Below are positions 1-64,000 of a stretch of 64,000 nt of DNA, piece by piece (the stretch's first letter is position 1; every line of letters starts with the position of its first letter). The DNA is taken from contig CAMTMC010000008.1 in assembly GCA_947073515.1 (NCBI GenBank), positions 1 through 64,000 on the forward strand, given 5' to 3'. A program made the translations under genes and the position numbers. The notes under the pieces were generated by a model that saw nothing but the letters and a program-made list of their open reading frames with translations, had not been told where the DNA came from and did no database searches. The DNA comes from an uncultured bacterium. Lineage in GTDB: Bacteria > Bacillota > Clostridia > Oscillospirales > Oscillospiraceae.

Positions 1-3
1 GCC

Positions 4-999
4 GTGAGCATTAAGGATAATTCTTCAGAGATAGAGCGGTATTATAAAGCCGACAGTTTGCCTCTGTTTGAAATCACATTTCCCAAGCTGGATGAAAATA
101 CGCAAAAGGAATGGCTGGAAAAGCTCTATACTGACGGGGATTTTGCGTTCTTCTCTGTTGCGGCCCGTTGGCTTGACACAAATTCCGCTTTGTTTACCGG
201 CTTCGCCGAAAAAGCGTATGCCGATGAGGAAATGGCGTTTTTCTCCATCCTGACGGACCGCATGGACGAAGCGGAGCTGGAGCTTTGGCTGGACAGGGCT
301 TTGGAAGATGGAAACTGGGCATTCCAATCCATCCTTTTTGATAAACTGAACCGAGGCAAAGAATTTGACGAGCTGGAAGAAAAGCAGGAGAAAGAATGGG
401 CCGAAGCGCAGGCGGCGCAATACCGGGCTGTGGGCGTTACGATGGATGAAAAGGACTATTACTACCAGGGCCAGCTTGTCAACATCTTTTTAGACATACG
501 GGCCAACAGAGCCCTTCGCACACTGAATATGAATCCAAAAGGAACTGTCAATATCAAAATTGTCCGTGACGCAAATAACAACATCACAGGCGTTTCCTAT
601 ATGACCGAAGCGGAAGTGGTTGAACTGCTGGGGGACGTGAATGACTTGGATGATAAAACGGAAATCATCCCCACTGTTTTTGAGACCGTAGCGGCGGGAG
701 AAACCATCTCCTTGGGGGAATACACGTTGTCCGACGGGGACGAAATTTTGTATGACATTTCAGCGAAAACAGGGAACAGAATGAAAGTCTTTTTTGCGAA
801 GGGCGGGCAGGAAGATGTGGCCTATTGGTCCGTGAGTAACCCGCGCCAGCCGGGTGAGCCGCTGGAATGTATTGCGGATTTTATTGTTGGGCCTCCGGCA
901 ACAAAACCCGGAACCTATCAGCTGTACCTCCAAGCCCCGGACGGCCCTTTGGGAACTGTAAGGGGCAGCGTTTCGATTGTGTCAGCAGACGCGTCCTGA
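4..999 (+). CDS. C-terminal part of a larger protein, resembling the C-terminal region of M56/BlaR1-like membrane proteins; probably truncated by the window edge
   Basis: ORF open from the window start (GTG at 4); acidic repeat-like 'FAFFSVAARWLD...MAFFSILTDRMDEAELELWLDRALEDGNWAFQS' region; recalled similarity only. Confidence 0.5.
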   Translation: MSIKDNSSEIERYYKADSLPLFEITFPKLDENTQKEWLEKLYTDGDFAFFSVAARWLDTNSALFTGFAEKAYADEEMAFFSILTDRMDEAELELWLDRALEDGNWAFQSILFDKLNRGKEFDELEEKQEKEWAEAQAAQYRAVGVTMDEKDYYYQGQLVNIFLDIRANRALRTLNMNPKGTVNIKIVRDANNNITGVSYMTEAEVVELLGDVNDLDDKTEIIPTVFETVAAGETISLGEYTLSDGDEILYDISAKTGNRMKVFFAKGGQEDVAYWSVSNPRQPGEPLECIADFIVGPPATKPGTYQLYLQAPDGPLGTVRGSVSIVSADAS

Positions 1000-1012
1000 T
1001 GATATTCAACAC

Positions 1013-1216
1013 TTCTGTCTTCGCCGGCTTTCGCCCTCTCTGCTTGGGTACTCCAGGCTGCCCTCTCCCGTGTTCTCTCCACAGCAGCCGTTTAACCACA
1101 TATTGATCTTTCAACCCAAGTTCTTCCACTATTTCCCGCTGACTTTTCCCTTCTGCTGCCATCCTTATGAACCTCGGGCAACAGTTTTTGCACATGCCTA
1201 TGGTTCCTTTTTCCAT
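1013..1216 (-). pseudogene. Truncated IS3-type OrfA-like helix-turn-helix fragment
   Basis: Translation MCKNCCPRFIRMAAEGKSQREIVEELGLKDQYVVKRLLWREH...KQRGRKP then runs into unrelated sequence; the usual downstream transposase is absent. Confidence 0.5.
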
Positions 1217-1221
1217 TACAT

Positions 1222-1256
1222 GGCCCCCTGTGTAGTATTTTCCTACACAGGGGGCC
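1222..1256. terminator. Perfect 14-bp hairpin followed by T-run
   Basis: GGCCCCCTGTGTAG-tattttc-CTACACAGGGGGCC then TTTT. Confidence 0.7.
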
Positions 1257-1344
1257 TTTTGTCTACTGCCTGTTTTTACTGGAGCGGTTCATTCACTAGC
1301 CGGGTCTCCCTTTCCTATGTTCAGTCAACGGGGCAAAATGAAAA

Positions 1345-2211
1345 TCACTGGGCGGAGGCGGTACACACGGCGTCCTGGCGTTGATCCTCCCGGGCCCGGG
1401 CCCGCTTGCGGTACTCCAGCGGGCTGATGCCCATCTGGCGGCGGAAGGTCTGGGAAAAATAGCTGGGGGATGAGAAGCCCAACATGTGGGAGATCTGGGC
1501 CAGGGAATGGCTGGTACCCTCCAGCAGGCGGCGGCTCTCCTGAACCCGGCGGGAGATCAGGTAGCTAATGGGGGACACCCCGTACTCCCGGGAGAAGGAG
1601 TGGACCAGGTAGTACTTATTCACATGGACCAGCGCCGCCAGCTGATCTAAGGTGATGCTCTCCTTAAAGTGGGCGTCAATATACAGGCGGACCACAGCGC
1701 ACTCCCGGCTGGACTTCCGGGTGCCGGACAGGGGGGCCAGCTCCAGCCGGAGCCCCCGGGACAGCCGGATCAGTACCACCTCCAGCAGGTTTTGGCACAC
1801 CAGCTGGAAGCCCTCCCGCTGCTGGCCGCTCTCCTCGACCATCGCCCACAGGAGCGGCCGTAGCTCCCTCAGAAGGTCGGGGAGAGGGGCCGATATCCAT
1901 CCCGCCGCCGGGGCCAGCAGGGCGCTGGAACCCTCTACCCCCAGCACGACACAGCTCATGGGGGCGGACCCCTCGCTGGCCTGCGCGTGTTCCACGCCGG
2001 GGCCGATAATCAGCAGGCCCCCGCCGGCCAATGGATGGGATATGCCCTGGATCTGGAAATACCCCCTGCCCTCCAACACAAAAACCAGCTCTGAACCAGT
2101 GTGGACATATGAAGGGGCAGGCCAGTCCGGGGAAAAACTCTTCTGGCGGGCATAGAGCAGCCGCGCCTCGGGCCGGTTGACATTTTGGGCAAGAAGGGAC
2201 ATGGGGCACAT
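1345..2211 (-). CDS. AraC family transcriptional regulator (cupin sensor plus C-terminal HTH)
   Basis: C-terminal 'ITLDQLAALVHVNKYYLVHSFSREYGVSPISYLISRRVQESRRLLEGTSHSLAQISHMLGFSSPSYFSQTFRRQMGISPLEYRK' is a classic AraC HTH. Confidence 0.92.
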   Translation of the reverse strand: MCPMSLLAQNVNRPEARLLYARQKSFSPDWPAPSYVHTGSELVFVLEGRGYFQIQGISHPLAGGGLLIIGPGVEHAQASEGSAPMSCVVLGVEGSSALLAPAAGWISAPLPDLLRELRPLLWAMVEESGQQREGFQLVCQNLLEVVLIRLSRGLRLELAPLSGTRKSSRECAVVRLYIDAHFKESITLDQLAALVHVNKYYLVHSFSREYGVSPISYLISRRVQESRRLLEGTSHSLAQISHMLGFSSPSYFSQTFRRQMGISPLEYRKRARAREDQRQDAVCTASAQ

Positions 2212-2398
2212 TTCCTCCTTTTACCGGCCTGATCAGGCCGGCCGTCATCCGTTATCAAGCTAAAAATGGGTATAAACATCCTATTTATCACTATAACAGA
2301 AATATCTCTAAATTTCAAGTATTTATTGACAATTTTCCCAAAAATATTGCCCCGTCGGGGACATCCATCGCCGCTGTCGGGACCGGACCCCCCACAAA

Positions 2399-2427
2399 AA
2401 GGCGGATCCTCCTCTGAGATCCGCCTT
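2399..2427. terminator. Hairpin between divergent araC-like and amylase genes
   Basis: AAGGCGGATC-ctcctctga-GATCCGCCTT, perfect 10-bp stem. Confidence 0.4.
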
Positions 2428-2497
2428 ACCGCTTGTGAAAAATTCAAAAATAGGGTATGATGATAAAAACCCCTCGGGGCCGAAAGGAGAAATACTT

Positions 2498-3808
2498 ATG
2501 TGGTTCGACCGAGCTGTGATCTATCAGATCTATCCCCTGGGCCTGTGCGGCGCGCCGGCGGAGAACGACGGAAAAACCGAACACCGGATCCTGCGCCTGC
2601 TGGACTGGGTGGCGCACATCAAAAAAACCGGGGCGGACACCGTGCTGCTCAACCCGGTATTCGACAGCGACCGCCACGGCTACGATACCCGGGACTACTT
2701 CCACCTGGACCCCCGGCTGGGCTCTGACGAGGATCTGGCCCAGGTGTGCCAGGCCTTCCACGACGCCGGCGTCCGGGTGATGCTGGACGGGGTCTTCAAC
2801 CACGTGGGCCGGGGGTTCTGGGCCTTCCGGGACGTACGGGAGAAGAAGTGGGACAGCCCCTACAAGGACTGGTTTCACATCAATTTTGACGGAAATACGG
2901 AATACAACGACGGCTTCTGGTATGAGGGCTGGGAGGGCCACAACGAGCTGGTGAAGCTGAACCTGTGGAACCAGGACGTGGTCCACCACCAGTTTGACGC
3001 CATCCGCTCCTGGGTGGAGCGGTTCGGCATTGACGGCCTGCGGCTGGACGTGGCCTACTGCCTGCCCCCGGAGTATCTCAAGCAGCTGCGGGGATTTGTC
3101 AACGGGCTCAAGCCCGACTTCGTCCTGATGGGCGAAACCCTCCACGGGGACTACAACCGCTGGATGGGGGACGATATGTGCCACAGCGTCACCAACTACG
3201 AGTGCTACAAGGGGCTGTGGTCCGCCTTCAACTCTATGAATATGTTTGAGATCGGCCACTCCCTGGCCCGGCAGTTCGGGCCGGAGCAGTGGACGCTGTA
3301 CAAGGGGAGGCACCTGCTGTCCTTCCTGGACAACCACGACGTGAGCCGGATCTCCTCCCAGCTCACTGACAAAAACCACCTGTTCCCCGCCTACGGCCTG
3401 ATGTTCGGGATGCCCGGGGTGCCCGCCATTTACTACGGCAGCGAGTGGGGCATGGAGGGGCATAAAAACCAGGGGGACCAGGCCCTCCGCCCCGCCCTGG
3501 AGCGGCCGGAGTGGAACGACCTCACCGGTTTTATCGCCCAGCTGGCCCAGGCCAAGAAAAACAGCGACGCCCTGTGCCACGGCTCCTACCGGAACGTGGC
3601 GCTCACCAACCACCAGATCATCTTTGAGCGCCGCTGTGACAGCCAGCGGGTGCTGGTGGCGGTGAACGCCAGCGGCCAGCCCTACACCGCCCACTTCGAC
3701 GCCGGCTGCGGCCGGGCGGTGGATCTGATCACCGGCCAGCCCCACGACTTCGGCGGCGGCAGCGAGCTGCCCCCCTACAGCGTGCAGTTCTGGGAGATGG
3801 AGCGGTAG
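2498..3808 (+). CDS. Alpha-amylase family (GH13) glycosidase, cyclomaltodextrinase/maltogenic-amylase-like
   Basis: GH13 motifs DGVFNHVG, GLRLDVAYCL, GETLHGDY, FLDNHDVSRI; ATG 2498 preceded by AAAGGAGA RBS. Confidence 0.9.
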   Translation: MWFDRAVIYQIYPLGLCGAPAENDGKTEHRILRLLDWVAHIKKTGADTVLLNPVFDSDRHGYDTRDYFHLDPRLGSDEDLAQVCQAFHDAGVRVMLDGVFNHVGRGFWAFRDVREKKWDSPYKDWFHINFDGNTEYNDGFWYEGWEGHNELVKLNLWNQDVVHHQFDAIRSWVERFGIDGLRLDVAYCLPPEYLKQLRGFVNGLKPDFVLMGETLHGDYNRWMGDDMCHSVTNYECYKGLWSAFNSMNMFEIGHSLARQFGPEQWTLYKGRHLLSFLDNHDVSRISSQLTDKNHLFPAYGLMFGMPGVPAIYYGSEWGMEGHKNQGDQALRPALERPEWNDLTGFIAQLAQAKKNSDALCHGSYRNVALTNHQIIFERRCDSQRVLVAVNASGQPYTAHFDAGCGRAVDLITGQPHDFGGGSELPPYSVQFWEMER

Positions 3809-3826
3809 CGGAAGGGCAAACAGACA

Positions 3827-3848
3827 GGCGGCCCCTTCCGGGGCCGCC
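3827..3848 (+). terminator. Rho-independent-like hairpin after amylase gene
   Basis: GGCGGCCCC-ttcc-GGGGCCGCC. Confidence 0.55.
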
Positions 3849-3970
3849 GTCAGCGCTTGGCCGCAATACAACAAACCCTTTTTCCTTGGATGGGGGTCTG
3901 TCGTCCCTATCGGCGGTGTATTTGGCTTGAAACAAATGGAGAAAACGGGTTTTTTTGAGGAGATCATACC

Positions 3971-4177
3971 ATGGAAGGCAAAAAATGTCCCAAATGCGGG
4001 AGTGAAGATATTTTGAATGGAAGTTTATCCTCTCCATACGGATTTACCTTTACCCCCAACAGCCAAGATAGGCTATTTAAAAAGAGTTCCTTTATCCTTT
4101 GTTCCGCTTGCAAAGATTGTGGCGCTGTATTTGACTTTACTCTGTCAGACCAACCCAACAAGCTCACAAACAGATAA
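3971..4177 (+). CDS. Small zinc-ribbon protein
   Basis: CPKCGSEDIL...CSACKDCGAVFDF, two Cys pairs. Confidence 0.55.
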   Translation: MEGKKCPKCGSEDILNGSLSSPYGFTFTPNSQDRLFKKSSFILCSACKDCGAVFDFTLSDQPNKLTNR

Positions 4178-4185
4178 GTTCCAGT

Positions 4186-5037
4186 TTATCGGGGGGATTT
4201 CATCTTTGGGGTGAAATCCCCCTTGCCAAACCTTCTCTTAATGTAGTCAACCAGCAGGAACATCCACGCCAGCAGGAACAGAACCGATACAGACAGCAGA
4301 TCCCACACATCAAAGACAGGCTCCTCCGTCAGCTTTGACAACACGATATTGATGATCAGTGTCAGGGGGATCCCCAACAGACACAGGAGCCCGGAGGCGG
4401 CCCAGATCCTCTCCCGCCCCACACGGCGGAAGACAACGGCGGCGGCCCACAGAAAGGCCACGGATGGCACCGCCACGGCCCCGCCCACGGAGAACACCTC
4501 TTTTATCTGGATCAACCGGCTCAGCAGGAACAAATACGGGAGGAGAAACACGCTGCCCGACAGGAGGCTTGCCATAATCCCTCTTTTTCCCAGCAGGATG
4601 CTCGGAAAAACAACCGCCCAGGCGAAAACAATGGAGATGACCGGGATCAGGGACCAGGTCAGGCGGCCCGATGCAGCCAGATCGCAGATCAGGCACACCA
4701 TCCCGCCAGTGAACAGGGCCGCCGAGAACAGCATGGAGAGCACCACATTCCTCGCCCTGTGATTCTCATCGCTCCGCTTCAGGGCAATCAAGTTTTCATC
4801 CGCCTTTTTTTCAAAAGATTCCGTGCCAAGCCTCTCCCCGCTCAGCAGTTCGTTCACTGTAATGCCTAAAATTTCACACAGCTCCAGCATGAGGGAGGCG
4901 TCCGGCATACTTTTGCCTGTCTCCCATTTGGAGACCGCCCGGTCCGTAATGCCCAGCTGTTCCGCCAGCTGAGACTGGGTCAGCCCCTTCTCCTTCCGGC
5001 ATCCGGCGATAAACGCCCCAATCTCTGTTTGATTCAT
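4186..5037 (-). CDS. XRE-family transcriptional regulator with C-terminal membrane segments
   Basis: N-terminal MNQTEIGAFIAGCRKEKGLTQSQLAEQLGITDRAVSKWETGKSMPDASLMLELCEILGITVNELL; hydrophobic C-terminal half. Confidence 0.88.
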   Translation of the reverse strand: MNQTEIGAFIAGCRKEKGLTQSQLAEQLGITDRAVSKWETGKSMPDASLMLELCEILGITVNELLSGERLGTESFEKKADENLIALKRSDENHRARNVVLSMLFSAALFTGGMVCLICDLAASGRLTWSLIPVISIVFAWAVVFPSILLGKRGIMASLLSGSVFLLPYLFLLSRLIQIKEVFSVGGAVAVPSVAFLWAAAVVFRRVGRERIWAASGLLCLLGIPLTLIINIVLSKLTEEPVFDVWDLLSVSVLFLLAWMFLLVDYIKRRFGKGDFTPKMKSPR

Positions 5038-5173
5038 AATGGTCACTCCTTCCACTTCAAAGGATACCACAAAAGGGGGAGTTTTGAAACAAACCAGTGG
5101 TTGAGTGGGGAAAATAATCGAGGCGCGAAGCATGCCTGCTCCGCGCCCCGTTTTTCCGCTGAAAAAATTGGCT

Positions 5174-6619
5174 TTACTTGCTCCGCTTGAGGATCTCACA
5201 CACCAGGTTGTACACCCGCTCGGTGGAGGACACGCTCAGCCGCTCCCGGACGGAGTGGACATCGTGGAGCTCCGGGCCGATGGACAGGGCGTCCAGGCCG
5301 GGGATCTTCTCAATAAACAGGCCGCACTCCAGGCCGCCGTGGGTGGCCTGGATGGTCCCCTCCCGGCCGCTCAGGTCGTGGTAGGCGGCCAGGGCGGTCT
5401 CCCGGAAGCAGGAGTCCCGGTTGTACTGCCAGCCGGGGTAGGCCCCCCGCTCCGCCATGGTGCCGCCGGCGTGCTCAACAATGGCCCGCACCCGCTGGGT
5501 CAGCATCTCCTTCTGGGAGGAGATGGAGGAGCGGATGGAGAAGGAGAAATGTACCCCGTCCTCCCGGGTGTCTATGACCCCCAGGTTCAGGGAGGTCTGG
5601 ACCACCGGGAAGTCCACGCTCATGGCCTGGACCCCCTGGGGCAGGGCCAGCAGGGTGTGGAGGATGTGGCTGGTGGCGTCGGCGGACAGGGCGGACTTGG
5701 CCTCCGCCTTGGCCCAGGCCAGGGTTACGCCGCCGTCACAGCCGGCGTACTCGTTTTTCAGCACGGCGTCAAACTCCCGGATAAACTCCTCCAGCTGGGA
5801 CGCCTTGTCCTGGGGGACGGCCACCAGGGCCTCGTTCCGGGAGCAGATCACGTTGTCAAATTTCCCGCCCCTCATCTCCGCCAGCCGCAGGCCGGGAACC
5901 CGCTTCATGGCGGTGAACAGCACCCGGCCCATAAGCTGGTTGGCGGAGGCCCGGCCCAGGTGGATGTCCGCGCCGGAGTGGCCGCCCTGGAGGCCGTCCA
6001 CGGTGATGGCATAGCCCGCCTCGCCGCTGAGGGGCTCCTGTTTTCCGGGCAGGAAGCAGTCCGCCCGGAGGCCCCCGGCGCAGGAGACGGTAAAGACCCC
6101 CTCGGTTTCCGAGTCCAGGTTCAGCAGCTTCCGGCCCTTCAGGTCGGAGCAGTCCAGGCCGGCGGCCCCCAGCAGGCCCACCTCCTCGTCCACGGTGAAC
6201 ACCGCCTCAATGGGGGGATGGGGCAGAGCGCCGTCCGCCAGGATGGCCAGGGCCATGGCCACGGCGATGCCGTTGTCGCCGCCCAGGGTGGTATCCTTGG
6301 CCCAGACCCACTCCCCGTCGGTCTCCAGATCCAGGCCCTCCTTGGCCATGTCCTTGGTACAGCCCTCCGTCTTGGTACACACCATGTCGATGTGCCCCTG
6401 GAGGATGATGGGGGCGGCCCCCTCGTAGCCGGGGGAGGCATCCTTCCAGATGACCACGTTGTTCATGGCGTCCTGGCGGTACTTCAGGCCCAGCTCCCGG
6501 GCGAAGGACACGCACAGATCGCTGATGATCTTGGTGTTCCCGCTCCCGTGGGGGACGGAGCACAGCTTCTCAAAGTAGTCGAACACAGAGCGGGGGCGCA
6601 GTTGGGATAAGACGGACAT
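5174..6619 (-). CDS. pepD: Aminoacyl-histidine dipeptidase (M20 family, PepD-like)
   Basis: PHGSGNTKIISD, ILQGHIDMVCTK, TLGGDNGIAVAMALAIL, TVDEEVGLLGA, TATHGGLECGLF motifs. Confidence 0.93.
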   Translation of the reverse strand: MSVLSQLRPRSVFDYFEKLCSVPHGSGNTKIISDLCVSFARELGLKYRQDAMNNVVIWKDASPGYEGAAPIILQGHIDMVCTKTEGCTKDMAKEGLDLETDGEWVWAKDTTLGGDNGIAVAMALAILADGALPHPPIEAVFTVDEEVGLLGAAGLDCSDLKGRKLLNLDSETEGVFTVSCAGGLRADCFLPGKQEPLSGEAGYAITVDGLQGGHSGADIHLGRASANQLMGRVLFTAMKRVPGLRLAEMRGGKFDNVICSRNEALVAVPQDKASQLEEFIREFDAVLKNEYAGCDGGVTLAWAKAEAKSALSADATSHILHTLLALPQGVQAMSVDFPVVQTSLNLGVIDTREDGVHFSFSIRSSISSQKEMLTQRVRAIVEHAGGTMAERGAYPGWQYNRDSCFRETALAAYHDLSGREGTIQATHGGLECGLFIEKIPGLDALSIGPELHDVHSVRERLSVSSTERVYNLVCEILKRSK

Positions 6620-6690
6620 AGTTTTACCTCCTGAAGTCTCGGCCTGGGGCCGAATCTATAGATATGATGTTGCCTTCGATTGACAAGGGA

Positions 6691-7266
6691 TCACTCCCGG
6701 AAGGTGATGGCGCCGTTGTCGATGGAGTCCACAATGGCCAGGGACTGGAGGTTGACCCCCTGCTCCCGCAGGAGTTTCCCCCCTTCCTGGAAGCCCTTCT
6801 CAATGACAATGCCGCAGCCGGCCAGCCTGGCCCCGGACTGGCGGACAATCTCCATCAGCCCCTTGAGGGCCTGGCCGTTGGCCAGGAAGTCGTCGATGAT
6901 GAGGACGCAGTCGTCCTGATCCAGGTACTTCTTAGACACCTCCACCTCAAAGGGCACCCCCCGGGTGAAGGAGAACACCTGTACCGTGTACAGCTCGCCG
7001 TCCAGGTTCTTGGACTTGGTCTTTTTGGCGAAGACCACGTCGGCGTTGTTGAAATACTGGGCGGCGATGGCGGCGATGCCGATGCCGGAGGCCTCGATGG
7101 TCAGGATCTTATTGATCTCCGGCTGGGGGAAGCGGCGGCGGAACTCCTTTCCAATCTCCTGCATCAGGGAGATGTCCATCCGGTGGTTCAAAAAGCTGTC
7201 CACCTTCAGGACATTGCCCTCCTTGACCTTGCCATCCCGCAAAATGCGCTCCTTTAACAGCTGCAT
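6691..7266 (-). CDS. xpt: Xanthine phosphoribosyltransferase
   Basis: MQLLKERILRDGKVKEGNVLKVDSFLNHRMDISLMQEIGKEF; PRPP motif VLIIDDFLANGQAL. Confidence 0.95.
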   Translation of the reverse strand: MQLLKERILRDGKVKEGNVLKVDSFLNHRMDISLMQEIGKEFRRRFPQPEINKILTIEASGIGIAAIAAQYFNNADVVFAKKTKSKNLDGELYTVQVFSFTRGVPFEVEVSKKYLDQDDCVLIIDDFLANGQALKGLMEIVRQSGARLAGCGIVIEKGFQEGGKLLREQGVNLQSLAIVDSIDNGAITFRE

Positions 7267-7433
7267 ACGCCCCGCTCCTTTTCTCTTTATATTGCCCCGG
7301 TTCCAGCAGGCTCTAGCTCACAGCCATTGTACCATCTTTCAGCTAGTTTGACAATCGCCTCCCAGAAGAATTTGCGGTTTTTGTGGAAATCAGGGATTTT
7401 GGAAAAGAGCTGTCGGATTCTGGAAGAATATGA

Positions 7434-7439
7434 TATAAT
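7434..7439 (+). promoter_or_regulatory. Probable -10 box of the permease gene
   Basis: TATAAT in gATATAATtcc; weak -35 upstream. Confidence 0.45.
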
Positions 7440-7487
7440 TCCTCCGTAATAAGCGCTTTGAAAAGCGCTGGGAGAAGGAGTTTTGTT

Positions 7488-8792
7488 ATGTCTGAGCAGA
7501 ATATCTACCGCCTGGACGGGCGGGTCCCCCTGGCGAAAGCCATCCCCCTGGGCATCCAGCACGTCCTGGCTATGTTCCTGGGGAACGTGTCCCCCCTCAT
7601 CATCATCTGCGGGATGCTGGAGATGGAGATGGGGGTCCGTACCGCCCTGATCCAGAACGCCATGTTCATCGCCGGCGTGGTCACCCTGGTCCAGCTCTAC
7701 CCCGTATGGAAGGTCGGCTGCGGCCTGCCGGTGGTCATGGGCACCAGCTCCGGCTTCATCGGCACCTGCAAGTCCATCGGCGGCGCCTTCGGGTACGGCT
7801 CCATCATCGGGGCCTCCCTCACCGGAGCCATTTTGGAAATCGTTTTGGGCTTCTTCATCACCCCGCTGAAAAAGCTCTTCCCCCCGGTGGTCACCAGCCT
7901 GGTCATCATGTCCATCGGCCTGTCCCTCCTCCCGGTGGGCATCAACTACTTCGCCGGCGGCTCCGGGGCCGCTGACTTCGGCCACTGGAAGCACCTGCTG
8001 GTGGGCCTGATCGTGGTGATTGTCATTGTGATCCTCAAGCAGTTCACCACCGGCTTCCTCAGCGTGTCCGCCATCCTCATCGGCATCGTGGTGGGCTACA
8101 TCGCCGCCATCGCCCTGAACATGGTCAACTTCCAGCCCGTGATGGACGCCGCCTGGATCAGCCTGCCCAAGCCCATCTTCCTGCTGGGCATCCCCCTGGA
8201 GTTCCACTGGGAGGCCATGGTGGCCATGGGCATCATGTTCGTCGCCACCGCCGTGGAGACGGTGGGCGACATCTCCGGCATCACCAACGGCGGCCTGGAC
8301 CGGGAGGCCACGGACAAGGAGCTGTCCGGCGGCGTCATCGCTGACGGCGTAGGCAGCCTGATCGCCGCCCTTTTCGGCGTGCTGCCCAACACCTCCTTCA
8401 GCCAGAACGTGGGCCTGGTGGCCGTCACCAAGGTGGTCAACCGGTTCTGCATCATGACCGGAGCGGTGTTCCTGCTGTGCTGCGGCTTTGTGCCCAAGCT
8501 TTCCGCCCTGCTGTCCGTCATGCCCCAGTCGGTGCTGGGCGGCGCCGCGGTCATCATGTTCGCCATGATCCTGGTCAGCGGCATGCAGTCCCTCCAGCGG
8601 GAGAAGCTGGACGGCCGCAACGGCATGATCGTGGCCCTGTCCCTGGGCCTGGGCGTAGGCCTGGGCATGGTGCCCTCCGCCCTGGGCCAGCTGCCCGCCT
8701 GGGTGGGCCAGATCTTCGCCCAGAACGGCATCATCATGACCTTCGTGATCTCCACCATCCTGAACCTGATCCTACCCAAGGACAAGGACTGA
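7488..8792 (+). CDS. pbuX: Nucleobase:cation symporter 2 family, xanthine/uric acid permease
   Basis: NCS2 family signatures and hydrophobic profile; divergent from xpt. Confidence 0.88.
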   Translation: MSEQNIYRLDGRVPLAKAIPLGIQHVLAMFLGNVSPLIIICGMLEMEMGVRTALIQNAMFIAGVVTLVQLYPVWKVGCGLPVVMGTSSGFIGTCKSIGGAFGYGSIIGASLTGAILEIVLGFFITPLKKLFPPVVTSLVIMSIGLSLLPVGINYFAGGSGAADFGHWKHLLVGLIVVIVIVILKQFTTGFLSVSAILIGIVVGYIAAIALNMVNFQPVMDAAWISLPKPIFLLGIPLEFHWEAMVAMGIMFVATAVETVGDISGITNGGLDREATDKELSGGVIADGVGSLIAALFGVLPNTSFSQNVGLVAVTKVVNRFCIMTGAVFLLCCGFVPKLSALLSVMPQSVLGGAAVIMFAMILVSGMQSLQREKLDGRNGMIVALSLGLGVGLGMVPSALGQLPAWVGQIFAQNGIIMTFVISTILNLILPKDKD

Positions 8793-8800
8793 TCCCCTCC

Positions 8801-8838
8801 GGGGCTGTGTCCGCCGCCCGGCGTGCACAGCCCCTTTT
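8801..8838 (+). terminator. Rho-independent terminator of permease gene
   Basis: GGGGCTGTG...CACAGCCCC followed by TTTTTT. Confidence 0.75.
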
Positions 8839-8849
8839 TTCGGTTTTCC

Positions 8850-9016
8850 CTAGAGTCTGTTTGAAAACCGTCAAAAGGCCGTCTTGGGGCGTCTTTTTCC
8901 GCCAGGACCGCATTAATTTGACTTGAAATCCGTCAGGATTCCTGCGTCAAATCGCCTTGCCTGGCAAAATAACCCACCCCAATCCGGCATTCCGCCGGTT
9001 TTAAAACAGACTCTAG
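8850..9016. mobile_element. MITE-like element 1, about 167 bp, imperfectly palindromic along its length
   Basis: Terminal inverted repeats CTAGAGTCTGTTTGAAAACCG / CTAGAGTCTGTTTTAAAACCG (20 of 21 identical); internal halves also complementary; no ORF. Confidence 0.7.
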
Positions 9017-9023
9017 TACTTCA

Positions 9024-9052
9024 TCGACAAATGGGGAAAACTTTGATACAAT
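9024..9052 (+). promoter_or_regulatory. Promoter of molybdenum hydroxylase operon
   Basis: TCGACA - 17 bp - TACAAT, starting 8 bp after the MITE-like element ends. Confidence 0.6.
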
Positions 9053-9085
9053 AGATCCAGAACATGAGATAAAGGAGAGAGCATA

Positions 9086-9859
9086 TTGTTTACCGCGCAA
9101 GAATATGCCCGCCCCGCCACTTTAGCGGAGGCCTACGCCCTCAACCAGCGGCGGGGCAACACCATCATCGGCGGCGGGGGCTGGCTGAGAATGGGCCGCC
9201 AGCGGTTCCACACCCTCATCGACCTGTCCGGCCTGGGGCTGGACAACATTAAGGAGGAGGACGGCCGCTTTACCCTGGGGGCCATGGTCACCCTCCGGCA
9301 GATGGAGCTGGACCGGGGGCTGGCCGGGGCCTTCGGCCCGCTGTTCGTCGATATGGCCAAGCATATCGTGGGCATCCAGTTCCGCAATCGAGCCACCCTG
9401 GGGGGCAGCCTGGCCGCCCGGTTCGGCTTCTCCGATGTGCTCACCTGCCTGCTGGCCCTGGACTGTGAGGTGGAGCTGGCGGGGGCGGGGACCGTCCCCC
9501 TGCCCCGGTACGCCCAGATGCCCTATGACCGGGACGTGCTGGCCCGGGTCATCCTCCACAAAAACGGCCGCCGGGCGGCCTATGAGAGCACCCTCATCAC
9601 CCACACCGACATCCCCGTCCTCACCTGCGCCGCCTCCGCCCTGGGGGACAGCTTGCGGGTGGTGATCGGGGCCCGGCCCGGCCGGGCCTCCGCCCTGGAC
9701 GGGCTGTCGCTGGCGGACGGTCCGGAGCGGGCCGCCCAGGCGGCCCGGGAGTATTTCTCCTTCGGCTCCAACATGCGGGCCAGCGCCCAGTACCGCCGCC
9801 ACCTGGCCGGGGTGCTGGCGGCCCGGGCGGTCAGACGGCTCCAGGAGGTGAACCCATGA
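9086..9859 (+). CDS. Molybdopterin dehydrogenase FAD-binding subunit (xanthine dehydrogenase family)
   Basis: TIIGGGGWLRMGRQRF..LIDLSGLGLDNI...RNRATLGGSLAARFGFSDVL; TTG start. Confidence 0.9.
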   Translation: MFTAQEYARPATLAEAYALNQRRGNTIIGGGGWLRMGRQRFHTLIDLSGLGLDNIKEEDGRFTLGAMVTLRQMELDRGLAGAFGPLFVDMAKHIVGIQFRNRATLGGSLAARFGFSDVLTCLLALDCEVELAGAGTVPLPRYAQMPYDRDVLARVILHKNGRRAAYESTLITHTDIPVLTCAASALGDSLRVVIGARPGRASALDGLSLADGPERAAQAAREYFSFGSNMRASAQYRRHLAGVLAARAVRRLQEVNP

Positions 9860-10317
9860 ACATCACAGTAACCATCAACGGGACCCGGCACACCGGGGAG
9901 GTCCTCCCGGATCTGCCGCTGCTGGACTTCCTCCGGGGGCAGGGATGCCTGTCCGTCAAGCGGGGGTGTGAGACCTCCAACTGCGGGCTGTGTACCGTAT
10001 GGCTGGACGGCGCCCCCGTCCTGTCCTGCGGCGTGCTGGCTGTCCAGGCGGACGGCAGGGCGATTACCACCCTGGAGGGCCTCCAGGAGGAGGCCGCCCA
10101 GTTCGGCGCTTTTCTGGCCGATGAGGGCGGGGAGCAGTGCGGCTTTTGCGCCCCGGGCCTGATTATGACGGTGCTGGCCATGGCCCGGGAGCTGGACGAC
10201 CCGGGTGAGGACGAGATCCGGGCCTACCTGGCGGGCAACCTGTGCCGGTGTTCCGGCTACCAGAGCCAGCTGCGGGCCATCCAAAAATACCTGGCCTGGC
10301 GGAAGGAGGAGCGGTGA
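9856..10317 (+). CDS. (2Fe-2S)-binding subunit of xanthine dehydrogenase family
   Basis: Cys motifs SVKRGCETSNCGLCTVWLDGAPVLSC and QCGFCAPGLIM...GNLCRCSGY. Confidence 0.95.
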   Translation: MNITVTINGTRHTGEVLPDLPLLDFLRGQGCLSVKRGCETSNCGLCTVWLDGAPVLSCGVLAVQADGRAITTLEGLQEEAAQFGAFLADEGGEQCGFCAPGLIMTVLAMARELDDPGEDEIRAYLAGNLCRCSGYQSQLRAIQKYLAWRKEER

Positions 10318-12602
10318 TGGGCTATGTGAACAGCCGTATTCGGAAAAAGGACGCCATGGGGCTGGTCACCGGAAAGCCAGTATACACCAGCGACCTGATC
10401 TCCAAAAACGCCCTGGTGGTGAAGCTTCTGCGCTCCCCCCACGCCCACGCCCTGGTGGAGCGGATCGACACCAAAGCGGCCCTGCTGATTCCAGGCGTGG
10501 TGGCGGTTTACACCTGGGAGGACGTGCCCCGGAGCCGGTTTACCACCGCCGGACAGACCTACCCCGAGCCCAGCCCCTACGACCGGCTGATTTTAGACCG
10601 CCGTCTGCGGTGCGCGGGCGACCCGGTGGCCATCGTCGCCGCCGAGAGCCAGGAGGCGGCCCTGAAGGCCCTGCGGCTCATCAAAGTGGACTACCAGGTG
10701 CTGGAGCCCCTGCTGGACTTCACCCAGGCCCTGGACAACCCGATTTTAGTCCACCCCGAGGAGGACTTCCGCCCCCTGTGCCCCGTGGGGGCGGACAACC
10801 GGCGGAACCTGTGCAGCGCCAGCTCCTTCGAGACCGGCGATGTGGAGGAGGTTTTTGCCAAATGCGACCTGGTACTGGAGCGGACTTACCGCACCAAGGC
10901 CAACAACCAGGCCATGATGGAGACCTTCCGCACCTACTCCTACCTGGACGAGTATGGCCGGCTCACTGTGGTCAGCTCCACCCAGGTGCCCTTCCACGTA
11001 CGGCGCATCCTGTCCAACGCCCTGGAGATCCCCAAGGCCCAAATCCGTGTCATCAAGCCCCGGATCGGCGGGGGCTTCGGGGCCAAGCAGAGCGTGGTCA
11101 GCGAGCAGTTCTCCGCCTTTGTCACCCTGAAAACCGGCCGTCCGGCCTGCATTATCTACACCCGGGAGGAGAGCATGACCAACGGTTCCCCCCGGCACCA
11201 GATGGAGCTGCGGGCGCGGATTGGCGCCGACCGGGAGGGGCTCATCCGGGCCATTGACCTGTACGCCCTGTCCAACGCCGGGGCCTACGGCGACCACGGC
11301 CCCACCACCATCGGCCTGGCAGGCCACAAGTCCCTGTCCCTCTACGGCGGGCTGGAGGCCGCCCGCTTTACCTGCGACGTGGTGTACACCAACACCATGG
11401 GGGCCGGGGCCTACCGGGGCTACGGCGCCACCCAGGGCATCTTCGCCGTGGAGAGCGCCGTGAACGAGGTAGCCGCCGCCTTAAATCTGGATCCCTGTAC
11501 CATCCGGGAGAAAAATATGGTGGCCCAGGGGCAGACGATGCCCACCTACTACAACGAGCCCTGCAACAGCTGCGCTCTGGACCGGTGCATGGCCCGGGCC
11601 AAGGAGCTGATGGACTGGGAGAGGAAGTACCCCGCCAGAAAACTGGACAACGGCCACATCCGGGCCGTGGGCGTGGCGATGTCCATGCAGGGCAGCGGCA
11701 TCTCCGGGGTGGACATCGCCAGCGTGGAAATCCGGCTGGGGGACGGCGGCTTCTACACCCTGCTGGTGGGCTGCACCGACATGGGCACCGGCTGCGACAC
11801 CATCCTGGCCCAGATGGCCGCCGACTGCCTGGACTGCTCCATTGACCAGATCGCCGTCCGGGGGGTGGACACCGACCAGTCCCCCTACGACACCGGCTCC
11901 TACGCCTCCTCCACCACCTATGTCACCGGCATGGCGGTGGTCAAGACCTGCCAGGAGCTGCGGGAGAAGATCCTGGCCGCCGGGGCCCGGCTGCTGGGCG
12001 TATCGCCGGAGCGGGCGGAGTTTGACGGCGGACGGGTTTTCCTTCCGGCGGACGGCCGGGAGGTCTCCCTGACCGCCATCGGGGAGGCCGGCGTGATGGG
12101 GGACAGCAGGGCTCTCTCCGCCACCCAGGCCCACTCCTCCCCCATCTCCCCGCCCCCGTTTATGGTGGGCATGGCGGAGATCGACCTGGACCCGGACACC
12201 GGCGAGGTGGACGTGGTGGACTATGTGGCGGTGGTGGACTGCGGCACGGTGGTCAACCCCAACCTGGCTACCGTCCAGACCGAGGGCGGCATTGCCCAGG
12301 GCATCGGCATGGCCCTGTACGAGGACATCCAATACAGCCCCCAGGGGCAGCCCCGGAACAACTCCTTCCTCCAGTACAAGATCCCCACCCGGCTGGATCT
12401 TGGGAAAATCCGGGTGGCCTTTGAGAGCAGCTATGAGCCCACCGGCCCCTTCGGGGCCAAGTCCATCGGTGAGCTGGTCATCAACACCCCCGCCCCGGCC
12501 ATCGCCAACGCCGTGGCCAACGCCACCGGGCTGTTTTTCCGGGAGCTGCCCATCAAGGCGGAGGACATCGCCCTGGGGCTGGCCCGTCGGGATGGAGGTT
12601 GA
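10317..12602 (+). CDS. Molybdopterin-binding catalytic subunit, xanthine dehydrogenase family
   Basis: RIGGGFGAKQ, GAYRGYGATQG, PTGPFGAKSIGE motifs; TGATG overlap with upstream stop. Confidence 0.93.
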   Translation: MGYVNSRIRKKDAMGLVTGKPVYTSDLISKNALVVKLLRSPHAHALVERIDTKAALLIPGVVAVYTWEDVPRSRFTTAGQTYPEPSPYDRLILDRRLRCAGDPVAIVAAESQEAALKALRLIKVDYQVLEPLLDFTQALDNPILVHPEEDFRPLCPVGADNRRNLCSASSFETGDVEEVFAKCDLVLERTYRTKANNQAMMETFRTYSYLDEYGRLTVVSSTQVPFHVRRILSNALEIPKAQIRVIKPRIGGGFGAKQSVVSEQFSAFVTLKTGRPACIIYTREESMTNGSPRHQMELRARIGADREGLIRAIDLYALSNAGAYGDHGPTTIGLAGHKSLSLYGGLEAARFTCDVVYTNTMGAGAYRGYGATQGIFAVESAVNEVAAALNLDPCTIREKNMVAQGQTMPTYYNEPCNSCALDRCMARAKELMDWERKYPARKLDNGHIRAVGVAMSMQGSGISGVDIASVEIRLGDGGFYTLLVGCTDMGTGCDTILAQMAADCLDCSIDQIAVRGVDTDQSPYDTGSYASSTTYVTGMAVVKTCQELREKILAAGARLLGVSPERAEFDGGRVFLPADGREVSLTAIGEAGVMGDSRALSATQAHSSPISPPPFMVGMAEIDLDPDTGEVDVVDYVAVVDCGTVVNPNLATVQTEGGIAQGIGMALYEDIQYSPQGQPRNNSFLQYKIPTRLDLGKIRVAFESSYEPTGPFGAKSIGELVINTPAPAIANAVANATGLFFRELPIKAEDIALGLARRDGG

Positions 12603-13167
12603 CATTATTTTACTGGCCGGGGGCGGTTCCCGCCGCTTCGCCCGGGCCAGTTCGGAGGCCGGAGGGCGGAAACTGCTGGCCCTGTGGCGGGGGAAACCCC
12701 TGTTCCACTGGGCGCTGGACGCCGTGAGCCCCCCGCCTCCCCACTGCCGTGTCCTTGTGGTCACCCGGGAACGGGAGATCATTGCCGAAGCTTGCCGCCG
12801 GGGGTTCCTCCCGGTGGAGGCCCCGCCCCCGGACGAGGGGATCGCCGCCTCGGCTCGGGCGGGAGCCGCCGCCGCCCGTGAGGGGGCCGCCCTGTGCTTC
12901 TTCGTGTGCGACCAGCCGGAATTTCCCCGTGAGCTGTTCACACGGTTTGTGGAGGGGTTTTGTTCCAGCGGCCTTCCCTTGGGCCGGGTACGGGCCGGAG
13001 ACAGGATGGGCAGCCCCACCGCCTTCCGGCCGGAGCTCCGGGGGGAGCTGATGGCCCTCCGGGGGGACGAGGGGGGCCGGGCGCTTTTCCGGGGCCGGGA
13101 GGGGGAGACCTTTTTCCTGGAGATTCCGGAGGAGTGCCTGGAGGATTTGGATATGCCCTGGGGCTAG
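12592..13167 (+). CDS. mocA: MobA-like nucleotidyltransferase, MocA-type molybdenum cofactor cytidylyltransferase
   Basis: IILLAGGGSRRFA...GGRKLLALWRGKPLFHWALDAV; overlaps upstream hydroxylase gene. Confidence 0.7.
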   Translation: MEVDIILLAGGGSRRFARASSEAGGRKLLALWRGKPLFHWALDAVSPPPPHCRVLVVTREREIIAEACRRGFLPVEAPPPDEGIAASARAGAAAAREGAALCFFVCDQPEFPRELFTRFVEGFCSSGLPLGRVRAGDRMGSPTAFRPELRGELMALRGDEGGRALFRGREGETFFLEIPEECLEDLDMPWG

Positions 13168-13195
13168 AGGTCCCCCTTTAAAACCGGCATTAAAA

Positions 13196-13231
13196 TAGTG
13201 GAAGAAGGCAGTCTGAACTGCCATCTTCCAC
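13196..13231. terminator. Bidirectional terminator between convergent genes
   Basis: AGTGGAAGAAGGCAGT-ctga-ACTGCCATCTTCCACT, one mismatch, T-rich 3' side. Confidence 0.8.
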
Positions 13232-13263
13232 TACTTTTTATTGACTAGTAGCTCTATGCTTGT

Positions 13264-14277
13264 TTACCGCTCCACAGCGGCCCGGACCGCATGGAGGTTC
13301 TCCTCAGAGGAACGGGGGTCGGCCACACAGCCGGGGCCCACAATCAGGCCCTTACCCCCCACCATGTCAATCGCTTCCTTGACGTGGGCCTTGATCATGT
13401 CGGAAGTAGCGCCGCTGGACATAATGCTGTCGTATTGCAGGGAGGTCCCCACAATAGCGGGACCTTCCCGCAAGCCGCCCAGGAACACCTTGTCGCTCTT
13501 CTCCCGTGCCTCTTTCAGCGTAGGATTGGTCTGGCGGTCATGCCAGCTGAGCACGTTGCAGGGATACTTGCTCACTGTATCAAACCGCACATTCGTACCG
13601 TGAATATGGGCCACATTGAACCAGGTCTCGTCTTTATAGGCGTTGATAACCCGCAGGTCGTAGGGCTTACAGAACTCGGCGAACATATCGTCGTCCATCA
13701 GGTCAAGGGCGGCGCATTGGGTGGCCAGGAAGAAACCGCTGACTCCGGCCTCGATGTTGGCCTTGACAAAGCCGACTGTGGTCTCCGTGATGGCCTCCAG
13801 GGCCTGGTGGACCATCTCGGGGTGCTCCCGCATATCCTCCACCATGCGGCCGCCGGCCAGCTTCCTCAGGGTAGTGGCGGGGGTAAAGATGGTCTGGAGA
13901 TAGGGGGTGTTGGGCTTGACCAAGCGGTTCAGCCACTGGGAGATCTGAAGGGTCTTGCCCCAGGTGCCATGGGTGGGGGCCAGAGGCTGGATCCTTTTGT
14001 AGTCCTCCAGGCTGGAGATGGCGGGCGCGGCAATCTCCACTTCCTTGTACTTATCACAGAAGATCTCCAGCTTGGTTCCCCAGTCGGAGGTTGTATAGGC
14101 CCCAAAGGGCATCATCTTGATGAAGTCGTAGTCATACTTCTCATTGAACTCCACCATCGCCTCCGCCAGGGAACGGGGATCCTGGTCATACTGGGAAAGG
14201 TGCATCCAGACACTGACCGGGACACGGTCTGGCTCTTTCCCGGACAAAACGGCACGAAGTCTTTCTTCTCTGTTCAT
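13264..14277 (-). CDS. Uroporphyrinogen decarboxylase (URO-D) superfamily protein, MtaA/CmuA-like rather than HemE
   Basis: MNREERLRAVLSGKEPDRVPVSVWMH N-terminus typical of this superfamily; no heme genes nearby. Confidence 0.8.
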   Translation of the reverse strand: MNREERLRAVLSGKEPDRVPVSVWMHLSQYDQDPRSLAEAMVEFNEKYDYDFIKMMPFGAYTTSDWGTKLEIFCDKYKEVEIAAPAISSLEDYKRIQPLAPTHGTWGKTLQISQWLNRLVKPNTPYLQTIFTPATTLRKLAGGRMVEDMREHPEMVHQALEAITETTVGFVKANIEAGVSGFFLATQCAALDLMDDDMFAEFCKPYDLRVINAYKDETWFNVAHIHGTNVRFDTVSKYPCNVLSWHDRQTNPTLKEAREKSDKVFLGGLREGPAIVGTSLQYDSIMSSGATSDMIKAHVKEAIDMVGGKGLIVGPGCVADPRSSEENLHAVRAAVER

Positions 14278-14366
14278 ATCGATTCCTCCCGAACAATTCA
14301 GATATATGTCTGCCTGCCCGCCCCTTTTCAGGGCGGATACAATTAACACAAATTCCAGCCATCAGA

Positions 14367-14394
14367 TTGACAATTTCTCAAAAAATAGTATAAT
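14367..14394 (+). promoter_or_regulatory. Promoter of GntR-family gene
   Basis: TTGACA - 16 bp - TATAAT. Confidence 0.7.
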
Positions 14395-14428
14395 TAAAAC
14401 CAATCAATAATGAGAGGAGTGTCCAAAT

Positions 14429-15160
14429 TTGCACAATCAGGACAGTTTTACTCCTAGCTATATGAAGATACAAAACTACATCTGGGAAAAGATTGAAAGT
14501 GGCGAATATGGATTGGGAGATCAGATCCCCTCGGAAACTGAACTGGCCGCCATGTTCTCTGTCTCCCGGGTTACGGCCAACAAGGCCATCAAAGAGATGT
14601 CCCTCATGGGTATCCTGGAGCGGGTGCGGGGCCGTGGCACCTTTGTCCGTGCCAACCAGAATGTCTCCACCGCCTCCAAAGCCTTTGTGTCCGCGGTCAA
14701 GCTGGATGTCACCGGAAACCGGCAGCATCAGCTGCTGCAATTCCGTGTCCTGGACTCCTTTCCCGAGCTGGCGGAGAAGTCCGGCCTCCCGGAGGAGGCA
14801 CCTTTTTATGAGATTATTCTGGTCAACAAGAATCAGGAGCAGTGGGAGTCTCTGGACTACACGTACATCCCATGTTCTCTGATTGAGAACATCGCCCCCT
14901 CCCTGGACTACTTCCGCACCCACTTTGTCTTTGACTATCTCAAATCTCAGCCGGGGCTCAACCCGAAATTTCTGAAGATTTTTGTCAATACTCCCCCATG
15001 CCCCTTCCTGGAATCAGCTTACGAGCTGCTGGGAAAGCCGGACAGCATGCAGATCTGGTCTACGGACGTGTATGATGCCAATATGAAGCTGCTCAGTACC
15101 ACCTTTACGACTTATCCCAGCTCCGCGCGGGATATCCCGCTGTTTACCTTTTCCCTGTAA
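14429..15160 (+). CDS. GntR family transcriptional regulator (HutC/UTRA type)
   Basis: YIWEKIESGEYGLGDQIPSETELAAMFSVSRVTANKAIKEMSLMGILERVRGRGTFV. Confidence 0.93.
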   Translation: MHNQDSFTPSYMKIQNYIWEKIESGEYGLGDQIPSETELAAMFSVSRVTANKAIKEMSLMGILERVRGRGTFVRANQNVSTASKAFVSAVKLDVTGNRQHQLLQFRVLDSFPELAEKSGLPEEAPFYEIILVNKNQEQWESLDYTYIPCSLIENIAPSLDYFRTHFVFDYLKSQPGLNPKFLKIFVNTPPCPFLESAYELLGKPDSMQIWSTDVYDANMKLLSTTFTTYPSSARDIPLFTFSL

Positions 15161-15175
15161 GCGTCAAAAAGTACA

Positions 15176-15205
15176 GGGGGGACGGAATCATTTCCGCCCC
15201 CCCTT
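15176..15205 (+). terminator. Terminator of GntR-family gene
   Basis: GGGGGGaCGGAAtcatTTCCGcCCCCCC then TTTTTT. Confidence 0.7.
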
Positions 15206-15241
15206 TTTTACTGGGCCGGCGGGGGGCGCGCTAGGCCTTGC

Positions 15242-16555
15242 TCAGTCGTTTGTCCACTTGTCGATCATGATGCGCAGGATCTCCTTGTCGGTCTCCTTCA
15301 TGCCCTCGCGGCCCAGGCGGCCCACGCTGGCAATCATGTTCTCCACGCCCTTCTTCACAATGCCGTCACCGCCGACGAACTGCTGCTTCTGGCAGTACAT
15401 CTCATAGCCCAGCAGACCGTTGTCCACCGCCAGGGCGATTTTGCCGGCACAGGAGGCCTTAGCCCCGTCGCACACCACGCCGGAGGCGATGGCCAGGGCG
15501 TTTACCAGGGTGTGGGAGATAGCCTCCAGGGAGCCGTCCTTCAGATAGGCGATACCGCAGCCGGCCGCGGCGCCGGCGCTGATGGCCCCGCAGTAGGCGG
15601 ATAGGCGGCCGATGGGTGACTTCTGATGGATGCCCAGCAGATTGGACAGCACCAGGGCCCGGTACATCTTCTCCTCGCTCACGCCCATCTCCCGGGCGTA
15701 GACAATGACGGGCACCGAGGCGGTGATCCCCTGGTTGCCGCTGCCAGAGTTGATGATCACGGGCAGCTCACAGCCATTCATGCGGGCGTCGCTGCCCGCC
15801 GCCGCCATGGCCCGGGATTTCAGCCGCAGCGCGGACTCACCCCCCGCCGCCATGACCTCGGGATGGCTGGCCAGCAGTACAGAGCCCACATTGGCGCCGT
15901 AGTCGTTCTTCAGGCCCTCCTCGGCAATGGCCATATTGTAGGAGATCTGGGTGTCCAGCACTTTCTTCACATCGGCGATGTCCACTGTGTTGGCAAAGTC
16001 CAGAATCAGCTCCACGGTCAGGAAACTGCGGTCGGTGAGGCCCTCCTCGCTCTCGGCCGCCACCTCCACATCCAGCTCCACCTGCCCATTTTTCTCGATA
16101 TGTACGATATTGGTGTGGAAATTGGCGATGCGCACCTGAGCGCTGGAGTCCCCTTTGCTGACCGTGACGATGATGTCAAAAATCAGGGAGGACTCCGCCA
16201 GCCGCACGGAAATATCAGTGTTCTCCAGGTAGCGCTTGATCTCGGCCTGCTGGGACTCACTAACCTGGGAGATCACCTCCAGCTGCTTGTCCTCAGCGCC
16301 GGCCACAATGCCCGCCGCTGCGGCCGCTGGGATGCCCCGGAGATGGCCGGTATTGGGCACGATGACGCTCTTCACATTTTTAATAATGTTGCCGCTGGCC
16401 TCCACGACCACCTTGTCCGGCATCTCGCCCAGTGTCTTTCGGGCCATGGCGGCGCAGTAAGCCACCGCGATGGGCTCGGTACAGCCCATGGCGGGCAGCA
16501 GTTCTTCCTCCAGAATGTTGATACATTGCTGGTATCTAATATCGCTCTTTAACAT
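15242..16555 (-). CDS. UPF0597 / L-cysteine desulfidase-like (CyuA) protein
   Basis: INILEEELLPAMGCTEPIAVAYCAAMARKTLG N-terminus and serine-dehydratase-like domain. Confidence 0.85.
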   Translation of the reverse strand: MLKSDIRYQQCINILEEELLPAMGCTEPIAVAYCAAMARKTLGEMPDKVVVEASGNIIKNVKSVIVPNTGHLRGIPAAAAAGIVAGAEDKQLEVISQVSESQQAEIKRYLENTDISVRLAESSLIFDIIVTVSKGDSSAQVRIANFHTNIVHIEKNGQVELDVEVAAESEEGLTDRSFLTVELILDFANTVDIADVKKVLDTQISYNMAIAEEGLKNDYGANVGSVLLASHPEVMAAGGESALRLKSRAMAAAGSDARMNGCELPVIINSGSGNQGITASVPVIVYAREMGVSEEKMYRALVLSNLLGIHQKSPIGRLSAYCGAISAGAAAGCGIAYLKDGSLEAISHTLVNALAIASGVVCDGAKASCAGKIALAVDNGLLGYEMYCQKQQFVGGDGIVKKGVENMIASVGRLGREGMKETDKEILRIMIDKWTND

Positions 16556-16648
16556 CTCTAATTCCCTCCGTGATCAATGTTTTCATGGAGCCTTTCTTGT
16601 CTTTATTATATATACATATTTCAGAGTTGTCAATACATTTGTGGCCAG

Positions 16649-18025
16649 CTATTCCGTCCGGGCCTCTCCCTCTTTGGCCAGGGCCAAACGGGCCTCCCGG
16701 GAGCGCTTCCAGCCGCCGCTGGCCACAAAAAGACTGTAGAGGCATACCGCGGACAGGGGCCCTAAAATGCTGGCCACCGCCACGCCGTTGAAGCCCATCC
16801 GCCGGGTCGCCAGCATAGCCGCCGGGATGCGGACCACATATTGGGAAATGCACACACAGAAAAGGGTCACAATGCCATTCCCCGTCCCCCGCAGGAACCC
16901 AATCAGCGGATGGGCCGCCGCGAAGCAGAGGAATGAGAAGCAGGAGACACGCAAATAACCTGACACATACCGGATAACTTCCGGATCCTTGTTGAAGAGC
17001 GATGCCGCATAAGGGGCGGCAAACGCTGTCACCACCGCCAGGACAGCCGCCAGGCTGAGGGAGAGGCCCAGGGCGTTTCTCAGACCGGAGAGGGCCCGTT
17101 CCGGCTTTCTGGCCCCCAAATTCTGGGATACAAAGGCGGACAGCGAGGCGTTGATGGCGTCGCTGGGCAGGAAGGCGAAGCTCTCTATTTTAATACATAC
17201 CCCGTAGGCGGCGCTGGCCTCCAGCCCAAAGCTGTTCGCGATACCGCTCAGGGTGGTCAGCGACACATTGAGCAGAAACTGCTGAAGGGCGGCGGGCAGG
17301 CCCAGGTGGAAGAGCTTTCCGGCATAGCCCGGGTAAATACGGATCGCCCGGGGCGAGAAGTTGATGACGTGCTTTTTCCGCCGGAAATAGGCCACCCCCA
17401 TGATGAACGAGATTCCCTGGGCCATCACAGTGGCCAGAGCGGCCCCAAAGGCCCCCATCCCGCCCCAGACAATGAACAGAAAATCCAGCACCACATTGGC
17501 GCAGGCGGCAATGATGACAAAAACCATGGAGCTCTTGGAATCTCCAAACCCCCGCTGAAAGGCGGAGATCAGGTTGTAGCCAAACATAAAGACAATTCCA
17601 ATGAAAATCGTACGCAGATATTGGATTGCGGAGCCCACCGAAGCCTCTGGGGTATGGACCAGCTGAATTAGGGCCGGGGTAAACAGAGCCCCTCCCACCG
17701 CTACCGCCGCCGCCAGAAGGGCGTAGATCGCAATGACCGTATTGGCCGCCTTTTTCAGGTTTTCCTGGTCCCCCTGCCCCTTATAAATGCCAATCATCAC
17801 TGACGCGCCGATTGACAGGCCGTTTATGGTCATCAGCATAATGTTCATAATCGGGCCGCTGACAGATACAGCGGCCAATCCCGCCGTATCTGTGTATTTC
17901 CCCACAAAGAACATGTCCACCGCATTGTATAGGGCTTGGAGCAGATTGGATACCACCAAGGGAAGAGCGAAGCGAATGATCTGCTGCCGCACACCGCTTG
18001 TGGTGAGGTCATTTTGTAGTGCCAT
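16649..18025 (-). CDS. MATE family efflux transporter
   Basis: LPLVVSNLLQALYNAVDMFFVGKYTDTAGLAAVSVSGPIMNI; 12-TM-like profile. Confidence 0.93.
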   Translation of the reverse strand: MALQNDLTTSGVRQQIIRFALPLVVSNLLQALYNAVDMFFVGKYTDTAGLAAVSVSGPIMNIMLMTINGLSIGASVMIGIYKGQGDQENLKKAANTVIAIYALLAAAVAVGGALFTPALIQLVHTPEASVGSAIQYLRTIFIGIVFMFGYNLISAFQRGFGDSKSSMVFVIIAACANVVLDFLFIVWGGMGAFGAALATVMAQGISFIMGVAYFRRKKHVINFSPRAIRIYPGYAGKLFHLGLPAALQQFLLNVSLTTLSGIANSFGLEASAAYGVCIKIESFAFLPSDAINASLSAFVSQNLGARKPERALSGLRNALGLSLSLAAVLAVVTAFAAPYAASLFNKDPEVIRYVSGYLRVSCFSFLCFAAAHPLIGFLRGTGNGIVTLFCVCISQYVVRIPAAMLATRRMGFNGVAVASILGPLSAVCLYSLFVASGGWKRSREARLALAKEGEARTE

Positions 18026-18177
18026 ATCTGCCTCCTTCCATTTCTTAGCATCCGCAACCAGCCGGGGACCCAGATTCGGGCCCCCGGCTGGCGCTTTATG
18101 TGGGATGGTCGAGTAAGCTCAGATCAATCAAGTGCCGTGTGTAGTTTTTCCTTTCGCCCCCAACATAGGGCGCTGGA

Positions 18178-19863
18178 TCAGGGCTCGAAGTACCAGGTCT
18201 CCACGTTGGCGAACCACTCGTCCTTGATGGTCTCATAGTTTACCAGCTTGGGGTTGTAGGCGTAGCCCTGGGACTCAAAGTACATGATGAACATAGGCAC
18301 CTGCTCGTTGATATACTGGCACCAGGCTTTGTAGTTGGCCTTAGCCTCCTCCTCATTGCTGGAGGCGGCGGCGGCGGCCAGCAGCTCCATCTCTCTGGGA
18401 TCCTTGTCAAAGCGGGCCATCCAGGTGTTGGAACCGCCATAGCCCGGGTTGGGGCGGTAGGTAGCGCCCATGAGAGCCATGTCGAACTCCTCGGTGGGGG
18501 TACGCAGGGTGGACAGCACGGTGTTGAAGTCCTGGCTGACCAGCTCCACGTCGATGCCAACCGCCTTGGTAAACTGCTGCAGCACCTGGGCCAGCTGGTC
18601 GTTGCCGCTGTACTGGAAGGTCAGGTGCAGGTTCTCACCGTTCTTCTCCACGATGCCGTCGTTGTTGCTGTCAACCCAGCCGGCCTCGGCCAGCAGCTCC
18701 TTGGCCTTCTCCGGATTGTACTCATACAGGTTCAGGCCATCCTTGGGATAGGCGGGCTGAGTGGGCTGCATCAGGGCGTTGGACAGGCTGCCGTGGCCGG
18801 CGCACAGGCCGTCCACCATGGCCTGGCGGTCCAGCGAGTAGATGATGGCTTGGCGTACCCGCACGTCGGACAGGCGGGAGTCGGTGGTGTCGAACACCAG
18901 GTAGCGGGCGTTGGTGTCAGGCTGCTCCCCCATGGGAATATTGTTCTCCTGATAGGCCTGAATGCCGTCGGGGCGCCAAGAGGTAACCTCGGTCAGGTCG
19001 ATATCGCCCTTGATGACCTCAGCCTGACGGGTATCCTTGTTGGACACCTTGAAGATAAAGTACTTGATCTTGGGCTCGCCTTTGAAGTAGTTGGGGTTGG
19101 CCTCCAGGCGGACATACTGGTCAGGCACAAACTCAATGACCTTGTAGGGGCCGGTGCCCACGGGGTTCTTCAGCAGCTCGGTGGCGTCGCCCCAGGCGCC
19201 CACTTCCACGGTCTCCCAGACATGCTTGGCCAGCACGGGCTTGTCAATGAACTTCACCATGGCGTCCATATAGGGGGCCTTGAAGGTGAAGCTGACGGTG
19301 TACTCGTCGATCACCTGGATGCCCTCCACGTGATCAGCGCTGCCCTCGTGGTAGGCGTCGGCTCCCAGCAGGGCGGCGGAGAACTCGTCATAGCCCTTGC
19401 CGAAGTCGGCGTGGCAGGTGGTCTCGTAAGTGTAGGCCACGTCCTCGGCGGTGAAGTCCTCGCCGTCCTGCCACTTGATACCCTGCTTCAGATAAAAGGT
19501 ATAGGTGGTAGAATCAGCGTTGACCTCGTACTTCTCACACAGGCTGGGCACATACTCGCCGGCGGCGTTCTTGGTCACCAGGCGGTCATACACCAGGAAG
19601 ACCACCTCGCGGTCGTTGTTGGAGTACTGGAGGGTGGGGTGGAACACGCCAGAGGCGGCGGCGTTGGAGCCGAATACCAGGGTGTCCTTGGCAGCGGCCG
19701 GAGTCCCGCCCGTACTGCCGCTTCCGCCGCTGTTGGCGGAGGAGTTGGCGCCGGCGCCGCCCTGAGAGGTCGTGCCGCCACCACCGCAGCCAGCCACCAG
19801 GCCAAAGGCCATCGTGCAGCAGAGCGCCAGAGCCAGTACCTTCGCGATGTTTCGTTTTTTCAT
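18178..19863 (-). CDS. ABC transporter substrate-binding protein, peptide/nickel family 5 lipoprotein
   Basis: Lipobox GLVAGCGGGG; SBP_bac_5-like body; beside opp genes. Confidence 0.92.
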   Translation of the reverse strand: MKKRNIAKVLALALCCTMAFGLVAGCGGGGTTSQGGAGANSSANSGGSGSTGGTPAAAKDTLVFGSNAAASGVFHPTLQYSNNDREVVFLVYDRLVTKNAAGEYVPSLCEKYEVNADSTTYTFYLKQGIKWQDGEDFTAEDVAYTYETTCHADFGKGYDEFSAALLGADAYHEGSADHVEGIQVIDEYTVSFTFKAPYMDAMVKFIDKPVLAKHVWETVEVGAWGDATELLKNPVGTGPYKVIEFVPDQYVRLEANPNYFKGEPKIKYFIFKVSNKDTRQAEVIKGDIDLTEVTSWRPDGIQAYQENNIPMGEQPDTNARYLVFDTTDSRLSDVRVRQAIIYSLDRQAMVDGLCAGHGSLSNALMQPTQPAYPKDGLNLYEYNPEKAKELLAEAGWVDSNNDGIVEKNGENLHLTFQYSGNDQLAQVLQQFTKAVGIDVELVSQDFNTVLSTLRTPTEEFDMALMGATYRPNPGYGGSNTWMARFDKDPREMELLAAAAASSNEEEAKANYKAWCQYINEQVPMFIMYFESQGYAYNPKLVNYETIKDEWFANVETWYFEP

Positions 19864-19986
19864 CTTTGGTTCCCTCTTTTCAATCTAGTTTTATTGGAGC
19901 GTGGGCAGGTGCGGCCCACCCGCGCGTCAATTATAGGGCGGCGGGGAGGCCGCCATATAATGATCGCCTTGTTTTGCGGACTCAGC

Positions 19987-21108
19987 TCAGTCCTCCTGGC
20001 AGTACACGTCCGGGTTGAGGCACTTCAGATCGTCGGGCAGGTAGATGCCGTCCTTGCGCACCAGCTCCCCGTCCAGCCATACCTCGCCGCCGCCGTACTC
20101 GGCCCGGTGGCACTGGATCAGATCCCAGTGAATCGCGGAGCGGTTCTGATTGTCCCGGCCGGGGAAGTTGTAGCAGGCGCCCAGGGCCATGTGCATGGAG
20201 CCGAACATCTTCTCGTCAAAGAGGGTCTCCCCCACCGGGCGGGTCACGTAAGGGTTGGTACCCATGGAGAACTCCCCGATATACCGGCAGCCCTCATCCA
20301 GGGAGATCTCCCGCAGGAAGCGCTCGGTGTCGTTGGCGGAGGCTTCCACCACCTTGCCGTCCTTAAAGGTGAGCTTCACATCGGTGAACAGGAAGCCATT
20401 GTGCATAGAGGGGATGTTAAAGGCGATGGTGCCGTTCATGGAGTCCCGCACCGGGGTAGAGGCGATCTCGCCGTCGGGCAGGTTGTGCTCCCCCGCCGCC
20501 ACCAGGGCGGTAAACCCTTTCAGGGAGACGGTCAGGTCGGTGCCAGGGGCCACAATCCGCACCTGATCCGCCGCCCGCATCCGCATGGCCATGGGCAAAG
20601 AGGCCTTCTCCAGCTTCTCATAGTCCATCGTCATCAGGCCGAAGTAGTAATCAGAGAAGGCGTCCATGCTCATACCGGCGTTCTGGGCCATGCCCACAGT
20701 GGGGTACGCCAGGGAGACCCAGCGCAGGTTTTTCCGGGCGGCGCCGACCTGAGACTTGTAATACTTGGTGTAAATGGCCTGCTTCTCCTGGGAGGCCTGG
20801 GAGAACTCCGAGCTGTTTTCCGGGGCGTCTACCAGCACATAGCAGTCCATGGCCTCCATCAGCATGGCCTCCCGCCGGCCCAGCAGCTCCATCTGCTCGG
20901 CGGTGGCGCCCTCCAGCAGGGCCCGGCGGACCGCGTACCGCTCCAGGCTGACAAAGGGCACGGCCCCGCTGGCGTACGCCTCTTCAATCAACGCGTTGAT
21001 CAGGACGCTGCCGTCATCGGTCGCGGAGAAGAGCACCTTCTCGCCAGGCTTGATCTTCAGGCTGTGGTGAAGCACGGTCTTCGCGATTTTTTTCAATCTT
21101 GGATCCAT
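19987..21108 (-). CDS. M29 family aminopeptidase
   Basis: MDPRLKKIAKTVLHHSLKIKPGEKVLFSATDD; ALGACYNFPGRDNQNRSAIHWDLI signature. Confidence 0.85.
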   Translation of the reverse strand: MDPRLKKIAKTVLHHSLKIKPGEKVLFSATDDGSVLINALIEEAYASGAVPFVSLERYAVRRALLEGATAEQMELLGRREAMLMEAMDCYVLVDAPENSSEFSQASQEKQAIYTKYYKSQVGAARKNLRWVSLAYPTVGMAQNAGMSMDAFSDYYFGLMTMDYEKLEKASLPMAMRMRAADQVRIVAPGTDLTVSLKGFTALVAAGEHNLPDGEIASTPVRDSMNGTIAFNIPSMHNGFLFTDVKLTFKDGKVVEASANDTERFLREISLDEGCRYIGEFSMGTNPYVTRPVGETLFDEKMFGSMHMALGACYNFPGRDNQNRSAIHWDLIQCHRAEYGGGEVWLDGELVRKDGIYLPDDLKCLNPDVYCQED

Positions 21109-21138
21109 CGTTCCGCTTCCTTTCTGAATTGCAGAGAG

Positions 21139-22149
21139 TTAAAGGTCCTTTATCTCGTTCCAGCGGTGGCAGGCCACAAAGTGGCTGCCGCCGGTACAGA
21201 CCAGCATCGGCTCCTGCTGGGCGCACTTGTCCGTAGCGTAGGGGCAGCGGGTGTGGAATTTGCAGCCGGAGGGCATATTGGTGGCGCTGGGGATCTCGCC
21301 GATGAGCTTAATCCGTTGCGTATTGTCCTCCGCCGTAGGGTCGTCGGGCGGGACGGCGGAGAAGAGGGCTTTGGTATAGGGGTGGAGGGGGTTGGTCATG
21401 GTCTCCTCCGTGGTGCCCGTCTCCATCAGGGTCCCAAGGTAGAGCACGCCCACCTTGTCGCAGAAATATTCCACGGTTTTCAGGTCGTGGGAGATGTACA
21501 GGTAGGTCAGGTTCAGCTTCTCCTTCAGCTCACTCATCAGATTGAGCACCTGGGACTGGATGGACACGTCCAGGGCGGACAGGGGCTCATCCGCCACCAC
21601 AAAACGGGGGCTGAGGGCCAGGGCCCGGGCGATGCCGATGCGCTGCTTCTGGCCGCCGGAGAACTCGCTGGGGTACCGCTTGGCGGTGGCCCGCTCCAGA
21701 CCGCACAGCTCCAGGAAATCACAAGCCAGCTCGCTGGCCTGCTTGCCCTGGGCAATCCCGTGCTTCTTGATGCCCTCCTCCACAATCTCCCCCACGGTCA
21801 TGCGGGGGTCCAGGCTGGCGTTGGGGTCCTGGAAGATAATCTGCATATCTTTCCGCAGGGGCAGCATCTCACGGCGGTTGAGGGCCACGCCCTCCTCACT
21901 GTCAAAGATGGGTTTCCCATCGAAATAGACCTTGCCGCTGGTGGGGCGGATCAGGTTGAGGATACACCGGCCGGTGGTGGACTTGCCGGAGCCCGACTCA
22001 CCCACCAGGCCGAAGCACTCGCCGCTGTTGATCTGGAAGGTCACGCCGTCTACGGCCTTGACCACCCGGCCATTCTTCTTGGCGAAGGGGCCCTTGCCCA
22101 GAGAAAAATGCTTCTTTAAATCCTTCACTTCAACCAGGGGATTACTCAT
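21139..22149 (-). CDS. oppF: Oligopeptide ABC transporter ATP-binding protein (OppF-like)
   Basis: Walker [10 protein letters not shown], signature [15 protein letters not shown], oligo_HPY C-terminus. Confidence 0.93.
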
Positions 22150-23125
22150 GACCGGCCACCTCCCAACAGCGCACCTTGTGTCCCGGCTCGACCTCCCGAA
22201 GCGGCGGCACGGCGTTAGCGCAGCGCTCCCCCGCCCGGGCGCATCGGGGCGCGAAGGGACAGCCGGCGGGCATATTCTCCGCGCTGGGGACGATACCGGG
22301 GATGCTGTACAGCTTGTCCTTGTTTTTCAGCGTGCGGCCCATGCGGGAACTCATCAGGCCGAAGGTATAAGGGTGAAGGGGGTTCTGGAACAGGGTTTTG
22401 ACTCCGCACTCCTCCATCACGTAGCCGGCGTAAAGCACGGCGATATGGTCGGAAATCTCTCCGATAACACCCAGATCGTGGGAAATGAACACAATCGAGG
22501 TGTGCAGCTTGTGCTGTAGGTCCTTGAACAGCTCAATGATCTGGGCCTGGGTCGTTACGTCCAGGGCGGTGGTGGGCTCATCGGCGATGAGCAGCTCGGG
22601 GTCGCAGGCCAGAGCCATGGCGATCATCACCCGCTGGCGCATACCGCCGGAGAGCTTAAACGGATAATAGTCGTAGACGCTTTCAGGGTCGGGGATACTG
22701 ACCAAGGAGAGCAGCTCCAGGCACTTGTCCTTGTTGGCCTTCCCCTTCAGGCCCTCATGCTGGGCCAGCATCTCCTCCAGCTGGTTGCCGATGGTGAACA
22801 CCGGGTTCAGGGAGGTCATAGGCTCTTGGAATACCATAGAGATCCGCTTGCCCCGGATTTTCTGAAAGTCCTTGGGGGCTACCTTCATCAGATCCTGGCC
22901 ATCGAACAAGATGCTGCCGCTGACCTCACAGTTATTCTGGGGCAGCAGCCCCATGGAGGAGAGCATGGTCACGCTTTTGCCGCAGCCCGATTCCCCCACC
23001 AGGCCCAGCACCTTCCCCCGCTCCAAGGAGAGGTTGACTCCCTTGACCACCGGAAAAGCGCGCCCGGGACGGCCAAATTTTACAACCAGGTCCTTGATCT
23101 CAAAGAAAATCTCATGTTCCGCCAT
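22142..23125 (-). CDS. oppD: Oligopeptide ABC transporter ATP-binding protein (OppD-like)
   Basis: Walker [32 protein letters not shown]. Confidence 0.93.
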
Positions 23126-23127
23126 CG

Positions 23128-24018
23128 CTACACACCTCCTGTCCCTCTGGACTTGGGATCCAGAACCTCGGCCAGGCCGTCGCCCAGGAAGTTGATGGAC
23201 AGTACCGTCAGCAGGACCAGCATCCCGGCGGGCACCCACATCCACCAGCAGTCCTTTAAGATCTGCATATTCTGGGCCGCCGAGAGCATGGTTCCCCAGC
23301 TGGATTGGGGCCGGGCAATTCCCAGTCCCAGGAAGCTCAGAGACGCCTCCATCAGCACAACTTTGGCCACGCTCAGGGTGGTGAACACGATAATGGGACC
23401 CATGGCGTTGGGGAGGATGTGCCGGAAGATGATCTCCATCTGGCCCAGCCCCAGAGAGCGGGCCGCCTCTACGTACTCCATATTCTTCAGGTAGAGCACC
23501 TTACTGCGTACAATACGGCACACCGAGGGCCAGCCCAGGATGCCGATGATAAAGATGAGATTCCGGAAGCTGGGGCCGGTGATTGCCGCGATGGACAGGG
23601 CGATTACAAAGAAGGGAAAGCACATGATAATATCTGTAATCCGCATGATAACACTCTCTACTATGCCGCCGTACAGGCCGGCGATGGAGCCCAGCAGCAC
23701 ACCGATCAGCAGCTCCATCAAGGTCGCGAAGATGCCTACGCTGATGGACACCCGGCCGCCATAGGCCAAGCGGGTAAGGATATCCCGGCCCAGCTCGTCA
23801 GTACCCAAGGTATGTCCGTTTCCAGGCTTGGCCAGCATATTCATCATGTCAATGGTTTCCTCATCGTAACCAGTAACATAAGGGCCCACAATGGCGAAGA
23901 GCAGCAGGGCTACCAGCACCACCAGCCCCGTCACCGCCAGCTTATTGGTCATAAACTTTTTCAAGTTCCCTTGAAAAGGTGTTTTCAGCTTTTCCACGTT
24001 CCGCTCCATCTCACTCAT
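23128..24018 (-). CDS. oppC: Oligopeptide ABC transporter permease (OppC-like)
   Basis: BPD-transport profile; HTLGTDELGRDILTRLAYGGRVSISVG. Confidence 0.92.
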   Translation of the reverse strand: MSEMERNVEKLKTPFQGNLKKFMTNKLAVTGLVVLVALLLFAIVGPYVTGYDEETIDMMNMLAKPGNGHTLGTDELGRDILTRLAYGGRVSISVGIFATLMELLIGVLLGSIAGLYGGIVESVIMRITDIIMCFPFFVIALSIAAITGPSFRNLIFIIGILGWPSVCRIVRSKVLYLKNMEYVEAARSLGLGQMEIIFRHILPNAMGPIIVFTTLSVAKVVLMEASLSFLGLGIARPQSSWGTMLSAAQNMQILKDCWWMWVPAGMLVLLTVLSINFLGDGLAEVLDPKSRGTGGV

Positions 24019-24992
24019 CCTTTCCCATCGTTCTGAAGTACCCGAGGATCAATCGCGGCATACGAGATATCAGCGATCAGATTGGCGATCAGGGTGAAGC
24101 TGGCCAAAATCAGCACGATCCCCATAATCAAGGGGTAATCCCGGTGGTTCACCGCCTCAAAGTTCAGGCGGCCTACGCCAGGCCACAGGAATACGGTCTC
24201 TGTCAGCAGGGAGCCGGACAGAAGCCCAGGGATCTGAAGGCTCAGAACCGTGATGATCTGGCTCAGGGCGTTCTTCAAAGCGTGCTTGTAGATCACCTTC
24301 CGCTCCGGCAGACCTTTGGCCCGGGCGGTACGGATGAAGTCCATCCCCTGGATGTCCACCATACTGGAGCGGGTGTACCGCAGCATGGTCGCCGCATTCA
24401 TCAGCCCTAAAACCACTGTGGGCAAAACCATGTGCCTGGCGATGTCCAAAGCCCGCGCCGCGCCGGTGATACTCTCCTTCCCCACCGTCACCATGCCAGA
24501 GATGGGAAGGATCTGAAGGTCAACGCCGAAAATCTTAATCAGGATCATTCCAAAGAAAAAGCTGGGAATTGACAGCGCCGTGAACGCCATCACGGTAGAG
24601 ACGTTGTCCACCAGGCCCTTCCTGTGCCGGGCGGAGTAGATGCCCACCGTAATGCCTAGGAGCGTACTCACCAAAATGGAGGAGCAGGCCAGCAGGGCCG
24701 TATTGCCCAGCCGCCCCAGGATCACGCTGATCACCGGCTCTTTATACCAGATGGAATAGCCTAAATCCCCCGTCAAAGCCCGGCCCAGCCATTTCACATA
24801 TTGAATCGGGATAGGGTCGTTCGCCCCCAGCTCATCCAGTTTGGCCTCGATCTCCTCCGTCGGTATATCCGGCGAATACATGCCAGAATAAGGGTCGCCA
24901 GGTATGAAATTCACCAGTGCGAACACAATCACTGACACGCCCAAAAGAATGATAACCGCTTGCAGCAGCCGTTTTCCTATGTATTTACCCAT
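24015..24992 (-). CDS. oppB: Oligopeptide ABC transporter permease (OppB-like)
   Basis: GKRLLQAVIILLGVSVIVFALVNFIPGDPY. Confidence 0.93.
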   Translation of the reverse strand: MGKYIGKRLLQAVIILLGVSVIVFALVNFIPGDPYSGMYSPDIPTEEIEAKLDELGANDPIPIQYVKWLGRALTGDLGYSIWYKEPVISVILGRLGNTALLACSSILVSTLLGITVGIYSARHRKGLVDNVSTVMAFTALSIPSFFFGMILIKIFGVDLQILPISGMVTVGKESITGAARALDIARHMVLPTVVLGLMNAATMLRYTRSSMVDIQGMDFIRTARAKGLPERKVIYKHALKNALSQIITVLSLQIPGLLSGSLLTETVFLWPGVGRLNFEAVNHRDYPLIMGIVLILASFTLIANLIADISYAAIDPRVLQNDGKG

Positions 24993-25661
24993 CCGTACTC
25001 CCCCAAACTTTGTATTTTAGGATCAACGCTTCCCTATTCCGGCATCTCCACATATAATTAAGATATCTTTATAAATAAAGCAAAGAAGACACCAGTCGGA
25101 ATGGGATAAAAGGTAGCCTATCATTCGATTTTCGCTTTATATCCTTTATTTATCGCACGAACAGACTTCCTTTTACCATTTTTTGCTCTGTTTTAGAACT
25201 CTTCTCCTCCGGCATCTCCTCCTCTATTTAGTTAAAGTTTCAGCTCATTAACCAAGATGTCTATATTTTAATGGCTTGCGCCAAAGTTGTCAAGTAGTAT
25301 TCCACAAAAATATCCAGATTTTTTCTATAATTATATCATATTCTCCTATGATTACGCAGATTCATATCATTCCAGATCGAATTTTTTTACATAAAATCTA
25401 TTTGGTGCAAGTGCGTTTGATTCAATTTATATAAGTTCTATATATTTTTTAAGTATATATAACAGTATATATTTTTTCCTATTGTCTATATCGCTGAATC
25501 TGCTGATTAAAACAGCTAACCCTCGAATCGATTGGGTGGAGCGGCATCCCCCGCTTCTCACCGGCCTCCGGGAAACCCGCCCCTGGCTTTACAAGTTCAA
25601 TACCAGCAGAGGCGCTGATTGAGGGGCAGTCAGATGATGGTTTTGTACTCTATATAAAAAC

Positions 25662-25693
25662 GCGCCACTTATCCCTTTTGAGATAAGTGGCGC
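25662..25693. terminator. Terminator after the hsdS gene
   Basis: GCGCCACTTATC-ccttttga-GATAAGTGGCGC, perfect 12-bp stem. Confidence 0.75.
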
Positions 25694-25718
25694 ATCTTCC
25701 ACATGATATAAAAACGGC

Positions 25719-26849
25719 TCATGGGGCCCGCTCCTTAAAGGAGAGAAGTTTGTCCCGGTAATATTCATACTGCTTTTTCCGCGCCTCGATCTCGGCGGGC
25801 AGGCCGGAGGCCAGGTCGTTGCAGAGGGCATCGAAGCGGTCGAGGATAGCGACGATTCGATGTTGGACAGAAAGAGAGGGAATCGGAATATGAACTGTTT
25901 GCAAATCACCAAGATTTAATGCGGGCGTTCCCCCCTCATTTTTCTTTTGTAGTATCTTTTTACTATTACTGCAAAGAAAGTAATACAAAAATTTATTGCA
26001 AATGATATTAGATTCTTTTGCTCTAATTCCATAGCACAATGGGCCAAGCCAAAAAGGATTTTTTTGGTATCCGATAAACCCAATTCCCCCCTGTCCTCTA
26101 GACGGGGTTGTAACTGTATCTTCTGGAAAAGAAAAATCGGTTGTATAGCCCGAATTAGAAGTCCCAGCGTTGATATACTCAAAAAAGCCTTCTTTCAGAA
26201 CGATTTTAGGTCTTCTTCCCGTTCTAATATCTGCGATTTCCCCGAGTGCCCGCCATACAACATCACTTGCCCCCATTGCAAAGACATCAAAGGTCAGCAG
26301 TTTATCCCGATAGTATTCATACTGTTTCCTTCTCGCTGTCACTTCCAGAGCAAGCTGTTCTTGCAGCTGTGCCGTCACCTCCGTGAATTTGTCAAGAATC
26401 TTTACAATTTCACTCTGCACGGGCAGAGGGGGGATAGGAATTTTTATCATCAATAAGTTTTTACCTGTAATATGTGGAACCCCACCGCCTTTTTTCATTG
26501 TATTTATAAATATTTGCATATTTTTTAGAAAGTAGTACAGAAAACGAATGTCTAATTCCTGTTTTGCCTCAATGATAAATCCATCGGTTACAAAAATGGG
26601 TTCATCCCAATAGGATACAAACCCAGCAGAAGCACCACTTCTTGAAATCACAATCGCTTTACCATAGTGATTAGCCTTATCAATATAGTAAGCAGGTTCT
26701 TGCCCTCCCAGTATTACGGGAATATTGCCTAATTTAGCAGACTTCTTTGTGATATAATCTCCTCGGGATAACTCGCAACATTCTTTCAAGAATTTATATT
26801 CCACCCCATCCGGGCAAAGCTCCTGTATCAATTCCTCCAGCCTGCTCAT
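25719..26849 (-). CDS. hsdS: Type I restriction-modification specificity subunit HsdS (copy 1)
   Basis: Two TRD-like halves each ending in R(K)KQYEYYRDKLL(T/S)F conserved repeats. Confidence 0.9.
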   Translation of the reverse strand: MSRLEELIQELCPDGVEYKFLKECCELSRGDYITKKSAKLGNIPVILGGQEPAYYIDKANHYGKAIVISRSGASAGFVSYWDEPIFVTDGFIIEAKQELDIRFLYYFLKNMQIFINTMKKGGGVPHITGKNLLMIKIPIPPLPVQSEIVKILDKFTEVTAQLQEQLALEVTARRKQYEYYRDKLLTFDVFAMGASDVVWRALGEIADIRTGRRPKIVLKEGFFEYINAGTSNSGYTTDFSFPEDTVTTPSRGQGGIGFIGYQKNPFWLGPLCYGIRAKESNIICNKFLYYFLCSNSKKILQKKNEGGTPALNLGDLQTVHIPIPSLSVQHRIVAILDRFDALCNDLASGLPAEIEARKKQYEYYRDKLLSFKERAP

Positions 26850-26884
26850 GCTCTCACCTCGATTCCCGCAATGATCTGGAAGTC

Positions 26885-28174
26885 TCATCCCGCGAAACCC
26901 GCGCCCGCGCTGACACGGACGGCGGCGTCTACAATCAATTTCGCGATGTCTGAACACTCATCCATTGTCTGGCGGTATCCAATTTCCCGCAAATAGCGGC
27001 CGATATCACGTGAAATAACGGCCTGCAGCTGTTTGCGGACGGGCCAATCGATATTAGCGTTTTTTGAGAATATCTGATAGACAGCGTCCGCTGTTGTCGG
27101 ATCAGAAACATAGCCGGATATGATACCATGAAGCTCCATAGGCACTTCAGCCTGGTGCTTCGTAAATTCTTCTGGCCGCTCGGGAGAAATATCAATCGTG
27201 TCTGGAGCTGTAAAATCAATTTCGCGGTCCACATCCGGCTCACTGTCTAAGTCCGGCTGGTGGAATAGGATGGGCGGCTGTAGGCGCTTATGGGCGATAT
27301 AGTTCATTTGATGGTCCAGTTCTGGATACATCGAGGCCTCATTAAAGTTATACTGGTCCAGTTCACGGAGTATTTCCGGCTTTAGCGCGGAAGGAATCAC
27401 AATTTTATGGGTAAACTCCTCCAGCAAATTTTCCTGGGTTTTCTCAAATACGGTATCCCAGACGCTATCCCGCAAGACCGGCTTAATGCACCCGCAGAGG
27501 AGGAACGCGCCCTGTTGGTGCTTGATGCGGGAGTTATCCAAATTGGGCGAAACAAAATAGTTCCGGCCCACCATACTGATCAGTTCATCTGCCAAAGGGG
27601 AGCCTTGCTCCATCGCGGCCATAGAAAGATTAATATGCCCCTTTTCCAGCTCAAGCCACAGTTCCCGCAGAGAAATCCCATTGATATTCAGATGAGCGAT
27701 CAGAGATAGGAGCTGAACCGGTTTTGACGCGGGGTCACAGGGATAGGCATGGGTTATATATACCGCCGCGTCACGGTCGGGGTTATGTTCACAGGCGAAA
27801 TACAACGCCACCAGAGGATTTTCAGTTACATCCAGCAGCCTGGTGGGCAAACCATAATGCTGCAATTTTGTCAAGCGCTCAAAGTTGGTCAGGCCCTTGG
27901 CCAATTCATTGGGGCTTTTCCGGATGGCGTCATGGATCAGTTCATGCTCATAATTCAAGTGCCCGTCTCGGAATACGCTGGGGTTTACAGTCCAGGCCTC
28001 ATCAGATTGGCCGCGAAAAAAAGGGACCATACCAAACTCATGATTTGTGGCGGAGAGGTTTATTTTATGGGTTATGTACATATATTTAGCGAGCTGGGGA
28101 ATGAGCGCGGATTCATCCTGAACATCTCTTAGCTCGATATGCTCCAGCAGGATAGTTTCTAGTTGATTATCCAT
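26885..28174 (-). CDS. FRG domain-containing protein
   Basis: VPFFRGQSDEAWTVNPSVFRDG...LTKLQHYGLPTRLLDVTENPLVALYFAC, the FRG-domain signature. Confidence 0.85.
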   Translation of the reverse strand: MDNQLETILLEHIELRDVQDESALIPQLAKYMYITHKINLSATNHEFGMVPFFRGQSDEAWTVNPSVFRDGHLNYEHELIHDAIRKSPNELAKGLTNFERLTKLQHYGLPTRLLDVTENPLVALYFACEHNPDRDAAVYITHAYPCDPASKPVQLLSLIAHLNINGISLRELWLELEKGHINLSMAAMEQGSPLADELISMVGRNYFVSPNLDNSRIKHQQGAFLLCGCIKPVLRDSVWDTVFEKTQENLLEEFTHKIVIPSALKPEILRELDQYNFNEASMYPELDHQMNYIAHKRLQPPILFHQPDLDSEPDVDREIDFTAPDTIDISPERPEEFTKHQAEVPMELHGIISGYVSDPTTADAVYQIFSKNANIDWPVRKQLQAVISRDIGRYLREIGYRQTMDECSDIAKLIVDAAVRVSAGAGFAG

Positions 28175-28262
28175 TTTATAAAGCTCCTAATGAATTTGAG
28201 AACCTGTATGATAACCAAAAGGCTGAGGGGAAAGCCGTGGTAAGAAAGCGCTTATCCTTGTC

Positions 28263-29522
28263 CTAAAGTTCTCCGGACATTACCAGAGGCAGCAAATGAT
28301 CCCGGATCGCAATTAAAAGCTGGTTTTCTTTCTCCAGGTTCTTTTGGTAGCGGGTCAAGTAATCTGTTTTTGTCTGGAACAGTTCAAGGATGCGTGAATC
28401 AGGAATGATAACCCGCAATTTTTTCAATTCGGCTCCGGATATCTCTTGGAAGGTGCTGCCGGATGCCATATTTGTGATCTCCTCCGTTTTATTCAGCAGC
28501 AAATAATAGAGATAGGCACTTCCAATTCCTTCCTTTGGAATGATAGAGCGGAACCCTTGATTTGTTGTGAGTTCATTGGCGGCAATCGCGATATAGCCAA
28601 TCGGCGCGCGTGAGCTGAACAGCACGGAGCCTGTTGGCAGAAGGGTTGCGTTGGAAGAGTCAAATCCCTTCTGGGTAATATTGGCCGCCCCCCGAGCAAT
28701 AAACTTCAGCTTTGACTGCGACAAATCTTTCGGGGTAATCCAAGGGATCCCCCCCTCTGATGTATAATTCGCGCTGATTTTTTTGGAGGGGGTCCCGCCA
28801 GCCACAATTTCCCCTAGGTCAGACAGGCATCCCTCGGTCCAGCCGTCTGGAATATCTCCGCGGCCGTTATCATGAAAAGAGCCGTCATTCTGTTTATAAG
28901 GGGCATTATGATCGTTCGGAAAGTTAAAATCAATAAACCAGGTCCTGAAAAGCCGCTTCAGTATTGACTCAAGCCGCTGGCAAACCTCGTTGTTTTTTTG
29001 AATTTTGAGATCAATCGCTGACAAAGACTTCGCAATCGAGCGCTGTTCCTCATAGGGGGGGATCAAAAATTTGCTTTTCAAGAAGACCGGAAGATTAATA
29101 TATTGGCTGCGGGAAGACCCCTCTAACGCCCGGAGTGCCAGTTCCCGGAACCACGGAGTAATAGCCAGGTAATATAGGAAATCCGGATCCGTTACCTGTG
29201 GAACAGCCCGCAGCACCATATACCAATTTGAGCCAACTCCCACTTCATCGGGATCTAGTATTGTGACTAACGCGGTTTTTTTTCGCGTGAGGGCAGAAGA
29301 TATCTTAGGAAAAAGTACGTCACAGTTCCGAAATTTGCTTCCTCCGCCGGTATATTCCACTTCTTCAAACCCATTAATGAACTTATGGCACGGTTCCAGT
29401 TTGTCCAAATTAACTTGTTTCACAATACTGCCTTTTTCGATGTGCTCCTCTGGGTTACAGATAATGATATCCTGTAATTCTTTTTCCTCCCAGCCAGAAG
29501 ACACTTTATATGTCATATCCAA
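28263..29522 (-). CDS. hsdS: Type I restriction-modification specificity subunit HsdS (copy 2)
   Basis: EEQRSIAKSLSAIDLKIQKNNEVCQRLESILKRLFRTWFIDF conserved central region; start overlaps hsdM stop by 17 nt. Confidence 0.9.
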   Translation of the reverse strand: MDMTYKVSSGWEEKELQDIIICNPEEHIEKGSIVKQVNLDKLEPCHKFINGFEEVEYTGGGSKFRNCDVLFPKISSALTRKKTALVTILDPDEVGVGSNWYMVLRAVPQVTDPDFLYYLAITPWFRELALRALEGSSRSQYINLPVFLKSKFLIPPYEEQRSIAKSLSAIDLKIQKNNEVCQRLESILKRLFRTWFIDFNFPNDHNAPYKQNDGSFHDNGRGDIPDGWTEGCLSDLGEIVAGGTPSKKISANYTSEGGIPWITPKDLSQSKLKFIARGAANITQKGFDSSNATLLPTGSVLFSSRAPIGYIAIAANELTTNQGFRSIIPKEGIGSAYLYYLLLNKTEEITNMASGSTFQEISGAELKKLRVIIPDSRILELFQTKTDYLTRYQKNLEKENQLLIAIRDHLLPLVMSGEL

Positions 29523-31011
29523 GTTCCTCCAAAGCTTCTTTCAATTCCCATTCCAGCCGATGGTTCTCATGGAGAACGTTTTTCAACTCTTGTGTAAGCT
29601 CATTCAATGTCGCCTGACATGCTTCAACATTTACTACGGAACTAGAAATTCCAATGTACCGGCCGGGCACCAAAGAGAAATCATTCTCCCGAATCTGCTC
29701 AATACTGGCTGCCGCGCAGAAGCCATCCTCGTCCTGATATCCCTCGCCATCACGGTAGGTGCGCACCTTATTGGATATCCGCGCGATCTGCTCCGCAGTC
29801 AGTTCTTTTTTTACGCGGCCAGATGTGTCCGTGAGCGCCCTGGCGTCAATAAATAAAACATTGCCTCTTTCGCAAGGCTTTTTTGCCTTGTTGATAAACC
29901 AGAGGCAGACGGGGATTGCCGTGTTATAAAACAGATGGCTTGGCATAGAAATGACGCACTCCACCAAATCGGCGCAAATGATGTTTTTTCGAATTTCATC
30001 CTCCCCACCGGATTGTGACGTAAGACTTCCGTTTGACAAAACAGCCCCCATTCTCCCGTTAGGCGCCAAGTGGTATATCATGTGCTGGAGCCAAGCGTAA
30101 TTCGCGTTTCCGGCCGGAGGTATCCCATACTGCCAACGAATATCACCCAACAACCGTTCCGCCCCCCACTCAGACATATTAAACGGCGGGGAAGCAAGAA
30201 TATAATCCGCCTTTAAATCCGGGTGGAGGTCCTGTAGGAAGGAGTCTGCGTTATATTTTCCTACGTTGGCCTCAATCCCATGAATCGCGAGATTCATAAG
30301 GCACATTTTCCATGTTGTGGGATTGCTTTCCTGTCCATAACAGGAGATATCATTTTTACTGCCTTGATGATTTGTAATATCCTTGACCGCATGTATAAAC
30401 ATCCCGCCGCTGCCGCAGCACGGGTCATAGAGGCGTCCGCCCTTTATATCAAGAGATTGAACCAAGCTTTTGACAATTCCCGCTGGAGTATAGAACTCTC
30501 CCGCGCGCCGTCCCTCTTGTTCCGCGAATTTGGACAGACAATATTCATAAGCGACACTGAGCAAATCGCTGTCTGCTTTTGTGTCAATTTGCGTGTCGAA
30601 TAGCATCATCAGGTTTGTTAGCCTGTTTTGGTCCAACTCCGCGCGGGCATAATATTTTGGCAGAATACCCTTTAATTCTGGGTTATATCTCTCGATATAA
30701 TGAATCGCTTCATCAATATAATGTCCAATGTGGGGCGTATCGCAGTGCTCCATAATCACGCTCCATCGGGCTTCAGGAGGGATAAAATATATGCCGCAGC
30801 TCATATATTCAACCTCATTATTTTCATATCCAAGATTTCCCGCTTTGAGTTCTTCGTACTTGCGTTCAAAGCGTTCCGAGATATATTTTAAGAAAATAAG
30901 TCCCAGAAACACCTGTTTATATTCGGATGGATCCATATTTCCGCGCAACGTATCCGCCGCGGCCCAAAGAGTTGCTTTAAATTGATCAACTTTAAGAGAA
31001 TTGTCCGACAT
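29506..31011 (-). CDS. hsdM: Type I restriction-modification N6-adenine methyltransferase HsdM
   Basis: LYDPCCGSGGMFIHA and YILASPPFNMSEWG (NPPF-like) motifs; HsdM N-terminal domain. Confidence 0.95.
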   Translation of the reverse strand: MSDNSLKVDQFKATLWAAADTLRGNMDPSEYKQVFLGLIFLKYISERFERKYEELKAGNLGYENNEVEYMSCGIYFIPPEARWSVIMEHCDTPHIGHYIDEAIHYIERYNPELKGILPKYYARAELDQNRLTNLMMLFDTQIDTKADSDLLSVAYEYCLSKFAEQEGRRAGEFYTPAGIVKSLVQSLDIKGGRLYDPCCGSGGMFIHAVKDITNHQGSKNDISCYGQESNPTTWKMCLMNLAIHGIEANVGKYNADSFLQDLHPDLKADYILASPPFNMSEWGAERLLGDIRWQYGIPPAGNANYAWLQHMIYHLAPNGRMGAVLSNGSLTSQSGGEDEIRKNIICADLVECVISMPSHLFYNTAIPVCLWFINKAKKPCERGNVLFIDARALTDTSGRVKKELTAEQIARISNKVRTYRDGEGYQDEDGFCAAASIEQIRENDFSLVPGRYIGISSSVVNVEACQATLNELTQELKNVLHENHRLEWELKEALEELGYDI

Positions 31012-31125
31012 ACTGAAGCCCTCCGATCCATAGATTAAGAAGCTGTACCAGTCGCCTCAGCCTCCATCTTTGCGGCCTAAATTGCCGCTGGTTATTTTCC
31101 ACTTTTCAAACGGCGCTTTTGGTAT

Positions 31126-31154
31126 ATTATATCTTATCACGCAAGAAATTTCAA
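31126..31154 (-). promoter_or_regulatory. Promoter of hsdM operon
   Basis: Minus strand TTGAAA - 17 bp - TATAAT. Confidence 0.75.
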
Positions 31155-31382
31155 CAAAATTGTCCTGTTAGGTCGTGAGTTCAGACAGTATGTGCCCGCC
31201 ATCCAGACATTTTGCCGCTTTTCAAATAAGAAGCTGTACCAATCGCCTCATCACTTTGGCTCATGGTACAGCTTCATACTTGTTCAAATTCTCCCGTTTA
31301 TTTCGGATAACAATACAAACTTAAACCTCACACCATAAAAACAAGAAAGGTTTCAAAGGATCCGTCAGAAAACGCCCAATGG

Positions 31383-32426
31383 TCAAACACGCCTCAGAAG
31401 TTCCTCCAGTCCTTGGGGATAGAATCGCTCAAACGCCGCCGCCAGTTCCAGCAAGTTCTCCGTGCTGATACCTCGTTTCCCCTCCTCAATCTGATGGACC
31501 ATCTCAATCAGCTTTTTGCTCATGGGCAAATCCAGCCCCTGCTCCTCACCCATTTCCACCGTGACGCCCACAGTGCCATCTATCTCGCTGCGGCGTTTTC
31601 GTACAGCCAGATCCCGATAAAGGCCAGTGTAATTTTTCACCATGGAACGGTAATGGTCAGCCGTCACCCGCATGGCCTGCTGATATCTGCCCTGCCGGTA
31701 TAGCTCCGGGGCAAAGTCATCATGGGACTCCAAAGGGATCCCCATCTTTGCGGGAACCTGCATGGCTTCTAGCGCGAGGCTGGCAATCGCCTGCTGAGAG
31801 GGTTCAAATTCCATGCCGCCGGGAATCAGCAAATGAGAAATGCCGGTCGCGAACATCGCGCTGATATTGACCTGCTTGCTCCATAGCCGGCTCATAATAT
31901 GGGACGTGACCTCAACCGGTTGGAAGGGAGAACAGAAGTCCCGAAGCTCCAGTATCCGGGGGGTAACGCGTCCGTCCAATTCGCCGATGGAAAAGTGGCT
32001 GTGAATTCCGAACTGGATCACACCGGGCTCAATGTAGTCGGCGGCCCAATTCACAAAAGCGCCTACCACCCGTTCCTCCCCTACATATTCGGCGATCACA
32101 TACTCGTTCAGCCCGTTTTGCAGGCTGACCACATACCCGTCTTTCTTTAGCAGCGGGGCAATTTTTTCCATAGCGCCCCGGGTGTGCTGGGTTTTAGTGG
32201 CCAAAAAGACCACTTCCATCGAATCGGCAAGGTCATCCATCAAAACCGCCTTGACCGGAACAGTAAAGTCTCCTCCGCTGGGATCCAGAATGGTGAGGCC
32301 TTTCTCGTTCATGGCCTGGACATGTTCAGGGATAACGTCCACATAGAGGATATCCGCGCCGCTCCGGGAGAGCCAGGCGGCCATAGATCCGCCAATCGCG
32401 CCCGCTCCAACCAACGTATACTTCAC
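31383..32426 (-). CDS. Ketopantoate reductase family (PanE/ApbA) oxidoreductase
   Basis: MKYTLVGAGAIGGSMAAWLSRSGADILYVD Rossmann motif; PanE C-terminal region. Confidence 0.88.
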   Translation of the reverse strand: MKYTLVGAGAIGGSMAAWLSRSGADILYVDVIPEHVQAMNEKGLTILDPSGGDFTVPVKAVLMDDLADSMEVVFLATKTQHTRGAMEKIAPLLKKDGYVVSLQNGLNEYVIAEYVGEERVVGAFVNWAADYIEPGVIQFGIHSHFSIGELDGRVTPRILELRDFCSPFQPVEVTSHIMSRLWSKQVNISAMFATGISHLLIPGGMEFEPSQQAIASLALEAMQVPAKMGIPLESHDDFAPELYRQGRYQQAMRVTADHYRSMVKNYTGLYRDLAVRKRRSEIDGTVGVTVEMGEEQGLDLPMSKKLIEMVHQIEEGKRGISTENLLELAAAFERFYPQGLEELLRRV

Positions 32427-32440
32427 GGCTTTCTCCTTTG

Positions 32441-34156
32441 CTACAGCCCCTCAGACTCTAAACGGCTCACAGCCTTCTTCAGATAGTGGTAAACCCGGTT
32501 GCGCTCCCGCAGAAGCTGCCTCTCCAGGAACTTGAACTCATCGGTGGCGGGATCCATCCCCGCCAGCTTTTGTACTTCCTCAAATTCAGGGAAGGCGGGG
32601 ATCGGAATCGCCAAATCCACCTGGAACAGGTCGCCGTTCTTGCAGTAGTGGACGGGGATGAGAATCCGGTTCAGATCCATGCACAGCCCGTTGACGCGAC
32701 CGGCCCTGCTGAGATCCTCGTCCCCCGGCTCCGCCAGGGAATTCAGGCGGACGATCTCAGCGTCCAACGCGCGGAATTTGCCGCTCAGCTCCTCAACCAG
32801 CTCCTTCACGCCGGAAAGGTCAAATTTATCCCCGGCAATCCTTTGATAGTTGTCCAGATCCGAGCTCATTTCCACAGCCAGCTCGCCGAATGCGAAGGGA
32901 TAGGCGGTCGCGGCGGCGGTACGGAAAATCGCCAGAGCGAAGATCTGGGCATCCCGCAGAAGCTCCTCCTCTCCCAAGTGCTCAAAGAGGTCTTGGGTGG
33001 TGTGCCAATACCAGGGCAGGCCGGGCATGAAAGTCCCCTTGCCCGCGCCGTCTGTGGGCTGCAGCGAGAGGCACTCAAAGAGGGTGGGAACACCGTGCGC
33101 CCAGAAGGACTGGTCCCCGTTGCGCTGGATCCGCATGTAGTGGGGGTCCTGGCCTGTACGCTCCTTCACCACAGTACGGCCCAGCGTGTAGCACTGACGG
33201 TTACACTCAATGTGATCAAAGTTGTTGGAACCCTTGGTGCCTACCGTATCAATATCGAAGTTGGCCACAGCGTTGTAATGGATATCCTCCCAATGTGTGT
33301 CGGCATACCAATTGCTCCCGCTGTAGCGGCCATTGCTGTGGCCGCTCCACCAGACAAAGCGAATGTTTGTGTTGAGCAGATCGGTATGCTTGCTGAATAC
33401 CCTGGCCAACTCCAGCACAACCGCGTTGGCGCCGCCGTTGTCAGCTCCGCCCTTGTGCCAGGAATCCAAGTGCCCACCAAACATGATGAAGCGGTCGGTA
33501 GGCTTGTCCGCCTTCAACTCCGCGACACAGATGGGCACCGTGCGGAACTTGGTGGAAACCTCCGCGGTCATCTTGACCTGGTCCTCCCCTTTTTCCAGGG
33601 CCTTCAACAGCGCCTCCCCATCGGGGGTGTTGACGGTGAGTACAGGAATTTTGGAGATCATATCCACCGTAGAGGGAACGGGCTGGCCCCAAATCGGGCT
33701 GATGGACATGTTGTAGGGGTAGTCGCCGCTGGTGATACAAATAATCCCGGCAGCCCCTCTGTTCTCCAGGTTCTTACAGGGCACGGCGGAGGCCAGGCCC
33801 CGCATAACGGCGATTTTACCGGATACATCCTCATTCCCTGTGAAGAACACAGCATGGCCAGTCAGTCCTTCCGGACCAGTGGAGGCTCCATAGCTGTGGG
33901 TAATACAGGAGGCCAAGGCCTCGCCGTTCTGTAGGGTGAGGGTTCCCTTCACTGGCAAGCTGATATAGTTTTCCACATAGTGGATCTCTACATCCAGCCC
34001 CAGATCGCCCATAACCTGACGAAAATACTCCGCCGCCCGTTTTTCGCCAGGACTGCCAGACTCTCTGTCCTCGCTTGTGATGTACTGAGCGTACTCCATC
34101 AGCTGCTTGCCGGATATTTCATCAAGCAGCTGCCGCTCCAACTCTTTTTGAGGCAT
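32441..34156 (-). CDS. M28 family metallopeptidase
   Basis: FGGHLDSWHKGGADNGGANAVVLELARV metal-binding motifs; PA-like insert. Confidence 0.85.
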   Translation of the reverse strand: MPQKELERQLLDEISGKQLMEYAQYITSEDRESGSPGEKRAAEYFRQVMGDLGLDVEIHYVENYISLPVKGTLTLQNGEALASCITHSYGASTGPEGLTGHAVFFTGNEDVSGKIAVMRGLASAVPCKNLENRGAAGIICITSGDYPYNMSISPIWGQPVPSTVDMISKIPVLTVNTPDGEALLKALEKGEDQVKMTAEVSTKFRTVPICVAELKADKPTDRFIMFGGHLDSWHKGGADNGGANAVVLELARVFSKHTDLLNTNIRFVWWSGHSNGRYSGSNWYADTHWEDIHYNAVANFDIDTVGTKGSNNFDHIECNRQCYTLGRTVVKERTGQDPHYMRIQRNGDQSFWAHGVPTLFECLSLQPTDGAGKGTFMPGLPWYWHTTQDLFEHLGEEELLRDAQIFALAIFRTAAATAYPFAFGELAVEMSSDLDNYQRIAGDKFDLSGVKELVEELSGKFRALDAEIVRLNSLAEPGDEDLSRAGRVNGLCMDLNRILIPVHYCKNGDLFQVDLAIPIPAFPEFEEVQKLAGMDPATDEFKFLERQLLRERNRVYHYLKKAVSRLESEGL

Positions 34157-34213
34157 GTACAAAACTCCTTTCCGTGATGGTAGGAATAGCAACTGACCCT
34201 TCAGTGAAAAGAA

Positions 34214-35002
34214 TCAGTCCGTAAATGGAACCCGGCCGCAGGACTCGCCGCCGTCAATCTTAAAGTCGCTGCCAGTAATCCAGTCGCCGCACTCGCTGGC
34301 CAGGAAGCAGACCATGCGGGAGATATCCCTCGGGCCGCCGGGACGGCGTAGCAGGATGCGGGGGATGATGCTGTCCTTCACCTTGTTCCGCTCGGCGTCC
34401 CCATCCCAAAGGCCCACTTCCACATAGCCCACAGTGACCGAATTGACATTGATACGCTTAGGGGCAAGCTCAAGGGCCATGGCCCGGGTCAGGCCCAATA
34501 CGCCGGCTTTACTGGCGCAGTAGTTGCTGAAATTGACCCGGCCGGAGTGGGCGGCGCCAGAGGTGATGTTGACAACCCGCCCAGGCAGGCCGGCGTCCAC
34601 CAGCCGCTTGCATACCTCTCGGGACATATACATCGTTCCCTTGAGGTTAATGTCAATCGTTTTACTCACCTGTGCGTCCGTCATGTCAATTAAGGGCACC
34701 ACATCATAGAAGAAGCCGGCGTTATTCACCAGAATCTCAACAGGCCGTCCAAAGAAGTCAGCCGCCTCCTGTGTCATGCGCGCGCAGTCTTCCGGCTTGG
34801 AGATATCTCCCTGCACTACACAGGCCTTCAAGCCCATGCCCTCAATCTGGGCCTTCAGCTCCTCACATTTTTGACGTCTGCTCTGACAGGTCAGCACCAC
34901 ATCAGCTCCTAATCCGGCTAGATCCAGACTGATCGCGCTGCCAATACCACCTCCGGCGCCAGTCACCATAGCGAGCCGCCCCGACAAATCCATAGAAATC
35001 AT
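34214..35002 (-). CDS. SDR family NAD(P)-dependent oxidoreductase
   Basis: AMVTGAGGGIGSAI, NNAGF, YCASKAGVLGLTRAMALELAP. Confidence 0.93.
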   Translation of the reverse strand: MISMDLSGRLAMVTGAGGGIGSAISLDLAGLGADVVLTCQSRRQKCEELKAQIEGMGLKACVVQGDISKPEDCARMTQEAADFFGRPVEILVNNAGFFYDVVPLIDMTDAQVSKTIDINLKGTMYMSREVCKRLVDAGLPGRVVNITSGAAHSGRVNFSNYCASKAGVLGLTRAMALELAPKRINVNSVTVGYVEVGLWDGDAERNKVKDSIIPRILLRRPGGPRDISRMVCFLASECGDWITGSDFKIDGGESCGRVPFTD

Positions 35003-35071
35003 AAGATATACCCCCCATTCTTTTGGCCGCTGACGCGGCCGGGCAATAAGCGAACAAGCTCAATCGATACC

Positions 35072-36673
35072 TTACTTCAGGAAGATGGAGGCGCCAGGGC
35101 CCAAAGGCAGATTGAAGAAGTAGAATACCAGCACCAGCAGGAAGAAAAGTACCAAATAGACCAAAGCGTAAGGGATTTCCAGAGAAATCAGGGTGCCCAG
35201 GCCGACCTTGTCATCTTTGCTGACCTTATAACTCTCCAGCAGGCCCAGAGCGATGGGGACGTTCAACTCCACGGGGGAGAGAATGTTGAAGGTGGAGTCG
35301 CCGATGCGGTAGAGAACCTGGGTCATAGCGGGGCTGATATCCAGCATGGACAGCATCGGCACCAGGAAAGGAGCCAGCATGATCCATTTACCGCTGTTAG
35401 ATGTAATAAACAAGTTGCAGAAGCAGGACAGCAGGATGATCAGGGCGAACAGGACTACAGGGCCCACATTCAGGCTGGTGAGCAGCGCGGCGCCCTTGGC
35501 GGCCAGCACGGTAGCGATCTTGCTGGAGGAGAACAGATCCACAAAAACGCAGGCGGTCAAGCAGACAACCAGGAAAGACGCGGCCATATCCAGGCACTTC
35601 TCCATCATCAGGGGAATATCCTTCCACATTTTGATCCCGCCGCTTCCCACGCCATAAGCAGTGCCAACGACCAAGAAGAACAGGAACAGCAGAGGAATAA
35701 TCATGTTCAGCAGGGGGGAATTGGGAATCAGGGTGCCGTCTTCCGCCCGCATAAAAGAGTTCTTGGGAATACAGGACACAACCAGGATGACCACGTAGAG
35801 AACCGTTGTAATCCCAGCCCATTTCAGGCCCCTGGCCTCGCTGGCGCTGATGGCCATCTTGTTCAGCTCACTGGCGTCCTTGTTATAAGTCAGCTCAGGA
35901 TGCTGCCGGTTCAGATAGGGGGTCGTGATATATTTGGTGACCAGGACACAAGCGGCGGTAATGAGAAACGTGGCCGCAAAGATGAAATAGTAGTTGACCA
36001 TCGCATGGGTGGGCGGAGCCACGCCGGCCGCATCCACAATGCCGTTGGCCTCTACGATCTGGGCGGAAACACCGCACAGCGCCGTGTCGGTTGCGGTGGG
36101 CAGCAAACAAGCGGTGTAGCCGCCGTTGGCGGCGGCGTAACCCATGATAATGCCGATCCAGGGGTGCAGGCCGAGAGATTTAAAAACAGCGGCAGCGATT
36201 ACCATGGTGAACACCACACCGGCTCCAAAACCAATACTGGAGTTTACACCGACAAAGGCCACTGTGATAAATACAATCATAATGGGGGCGCCCACAACGG
36301 CTTTCCGCATAAGAGCGTCAAATAGGCCGAGCTTCTCCGCATAGCCGACGCCAATGGTCATCAGGATCAGCATACCCAGCGGGTAGTAGTTCATAAAGAT
36401 CGAAATGAAATTCGTCATATAGTGTGCCAGCGTATCGAAGGTCATCAAGTTGACCACAGAGACGTTGGCGGTCTGAATGGCTCCGTCCACGACCGTCTCA
36501 TAAGAGGCGGACCAGTTGATGGCGCTCAAAACCGCGCTGAGGACAACCGTAATAAGGGCCAGGGACGCAAACAGCCAGAACGGATGCGGCAGCATATTTC
36601 CGACTTTTTCCACAGCCCCCATCGCAGCTTCAAGCCAATTTTTCTTCTCTGTTTTCTTTACTTTTTGTGCCAT
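35072..36673 (-). CDS. AbgT family transporter
   Basis: VGNMLPHPFWLFASLALITVVLSAVLSAINWSA; 12-TM-like profile. Confidence 0.85.
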   Translation of the reverse strand: MAQKVKKTEKKNWLEAAMGAVEKVGNMLPHPFWLFASLALITVVLSAVLSAINWSASYETVVDGAIQTANVSVVNLMTFDTLAHYMTNFISIFMNYYPLGMLILMTIGVGYAEKLGLFDALMRKAVVGAPIMIVFITVAFVGVNSSIGFGAGVVFTMVIAAAVFKSLGLHPWIGIIMGYAAANGGYTACLLPTATDTALCGVSAQIVEANGIVDAAGVAPPTHAMVNYYFIFAATFLITAACVLVTKYITTPYLNRQHPELTYNKDASELNKMAISASEARGLKWAGITTVLYVVILVVSCIPKNSFMRAEDGTLIPNSPLLNMIIPLLFLFFLVVGTAYGVGSGGIKMWKDIPLMMEKCLDMAASFLVVCLTACVFVDLFSSSKIATVLAAKGAALLTSLNVGPVVLFALIILLSCFCNLFITSNSGKWIMLAPFLVPMLSMLDISPAMTQVLYRIGDSTFNILSPVELNVPIALGLLESYKVSKDDKVGLGTLISLEIPYALVYLVLFFLLVLVFYFFNLPLGPGASIFLK

Positions 36674-37315
36674 AGTTTTCTCTCCTTTTAGACTCCTAAT
36701 GTGGACATCGGACATACAACATATGCGTTCTGGGCACCTCCTCCCTAATATTCCAATTATTTATAGCTCAAGTCCTACTACTACCTCTGAGCACGCATAG
36801 GCCCCACGCTTTCCAATGGGATTATTAAAATCGTTTCCTAATTGAGGCGCTTCCTCTCCGGCGTTATATGGGCAGTTTTCCTTGCCGAATTCTTATAGTG
36901 CTTCATTACTGTATTAAACATATAGATATGTATATGTAATATAGCACAAACATCGAGACATAGTCAACCCCATTTTGTACATTTTTGTATTTACACTATT
37001 TTACATTATGTATATATATTTCAGGGCATATGACAAGACTAAAATCTTGAAACACACGGCACCTCCATCCTCATATTTCACACGGCAAAGGCTCTGCCGG
37101 TCCCAAGATCATGGCGCACAGAATTATGCCTCTTTCTATGGACATTCACGTGATAGAGTAAAAGGGATTTATATAATTTAAGGGTGGGCCCCGTCTGCGG
37201 CTTGCCGCTCGGAGTCCACCCTCACGCTTCACCTCCCAATGAGGTGAAACCTTTGTTTTCTCTACTATGCTCAACATTTTCCAAGTTTTAAACTCTCCGC
37301 GCGGCGGCCTCAGGC

Positions 37316-38977
37316 TTACTCCAGAATGGCCCCCTTGTCTGCGGAGGACACCTGTTTGGCGTACCGGGCCAGGTAGCCCGTCTTGATTTTGGGCTCCGGA
37401 CAGCTCCACTTGGCCTTCCGCACCGCCAAAACCTGATCAGAGACGAGCCACTGGATGGTATGCTCCGGGATGTCGATGGTAATCAGGTCCCCGTCCTCCA
37501 CCAAACCGATGGGCCCGCCGGAGGCCGCCTCCGGGGACACATGGCCGATAGAGGCCCCCCGGGTGGCCCCGGAGAAGCGGCCGTCGGTGATGAGGGCCAC
37601 CTCCCGATCCAGCCCCATGCCCGCGATGGCGGAGGTGGGGTTGAGCATCTCCCGCATGCCGGGGCCGCCCTTGGGTCCCTCGTACCGGATGATCACCACG
37701 TCGCCGGCCACAATTTTCCCGTCGTAGATGGCCTTGATGGCCTCCTCCTCGGAGTTGAACACCCGGGCGGGGCCGGTGTGCCGCATCATCTCCGGGGCCA
37801 CGGCGGACTGTTTCACCACGCAGCCGTCGGGGGCCAGGTTGCCCTTCAGCACGGCAATGCCGCCGGTCTTGCTGTAGGGGTTCCCGATGGGGCGGATGAC
37901 CTCCGGGTCCCGGTTCATCACCCCCGCCAGGTTCTCCGCCACGGTCTTGCCGGTACAGGTCATCAGGCTGGTGTCGATGAGGCCGGCCTTGGCCAGCTCG
38001 GCCATCACCCCGTAGACGCCGCCGGCCCGGTCCAAGTCCTCCATATAGGTGTCCCCGGCGGGGGCCAGGTGGCATAGGTTGGGGGTTTTTTCGGAGATCT
38101 CATTTGCCATATCAAAGGACAGCTGGATGCCGCACTCGTGGGCGATGGCGGGGAGATGGAGCATGGTGTTGGTGGAACAGCCCAGGGCCATATCCACCGT
38201 CTCAGCGTTGTGGAACGCCGCCTGGGTCATGATGTCCCGGGGACGGATATTTTTTTCCACCAGCTCCATAATCTTCATGCCCGCCTGCTTGGCCAGGCGC
38301 AGCCGGGCGGAGTAGACCGCCGGGATGGTCCCGTTGCCCCCCAGTCCCATGCCGATGGCCTCGGTGAGGCAGTTCATGGAATTGGCGGTGTACATGCCTG
38401 AGCAGGAGCCGCAGGTGGGGCAGGCGTTTTGCTCATACTCCTCCACCCCGGCCTCGTCCAGCTTGCCGGCGTAGTAGGCCCCCACCGCCTCGAACATGTG
38501 GGACAGGCAGGTGCGGCGGCCGTCGTTGAGGGTGCCGGCCAGCATGGGGCCGCCGGAGACAAAGATAGCAGGCACGTTTACCCGGGCGGCGGCCATCAGC
38601 AGCCCGGGGACGTTCTTGTCACAGTTGGGGATCATCACCAGGCCGTCAAACTGGTGGGCCATGGCCATAGCCTCGGTGGAGTCGGCGATGAGATCCCGGG
38701 TAACCAGGGAGTACTTCATGCCCACATGGCCCATGGCGATGCCGTCGCACACGGCGATGGCAGGGAACTCCACCGGGGTGCCCCCGGCGGCCCGGACGCC
38801 GGCTTTGACCGCCTCGGCGATCTTGTCCAGGTTCATGTGGCCGGGGACAATCTCATTATAGGAACACACCACGCCGATGAGAGGGCGCTCCAGCTCCTCC
38901 CGGGTGTAGCCCAGGGCGTAGAGCAGGGAGCGGTTGGGGGCGGCGGGGATGCCTTTTTTTACAACGTCAGAGCGCAT
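37316..38977 (-). CDS. ilvD: Dihydroxy-acid dehydratase
   Basis: [41 protein letters not shown] motifs. Confidence 0.97.
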
Positions 38978-39079
38978 AGGGGCGACCTCCTGCATATTAT
39001 TACTCAGTGATCAAGATGCGGCAAGAAAAAGGCACGGACGTTCAGTTGACAGCCCTCCCTTTTTCTCTATAATAATGGC

Positions 39080-39709
39080 ATGGATACGTTTATTTTTATT
39101 GTGAATCTGATCGGCACAGTAGCTTTTGCCGCCTCCGGCGCCATGATCGGCCTGAAAAAGAACATGGACCTGTTCGGCGTGTGCATGTTGGGGCTGACCA
39201 CAGCCGTAGGGGGAGGCGTGATCCGGGATCTGATCTTGGGGCTGACGCCTCCGGCGGCCTTTCAAAATCCCACCGCCGCCCTGGTGGCTCTGGCCACCTC
39301 CGGGGTGTTTTTCCTGCGGCGGGTGCGCCATGTCCTCACGCAGGACCAGCGCCGGTATGACGAGCTGCTGTTCTGGATGGACGCCTGGGGCCTGGGGGCC
39401 TTCACCGTCATGGGGGTCCAGCGGGCCCATGATCTGATCTGGAATACCAACCCGTTCCTGCTGGTATTCGTAGGCGTGCTCACCGGCGTGGGGGGCGGCA
39501 TCCTCCGGGATCTGATGGCCCAGGAGGTACCCGATGTCTTTAAACGGAACATTTACGCCTGCGCCTCCCTGGCCGGGGCCCTGCTGTGCGCGGCGCTTCT
39601 GCCTGTCATCGACGACATGTCCGCCCTAATCTTTGGGCTGGCCCTGGTGGTGCTGATCCGGTTTCTGGCCCACCACTATGACTGGAACCTGCCCCGGGCG
39701 AAGTTTTAA
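39080..39709 (+). CDS. TRIC/UPF0126 (YadS-like) family membrane protein
   Basis: GTVAFAASGAMIGLKKNMDLFGVCMLGLTTAVGGGVIRDLILG. Confidence 0.88.
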   Translation: MDTFIFIVNLIGTVAFAASGAMIGLKKNMDLFGVCMLGLTTAVGGGVIRDLILGLTPPAAFQNPTAALVALATSGVFFLRRVRHVLTQDQRRYDELLFWMDAWGLGAFTVMGVQRAHDLIWNTNPFLLVFVGVLTGVGGGILRDLMAQEVPDVFKRNIYACASLAGALLCAALLPVIDDMSALIFGLALVVLIRFLAHHYDWNLPRAKF

Positions 39710-39874
39710 GAACCGGTATTCATGAGGGAAAATGCCGGATGAGCGAGGAAGTTTGTCTGGCCCGCAAGGCGGGAAATCGCCGGAATCCTGGGTGGATTTC
39801 AAGATTTCCCAACGAGGCGGGGCGGCAAAATTCCCGCTTAGATGGCCGTTTGAGCTTGTGAATACAGGTTCTTA
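39707..39874. mobile_element. MITE-like element 2, about 168 bp, related to element 1 but with different terminal repeats
   Basis: TIRs TAAGAACCGGTATTCATGAG / TAAGAACCTGTATTCACAAG; core shares CTTGAAATCC..CAGGATTCC.GCG and ATCCGGCATT with the 8.85-kb element. Confidence 0.65.
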
Positions 39875-39920
39875 GGGTTCCACCCCTGCGTACCCGGAGA
39901 GGTATTGCGTCACACAGAGA

Positions 39921-39950
39921 AGCGGCGCCGGCCAAGCGGCCGGCGCCGCT
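39921..39950 (-). terminator. Terminator of ilvC operon
   Basis: AGCGGCGCCGGCC-aagc-GGCCGGCGCCGCT, perfect 13-bp stem. Confidence 0.75.
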
Positions 39951-39963
39951 CCTTTGTGCTGTT

Positions 39964-41530
<1,567 letters not shown>

Positions 41531-41542
41531 CCTGCCCGCCCC

Positions 41543-43267
41543 CTATTTCAGCAAAAATTCGGTGATGTGGGAGCCGCCGGCCACCATGGGCCGGACCATC
41601 TCGTCCATATCCAGCACGCAGTCGATGACGCAGCCCCGGCCCGCCTCCAGCGCCTGGCGGAAGGCCTCCTCCATCTCCCCCATGGTGGCGGCCCGGAAGC
41701 CCTTGAGGCCGTAGGCCTCCGCCAGCTTCACAAAGTCGGGGCCCCGGTCCAGCGTGGTCTCAGAGAAACGCTTGTTATAGATCAGGTTCTGCCACTGGCG
41801 GACCATGCCCAGGGTGCCGTTGTTGAAGACCACCGTGATGATGGGCAGGCCGTAGTGCTCCACGGTGGCCAGCTCATGGCAGTTCATGCGGAAGCAGCCG
41901 TCCCCGGTGGTGTGGACCACCACCTTGTCCGGGTTGCCCGCCTTGGCCCCGATGGCCGCCCCCAGGCCGAAGCCCATGGTGCCGAAGCCGCCGGAGGTGA
42001 GGAGCTGGCCAGGATAGTCAAAGTGGAAGTGCTGGATGGACCACATCTGGTGCTGGCCCACGTCGGTGGCCACAATGGTGTCCTGGGGGGCCAGGCGGCG
42101 GATGGCCTCCAGCACCTGCTTGGGGGTGAGCTTCTCGCTCTCCCGGGGCACCGAGGGCGCCCGCAGGGGGAGGATCTGTTCCTTCCAGGCCTGATGGCTG
42201 TACTGGGGCAGGCGCTGGTTCAGCCGGGCCAGCACCCGCTTGGCCGAGCCGATGATGTGGTGGTCGGTGAGGACGTTTTTGTCAATTTCCGACCGGTCAA
42301 TGTCAATCTGGACAATTTTCGCCTGGCTGGCGAAGGTGTCCGGCTGGAGGGCCACCCGGTCAGAGAACCGGCAGCCCACGGCGATGAGCAGGTCGCACTG
42401 GTCGCAGGCCACGTTGCTGGCCCGGGAGCCGTGCATCCCGATCATCCCGGTGGTGAGGGGGTGCCCGCCGGGGAAGCCTCCCCCGCCCATGACGGTGATG
42501 GCCACCGGGGCGTCCAGCCGCTCCGCCAGGGCCCGGAACTCCCTGTCCGCCCGCCCCCGGACCACCCCGCCGCCGCAGATCAGCAGGGGGCGCTCCGACT
42601 GGGCGATCATGTCCACCAGGGTGTCGATGTCCCCGGCGTCGGGCTCGGGGGCCTTCAAGTCGTGGCTGGTGGCCAGGGCCCGGACAGAGGAGCAGGCCCG
42701 GTTCTGGATCCAAGGGATGAACTCGTAGTCAATTTCCACATTGGGGGCGGTGACGTTTTTCAAAAAGTCGATGAGCACCGGCCCCGGCCGGCCGGTGGCC
42801 GCCACGGCGAAGGCCTGGCGCATCACGTCGGGGATGGTCTGGGGGTCCCGGACTAAGTAGGCCGCCTTGGTGATGGGCATGGCGATGCCGGTGATGTCCA
42901 CCTCCTGGAAGGAGTCCTTGCCCAGCAGCGGCTCGGCGACGTTGCAGGTGATAAAGACCACCGGGGAGGAGTCCATGTAGGCGGTGGCGATGCCGGTGGT
43001 CAGGTTGGTGGCCCCGGGGCCGCTGGTGGCGAAGCACACCCCCACCCTGCCGGTGGAACGGGCGTAGCCGTCGGCGGCGTGGGAGGCTCCCTGCTCGTGG
43101 GCGGTCAATACGTGGCGTATTTTATCCTTATAGTTGTACAGTTCATCATAGAGATTCAGGATGGTCCCGCCGGGATAGCCGAAGACGGTGTCCACCTCCT
43201 GCTCCAGCAAGCACTCCATGATGGCTTGGGTGGCTCTGATTTTCAAGCTCTCAGCCTCCTTGTTCAT
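41543..43267 (-). CDS. ilvB: Acetolactate synthase large subunit (copy 1)
   Basis: ThDP enzyme: VFGYPGGTILNLYDEL, AADGYARSTGRVGVCFATSGPGATNLTTGIATAYMDS. Confidence 0.95.
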   Translation of the reverse strand: MNKEAESLKIRATQAIMECLLEQEVDTVFGYPGGTILNLYDELYNYKDKIRHVLTAHEQGASHAADGYARSTGRVGVCFATSGPGATNLTTGIATAYMDSSPVVFITCNVAEPLLGKDSFQEVDITGIAMPITKAAYLVRDPQTIPDVMRQAFAVAATGRPGPVLIDFLKNVTAPNVEIDYEFIPWIQNRACSSVRALATSHDLKAPEPDAGDIDTLVDMIAQSERPLLICGGGVVRGRADREFRALAERLDAPVAITVMGGGGFPGGHPLTTGMIGMHGSRASNVACDQCDLLIAVGCRFSDRVALQPDTFASQAKIVQIDIDRSEIDKNVLTDHHIIGSAKRVLARLNQRLPQYSHQAWKEQILPLRAPSVPRESEKLTPKQVLEAIRRLAPQDTIVATDVGQHQMWSIQHFHFDYPGQLLTSGGFGTMGFGLGAAIGAKAGNPDKVVVHTTGDGCFRMNCHELATVEHYGLPIITVVFNNGTLGMVRQWQNLIYNKRFSETTLDRGPDFVKLAEAYGLKGFRAATMGEMEEAFRQALEAGRGCVIDCVLDMDEMVRPMVAGGSHITEFLLK

Positions 43268-43274
43268 CTCTTTC

Positions 43275-43470
43275 GTCCCCCCCGCAGGGACAAGCCTCCT
43301 TTTAAAAGGAGGTATCCCCGAAGGGGACGGAGGATTGTATTTCGCCGCAGGCGAACTGTGCGGAGCAAACGAGGTTTGCGGAAATTTTGTTTCCTCCGTA
43401 TGCGCGCTTGGCCAGCGCAATCCCCAGTCAGCCTTGCGGCTGACAGCCCCTTTCCAAAGGGGCCTTTTTG
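43275..43470. repeat. Cluster of short palindromes between two ilv cistrons
   Basis: CCTCCTTTTAAAAGGAGG (43295-43312), TTCGCCgcaGGCGAA (43341-43355), GTCAGCCttgcGGCTGAC (43427-43444), GCCCCTTTccAAAGGGGC (43446-43463). Confidence 0.75.
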
Positions 43471-43659
43471 GCGCAAACCTGAAAAGCTTCTCCTTTATTT
43501 CCTGCTACCAATCCAATAGCAACCCGTGCCAATTATTGTCCCCAAAAATCTTACCTCTTGGCTTGTCACCGCAAACATAAGCGACATAAAGTAAATTATC
43601 GCAAATACAGCGACGGAAATAAGCGCTCTTTTAACGGTTTCATTCATTTTAGTCTCTCC

Positions 43660-44145
43660 TCAAATCTTCCCCCCGCCCTTTTGCAGGGCGATCATGCCGG
43701 TGCGGGCCACCTCCAGGATGGAGAAGGGGCGGAGCATGGCCTCAAAGGTGTCGATCCGGTCGGGGGTATCGGACAGCTCCAGGGTCATGGAGGTGGGGGA
43801 GATATCCGTCACCTTGGCTCCCATGATATCGCAGATGGTCATAATGTCCTGCCGGGTCTTGTTGGTGGCGTTGACCTTCAGCAGCACCAGTTCCCGACCG
43901 ATCATCTTGTCCTCGGGGATGGTGCGGACCTTAATCACCTCAATGAGCTTGTTCAGCTGTTTTTCCACCTGCTCCACCACGCTGTTGCCGCTGTCCACGA
44001 TAATGGTAATCCGGGAGATGGCGGGGTCGTCGGTGACCCCCACGGCCAGGGAGTCGATGTTGAAGGCCCGGCGGGAGAACAGCCCGGTGATGCGGTTGAG
44101 CACGCCGGCCTGGTTCTCCACCAGGACGGAAATGGTCTGTTTCAT
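43660..44145 (-). CDS. ilvN: Acetolactate synthase small subunit (copy 2)
   Basis: MKQTISVLVENQAGVLNRITGLFSRRAFNIDSLAVGVTDD. Confidence 0.95.
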   Translation of the reverse strand: MKQTISVLVENQAGVLNRITGLFSRRAFNIDSLAVGVTDDPAISRITIIVDSGNSVVEQVEKQLNKLIEVIKVRTIPEDKMIGRELVLLKVNATNKTRQDIMTICDIMGAKVTDISPTSMTLELSDTPDRIDTFEAMLRPFSILEVARTGMIALQKGGGKI

Positions 44146-44157
44146 CTTCTCCCTCCT

Positions 44158-45786
44158 TTAGTCCGTCGTTGAGACATCGGGGTGAACGTCGCAGATCATG
44201 AGACAGGGGCCCGGCTCCTCCAAAAATCGGCTGATCGCCCCGTCCAGCTGGTCCTCATCATTCACCGTCAGGCTGGGGATGCCGTAGGCCCCGGCGATCT
44301 TCCCAAAATCCGGGGAGCCGTCCAGGGCCACCCCGAAGGGGCCGTGGTAGGGGGCCCGGCTCTGGATCTGGTGGACCAGCCCCAGGGTGTTGTTCCGGAA
44401 CAGGAGGATTTTCAGATCCATCCCGGCACAGGCCACGGCGGCCAGCTCGTTCATAGCCATTTGGAAGGAGCCGTCGCCGCACACCACCAGGGTCTGGCGC
44501 TCCGGCTGGGCGGCCTTCACGCCGATGGCGGCGGGGAGGGCGTAGCCCATGGTGCCCAGGCCGCCGCTGGTAAGCAGCCGCCCGTGCTTCTGGGGCAGGT
44601 ACTTGCAGGTGAAGATCTGGTTTTGGCCCACGTCCACGCAGACCACGGCGTTATCCTCCAGCTTACCGCCCAGCTTCCGCATGACGGTACCGGGGAATAC
44701 ATAGCCCTCCCGCCGGGGGAACTGGCGGCTCAGCTCCGCCGCCCGGTAGTCCCGCAGCTTCTCCCGCCAGGCGGCGGAGTCGGTGACCGGCACCCCGCCC
44801 TCCAGCAGCTGGCGGAGGATCACCTTCACATTCCCCACCAGGGGGACGGCGGCCTGCATATTTTTGCCGATCTCCGCCGGGTCCACGTCGATGTGGATGG
44901 TGGCCATCCGCCGCTGGATCTCGTCCGGAGCGGTGATGGCCCGGTCCGCCGCCCGGGTGCCCACCATAATCAGCAGGTCGGACTTGGCCAGGGCCTGGTT
45001 GGCGCAGTGGTTGCCGTGGGCCCCCACCATCCCCATGTTCAGGGGGTGATTGGTGGGCATCAGGCCGATGCCCATCATGGTCTTTACCACCGGGATCCGG
45101 GCGGTCTCCGCCAGCTCCACCAGCTCCTCCCGGGCGCCGGCCAGCCAGACGCCGCCCCCGGCACAGATCAGGGGCTGCCTGGCCTTGGCGATGGCCTCCG
45201 CCACCCGCTTGATCTGTAAATCGTTGCCCCGGACGCTGGGCTTATAGCCCCGGATGTTGACCTCCTCGGGCCAGTGGAACTCCTCCAACCGCCCCTCCTG
45301 GATGTCAATGGGGATGTCGATGAGCACCGGGCCGGGCCGGCCGGTGGAGGCTATATGGAAGGCCTCCCGCACCACCCGTGGGATCTGGCTGGCGTCCTTC
45401 ACCAGGTAGCTGTGTTTGGAGAAGGGGGCCACAGCGCCGGTGATGTCCACCTCCTGGAAGATATCCCGGCCCAGCAGGTAGCTGGGCACCTGGCCGGTGA
45501 TGGCCACCATAGGGATGGAGTCCAGGTAAGCGGTGGCGATCCCGGTGATCAGGTTGGTGGCCCCCGGGCCGGAGGTGACCATGCACACCCCCGTCTTGCC
45601 GCTCACCCGGGCGTAGCCCGAGGCCATGTGGCCGGCGTTCTGCTCCGTGCGGACCAGGGTGTAAGCGATTTCCGGGACCTCCCGCAGGGCATCCACCGCC
45701 GGGCAGATGGTGGCCCCGGCGTAGCCAAAGATCCGCTCCACCCCCTCCCGGCGCAAGCTCTCAATCAGCGCCTGTGCTCCATTCAC
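44158..45786 (-). CDS. ilvB: Acetolactate synthase large subunit (copy 2)
   Basis: IFGYAGATICPAVDAL, SGYARVSGKTGVCMVTSGPGATNLITGIATAYLDSIP. Confidence 0.95.
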   Translation of the reverse strand: MNGAQALIESLRREGVERIFGYAGATICPAVDALREVPEIAYTLVRTEQNAGHMASGYARVSGKTGVCMVTSGPGATNLITGIATAYLDSIPMVAITGQVPSYLLGRDIFQEVDITGAVAPFSKHSYLVKDASQIPRVVREAFHIASTGRPGPVLIDIPIDIQEGRLEEFHWPEEVNIRGYKPSVRGNDLQIKRVAEAIAKARQPLICAGGGVWLAGAREELVELAETARIPVVKTMMGIGLMPTNHPLNMGMVGAHGNHCANQALAKSDLLIMVGTRAADRAITAPDEIQRRMATIHIDVDPAEIGKNMQAAVPLVGNVKVILRQLLEGGVPVTDSAAWREKLRDYRAAELSRQFPRREGYVFPGTVMRKLGGKLEDNAVVCVDVGQNQIFTCKYLPQKHGRLLTSGGLGTMGYALPAAIGVKAAQPERQTLVVCGDGSFQMAMNELAAVACAGMDLKILLFRNNTLGLVHQIQSRAPYHGPFGVALDGSPDFGKIAGAYGIPSLTVNDEDQLDGAISRFLEEPGPCLMICDVHPDVSTTD

Positions 45787-45814
45787 GGAACATCACCTCC
45801 AAAAAATCTGGGAC

Positions 45815-46090
45815 AAACAAAAAAGGCCCCGTCCTATCCTTCCGATAGGACGAAGCCCATTCGCTCCGTGGTACCACCTAACTTCGCGGCCCGTGCCGGG
45901 CCGCGCGCTCATTGCCCCGATAACGGAGGGGAACCGTTCCCGCCTACTGGGGCGCCTGCCGCCGGTTCAGTGGGACCGCTCACGGGTGAGGTTCGGGGGA
46001 GGTCCTTCACGGGAGCTTACACCAGCCGCTCCCTCTCTGCGCATCCAGACATGCCTACTATCCCGCTCATCGCTTTTTGGATGATTGTCC
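45815..46090 (-). ncRNA. T-box leader upstream of the ilvBN genes; inferred specifier CTC (Leu)
   Basis: Minus strand TTAGGTGGTACCACGG T-box sequence; terminator GTCCTATC-ggaag-GATAGGAC + T-run; stem I with GGAGCGGCTGGTG..AAGCTCC. Confidence 0.9.
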
Positions 46091-46093
46091 ACT

Positions 46094-46122
46094 ATCTTAC
46101 TCTACTCCGCTGAATTTGTCAA
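46094..46122 (-). promoter_or_regulatory. Promoter of ilv T-box operon
   Basis: Minus strand TTGACA - 17 bp - TAAGAT. Confidence 0.75.
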
Positions 46123-46241
46123 TTCCTTTTTTTCTTTTTTTCAAGGGTTTTTCTGGGGGAAATATGTGCCGTCCCCCTCTTGCTCTTACCGGCCCCATCC
46201 GCTATAATGGGACTACCATATTCATCAAGGAGGAGTTTCCC

Positions 46242-47018
46242 ATGGCTTTTGTGGAACTGGAAAAGAAGGGCGCCGTGGGCGTCATCACCATGAACCGCCC
46301 CGAGGCCCTCAACGCCCTGAACGAGGAGGTGCTCCGGGACCTGGACGCCGTCCTGGACCAGGTGGAACGGGACGATGATATCCTGGTGTCCATCGTCACC
46401 GGCGCTGGCCGGTCCTTTGTGGCGGGGGCTGACATCGGCCAGATGTCCACCCTCACCGCGGTGGAGGCCAAGGCCTTCGGCGCTTACGGCAACAAAGTCT
46501 TCCTGAAGCTGGAGAACCTGACCAAGCCCACCATCGCCGCGGTCAACGGCTTTGCCCTGGGGGGCGGCTGCGAGCTGTCCATGGCCTGTGACATCCGTCT
46601 GGCCAGCGAGAAGGCCAAGTTCGGCCAACCCGAGGTGGGGCTGGGCATCACCCCCGGCTTCGGCGGCACCCAGCGCCTGGCCCGCATTGCGGGCCTGTCC
46701 AACGCCATGGAGCTGATCCTCACCGCCAAGACCATCGGGGCGGCGGAGGCCAAGGAGCTGGGGCTGGTCAGCCACGTGTACCCCCCCGAGGAGCTGATGG
46801 ACAAAGCCCTGGAGCTGGCGGGCGCCATCGCCGCCAACGCCCAGGTGGCCGTCCGCCAGTCCAAGGCGGCCATCCGCCGGGGGACGCAGACCGACATGGC
46901 CACCGGCGCCGCTTTCGAGGCCGAGGCCTTCGGCCTGTGCTTCTCCACCGAGGACCAGAAGGACGCCATGGCCGCCTTTGTCAAGAAAGAGAAGGTCACT
47001 TCCTTCAAAAACCGCTGA
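46242..47018 (+). CDS. crt: Enoyl-CoA hydratase / crotonase family (short-chain enoyl-CoA hydratase)
   Basis: [71 protein letters not shown]. Confidence 0.93.
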
Positions 47019-47097
47019 TCCATCAAACGGCGCCCGCTCCCCCTTCCGGGCGGGCGCCGCTGTGTCAGGAGAACCATCTATAACAGGGGGACGCCAC

Positions 47098-47607
47098 ATG
47101 AAACCCATTACTGTTGACCTGGGGGACATCACCAGGTTGGACGTGGACTGTATTGTCAACGCCGCCAACAAGAGCCTGCTGGGGGGCGGGGGCGTGGATG
47201 GGGCCATCCACCGGGCCGCCGGCCCGGAGCTGCTGGCAGAGTGCCGGACCCTCCACGGCTGTGAAACCGGGGAGGCCAAACTCACCAAAGGCTACCGTTT
47301 GAAGGCCAGGTACGTCATCCACACCGTGGGGCCGGTCTACGCCGGGACGCCCCGGGACGGGGAACTGCTGGCCAGCTGCTACCGAAACAGCCTGGATTTA
47401 GCCCGAACGTATGACATCCACACCATCGCCTTCCCGGCCATCTCCACCGGGGTGTACGGCTACCCGCTGGAGGAGGCCGTCCCCATCGCCGTGGAAACGG
47501 TAACCTCCTGGCTGGAGGAAAACCGGGACTACCCCCTCGCCGTGACCATGTCCTGCTTCAACGAGCGGATTTACCGGCTGTATCAGGAGGCCATCCCGGG
47601 GCTTTGA
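47098..47607 (+). CDS. Macro domain protein, ADP-ribose/O-acetyl-ADP-ribose hydrolase type
   Basis: [47 protein letters not shown]. Confidence 0.95.
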
Positions 47608-47629
47608 CCGTACGGGAACAGAAAAGAAC

Positions 47630-47667
47630 CTGGGCGATCCATAGAATCACCCAGGTTCTTCTTGTAA
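47630..47667. terminator. Bidirectional terminator between macro-domain gene and rplL
   Basis: AAGAACCTGGG...CCCAGGTTCTT. Confidence 0.7.
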
Positions 47668-47698
47668 TCAGAATCCTGAGAACCGGACAGAGGCTGAA

Positions 47699-48076
47699 TT
47701 ACTTCAGCTCCACCTTGGCGCCGGCTTCCTCCAGCTTCTTCTTCAGCTCCTCGGCCTCGTCCTTGGACACGCCCTCCTTCAGAGCCTTGGGGGCGCCCTC
47801 GACCACAGCCTTGGCCTCAGCCAGGCCCAGGCCGGTGATCTCACGGACGGCCTTGATGACCTTGATCTTGGCGGCGGCGTCGAAGCTGGCCAGGACCACG
47901 TCAAACTCGGTCTTCTCCTCAGCGGCGGGGGCGGCGGCGCCACCGGCGGCGGGAGCGGCCATGGCGGCGGCGGAAACGCCGAACTCCTCCTCCAGAGCCT
48001 TCACCAGCTCGGACAGCTCCAGAACGGTCAGGGCCTTAACTTCCTCGATCAGAGCAGTAATCTTCTCACTAGCCAT
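47699..48076 (-). CDS. rplL: 50S ribosomal protein L7/L12
   Basis: [50 protein letters not shown]. Confidence 0.98.
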
Positions 48077-48145
48077 GATAATTTACCTCCTAATAGTGTA
48101 ATTTCAAATGTTATGTTTCTCCCCTAGGGGAGCGGATGGGGCCGC

Positions 48146-48715
48146 TTACTCAGCGGCGGGGGCCTCCTCAACGGGAGCGGCCTCGGCGGCGGGAGCCTCC
48201 TCAGCCTTGGGGGCGGGCTCGCCGCCCTTCTCAGCGATGGCCTTGATGACGATGGCCAGGCTGGTAATGGGCGCCAGCATCATGCCCAGGGCCTGGGCCT
48301 GGAGCACGTCCTTGGCGGGCAGCTCGGCCAGGGCCATAATCTCCTCCAGGGAGATCACCTTGCCGTCCATAAAGCCGCCCTTGATGTTGAAGCGGTCGCC
48401 CAGCTGCTTGGCGAACTTGTTCACCACCCGCATGGGGGCGATGGGGTCGCCGGCGCTGGTGGCCAGAGAAGTAGTGCCGTTGAGCACGTCGTTCAGATCA
48501 TCCAGACCCACGTTCTTCATGGCGAACCGGGTCAGGGTGTTCTTGACAACGGCGTACTGCACCTCGCTCTGACGCAGCTCGGTACGCAGAGCGGTGTCCT
48601 CAGCCACGGTGATGCCCTTGTAGTCCACCAGCACGCCGCTGGCGGCGCCCTTCAGCTGCTCAGTCAGAGCTGCGACCACGGCCTGCTTCTCAGAAAGGAC
48701 CTTTGCGTTAGGCAT
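48146..48715 (-). CDS. rplJ: 50S ribosomal protein L10
   Basis: KQAVVAALTEQLKGAASGVLVDYKGITVAEDTALRTELR. Confidence 0.97.
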   Translation of the reverse strand: MPNAKVLSEKQAVVAALTEQLKGAASGVLVDYKGITVAEDTALRTELRQSEVQYAVVKNTLTRFAMKNVGLDDLNDVLNGTTSLATSAGDPIAPMRVVNKFAKQLGDRFNIKGGFMDGKVISLEEIMALAELPAKDVLQAQALGMMLAPITSLAIVIKAIAEKGGEPAPKAEEAPAAEAAPVEEAPAAE

Positions 48716-48747
48716 TTTGGTTTCACCTCCAGAAATTGTCTGCGCGA

Positions 48748-48860
48748 AACAAAAAACCTCCTGTCAAAAAGACAGGAGGACAGTACAGTCAAAGTAACTT
48801 CCTTTGATTGCACTCTCGGCAGGGATTACACCCGAAGGCACCTGCTGTCTTTGAACGCAT
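48748..48860 (-). ncRNA. L10-type ribosomal protein leader with attenuator hairpin
   Basis: CCTCCTGTC-aaaaa-GACAGGAGG hairpin with T-run just upstream of rplJ, preceded by structured GC-rich segment in the expected position. Confidence 0.75.
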
Positions 48861-48865
48861 GCGGT

Positions 48866-48894
48866 ATTATACCGAAAAACATCCCCTGTGTCAA
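48866..48894 (-). promoter_or_regulatory. Promoter of rplJL
   Basis: Minus strand TTGACA - 17 bp - TATAAT. Confidence 0.8.
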
Positions 48895-48935
48895 GGGGTT
48901 TTCCCGTTTTTTTTGGATTTTTCCCGCCGGGACGG

Positions 48936-49262
48936 CTACAGCTCCCACTCCGCCACAAAGTCGATCAGCCCGTCCACCAGGCGCAGCTGCTTCTCATCCA
49001 GGGCCCGCAGCTTCTCCGCCACGTTTTTCCAGCTCTCGTCGTGCCGCCGGGAGGCGCCCACCAGGAATTCGTCCGGCGTGGTGTCCAGGGCGATGGCCAG
49101 GCGCATAATGACCTCCGTGGAGGGGATAGAGACCGCCCGCTCAATGTTAGACAGGTACTGGTCGCTGATCTCACACTGCTCCGCCACCTGGGCCTGGGTC
49201 AGTCTCAGCACCTTCCTGCGCCGGGCGATCCGGCCCCCGATCAGCTGATAATCCAACTCCAC
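48936..49262 (-). CDS. XRE-family helix-turn-helix regulator (GTG start proposed)
   Basis: IGGRIARRRKVLRLTQAQVAEQCEISDQYLSNIERAVSIPSTEVIMRLAIALDTTPDEFL. Confidence 0.85.
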   Translation of the reverse strand: MELDYQLIGGRIARRRKVLRLTQAQVAEQCEISDQYLSNIERAVSIPSTEVIMRLAIALDTTPDEFLVGASRRHDESWKNVAEKLRALDEKQLRLVDGLIDFVAEWEL

Positions 49263-49420
49263 AGTCCCCGCCCCCTGTCCGATCTGTTCCCTATTATCTT
49301 TCCTTATCTTCCGAAAAATAAGAATCATTTATAAGTGGGAAATCAAACTTGACATTCTGTTTTTTAAGTATTATAGTTTATTTATCAACTAATAAATGGT
49401 CTTTTGAAGGAGGCTCTCTC

Positions 49421-49687
49421 ATGCCGCTTCCCCAGTCCCAGCCAGAGCTGCTGGATACTCTCTTCCAACAGGTAGGGTGCGCCTACCTCTCTGACCTAAA
49501 AAACCTCCGCTACCGCCCCCAGCTGCGGGCCGCCCTCTTTGGGATTGCCCCGGAAACATTCCCATACAGCCAGTGGCTGGGCGCCGCCCGCTACCTCCTG
49601 GGCGGGGCGGAGGACACCGGCGCCAGCGCCCAGCTGCGCCAGTCCCTGCTGGACAGCCTCTCCGCCCCGGAAGATCCCTCCACTTGA
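49421..49687 (+). CDS. Hypothetical small protein, divergent from XRE regulator
   Basis: ATG after AAGGAGG RBS; 88 aa; no recognised domain. Confidence 0.55.
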   Translation: MPLPQSQPELLDTLFQQVGCAYLSDLKNLRYRPQLRAALFGIAPETFPYSQWLGAARYLLGGAEDTGASAQLRQSLLDSLSAPEDPST

Positions 49688-49712
49688 CAAAGTTCCGCTC
49701 CAGTGGTATAGT
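49684..49712 (+). promoter_or_regulatory. Promoter of thrS T-box leader
   Basis: TTGACA - 17 bp - TATAGT. Confidence 0.75.
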
Positions 49713-49717
49713 ACCAC

Positions 49718-49985
49718 CATTAAACTGGCTTTGACGGAGACGAGGCCCAAGAAACCACCCAGAGAGGAGCGCCCAGCGCTGAAAGCGCTCTGTGGGGACG
49801 ATGGCCGGTACCACTCCTGAGCCGCCCGGGACAACCGGGACGGGCCCTCCCGTTACAGAGGTCACAAGCGGCAAGTTGTCATGTTTGCCTGTTACGGCGT
49901 AGACGCTTCTTGCAAGCAGGGTGGAACCGTGGGACGTATACACGCCTCACCCCTGAAGTTCATCAGGGGTGAGGCGTTTTTTTCG
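49718..49985 (+). ncRNA. T-box leader of thrS, specifier ACC (Thr)
   Basis: GCAGGGTGGAACCGTGGG T-box; terminator CGCCTCACCCCTGAagttCATCAGGGGTGAGGCG+T-run; GGTACCACTCCTGAGC specifier loop. Confidence 0.92.
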
Positions 49986-50067
49986 TTTTGCCCCGCCGTT
50001 GCCTCGGCCCCGCCGGGCCTCAGCCCGACCGGGACGGGAGAGCGATTTTTGAAAGGAGCGACCCCAC

Positions 50068-51825
50068 ATGTCCGAAGAAAACATCTATACCTTTGAAAAC
50101 CCCGAATACCGCCAGACCTACTGGCACACCTGCTCCCACGTGATGGCCCAGGCCGTCAAGCGCCTGTGGCCCGAGGCCAAATTGGCCATCGGCCCCTCCA
50201 TTGACGAGGGCTGGTACTACGACATGGACGTGCCCTTCCCCTTCACCCCGGAGCATTTGGAGCAGATCGAGGCCGAGATGCGGAAAATCTGCAAAGAGAA
50301 GCTGAAGCTGGAGCGCTTCGAGCTCCCCCGGGCGGAGGCCATCCAATTCATGGAGGAGAAGGGCGAGCCCTACAAGGTGGAGCTCATCAACGACCTGCCC
50401 GAGGACGCCGCCATCTCCTTCTACAAGCAGGGGGAGTTCACCGACCTGTGCGCCGGCCCCCACCTGGACTCCACCGGCCGGATCAAGGGCAACGCCCTGA
50501 AGCTCACCGCCTGCAACGCCGCCTACTGGCGGGGGGACTCCAACCGGGAGACCCTCCAGCGGATCTACGGCGTCGCCTTCCCCAAGAAGGACGAGCTGGA
50601 CGAGTACCTGGCCCGGATTGAGGAGGCCAAGAAGCGGGACCACCGCCGCCTGGGCAAGGAGCTGGGCCTGTACCTGCTGATGGACGAGGGCCCCGGCTTC
50701 CCCTTCTTCCTGCCCAAGGGCATGACCCTGAAAAACACCCTGCTGGACTACTGGCGCCAGGTCCACAAGAAGTACGGCTATGTGGAGATCTCCACCCCCA
50801 TCATGCTCAACCGCCAGCTGTGGGAGCGCTCCGGCCACTGGGACCACTATAAAAACAACATGTACACCACCGTCATTGACGAGACCGACTTCGCCGTCAA
50901 GCCCATGAACTGCCCCGGCGGTATGCTGGTGTACGCCAGCGAGCCCCACTCCTACCGGGAGCTGCCCCTGCGGGTAGGGGAGATCGGCCTGGTCCACCGC
51001 CACGAGCTGTCCGGCGCCCTCCACGGCCTGTTCCGGGTGCGCTGCTTCAGCCAGGACGACGCCCACGTGTTTATGACCCGGGAGCAGATGCAGGACGTGA
51101 TCCAGGAGACTGTCCGCCTGTTTGACGAGGTGTACTCCACCTTCGGCCTGAGCTACACCATCGAGCTGTCCACCATGCCCGAGGACCACATCGGCACTGT
51201 GGAGGAGTGGGAGAAGAACCAGGACATCCTCAAGCAGGCCATCACCGCCATGGGCAAGGACTACGTCATCAACGAGGGGGACGGCGCCTTCTACGGCCCC
51301 AAGCTGGACTTCCATCTGGCCGACTCCCTGGGCCGCACCTGGCAGTGCGGCACCATCCAGCTGGACAGCCAGCTCCCCGAGCGCTTTGAGCTGGAGTACA
51401 CCGGCGAGGACGGCCAGAAGCACCGCCCCGTGATGATCCACCGGGTGGTGCTGGGCTCCATCGAGCGGTTCATCGGCGTGATTACCGAGCACTTCGCCGG
51501 GGCGTTCCCCGCCTGGTTATCTCCCGTGCAGGTGAAGGTCCTGCCCGTCACCGACCGGGCCGCCGGGTACGCCGGGGAGATCTCCGCCCAGCTGGACGCC
51601 CAGGGCTTCCGGGTGGAGGTGGACGGCCGCAACGAGAAGATCGGCAAAAAGATCCGGGAGGCCACCCTGGAGAAGATCCCCTATATGCTGGTGGTGGGCG
51701 ACCGGGACCTGGAAAACGGCACCGTCTCCGTCCGGCACCGCTCCGGCGAGGATCTGGGGGCCATGCCCCTGGCCGAGTTCGCCAAGCTGCTGGCTGGCGA
51801 GGTAGCGGATAAGACCATCAAATAA
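50068..51825 (+). CDS. thrS: Threonyl-tRNA synthetase
   Basis: YWHTCSHVMAQAVKRLWPEAKLAIGP, MNCPGGMLVYASEPHSYRELPLR, RCFSQDDAHVFM. Confidence 0.98.
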   Translation: MSEENIYTFENPEYRQTYWHTCSHVMAQAVKRLWPEAKLAIGPSIDEGWYYDMDVPFPFTPEHLEQIEAEMRKICKEKLKLERFELPRAEAIQFMEEKGEPYKVELINDLPEDAAISFYKQGEFTDLCAGPHLDSTGRIKGNALKLTACNAAYWRGDSNRETLQRIYGVAFPKKDELDEYLARIEEAKKRDHRRLGKELGLYLLMDEGPGFPFFLPKGMTLKNTLLDYWRQVHKKYGYVEISTPIMLNRQLWERSGHWDHYKNNMYTTVIDETDFAVKPMNCPGGMLVYASEPHSYRELPLRVGEIGLVHRHELSGALHGLFRVRCFSQDDAHVFMTREQMQDVIQETVRLFDEVYSTFGLSYTIELSTMPEDHIGTVEEWEKNQDILKQAITAMGKDYVINEGDGAFYGPKLDFHLADSLGRTWQCGTIQLDSQLPERFELEYTGEDGQKHRPVMIHRVVLGSIERFIGVITEHFAGAFPAWLSPVQVKVLPVTDRAAGYAGEISAQLDAQGFRVEVDGRNEKIGKKIREATLEKIPYMLVVGDRDLENGTVSVRHRSGEDLGAMPLAEFAKLLAGEVADKTIK

Positions 51826-51922
51826 CCCGAAAAAGCTCACACCCGCCGAAAAATTTGCGTTTCGGCGGGTGTTGTTTTATCAAGGATTGTCTAATCAATC
51901 TGAGTTTAGCGGAGGGAACCCA

Positions 51923-52321
51923 ATGGATTGCATATTTTGCGAAATCGCCGCTGGCCGGTTACCATGTATGAAAGTATATGAGGATACACATACATTGGTG
52001 TTTATGGACAGCGCGGAAGATGTTGATGGCCATATGATCGCGATTCCCAAAAAGCATATCGGAAATATTTTTGATTGCGACGCTGATAGCCTGAGCCATT
52101 TGATGTTCACAGTAAAAAAGGTCTCAAACCACTGTGTTAATCATTGCAATTATAACGGTATAAATCTATTGCACGCCAGTGACGCAAGCGCGGGACAATC
52201 CGTCCCTCATTTCCACATTCATATGATTCCAAGGCGAATCAACGATGGGATTGACGCATGGCCTAAGTTTGAGGGAGCGAAAGCGGAAACAGCGGAGATC
52301 TGGAAAAAAATAAAACTGTAA
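51923..52321 (+). CDS. HIT family protein
   Basis: MDCIFCEIAAGRLPCMKVYEDTHTLVFMD...SVPHFHIHMIPR (HxHxH motif). Confidence 0.93.
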   Translation: MDCIFCEIAAGRLPCMKVYEDTHTLVFMDSAEDVDGHMIAIPKKHIGNIFDCDADSLSHLMFTVKKVSNHCVNHCNYNGINLLHASDASAGQSVPHFHIHMIPRRINDGIDAWPKFEGAKAETAEIWKKIKL

Positions 52322-52445
52322 ATTCAAATTTATCTTTCAAATCCTCTTAAAATCCTGATACATCAAGGTTTCCACTGATTGAATGTTCAAGCCTTATGTA
52401 ATTTCCCTTGTTTTTGCCCTTGCAGGCCGAAACAAGGGAAACTTT

Positions 52446-53744
52446 TTACTCCCCGCAGACTACCTTATCCAGCAGTCGGGCGGAGGTACGCTTGGCCTCC
52501 CTCGTGGCGTGGGCGTAAATGTTCATCGTGGTACTGACGTCGGCGTGTCCCAGCAGCTCCTGTACGTCCTTGGGCGCCGCCCCGTTAGACAGCAGATTGC
52601 TCGTGAACGTGTGTCTGAGCATATGGAAATGAAAATCCTCCAGCCCCGGAACTTTCTTCTTCGCCTGACGGCACATGATACCCACCGTCCCCGGCGTTTC
52701 AATGGCCCCGTCAGGACGGAGACAGACAAAGGACAGCTCCCTATACCCCTCCGGCACGCCTGCCGTCCTGGGCAGGGTGTAGACCTCATAATAGGCCCGG
52801 TCTTTCTCCCTGACCTCGGTGCAGTAGTTCAGGCTGTAAAGCTCCCCATAGCGCAGGCGGTTCCCGATCTGCTCCTTTTTGGCCCTCCGCAGGATCGCCG
52901 CCAGCGTGTCGCAGAAGTCCACGGTTCGGACTTTCTTCCGCTTGGTGGCCCCGATCTCCGTCTTGTGCCTCGCCCCGTTATAGCGGATGCTCCGCCGCAC
53001 CGTGAGGTACTGTTCGTCCAGGTTGACGTCCTGCCAGGTGAGGGCGCAGACCTCGCCAATGCGAAGCCCGGTGTAGTAGGCAATCTGAATGGGCAGCAGG
53101 GCCGGGTTGTCTTTCTTTTTCAGAAAGTCCTCCAACGCCCGGAACTGTTCATGGGTGAGGGTGGGCACAGCAGGGGCGTCCCCGTCCTCCTGGGAGAACA
53201 GCTCGTATTCCTCTTTCTTCCCCCGCCAGACCACATACTGCATGGGGTTGAAGCTGATGAGCCGCTTGGGGAACACCGCAAAGCGGAACGCCCCTTGCAG
53301 AACTGCCGAATACTGCCGTAAGTACCCTTTGCTGAGCGCCTTTGCCGCTGTGCTGTCTGGGTTTGTCCCGCCGAAGCTGAGAAGGTCGATGTAGGCTTGC
53401 AGATGGTCGGGGGTGACGCTTTTCAGCTTGCGGTTGCCGATGGGGTGCCGCTTGATACGGTTGACCGTTCCCTGATAGGCCATTACGGTGCCGTTGCTGA
53501 GATTTCCAGGCTTCAATTCTTCCTCTACCCACATATCCAACAGTTGGCCCACGGTGGCGTTCTCAGACTTTGTCACGAACTTTTTCGCCTCGTAATCCTC
53601 CATCGCCTTGCGGAGCAGGGCCTCCGTTTCGGACTTGCTCTCCGTCCCGGCGAACTCCTGCTGTACCTGCCGCCCGCTCTCGTCCTCCACATAGAAACGG
53701 TAGTACCACTTTTTGCCCTTTTTGCGTACAGAACCTTTTGCCAT
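52446..53744 (-). CDS. int: Tyrosine-type site-specific integrase
   Basis: [60 protein letters not shown] catalytic motifs. Confidence 0.95.
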
Positions 53745-53810
53745 AGATAAAATACTCCTTTCTATCCGTGGCAATCGGGCCTGTGACGTATGATGTGCGC
53801 TGTTATGTTG

Positions 53811-54494
53811 TCAAGGTGCCACGGAATCGTTGGCGGCGTTCAGCCGCACCTGAGCGTCATGCAGGATGTTATACAGGTAAACTGTATCAACCCTGGTACG
53901 CCCTTTGTCGAAGATATGTAGCAGCCCATCCAGGAACCGCTTCATATCCTCAATAGGAGCTTCCATCTCCCGGCGATAGACCGGCACGATGATGTCGTCA
54001 ACGTGGATGGTGTACTGCTGGATGGATTTTTTGAGGGCTTCATCTTCGGCCAGCCGGTCGATCTCGTTCAGCGTCCTGCCGTAGTGCTGGGCGGTGATGG
54101 AGAACAGGTCGATCAGCAAGCACAGCGTAGACGTAAGGAACCGCTGCTGAATTTCCGGCTGTACCGTCTTAGCCACAGCGTCCAAGAAACTGTTCAGATG
54201 GTCTAAAACCTCGCCCTCGCAAATGGTTCGGCCATCCTCGTCTTTGATTTCCTTTTCCTCAGACAGACCCGCGAGCCATTCCGGGGTGGTTTGCAGGGCG
54301 TCCGCCAAACCGTTGATAATCATTCTACGGTTGGGATTGACCCCATCCGTTTCGTACCGCTGGATGGTGGACTTGTTGACCCCCACCCGCCGCCCAAGCT
54401 CCGGCATGGAGATACCGATCTCGTTTCTGCGCTCTTTGATACGTTTACCGACATCTTTTGGAGTAAGCATTTCTGCGTTGTCCAAGAAGTTCAC
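53811..54494 (-). CDS. XRE-family transcriptional regulator
   Basis: GKRIKERRNEIGISMPELGRRVGVNKSTIQRYETDGVNPNRRMIINGLADALQTTPEWL. Confidence 0.9.
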   Translation of the reverse strand: MNFLDNAEMLTPKDVGKRIKERRNEIGISMPELGRRVGVNKSTIQRYETDGVNPNRRMIINGLADALQTTPEWLAGLSEEKEIKDEDGRTICEGEVLDHLNSFLDAVAKTVQPEIQQRFLTSTLCLLIDLFSITAQHYGRTLNEIDRLAEDEALKKSIQQYTIHVDDIIVPVYRREMEAPIEDMKRFLDGLLHIFDKGRTRVDTVYLYNILHDAQVRLNAANDSVAP

Positions 54495-54667
54495 CTCCTA
54501 TCGAGTATGAGTATAACACAGTCAGATCTGAACTGCAACCCTATTTTTCATATATTTTCAAAAATATTTTTTGAAACGCCTTAAAACGAGTTGACAAACA
54601 GCGGCAGTTTAAGTATAATAACGGTGTTGCAGTTGCAAAACAAGTGCAATAGAAGGAGGCGTGCAGA

Positions 54668-54883
54668 ATGAACGCAGTTAAAATGGGGCTGACCATCGAG
54701 GAAGCCGCCGAGTGTACGGGCATTGGGCGGAACACCATGCGGAAGCTGGTGGACTGGGGCAAGCTGCCGGTGCTGAAAGTGGGCCGCAAGGCCATCATCC
54801 GCCGGGACACGCTGGAGCGGTTCATGGCCGTGAACCAGGGGCGGAACCTGCTCCGGGAGGGTGACGTCCGCAGGGTCGAGTGA
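54668..54883 (+). CDS. Excisionase-type (MerR-like helix-turn-helix) DNA-binding protein
   Basis: MGLTIEEAAECTGIGRNTMRKLVDWGKLPVLKVGRKAIIRRDTLERFM. Confidence 0.88.
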   Translation: MNAVKMGLTIEEAAECTGIGRNTMRKLVDWGKLPVLKVGRKAIIRRDTLERFMAVNQGRNLLREGDVRRVE

Positions 54884-54984
54884 ACTTCCTCCAAAAATTC
54901 ACCGGCTGAAAAGGACAGCCGAGGCAGCGGGGACGCACCCGCAAAATACATCGGGGCGGAAGTGGTACAGTCTTAGCAAGCAAC

Positions 54985-55004
54985 GTATTGTGATATCACA
55001 ATAC
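54985..55004. repeat. Perfect 20-bp palindrome, candidate part of oriT/relaxosome or operator site
   Basis: GTATTGTGATATCACAATAC, immediately upstream of MobC-like gene. Confidence 0.6.
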
Positions 55005-55027
55005 AGCTTGACAGGGGTTCCACCCCT

Positions 55028-55369
55028 ATGACCCCGGAGAAAGGAGAATCCATGCGAAGCAGAACCAACCAAATCATCATCCGCCTGTCTGACGAGGAGC
55101 TGGCCGACCTCAACGAAAAGGTCAGCAGGGTACGGGGTTCCCGTGAGCGGTTCATCCGGCAGTGTATCAGCGGCGCTGCCATCCGGGAGGCCCCCTCCGT
55201 TGACGTGCCGAAGCTGATCTATGAAGTCCGCAGGGTGGGGGCCAGTCTCAACCGTATCCTCATCGTTGCCAACGCCAAAGGCCTGCTGGAAGTGCCGGAA
55301 CTCCGCAGGGCGATGGAGCGGAACCGGGAATTAGAAGTACGTATCGTGGATGCCTACACGAAGGACTGA
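55028..55369 (+). CDS. MobC-like mobilisation (relaxosome accessory) protein
   Basis: RTNQIIIRLSDEELADLNEKVSRVRGSRERFIRQCISG...PKLIYEVRRVGASLNRILIVANAKG; alternative start at 55052. Confidence 0.8.
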   Translation: MTPEKGESMRSRTNQIIIRLSDEELADLNEKVSRVRGSRERFIRQCISGAAIREAPSVDVPKLIYEVRRVGASLNRILIVANAKGLLEVPELRRAMERNRELEVRIVDAYTKD

Positions 55370-55434
55370 CTGCTTCTTATATACGCACCGCACAGCCATT
55401 AGGCCATGCGGTGCGTATATAAGAAGCAGTCAGT
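55365..55434. terminator. Very long perfect hairpin overlapping both convergent stop regions
   Basis: ACTGACTGCTTCTTATATACGCACCGCA - 14 nt - TGCGGTGCGTATATAAGAAGCAGTCAGT; 28-bp perfect stem. Confidence 0.8.
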
Positions 55435-56107
55435 TTTCTTCGTCATAAGGAAGGATTAACCAATCCCCTGTTTCTGTAACGCGATAATACTTACTATTTT
55501 CTGTATCAACTTTTATAACTGGGATTATACCGCTGTCCAAAACAGTTCCATCAATATAATAGTGACTTGCCCCATCAAAATAAATATCATGGAATCTTGG
55601 ATTCCCGGATATTTCCGCTGTTCCTATATGTCCCGCGACGATAACCATCTTATCATAAAATCTTCCTGTTTGAGCTGGGTATTTTTCTGTGAATGTAAAA
55701 TCGTCCGTTCCCCATTCCCATAAATCCTCTGCTTCTTCGTCAATGCCGGCATGAACAAATATTGTATTACCCTCGACGTAATATCTTGGCAGGCCTTGCA
55801 TCCACGCTATATACAGATCTTCTTCCGCTTCGCGAGTATAATCATTTTCATCCCCAATTCCACCAATAGGCCATCGGCCATCGCATACCATGTCCTCGTG
55901 ATTTCCAATCAAAGCTATTACTTTATCGGTGCCATACTTATTTTGCAGATGCATGATTTTCTTAAGGACACCATAACTATCAGGGCCATGCACATAATCA
56001 CCCAAAAGGACAATCTTATTATCTCCAGATAGGTCTATCAGCGATAAAGCATATTCAAACGCGTCAAGGCACCCATGTATATCACTCATTGCGTATATGT
56101 ACCCCAT
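55430..56107 (-). CDS. Calcineurin-like metallophosphoesterase (PPP-type)
   Basis: MSDIHGCLDAF, LLGDYVHGPDS, LIGNHEDM motifs. Confidence 0.88.
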   Translation of the reverse strand: MGYIYAMSDIHGCLDAFEYALSLIDLSGDNKIVLLGDYVHGPDSYGVLKKIMHLQNKYGTDKVIALIGNHEDMVCDGRWPIGGIGDENDYTREAEEDLYIAWMQGLPRYYVEGNTIFVHAGIDEEAEDLWEWGTDDFTFTEKYPAQTGRFYDKMVIVAGHIGTAEISGNPRFHDIYFDGASHYYIDGTVLDSGIIPVIKVDTENSKYYRVTETGDWLILPYDEEN

Positions 56108-56125
56108 ATTATATTCTTCACTCCC

Positions 56126-58225
56126 TCAACTGGAAAATCCAATAGGTCTTATCTGTTCCTTATCATACTGCTTAACGATATTTACATCCAAATCAACTTC
56201 CTGAAGCTCAAATAGCTTTTCTCGACCGATTTCTTCTTCCGCCGACTCTGAAATTCTGGTCGCCTGGCGGTTTACAGCTTGCTCGAACAGATTACGAACG
56301 AATCTACCGTTTCCAAATTCGTTTCGAGTACATACTTGCTTAAAAATTTGCTGTGCCTTGGCTTTTGCCTGTGACGTCATCACATACTGCTTATCCAGGA
56401 GCATTTTCTCTAATATTCCCATCAATTCATCTGAACCATAATCAGGAAAGTCAACGTGAAACGCTATTCTGCTTCGCAATCCCTCGTTTTTAGCAAGGAA
56501 TTCTTTCATCTTTCCAGGGTAACCAGCAAAGATAACAATAACATCTCCGCGCTTATTCTCCATTTCCTGGACAATGGTGTTGATTGCTTCGTCACCGTAG
56601 AGCCCGCCTCTATCCTCGACAAGCGAATACGCCTCGTCTATGAATAAAATTCCACCTTGAGCCTGACTGAATTTTTCCTTGACAATCTGTGCTGTCCACC
56701 CTACATATTTACCTACAAGGTCTGCCCTCCCACACTCGATAAAAGCTCCTGTTTTCAAGATGCCGTTCTCTTTGAGAATTTCTGCAAGCAGGCGAGCAAC
56801 CGTTGTTTTTGCTGTTCCAGGGTTACCTGTAAAAATCATATGTCTTGTAACGGCTTCCTTGGAATCATAATATTTGCTTCGTAGTTTCTGAATTTTGTAC
56901 GCAGCAATAATATCCTTTATTATTATTTTGATTTCTGACAGACCCACCATACTCTGCAACTCATCGAAAGCAGAGCCCTTTTTCTGAATGGCTTTGTCGA
57001 TTTGAAGAGTCTGGCTGTAGCTGTACGCGCTATAGACCCGATCTTTGAGACGAGCTTTCCTCCACTGGTTAAATTTGGTACGAACTTCTGTAGCTGAGTA
57101 AAACTTCCCCGGTTCAAAGACAACATCATTTTCAAAAAAACGTTGTATATTTGAGTCCACTAAAAGGGTTAAGAAATAAGCTAATGCCTGCCTTGCATTG
57201 CCAACGCCCTCTTGGATTTCGATGATATCCAGTTCTTCGTCAATTTTTCCTAAAAGCTGCTTGGCAAAACCCGGATGACTTGAATTCTCAACGAAAAAGA
57301 ACAGAATATTCCCGGAGAATTCTTTGATGTACTCTGCCAGCATATCGGATATCTGATGATACTGTGAGGCATACTCCTGCTCTGTCGCAACGTCTCCATT
57401 TAAAACAATTTCGACTACGGAATTTTGAGAGCACTTGAATAGTTTAGAAATATTGTCTTTGTCCCATCGTTTATCCTCAATAGCATCTATCTTTGTAATC
57501 CGGCGGCTCAGTAGTCTTTTGTTCAGATAGAGACAGTTTACTAAAAAGTCTATCATCTCATCGGCAATAATATCCGCCTTGACCGATAACTTGTAGTGTA
57601 CCGGAATGCCGAAAAAGAGCTTCTTTGAGTGCTTTCCACAGAAAATCCGATCTAATTCCTGCATCATAGAGCTGTCAGGCAATAGTTTTTTTGCGGCCGC
57701 TTTTGCTGATGCCTTATTTGTCACGGTGGACTCATAGGCCAAACGGTCTGAGACTTTATAACCATAATCATATTTTGTAAAATCTGTAAAAAACTGCTTA
57801 GTACACGCTTCCCTTACCCGTGTGTCATACATCTCATGGCGCTGTATCGCACGGTTGAAGTCGGTCACGGTGATTTCTTGGATCAGGGCCAATGTTATGT
57901 CCGTCTGGATGGGGAGGCGTTGCCAAGCCTGCTGAATATCAGTTTCAACTTCAATCGTGCCCTTTTCAGCACCCGATGGCGTATACGCCACATATGCGAG
58001 AATCGTCGATGGGGTGCTAATTTCTGCAATCTGCATCAAAAATGATTGCTGCTCCTCAAAGATATCCAAAAGGATGGTATTCAGGCGCTCAAGGCAGCTT
58101 GTCCGCCTTTTGAATACACTTCCTTCTTGCTCGTCGTCTTTAAAAACAGGAGAAGAAGAAACTACCTCGATATGATATATTATCACGTTAAGGAGCCCCC
58201 TTTTCTGCTGAAATCTGCTTACCAA
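56126..58225 (-). CDS. AAA+ ATPase, C-terminal SpoVK/CbbX-like domain with about 430-aa unassigned N-terminus
   Basis: Walker A GNPGTAKTT, Walker B GGILFIDEAYSL, FAGYPGKMKEFLAKNEGLRSRI. Confidence 0.88.
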   Translation of the reverse strand: MVSRFQQKRGLLNVIIYHIEVVSSSPVFKDDEQEGSVFKRRTSCLERLNTILLDIFEEQQSFLMQIAEISTPSTILAYVAYTPSGAEKGTIEVETDIQQAWQRLPIQTDITLALIQEITVTDFNRAIQRHEMYDTRVREACTKQFFTDFTKYDYGYKVSDRLAYESTVTNKASAKAAAKKLLPDSSMMQELDRIFCGKHSKKLFFGIPVHYKLSVKADIIADEMIDFLVNCLYLNKRLLSRRITKIDAIEDKRWDKDNISKLFKCSQNSVVEIVLNGDVATEQEYASQYHQISDMLAEYIKEFSGNILFFFVENSSHPGFAKQLLGKIDEELDIIEIQEGVGNARQALAYFLTLLVDSNIQRFFENDVVFEPGKFYSATEVRTKFNQWRKARLKDRVYSAYSYSQTLQIDKAIQKKGSAFDELQSMVGLSEIKIIIKDIIAAYKIQKLRSKYYDSKEAVTRHMIFTGNPGTAKTTVARLLAEILKENGILKTGAFIECGRADLVGKYVGWTAQIVKEKFSQAQGGILFIDEAYSLVEDRGGLYGDEAINTIVQEMENKRGDVIVIFAGYPGKMKEFLAKNEGLRSRIAFHVDFPDYGSDELMGILEKMLLDKQYVMTSQAKAKAQQIFKQVCTRNEFGNGRFVRNLFEQAVNRQATRISESAEEEIGREKLFELQEVDLDVNIVKQYDKEQIRPIGFSS

Positions 58226-58782
58226 AGGCCAAAATCTTTGTTATCCACGTATCCATCTTTTCTGAGCTGCTGAAGGTACAGCAGCGCGGTATTACAATCC
58301 CATATGCCACCCGCCTGCATGACAAGTGGGATATGCAAATCATAAAAATGCGCCAATGGAACATCAAAGAGCTGTGTGGCGATTTCTTCTGGATCGCTTT
58401 CAAGCATAGCTTCTTTAAAAATGAACTCGTAAGCTAAGTCCAAATTCTTTATATCGACCCAGAATCTGCCTAACGCTGACCCCCTGTAAAGCTCCCGGTT
58501 GGCCTCGTTGACAAGACCAAGAAAGTGCCCTGCGGTCTGCTCCGTTAAGATGCGCGGACTAGGGAAGAGGAGGGCCCGGACGGCATTTTCCTCGCACTGG
58601 ATGGACAGCTGGAGCGGAAGGGGCGGAGCCACGGGACTGTCCAGCTCGCTGAACAGGTGGAATCGCTCCCGTGGCGCGGCCAGGGAGATAATCTTTGGGG
58701 TGGAGCCCATCACTTGCAAGCCCAGCTCCGCGGATCTGCGCCTGACGATCTTCTCCAGCGTGTCAAGATTTTTCTCTTTCAT
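58219..58782 (-). CDS. Hypothetical protein
   Basis: MKEKNLDTLEKIVRRRSAELGL...; 7-nt overlap with the AAA+ gene. Confidence 0.65.
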   Translation of the reverse strand: MKEKNLDTLEKIVRRRSAELGLQVMGSTPKIISLAAPRERFHLFSELDSPVAPPLPLQLSIQCEENAVRALLFPSPRILTEQTAGHFLGLVNEANRELYRGSALGRFWVDIKNLDLAYEFIFKEAMLESDPEEIATQLFDVPLAHFYDLHIPLVMQAGGIWDCNTALLYLQQLRKDGYVDNKDFGLW

Positions 58783-58801
58783 GGGACGGCCTCCCTTCCC
58801 G

Positions 58802-59506
58802 TTAGGCTGTCCGCAGCGCAAGCAACTCCGCTCGCCGCCGCAGAATTGCAATGTAGTTGTCCAAGAGTTGGTCGAGCTGGATGTCTTTGGGGCTGTGCCT
58901 GCATGGGCTGCCAGTCCCAGCGAGGTCGAGGATGTTCCTCTGTTCAATAGTTTCAGCAGCGAAGAAAGGCTCCAAGTTCTCCTTGTGCAGCCAACTTTGC
59001 AGGGCTTCTTCATCCTGGGCATACGAAAACAAATCGTACAGGAAGTGAGGCATATAGTCGTAGTAAGGCTTGCCTCCCCGGAGAGTGTTCCAGCTGCGCT
59101 TGGGCAGCAGCATGACATTGAACCGCTGCTGGCCAAGCGCAAAAAGGGTGGATAGCTTCCGCGTGAGTTCCGAGTCCGGAAGGAAGTTGTCAATGCGTTC
59201 GATCATGTTGTTCAGGAAGCCTGTGTGATCCTTGAGCCCAATTCCTTTGGGCTTCAGTTCCGCGTAATCGAGCTCTCTCCACAGCTGCCAAGCCGGCGTG
59301 TCGAAGCAATTCAGCGTATATCGCAAGGGTAGCCAAAGCGATATTATTGTGTCTGCCTGGAGATTGCCTCCACTAAGGACGCAGTCAAGATCGTGAGTAC
59401 GACGGTATTCGTCGTCTCTCTTCCCGGCGTAATCGCGCCAATATTTTAGCTTCGCAATGATTGGCTCTAAGAAAGTAGCCCTTTCCCCAATATAATGGTA
59501 AGCCAT
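58802..59506 (-). CDS. Hypothetical protein
   Basis: 234-aa ORF MAYHYIGERATFLEPIIAKLKYWRDYAGKRDDEYRRTHDLDCV...; same strand and tight spacing in operon. Confidence 0.65.
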   Translation of the reverse strand: MAYHYIGERATFLEPIIAKLKYWRDYAGKRDDEYRRTHDLDCVLSGGNLQADTIISLWLPLRYTLNCFDTPAWQLWRELDYAELKPKGIGLKDHTGFLNNMIERIDNFLPDSELTRKLSTLFALGQQRFNVMLLPKRSWNTLRGGKPYYDYMPHFLYDLFSYAQDEEALQSWLHKENLEPFFAAETIEQRNILDLAGTGSPCRHSPKDIQLDQLLDNYIAILRRRAELLALRTA

Positions 59507-59542
59507 TTTGTAAATTCCCTTATTATCTCAGATTGAATAGGT

Positions 59543-59905
59543 TCAACTTATCCGTTTATAAATGGTGATCTTCCCCTTTGTAGCTGAAACAACCTTAAAG
59601 CGAGGATCGCTACGAATCTTAGCGGACAGCTGCTTGGCCATAATCATTTTTTCGCTCCTAGAGAGAGAAGGCCACTCCTTATCCAGCAACGCTGAAACAA
59701 TGAACTGCCTATCTGGCTTAACCTCTTCTAAGACCTGAAACATCTTGGATATAAGTTCGTTGATTGGAAAGGTATTTTTTTTGCTGTCCAGAGAAAGCAT
59801 TACGCAATAATGCTGATAAGCAGAAAGGGAAAAACCCAATTTTTGCGCCTCTCGAGAAATAAGTTTGCAATCTTCGTCCGAATAGTTACTGTATATGCGT
59901 TTCAT
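59543..59905 (-). CDS. Hypothetical small protein with possible ribbon-helix-helix-like N-terminus
   Basis: MKRIYSNYSDEDCKLISREAQKLGFSLSAYQHYCVMLSL; first gene after the operon promoter. Confidence 0.6.
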   Translation of the reverse strand: MKRIYSNYSDEDCKLISREAQKLGFSLSAYQHYCVMLSLDSKKNTFPINELISKMFQVLEEVKPDRQFIVSALLDKEWPSLSRSEKMIMAKQLSAKIRSDPRFKVVSATKGKITIYKRIS

Positions 59906-59930
59906 GATAAACGGCCCCCTCATTTGAAAA

Positions 59931-59968
59931 AGTAGGTGCTACAATACCTTGACATTGTAGCACCTACT
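59931..59968 (-). promoter_or_regulatory. Candidate operator: perfect 15-bp inverted repeat overlapping the -10 box
   Basis: AGTAGGTGCTACAAT - accttgac - ATTGTAGCACCTACT. Confidence 0.75.
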
Positions 59969-59982
59969 ATGTGACCTGTCAA
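59954..59982 (-). promoter_or_regulatory. Consensus promoter of the five-gene cargo operon
   Basis: Minus strand TTGACA - 17 bp - TACAAT. Confidence 0.8.
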
Positions 59983-60025
59983 TACTCTTCTATGTGAAAA
60001 ACTTTTTGCATTTACGAAATGCTGT

Positions 60026-60151
60026 TTATCCTCGCTCGCATACGCCGACAGGCTGTCCTTCTTCAGAGGATACATTCAGGCACGGGAGATAGTAGTCGCC
60101 AATCAATTCATAACACAAACCATTATTCTTGTCAAAAATGTACTTGTCCAT
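60026..60151 (-). pseudogene. Truncated TnpV-like transposon protein (41 codons)
   Basis: Minus strand MDKYIFDKNNGLCYELIGDYYLPCLNVSSEEGQPVGVCERG*, recalled match to TnpV N-terminus; below the ORF-track length cut-off. Confidence 0.6.
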
Positions 60152-60456
60152 CTTGAAATCCTCCGCTATCATAATATTCGCACATACGTCTCAGTTCTCC
60201 GATTGCCACACGTTGTTATATCCTGTTGCGTGATTTTCTTGCCCTTGCTTTTGCCCTTATGGGCAACCAGGGTAAGGGTAAACTTGTGTGAAACCGAATA
60301 AAGGGATAAGGCGAACACACTGCGAAAAATCCATTGTTTTCAAGGCTTTCGGAGGATTTTATTGAAAACCTACGGTGAGCAATGACCGCTCATAAAATCG
60401 TAGTATTCAAATTCCTTTTTATCACACACCCCCACAATCTCATCACAAAAACAAAA

Positions 60457-60511
60457 AGGAATGACCCCTAACTGCCCGTTTCGTAATCCGTTGCAGCTAG
60501 GGGTCATTCCT
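60457..60511. repeat. Long inverted repeat, 14-bp perfect arms, 27-nt loop
   Basis: AGGAATGACCCCTA ... TAGGGGTCATTCCT. Confidence 0.7.
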
Positions 60512-61142
60512 GTTCATTCTTGTTATCTAACATCATTTTGGCTACCTCCGTTTCTACAAGATGCGTTTCGCCGCCTTCCCCGTCCAGCAACCTCTGAACC
60601 AATTCCTCGACTATCTCTTTTGTGGCCGTATTTACGGCTGTATATCCTCATACGTGAGGCCCTTTGAGTCGGATTGTTCGGTTTGCTTTCCGGTTGTGCC
60701 GCTGCACGCTCCCTGAATGCCGAGCCTGCTCAAGCTTCAAAATGAGATTCGCCGGGACTTCCATCACCACCGCTTGGGACCGACCTTCGCTCCGCCTGGC
60801 CGCCTCCGCGGCCCCGCTTCACACCACTCGCTTTGCTGTGATCTCCCACCGGGCTCTCCCTTTTCCCGATTTTCCCTGGCCTGTGGTTTTTGCCCTTCCT
60901 GACCTGGTCTTGGACTGTCTGATCCTTTTACCTCGCTTCTCGGCTTCAGGTGCTGGGGTATTTAGCTGTACATTGGACTCACCCTTTCCTTGGTTATACT
61001 TTACCACACTAGTACACTCTTGTCAAGAAGTTTTTCTTCGGTTTTCTACACAAATCATTTCCCGCTGTTTTAGACGCTTTGCATAAACCGGCGGGAGAAC
61101 TTGCAAAAACGCCCCTGGAGCGCTGCTCCAGGGGCGGCCTGT

Positions 61143-61832
61143 TCACATGTGTTCCGGCGGGGGGGCCGCCGCCAGCTCCCGCATCCAGCGGTAGAGGGGC
61201 ACCAGGGACTTCCACCCCTCCAGCACCTGCCCGGCCAGCTCCGGGCTGGTGAAGGCCCCCTCACAGCTGGGGTTCCGGGTCAGGCTGATCTGCTTGCGGT
61301 TGTACCAGGGGGAGAGCAGCGGCCCGGGGTCCCCCTTGGGGCGCTTGTACGCCTCCCCCTCCAGGTTGAACTCCCCCCGCTCCTCCACCGCCCGGACCAG
61401 CTTCTCCAGGGGCTTGGGGTCCCGGTCAATGCTGGCCCGGAGCTTGGCCATGGTCAGGGGGGCGGGGTCCCACACCCCCATGCCGTAGCTGTACCCCTCG
61501 GGGGAAATCTCAAACCACAGGCAGGGGATTGCGCAGTCCCGCTCCCCCGGCTTTCGCAGGGAGAACCACAGGTGGTCCTTGTAGGGCCCCCGGCCAAAGA
61601 GCCGCCGGGCGTCCCGGTAGATCCGGCTCACCTTCAGCTCCAGGCCCAGCTCGGGGTAGAGCTCCGTCATTTCCCGGGTAAGCCAGGCGGCCAGGGCCCG
61701 GGTAGGCCGGTCCACCAGCGCCAGGAACTCCTCCTTGTGGGCCAGGAACCAGCCCCGCTCGTTGTTGAAACGCAGGTTCCAGAGGAAGTCGATGGTCCCC
61801 TGGGTGTAGCCCTGAAATTCCATGCCGTCCAT
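61143..61832 (-). CDS. DUF2461 family protein
   Basis: FQGYTQGTIDFLWNLRFNNERGWFLAHKEEFLALVDRPTRALAAWL; RIYRDARRLFGRGPYKDHLWF. Confidence 0.88.
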   Translation of the reverse strand: MDGMEFQGYTQGTIDFLWNLRFNNERGWFLAHKEEFLALVDRPTRALAAWLTREMTELYPELGLELKVSRIYRDARRLFGRGPYKDHLWFSLRKPGERDCAIPCLWFEISPEGYSYGMGVWDPAPLTMAKLRASIDRDPKPLEKLVRAVEERGEFNLEGEAYKRPKGDPGPLLSPWYNRKQISLTRNPSCEGAFTSPELAGQVLEGWKSLVPLYRWMRELAAAPPPEHM

Positions 61833-63707
61833 TTATTGGGACCCCCCCGCCTCCGGGCCCGGGCGGGCATCAAGGCCGGGGTCAGGCCCCGGATCCTCCG
61901 GGGGCGTGACGGGGTTCTCCGGAACGCTGGGCTCCACCGGCGGGTCGTCGGGGGTTCCGGGGTTGGCAGGCTCCCCGGTCCCCGGGTCAATGGGGGTAAT
62001 CCCGGAATCACTGGGGGGTGTGGTGACCCCCGGGTCAACCGGGGAGGTGGTCCCTCCCGGCTGGGGAGGCGTGCCATTGGGCCAGGTGGCCGGGTCGCCG
62101 TCGGCGGGGTTATAGTGGTAGGTATTGGGCCGCATCTTGTACTTACTGCCGCCCATGTCCTGCTTGTCGATCTCGTTACCGTCCTTGTCGTAAATATAGC
62201 GGTAGGTGTGGGCGCTCCAGCCGGTATAGGCGTACTGCTCCCGGTCCAGCACCAGGGTGCCCTGGGGGACGCTGGGGTCGGGGGCATACACGGTGGTGGG
62301 GGCCACCCGGTCAAAGGTGCTGCTCTTGGGCACGGCGTAGATCCCCTCCGGGTTGGTGCCGTAGAGCTTCACGTTCAGGTACCGCTTGCCGTTGGAGTCG
62401 TAGCTGTTGGTGACGATCTTAACGGGGTAGTCGGTGTTGTTTTTAAAGCGGAAGTCCAGGCTGCCATAGAAAACCGTGGCGTCCATGCCCAGATCCACAT
62501 ATCCGGTGTTGAACTGGTGGCAGTGGCGCTCCACCACCTCCAGGTTGGTGTGGAGAACGGCGTAGTAGATGGTGGAGGAGGTCTGGCAGATGCCGCCCCC
62601 GATGTCGTCCACCGACTGACCCGCCTTGTAGATGGGGGCGTTTCTATACCCCTTGTCAGCGGAGCGGCTGCCGGTGGTGTTGTTGTAGGAGAACTCCTGG
62701 CCGGGCAGCAGGATCACGTTGTTGCACGCCTCGGCGGACAGTTTTACGTTATATTTCCGGTTGGAGGAGCCGGACACCCTTGTGGTGCCCTCCCCCAGCA
62801 GATCCCGGAAGAGCTTCCCCTCCAGGCTCTCCTTGGTGTCCTTGGGCTGGGTAACGGTCAGGGGGACAGAGAAGGTCTCCCCCTCGGCGGCCTGGGAATA
62901 GGCGGTCTCCAGGGCGGCCACGTCAAAGTCCACCCCCACTGTGTGGCCGGTGACCTCAAAGGTCTCCGGGTCCATCTGGGCGCTGACCGGCTCCACGTAC
63001 ACCGCCCGGTGGATGGCCTCGAAGTCGGGCCGCTCCGTCTGGCTCCGGGAGGCGGCCAGGACAACCCGCTTCTCCACCGGGCCGCCCCCGCCGCCCAGCG
63101 CCTCCTGGAACCCCTCCTGGAGGGCCTCCCTGGCGTCCTTCTCCACGGTGTCCCAGTCCACGGTGACCACCGGGGCGCCCTTGGTCATCACCAGCTTGTC
63201 GCCCTCCACCTGATAGCCGTGGTCCGCGGTGGAGCCGGCCACCGCCCGCTCCATCCGCTCCATCAGGTCCCGCAGGGCCGGCTCGTCCTCCGGCAATCCC
63301 ATGGGCACCTGGCTGGACATGCCCAGCATATGGCCCGCCAGCTGATAGCCGCTTTGGAGGAACTGCTCGTGGCCCAGGGCGAAGGCCTCCTCTACCAGGC
63401 CGGGCGTATACGTCAGCTGGCTGGCGTCCATGCTCTCCTCCAGCCCCTCATAGACCAAGGTGAGCTTGATGTCTCCCCCCCGCTGCTCAAAGGCGGTCCG
63501 GACGGCCGACTCGGCCTGGGCCAGCGTCAGGTTGGACACATCCACCCCAGCCACCGACACGTTGGGCAGAATGGTGTCCCGGCTGACAGCCCAGGCGCAC
63601 AGCCCCAGATAGGCCGCCGCCAGCGTGCCCGCCACCGCCCCGGTGATGATCCAGGGCAGCTTCTTGCCGCCGCCCTCTTCTTTTTTTTCTAGCCGCCGTC
63701 CTTCCAT
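61833..63707 (-). CDS. VanW family protein with N-terminal TM, peptidoglycan-binding-like repeats and Pro/Gly-rich C-terminal tail
   Basis: VanW core FSYNNTTGSRSADKGYRNAPIYKAGQSVDDIGGGICQTSSTIYYAVLHTNLEVVERHCHQF; low-complexity PGT/PVDPG tail. Confidence 0.92.
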   Translation of the reverse strand: MEGRRLEKKEEGGGKKLPWIITGAVAGTLAAAYLGLCAWAVSRDTILPNVSVAGVDVSNLTLAQAESAVRTAFEQRGGDIKLTLVYEGLEESMDASQLTYTPGLVEEAFALGHEQFLQSGYQLAGHMLGMSSQVPMGLPEDEPALRDLMERMERAVAGSTADHGYQVEGDKLVMTKGAPVVTVDWDTVEKDAREALQEGFQEALGGGGGPVEKRVVLAASRSQTERPDFEAIHRAVYVEPVSAQMDPETFEVTGHTVGVDFDVAALETAYSQAAEGETFSVPLTVTQPKDTKESLEGKLFRDLLGEGTTRVSGSSNRKYNVKLSAEACNNVILLPGQEFSYNNTTGSRSADKGYRNAPIYKAGQSVDDIGGGICQTSSTIYYAVLHTNLEVVERHCHQFNTGYVDLGMDATVFYGSLDFRFKNNTDYPVKIVTNSYDSNGKRYLNVKLYGTNPEGIYAVPKSSTFDRVAPTTVYAPDPSVPQGTLVLDREQYAYTGWSAHTYRYIYDKDGNEIDKQDMGGSKYKMRPNTYHYNPADGDPATWPNGTPPQPGGTTSPVDPGVTTPPSDSGITPIDPGTGEPANPGTPDDPPVEPSVPENPVTPPEDPGPDPGLDARPGPEAGGSQ

Positions 63708-64000
63708 TCCACTGATTCCCTCCTGCCGGCCCGGGGCCGGTTCTTTTGTACCAAGCATATATTATAGCATGCCCCCTCCGCCCTTACAATTACAGAATAG
63801 TTACAATGCGGGGGGATTCCCCGCTAATTCCTGCCAGCCCGTCAAAACCCGCCATTTACTTTTTGGGGGAAATGGCCTATGATAGAGGCAGGCCGCCCTT
63901 TCCGCCGGCGGGCGCTGATCTCCGCTCCCGGCGGCGCCCGTCAGCCTCTCGGGGGCAGGGCCCGTTTCTTCATGGAATTTTAAGAAAAAATCAATTCCAT

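What the first reader, a model, noticed from the sequence alone, without database searches (positions are those of the whole stretch)
25719..31011. hsdM-hsdS-FRG-hsdS locus with no hsdR in the window
One HsdM, two HsdS proteins of different architecture, and an FRG-domain protein between the HsdS genes form one same-strand block. The flanks are opp genes on one side and PanE on the other, so no HsdR is adjacent. The FRG protein could substitute for the restriction subunit as effector, or this could be a methylation-only system with an exchangeable specificity subunit.
Basis: partly seen in the sequence, partly recalled or inferred. Interest (0 to 1): 0.7.

Follow-up and report, generated by a model that had tools for sequence, protein, structure and literature searches.

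The report
Restriction system with swapped effector subunit
A gut bacterium carries a type I restriction-type gene set in which the DNA-cutting subunit is missing and its place appears to be taken by a predicted ADP-ribosylating (FRG) protein that carries the same kind of tail the cutting subunit is thought to use for docking; the same three-gene arrangement, with the same change in the methylase's active site, recurs in two other gut bacteria.

Summary
The genes are real: minus-strand hsdM (29506-31011), hsdS1 (28263-29522), FRG (26885-28174), hsdS2 (25719-26849), with no hsdR. Two readings change. (1) hsdS2 probably belongs to another methylase: it resembles the HsdS beside a second, type IC-like HsdM on contig C24. 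The unit is hsdM-hsdS1-FRG. (2) FRG genes usually sit between hsdS and hsdR in complete type I operons, the slot of the PrrC anticodon nuclease; one is fused to HsdR. The window and its two closest relatives (a Lawsonibacter MAG and a Lachnospiraceae MAG) form one clade that has M-S-FRG and no R. In this clade the FRG protein ends in an HsdR C-terminal (T1RH-like_C) module, found only on hsd-linked FRGs. HsdM motif IV is SPPF instead of the NPPF seen in all 62 other relatives. HsdS target domains are frozen (56-66% HsdS identity; at most 49% in 217 comparable pairs). The best reading is that FRG replaced HsdR as the docked effector, gated by a methylase core with altered, perhaps lost, m6A activity and a fixed DNA target. 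Docking, enzymatic activity and defence are inferred, not shown. New variant of a known kind.

The parts
29506..31011 (-). hsdM, 501 aa: HsdM_N + N6_Mtase; motif I DPCCGSGGM intact
30181..30192 (-). HsdM motif IV, residues 274-277 S-P-P-F, where every other relative examined has N-P-P-F
28263..29522 (-). hsdS1, 419 aa (start probably at the ATG 29516, as in L041 and L042); cognate S of this operon, 62-66% identical to the S of the two R-less relatives, target domains included
26885..28174 (-). FRG protein, 429 aa, in the place where relatives have FRG followed by hsdR
27281..28174 (-). FRG/ART-like core, residues 1-298; FRG Pfam match at 52-133; invariant R54, G55, R69, Q105-H106-Y107, D115, R216, Q220
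27143..27280 (-). variable linker, residues 299-344, mostly low pLDDT
26909..27142 (-). HsdR-type C-terminal helical tail, residues 345-422 ('NIDWPVRKQLQAVISRDIGRYL'); T1RH-like_C match
25719..26849 (-). hsdS2: probably a specificity subunit for the second (C24) HsdM, not part of the core unit
   Evidence: absent after FRG in L041 and L042

Best explanation
hsdM-hsdS1-FRG is a derived type I system in which HsdR was lost and the FRG protein took its place. Shown: gene order, the HsdR-like tail, the single R-less clade, the changed HsdM active site and the frozen HsdS target domains. Inferred: the M2S1 core binds a fixed DNA sequence; the FRG protein docks on HsdM through the tail (the C-terminal region HsdR is proposed to use), held there on a flexible linker; when the core meets its trigger, the FRG domain, an ART-superfamily domain, consumes NAD+ or ADP-ribosylates a target and stops the infected cell. 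With motif IV changed from NPPF to SPPF, the core probably no longer makes m6A, so it works more as a DNA-binding sensor or decoy than as a self-marking methylase; a switch to m4C is the main alternative.
For: (1) FRG sits with hsd genes in 42 of 80 fetched relatives, mostly as hsdM-hsdS-FRG-hsdR; L052 encodes FRG and HsdR as one 1370-aa ORF. (2) The FRG tail matches HsdR's C-terminus by Pfam (T1RH-like_C is the top family in 13 of 14 tails, best E 8.7e-7), by an HsdR-C profile (significant hits only in hsd-linked FRGs; 14 of 22 long hsd-linked versus 0 of 16 long unlinked, Fisher p 3e-5) and by profile-profile comparison (E 5e-7, probability 92%; unlinked control 0.1%). (3) Window, L041 and L042 are one HsdM clade (100/100), all M-S-FRG without adjacent hsdR. 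The L042 genome has no SWI2_SNF2 match; both strong hsdR hits in the L041 genome lie in their own M-S-R operons. (4) SPPF in 3 of 3 R-less HsdMs versus NPPF in 62 of 62 others. (5) HsdS identity 56-66% at HsdM identity 64-69%, versus median 28% and maximum 49% in 217 other pairs with HsdM identity 60-80%; target domains are more conserved than the spacer regions. (6) The FRG core is called ART superfamily in PMC9503650, and the AlphaFold2 model (pLDDT 88.5) aligns weakly to many ART folds.
Against: No activity or interaction is shown. Only three R-less loci are known here, two from MAGs and all from incomplete assemblies. Tailed FRGs also occur in operons that keep hsdR, so the tail alone does not mean replacement. 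FRG tails are no closer to their own HsdR tail than to others (p 0.60). The PDB search gave no HsdR match for the tail. The ART match is weak (best Z 5.6).
Confidence: 0.58

Rival explanations
1. PrrC-like guard: FRG is a latent toxin held in check by the Hsd complex and released when a phage protein (Ocr, ArdA, Stp type) disables the complex. In the R-less clade the M2S1 core remains only as cage and bait.
For: FRG occupies the PrrC slot: the prr order is hsdM-hsdS-prrC-hsdR (PMC3014915), and PrrC is latent in association with EcoprrI. Makarova et al. 2012 describe toxin genes coupled to type I R-M loci (PMC3506569). FRG presence changes often along the HsdM tree, as expected of an exchangeable rider. 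A catalytically altered HsdM and a fixed HsdS would suit a decoy.
Against: No trigger is known. An HsdR-type docking tail suggests stoichiometric replacement of HsdR in the R-less clade. This differs from the best explanation mainly in the trigger and overlaps with it.
Confidence: 0.25
2. DNA-modification system without restriction: the SPPF HsdM makes m4C (or still m6A) at a fixed site for gene regulation, and FRG is an incidental or regulatory rider.
For: SAM motif I and the AGEF pocket residues are intact. SPPF is the usual motif of several m4C enzymes (own knowledge). Type I M subunits making m4C exist, with NPPY (PMC9613975). A fixed HsdS suits regulation.
Against: FRG and its HsdR-like tail are kept in all three loci. 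NPPF to SPPF changes the Asn of the motif that was mutated, together with its Phe (N276A/F279A), with loss of methylation in PacII.
Confidence: 0.12
3. Decaying type I locus: hsdR was lost, HsdM is dying and FRG hitch-hikes.
For: HsdR is absent and the catalytic motif is changed.
Against: All three genes are intact in three deep lineages of two families, at 47-68% identity. The identical Asn-to-Ser change, the frozen target domains and the conserved tail with a variable linker indicate selection.
Confidence: 0.05
4. An HsdR supplied in trans, from the C24 system or an unassembled stretch, completes an ordinary type I enzyme here.
For: C24 ends inside an hsdS and its hsdR is probably off the contig; the assembly is 94% complete in 65 contigs.
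Against: The two HsdMs are only 26% identical, so a shared HsdR is unlikely. No hsdR accompanies the operon in L041 or L042, and none was found in the L042 genome.
Confidence: 0.08

Closest known systems
E. coli prr locus (EcoprrI + PrrC anticodon nuclease), hsdM-hsdS-prrC-hsdR
   Same: A toxin-type effector gene sits between hsdS and hsdR of a type I operon; in relatives FRG takes exactly this slot.
   Different: The effector is an FRG/ART-like domain, not an ABC-ATPase/HEPN ribonuclease. In the window clade hsdR is missing, the effector carries an HsdR-type tail, and HsdM motif IV is changed.
Classical type I R-M (EcoKI, EcoR124I)
   Same: HsdM and two-domain HsdS; the effector carries the HsdR C-terminal helical module proposed to contact the methylase.
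   Different: No HsdR nuclease/motor; HsdM motif IV is SPPF rather than NPPF; target domains do not diversify.
PADLOC candidate PDC-S15 (FRG)
   Same: The window protein matches PDLC04927 over nearly its whole length (E 1.5e-86).
   Different: PADLOC lists it as a candidate of unknown mechanism; here it is tied to HsdM/HsdS and the tail is identified.
MADS (methylation-associated defence system)
   Same: Type I-like M (MAD2) and S (MAD5) combined with other effectors; weak MAD2/MAD5 matches here.
   Different: Matches are far below NCBIfam cut-offs (44 of 720 and 24 of 400 bits), and ordinary HsdM/HsdS would give the same.

Membership tests
Type I restriction-modification | HsdM and HsdS in one operon | tested here: met
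Type I restriction-modification | HsdR (nuclease + SF2 motor) | tested here: not met
   none in locus or assembly; assembly incomplete
Type I restriction-modification | m6A methylase motif IV NPP[FY] | tested here: not met
   SPPF in window, L041 and L042
Type I restriction-modification | sequence-specific methylation and ATP-dependent cleavage | not testable with these tools
   needs methylome and biochemistry
PrrC-like effector embedded in a type I operon | effector gene between hsdS and hsdR in relatives | tested here: met
   prr order from PMC3014915
PrrC-like effector embedded in a type I operon | latent in Hsd complex, released by anti-restriction protein | not testable with these tools
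   experiment needed
FRG / PDC-S15 | FRG Pfam domain and full-length PDC-S15 match | tested here: met
ART superfamily | ART fold | tested here: inconclusive
   residues 47-269 align to many ARTs at Z 3.5-5.6; family assignment from PMC9503650
ART superfamily | NAD+ cleavage or ADP-ribosyl transfer | not testable with these tools
   experiment needed
HsdR C-terminal module (T1RH-like_C) | homology of FRG tail to HsdR C-terminus | tested here: met
   the single full protein is below Pfam's gathering score (20 of 26.8 bits), so support rests on the set of tails
MADS | MAD2/MAD5 scores above NCBIfam cut-off | tested here: not met

The most novel reading that the evidence does not exclude
A catalytically dead type I methylase core (SPPF HsdM, frozen HsdS) works as a fixed-sequence DNA sensor, or as a decoy for anti-restriction proteins, and gates a docked FRG ADP-ribosyltransferase/NADase: a type I-derived immune complex with neither methylation nor restriction.
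Probability: 0.33. Interest if true: 0.9.

Novelty: new variant of a known kind. Interest (0 to 1): 0.76.

Why it matters
It would show that the HsdR position of a type I complex is a modular docking site that can carry a different effector, extending the PrrC case from a rider to a replacement. It also gives an unstudied candidate defence family (PDC-S15/FRG) a specific, testable partner and docking surface. If the HsdM is catalytically dead, it is an example of a restriction enzyme turned into an immune sensor, with the tail, residue S274 and the frozen target domains as direct handles.

Tried and rejected
AlphaFold2 on a 3-row alignment was useless (pLDDT 36); the 58-row job worked. Foldseek/VIA against the PDB found no HsdR-like match for the tail; a tail profile against PDB sequences gave only a designed repeat protein: inconclusive. 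A test of whether FRG tails resemble the HsdR tail of their own operon more than others was negative (p 0.60). Exchange or inversion between hsdS1 and hsdS2 was considered: the repeats found are the internal HsdS2 repeat and chance-size matches, so rejected. The repeat upstream of hsdM was considered as an operator for HsdS1, but copies elsewhere in L042 point to a dispersed MITE-like element, so rejected. An empty insertion site in the genus was sought, but the flanking opp gene has no strong match in 20 congeners. No close R-less relative turned up on viral contigs, phages or plasmids. The first genome-contig scan with the single protein found nothing. The literature searches found no paper linking FRG with type I R-M; subscription papers are mostly not covered.

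Full report
WHAT IS THERE. The window (G000:C8:1-64000 of a 2.38-Mb, 65-contig, 94%-complete assembly) carries, on the minus strand, hsdM 29506-31011, hsdS1 28263-29522, an FRG gene 26885-28174 and hsdS2 25719-26849, between panE and opp genes. hsdM and hsdS1 overlap; FRG follows 88 bases later and hsdS2 35 bases after FRG. G+C falls to 0.40-0.50 across the block against 0.56-0.63 on most of the flanks, and the sampled members of the same genus lack the FRG gene, so the block is probably acquired. No HsdR is found in the assembly: SWI2_SNF2 and HSDR_N give nothing although both ring in most control genomes, an HsdR protein of a relative gives nothing, and the only T1RH-like_C hit is the FRG tail.

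HSDS2 IS PROBABLY NOT PART OF THE UNIT. A second HsdM lies at C24:767-2335, followed by an HsdS cut off by the contig end. Window HsdS2 matches that HsdS over 222 residues (34%), with 80-86% identical stretches of DNA, whereas HsdS1 and HsdS2 share only a weak local match. L041 and L042 have no hsdS after FRG. The hsdR of the C24 system may be off the contig, so 'no hsdR in the genome' is a statement about the assembly.

FRG IN TYPE I OPERONS. Whole-genome and GTDB scans gave FRG relatives whose neighbourhoods were annotated with profiles built from window and relative proteins. Of 80 GTDB loci, 42 have hsd genes next to FRG on the same strand, mostly as hsdM-hsdS-FRG-hsdR, in Bacillota, Bacteroidota, Spirochaetota and Pseudomonadota. 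L052 encodes FRG and HsdR as one 1370-aa ORF. The order equals that of the E. coli prr locus, hsdM-hsdS-prrC-hsdR (PMC3014915), whose PrrC is a latent toxin guarding the restriction enzyme (PMC12707154; PMC3506569).

THE R-LESS CLADE. The two closest FRG relatives (47-48% identity over the full length), L041 (Lachnospiraceae MAG) and L042 (Lawsonibacter MAG), have hsdM-hsdS-FRG and then unrelated genes. The L042 genome has no SWI2_SNF2 hit; both strong hsdR hits in the L041 genome lie in their own operons with distant HsdMs. The three HsdMs form one clade, 100/100, on a long stem. The fork just below the root is poorly supported, so the exact sister is open, but nearly all other loci of the family with enough sequence keep hsdR, and loss of hsdR in this clade is the simplest reading.

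THE TAIL. The three R-less FRG proteins align over a core (1-298), a variable linker, and a conserved tail (365-416, 'DW..RKQ.QA.I.R.I.RYL'). AlphaFold2 on 58 sequences gives a confident core and a separate confident four-helix tail joined by a disordered linker. The tail is an HsdR C-terminus by three tests: Pfam T1RH-like_C matches 13 of 14 tails and no other family matches more than one; a profile of HsdR C-termini gives significant hits only in FRGs of hsd operons (14 of 22 long hsd-linked versus 0 of 16 long unlinked, p 3e-5); profile-profile E is 5e-7 against 0.56 for the control. R subunits contact the core through M (PMC3874165), and the HsdR C-terminal helical domain is proposed to contact the methylase (PMC5248579). 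Docking of FRG on HsdM is therefore the natural inference. It is not shown. Tailed FRGs also occur where hsdR is kept, and many hsd-linked FRGs (about 296 aa) have no tail.

THE METHYLASE HAS CHANGED. Motif IV is ANPPFN in all 32 distinct HsdMs of this family found beside FRG loci and NPPF in the 30 nearest Clostridia HsdMs, but ASPPFN in the three R-less ones. Nine columns that never vary in the 32 differ in all three, including N274S and R244H. Motif I is intact. In the type I enzyme PacII, changing N276 and F279 of the NPPF motif to Ala impaired methylation (PMC9613975). SPP[FYW] is typical of m4C enzymes (own knowledge). So m6A activity is probably lost, with m4C as an alternative.

THE SPECIFICITY IS FROZEN. 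In 217 other pairs with HsdM identity 60-80%, HsdS identity has a median of 28% and a maximum of 49%. The three R-less pairs, at HsdM identity 64-69%, have 56-66%, with target domains (55-72%) mostly more conserved than the spacer regions (47-61%) (alignment). These pairs are not independent, but the contrast is large. Ordinary type I HsdS proteins swap target domains; these do not. The system seems to need one DNA sequence.

MECHANISM. Shown: composition, tail homology, clade, active-site change, frozen target domains. Inferred: M2S1 binds a fixed site; FRG docks by the tail; activation of the ART-like core (PMC9503650 places Frg in the ART superfamily and suggests NADase; weak fold support) aborts infection. 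The trigger, whether target DNA or an anti-restriction protein, cannot be told from sequence.

VERDICT. New variant of a known kind (type I R-M with an embedded effector), with a more novel reading (sensor or decoy without methylation) that the evidence does not exclude.

Noticed in passing
L052:4929-9041 (+): One ORF of 1370 aa joins an N-terminal FRG domain to a complete HsdR in an hsdM-X-hsdS operon (uncultured Eubacteriaceae MAG).
   Followed up: partly
L131 (G000:C24) 1-2335 (-): Second type IC-like hsdM and an hsdS cut by the contig end in the window's own genome; likely partner of window hsdS2.
   Followed up: yes
window 31036-31059, 31227-31250, 31264-31275; L042 4050-4215 and 10373-10536: Repeats TGAGGCGAYTGGTACMGCTTCTTA upstream of hsdM; in L042 two inverted pairs about 165 bases long, one far from hsd, so probably a MITE-like dispersed element.
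   Followed up: partly
L225 320-1684 (Peduovirus P22H1 30979-32343): FRG relatives of unknown function occur in P2-like phage genomes and on many enterobacterial plasmids; no hsd gene is annotated beside the phage copy.
   Followed up: partly
L041:7187-10999 (+): A 1270-aa SWIM/SNF2 helicase starts 28 bases after the R-less FRG gene of L041; absent from the window and L042, so taken as a neighbour, but not excluded as a partner.
   Followed up: partly
L022, L044, L056, L187, L199, L205, L206, L212: Relatives with extra, partly opposite-strand hsdS pieces beside a roughly 330-aa gene, the look of invertible hsdS loci; the window has none.
   Followed up: no

Follow-up and report, generated by a model that had tools for sequence, protein, structure and literature searches.

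What do five closely spaced genes on a mobile segment of an uncultured Oscillospiraceae genome encode, and do they act together? The DNA analysed was a 64,000-nt stretch of contig CAMTMC010000008.1 (assembly GCA_947073515.1), referred to here as the window. A preliminary description had proposed an undescribed AAA+/phosphoesterase module, and this proposal holds. The five-gene set carries no name in Pfam, NCBIfam, PHROGs or PADLOC, and the AAA+ and metallophosphoesterase (MPE) genes are linked far more often than chance would give. The operon probably encodes a stress or anti-phage module that has not been recognised before.

The element and its cargo operon

The features on which the analysis is based are the following.

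52391-60258: probable integrative element (~7.8 kb) bounded by imperfect direct repeats that resemble att sites
52446-53774, minus strand: ORF for the tyrosine-type integrase of the element
53811-54494, minus strand: ORF for an XRE-type regulator, element backbone
54668-54883, plus strand: ORF for an excisionase, element backbone
55028-55369, plus strand: ORF for a MobC-like protein, element backbone
55365-55434: inverted repeat with 33-nt arms, lying between the stop codons of mobC and g5
55430-56107, minus strand: g5, calcineurin-like (NinI/PPP-type) phosphoesterase (PF00149, 2e-12; PHROG 246, 1e-24)
56126-58186, minus strand: g4, tandem AAA+ protein of 686 aa (N-domain, D1, D2)
58219-58782, minus strand: g3, 187 aa, YbjN/type III-secretion-chaperone-like (TY-chaperone) fold by AF2 and Foldseek
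58802-59506, minus strand: g2, orphan protein of 234 aa without a library match
59543-59905, minus strand: g1, predicted autorepressor (L044 homologue matches PF07205; upstream dyad conserved)
59931-59968: operator-like dyad AGTAGGTGCTACAAT-8-ATTGTAGCACCTACT, arms 100% complementary, overlapping the -10
59954-59982, minus strand: promoter TTGACA-17-TACAAT (11/12, top score in the region)

The imperfect 31-nt direct repeat (77% identity; 52391-52421 and 60228-60258) fits the att sites of an element of ~7.8 kb. In 14 further genomes of the order, matches to the integrase end begin at window position 52402, which together with the repeats supports the earlier view of the operon as cargo of an integrative element. 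The integrase DNA is 71-77% identical to that of other genomes of the order, related integrases elsewhere are also adjoined by xre and xis homologues, and the GC content of the cargo is 40-53% versus 64-66% in the flanking chromosomal genes. Despite the MobC-like gene, no relaxase gene was found within the element (52391-60258). Of the two flanks described earlier, the MobC-like gene was borne out, and the TnpV remnant (~60450-60700) was rejected as intergenic DNA that is 75-78% identical in same-genus genomes from ~60446 rightwards, the position near which the genus-conserved chromosome resumes.

The same-strand operon is real, and consists of five minus-strand ORFs (59905-55430) with gaps of ~36, 19, 32 and 18 nt. 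A 7-nt overlap of g4 with g3 had been reported from a TTG start; this was incorrect, since the AAA+ homologues begin M[IL][IFL]Y, matching a GTG start at 58186 with GGGGG just before it and a 32-nt gap, which makes the TTG start unlikely. The single consensus promoter was located as described (59982-59954). Dyads equivalent to the one at its -10 recur upstream of the distant g1 homologues in loci L044 and L085, and the conservation of these operator-like elements across three lineages speaks for DNA binding by g1. On this sequence evidence, autoregulation of the operon by g1 through the promoter dyad appears well supported.

The terminal hairpin is as strong as claimed, folding at -70.7 kcal/mol (z -16.4), but no T-tract follows it on the operon strand. 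A T-rich tract adjoins the hairpin on the plus-strand side only (TTTTCTTC). The structure suits a mobC terminator at least as well as a terminator of the operon.

The five proteins

The roughly 430 N-terminal residues of the AAA+ protein that were previously left unassigned comprise a small alpha/beta N-domain (residues 1-118) and a degenerate AAA+ domain, D1 (~160-350), followed by D2 (~400-672). D1 is without a P-loop and Walker B, and aligned with D2 in hhalign at E 4.8e-7; g4 is a tandem (type II) AAA+ protein, with two AAA+ domains in one chain. Foldseek matched it to p97/Cdc48 over ~590 columns at low TM. D2 is intact (Walker A K460, Walker B D517-E518) and carries the signatures of the SpoVK/CbbX/EccA clade, namely GY at sensor 1, Asn four positions before the first Arg finger and a sensor-2 Arg; among 19 relatives, G555-Y556, N567/R571-R573 and R628/R631 are invariant or nearly so. 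One row, from an annotated plasmid record, was left out of the alignment used for structure prediction.

These D2 signatures, and CbbX as the top structural match, place the D2 of g4 in the clade described in PMC10659427. Unlike SpoVK, CbbX and EccA, g4 has the additional degenerate domain and the alpha/beta N-domain, differs in the motifs GNPGTAKTT (Walker A) and GKYVGWTA, has other operon partners and scores far under the equivalog cut-offs (276 of 423 bits for SpoVK TIGR02881, 240 of 459 for CbbX TIGR02880 and 192 of 467 for EccA TIGR03922). With PADLOC, the operon gave weak AAA-core matches only, to IetA/TRIP13, and no named anti-phage system.

The g5 alignment keeps the PPP metal ligands (D9/H11, D37, N69/H70, VHAG and AGH), as in NinI/PPP phosphatases. 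It differs from these in being operonic with an AAA+ gene and in the GDxVDRG phosphate-binding motif, where GDYVDRG is altered to GDYVHG in g5 and to GDYIHG in L051; catalysis may thus be reduced or changed. A PDB sequence search with g5 gave no match at E 1e-3.

For g3, no sequence-level family match was found. An AF2 model built from 4 sequences (pLDDT 80.5) shows the alpha-beta3-alpha-beta2-alpha arrangement of the TY-chaperone fold, with DR_1245 first in Foldseek (E 6e-4, TM 0.57 on target), followed by CesT, ExsC and SycE; peptide binding is predicted from this modelled fold. A divergent gene, X, adjoins g3 in L025 and L027. A weak g3 match in genome G568 was discarded as chance, its context being that of an unrelated ABC transporter.

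The g2 protein matched nothing in Pfam, NCBIfam, PHROGs or PADLOC, and its PDB sequence matches were at chance level. Its partnership with g3 is conserved in Mediterraneibacter massiliensis; the L027 homologue (E 1e-75) adjoins g3, and a weaker homologue (E 3e-8) lies on a Paenibacillus plasmid. The first protein, g1, probably combines an RHH N-terminus with a DUF1413-like C-terminus: its L044 homologue (38% identical) matches DUF1413 (PF07205) at 1.3e-7, and g1 itself matched neither this family nor the RHH models.

Viral contigs contained no close relatives of g2, g3 or the g4 N-terminus, and none were found with the g3 alignment. The alignment of the g4 N-terminus recovered one locus, L023, with prophage genes on either side.

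Partners of the AAA+ protein in other genomes

The co-occurrence of the operon genes is patchy but non-random. AAA+ proteins of the g4 family were present in 8 of 295 and 12 of 348 genomes. A PF00149 gene lies within 1 kb of the g4 relative in 5 of 20 genomes (0.17 expected, binomial P ~5e-7), the majority of the AAA+ relatives having no adjoining MPE gene. A Selenomonas plasmid provides an additional case of this pairing, and two further relatives adjoin PD-(D/E)XK nuclease genes. The AAA+ proteins of L049 and L051 are nearly identical, yet their MPEs differ, as does the side on which each lies, and this suggests that a partner has been recruited more than once. In L044, g1 and the AAA+ gene share one operon in which a PDDEXK nuclease gene and a 135-aa gene replace g2-g3. 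Conserved co-occurrence of the set was therefore found in part: AAA-MPE, g3 with AAA+ and MPE, g2-g3, and g1 with AAA+ recur, but no other locus was found to have all five genes.

Relatives of g4 recurrently pair with phosphoesterase or nuclease genes amid defence genes, their neighbours including WYL regulators, AbiEi, DUF2779, KptA, NADAR and the PADLOC candidates PDC-S26 and PDC-S02. For several other relatives, such as L015, L017 and L046, the chromosomal setting is ordinary and unrelated to defence. Such settings, and the characterised members of the clade, all of them narrow-client chaperones without proteases in a dedicated-chaperone role (PMC10659427), are what would be expected if g4 served ordinary physiology as a dedicated enzyme activase or an assembly chaperone, acting like CbbX, SpoVK or EccA on a single client (g2 or a host enzyme) beside a housekeeping-type phosphatase, with the cargo serving fitness or stress instead of defence. 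We regard this as unlikely, given the patchy distribution, the mobile location, the changing partners and the WYL, AbiE and PDC neighbours.

A response to RNA damage or nucleotide stress is quite improbable. Following damage to tRNA or RNA, g5 would clean RNA 3'/5' ends or degrade alarmone-like nucleotides, and damaged complexes would be freed by g4-g3. It draws on KptA/Tpt1, the HAD_SAK_2 'RNA repair' HAD, NADAR and WYL near relatives (L049, L050, L052), and on a weak resemblance of g5 to symmetrical Ap4A hydrolase and to a phage RNA-ligase/phosphatase family, but the window contains no ligase, KptA or HAD gene and genes of these kinds adjoin relatives only at a few Lachnospiraceae loci whose AAA+ proteins belong to other clades. 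That g2-g3 is an independent unit of chaperone and client, possibly toxin-antitoxin-like, recombined into an AAA-MPE operon with common transcription but separate function, is very doubtful: the pair stands alone in M. massiliensis, in a genome without an AAA+ protein of the g4 family, g1 homologues also stand alone, and GC content drops along g3, the 5' half being at 60% and the 3' half at 45%, with 42% following in g4, but g3 is linked to AAA+ in L011/L029 and to start remnants of AAA and MPE genes in L025.

A candidate chaperone-gated module

Our leading, still tentative, interpretation, to which we give almost even weight, is a chaperone-gated conflict module with swappable effectors, probably directed against phages or other mobile elements. 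Counting against it are the single occurrence of the whole set, the g2-g3 pair without AAA+, the many AAA+ relatives that have no MPE neighbour or an ordinary setting, and the altered g5 motif. Published precedents exist for its parts. MoxR-vWA ternary conflict systems likewise join an AAA+ chaperone to exchangeable effectors that include calcineurin-type phosphoesterases (PMC7159879); the operon differs in its AAA+ clade, in its TY-chaperone-like co-chaperone and in being without MoxR ATPase, vWA and VMAP, the MoxR/vWA pair occurring near some relatives only. ARG-centric systems combine TY-chaperones, phosphatases and WYL proteins (PMC9503650), but here AAA+ is central, WYL is found only in relatives and the operon has no ARG, Macro or Nudix protein. 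In Type III-A CoCoNuT, a SpoVK-family AAA+ protein described as p97/CDC48-like also sits inside a defence operon (PMC11090510), from which the present operon differs in having no McrBC/CoCoNuT, TerY-like vWA, kinase or PP2C genes.

Building on the gene identities, the D1/D2 architecture, the modelled g3 fold, the operator conservation and the AAA-MPE linkage, such a conflict module could work as follows. By occupying the promoter dyad, g1 would keep operon expression at a low level, to be lifted by a signal. The g4 protein would form an ATP-driven ring with D2 as the motor, and the dead D1 and the N-domain as a client platform, to which g3 may hold or present a client, most likely the g2 protein. 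Remodelling by g4 would then release or activate the effector, g5, possibly with g2, and g5 would limit the invader by hydrolysis of a phosphorylated substrate, be it a nucleotide, an RNA end or a protein. The place of g5 would be taken in relatives by alternative effectors such as PD-(D/E)XK nucleases.

It is also possible, with lower confidence, that the locus represents a new modular immune family of Clostridia and Negativicutes, in which a tandem AAA+ protein with a dead D1 and a live SpoVK/CbbX-type D2 gates swappable effectors (phosphoesterase, PD-(D/E)XK nuclease and possibly proteins of the g2 family), with a TY-chaperone as the adaptor and RHH-DUF1413 or WYL proteins in control. The SpoVK/CbbX/EccA clade has so far been known mainly for enzyme activation and secretion. 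If this proposal is correct, AAA+-gated conflict systems would extend to a second AAA+ clade, a testable function, autoregulation through a defined operator, could be assigned to DUF1413 proteins, and a tandem AAA+ architecture with naturally exchanged, assayable partners would have been described.

Layout, composition and borders of the operon

The operon comprises five genes on the reverse strand, ending at a hairpin:

59905-59543, - strand, g1, probable DUF1413-type gene
59506-58802, - strand, g2, orphan gene
58782-58219, - strand, g3, TY-chaperone-like gene
58186-56126, - strand, g4, tandem AAA+ gene, start GTG 58186
56107-55430, - strand, g5, phosphoesterase gene
55365-55434, hairpin, folding energy -70.7 kcal/mol, z -16

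The preliminary description had started the AAA+ gene at TTG 58225, overlapping g3 by 7 nt. This start was replaced by GTG 58186, which agrees with the N-terminal M[IL][IFL]Y of g4 homologues and has a GGGGG ribosome-binding sequence upstream, so the g3-g4 gap becomes 32 nt. The proposed TTGACA-17-TACAAT promoter was the top-scoring one in the region. The strength of the hairpin at the operon end also held, but a T-rich tract follows it on the + strand only, and for this reason it may mainly terminate mobC.

GC content is 40-53% in the cargo versus 64-66% in flanking genes, and an integrase, XRE, excisionase and MobC-like gene lie to the left. DNA matches starting at window 52402 occur in 14 other genomes of the order, and in L088, one of these, other genes follow downstream, along with a relaxase-like ORF. 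Two imperfect repeats, at 52391-52421 and 60228-60258, are compatible with att sites, although at 77% identity such a repeat, taken alone, would be poor evidence for them. The supposed TnpV remnant is ordinary chromosome, since genus relatives keep this intergenic DNA from the DUF2461 gene down to ~window 60446. We regard the operon as real, compositionally foreign and probably self-regulated.

Protein identities and the AAA+ architecture of g4

Computation supported the protein identities and the tandem AAA+ arrangement. The C-terminal AAA+ domain (D2) of g4 is nearest to SpoVK and CbbX, yet far under every equivalog cut-off. In the AlphaFold2 model of g4 (19 sequences, pLDDT 76.5), residues 1-118 form an alpha/beta domain and residues ~160-350 a five-stranded alpha/beta core, ahead of a canonical AAA+ domain. 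The core aligned with g4's own D2 in HHalign (E 4.8e-7, probability 92.5), and Foldseek matched g4 to tandem p97/Cdc48 D1-D2 across ~590 columns, with low TM-scores (~0.3), since it is uncertain how the domains are placed relative to each other. A P-loop is absent from the core, and a conserved G[HI]PVHY sits at the strand where one would begin; from sequence and model, the core (D1) is read as a probable dead AAA+ domain. This architecture is newly assigned.

The predicted chaperone fold of g3 was likewise supported by its model (4 sequences, pLDDT 80.5), whose structural matches are DR_1245/YbjN and the chaperones of type III secretion. GC inside g3 (window 58219-58782) falls from 60% to 45%, which suggests a possible recombination joint within the gene. 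The g1 homologue at locus L044 is a DUF1413 protein, and g2 matched nothing in any library searched. The g5 product is a NinI-like phosphoesterase with metal ligands, in which GDYVDRG has become GDYVHG, a change common to g5 and L051.

Linkage and distribution of the genes

Relatives of g4 are sparse: within the order, 8 of 295 genomes carry one (the window's own included), and in the family of Fusicatenibacter 12/348. Computation also supported their linkage to metallophosphoesterases (MPE, PF00149). Across 20 AAA+ genomes (159 PF00149 genes, ~52 Mb), such a gene lay within 1 kb of five AAA+ genes (window, L016, L048, L049, L051) and within 4 kb of eight (binomial P 5e-7 and 2e-8; 1.6e-5 and 4e-7 with the window excluded). 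The pair also occurs on a Selenomonas plasmid, with a degenerate MPE. The AAA+ genes of L049 and L051 are almost identical, but their MPEs differ and flank them on opposite sides, and the AAA+ genes that have an MPE are dispersed across the AAA+ tree; both fit an MPE that may be a functional partner acquired repeatedly. A Fusicatenibacter contig with AAA+ and g3 genes (G798, C49) holds 6 of its genome's 14 PF00149 genes.

Partial sets recur as well. Near-identical Fusicatenibacter-type DNA at L011 and L029 carries g3 and AAA+ genes ~6 kb apart; on one contig (L025/L028) g3 accompanies the starts of an AAA+ and an MPE gene, each reduced to a short remnant; M. massiliensis has g2-g3 without any AAA+; and at L044, with g1 and AAA+, a PD-(D/E)XK nuclease and a 135-aa gene replace g2-g3. 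A non-exhaustive short-motif scan for g3, covering 84,980 species genomes, gave three loci. Co-occurrence held for the AAA+-MPE linkage and partial sets but not for the full set, whose single copy is here, with no second among the loci and genomes searched.

Around these loci, L025:3063-3113 is a decayed operon, with the AAA+ start MIFYRVT fused to the MPE start IYAVSDIHGC and an intact g3 upstream of them. A divergent gene (~160-190 aa, no family match) adjoins g3 loci in two genera (L025:1141-1623 and L027:7561-8043, - strand). A Fusicatenibacter ORF (L029:595-4071, - strand, 1158 aa) has a GGADFDGD motif recalling two-barrel RNA polymerases or RdRp.

Probable autoregulation and precedents

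A perfect 15-bp dyad lies in the operon promoter, with core GGTG[CT]TAC[AT]AT plus complement and 20-22 nt from GGTG to CACC. Same-core dyads, identically placed over a TTGACA promoter, also lie ahead of two g1 homologues, those of L044 (in an AAA+ operon) and L085 (stand-alone), and computation supported the conservation of this putative operator; a fourth homologue, the stand-alone L086, has a half-site only. The 12-base half-site pattern of the window and L044 was not found elsewhere in the loci scanned. The best-supported functional assignment is g1 as a predicted dyad-binding autoregulator. The stand-alone DUF1413-type genes (L085:8818-9180, L086:4830-5309) belong to large-genome Lachnospiraceae relatives, and that of L086 adjoins an apparent tetracycline-resistance ribosomal-protection gene.

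In a descriptive tally, the 106 proteins near AAA+ relatives included WYL (9), DUF2779 (6) and AbiEi (3), alongside KptA, HAD_SAK_2, NADAR, RhuM and NERD-helicase. Nucleases at L044 and L047 matched PADLOC PDC-S26, and L044 additionally has a PDC-S02 protein. At L013, L014 and L023, MoxR-like ATPase and DUF2201 vWA-like genes, another AAA+ chaperone pair, lie nearby.

The proposal of an undescribed system stood: the operon belongs to none of the named systems tested, and no description of the five-gene set was found in the literature searched, largely without subscription papers. Precedents include SpoVK/CbbX/EccA as dedicated chaperones (PMC10659427), MoxR-vWA systems with phosphoesterase effectors (PMC7159879), TY-Chap systems (PMC9503650) and SpoVK in CoCoNuTs (PMC11090510). 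We infer for this system a ring, a client, gating, a substrate and a role in defence, and the operon would work like a chaperone-gated conflict module.
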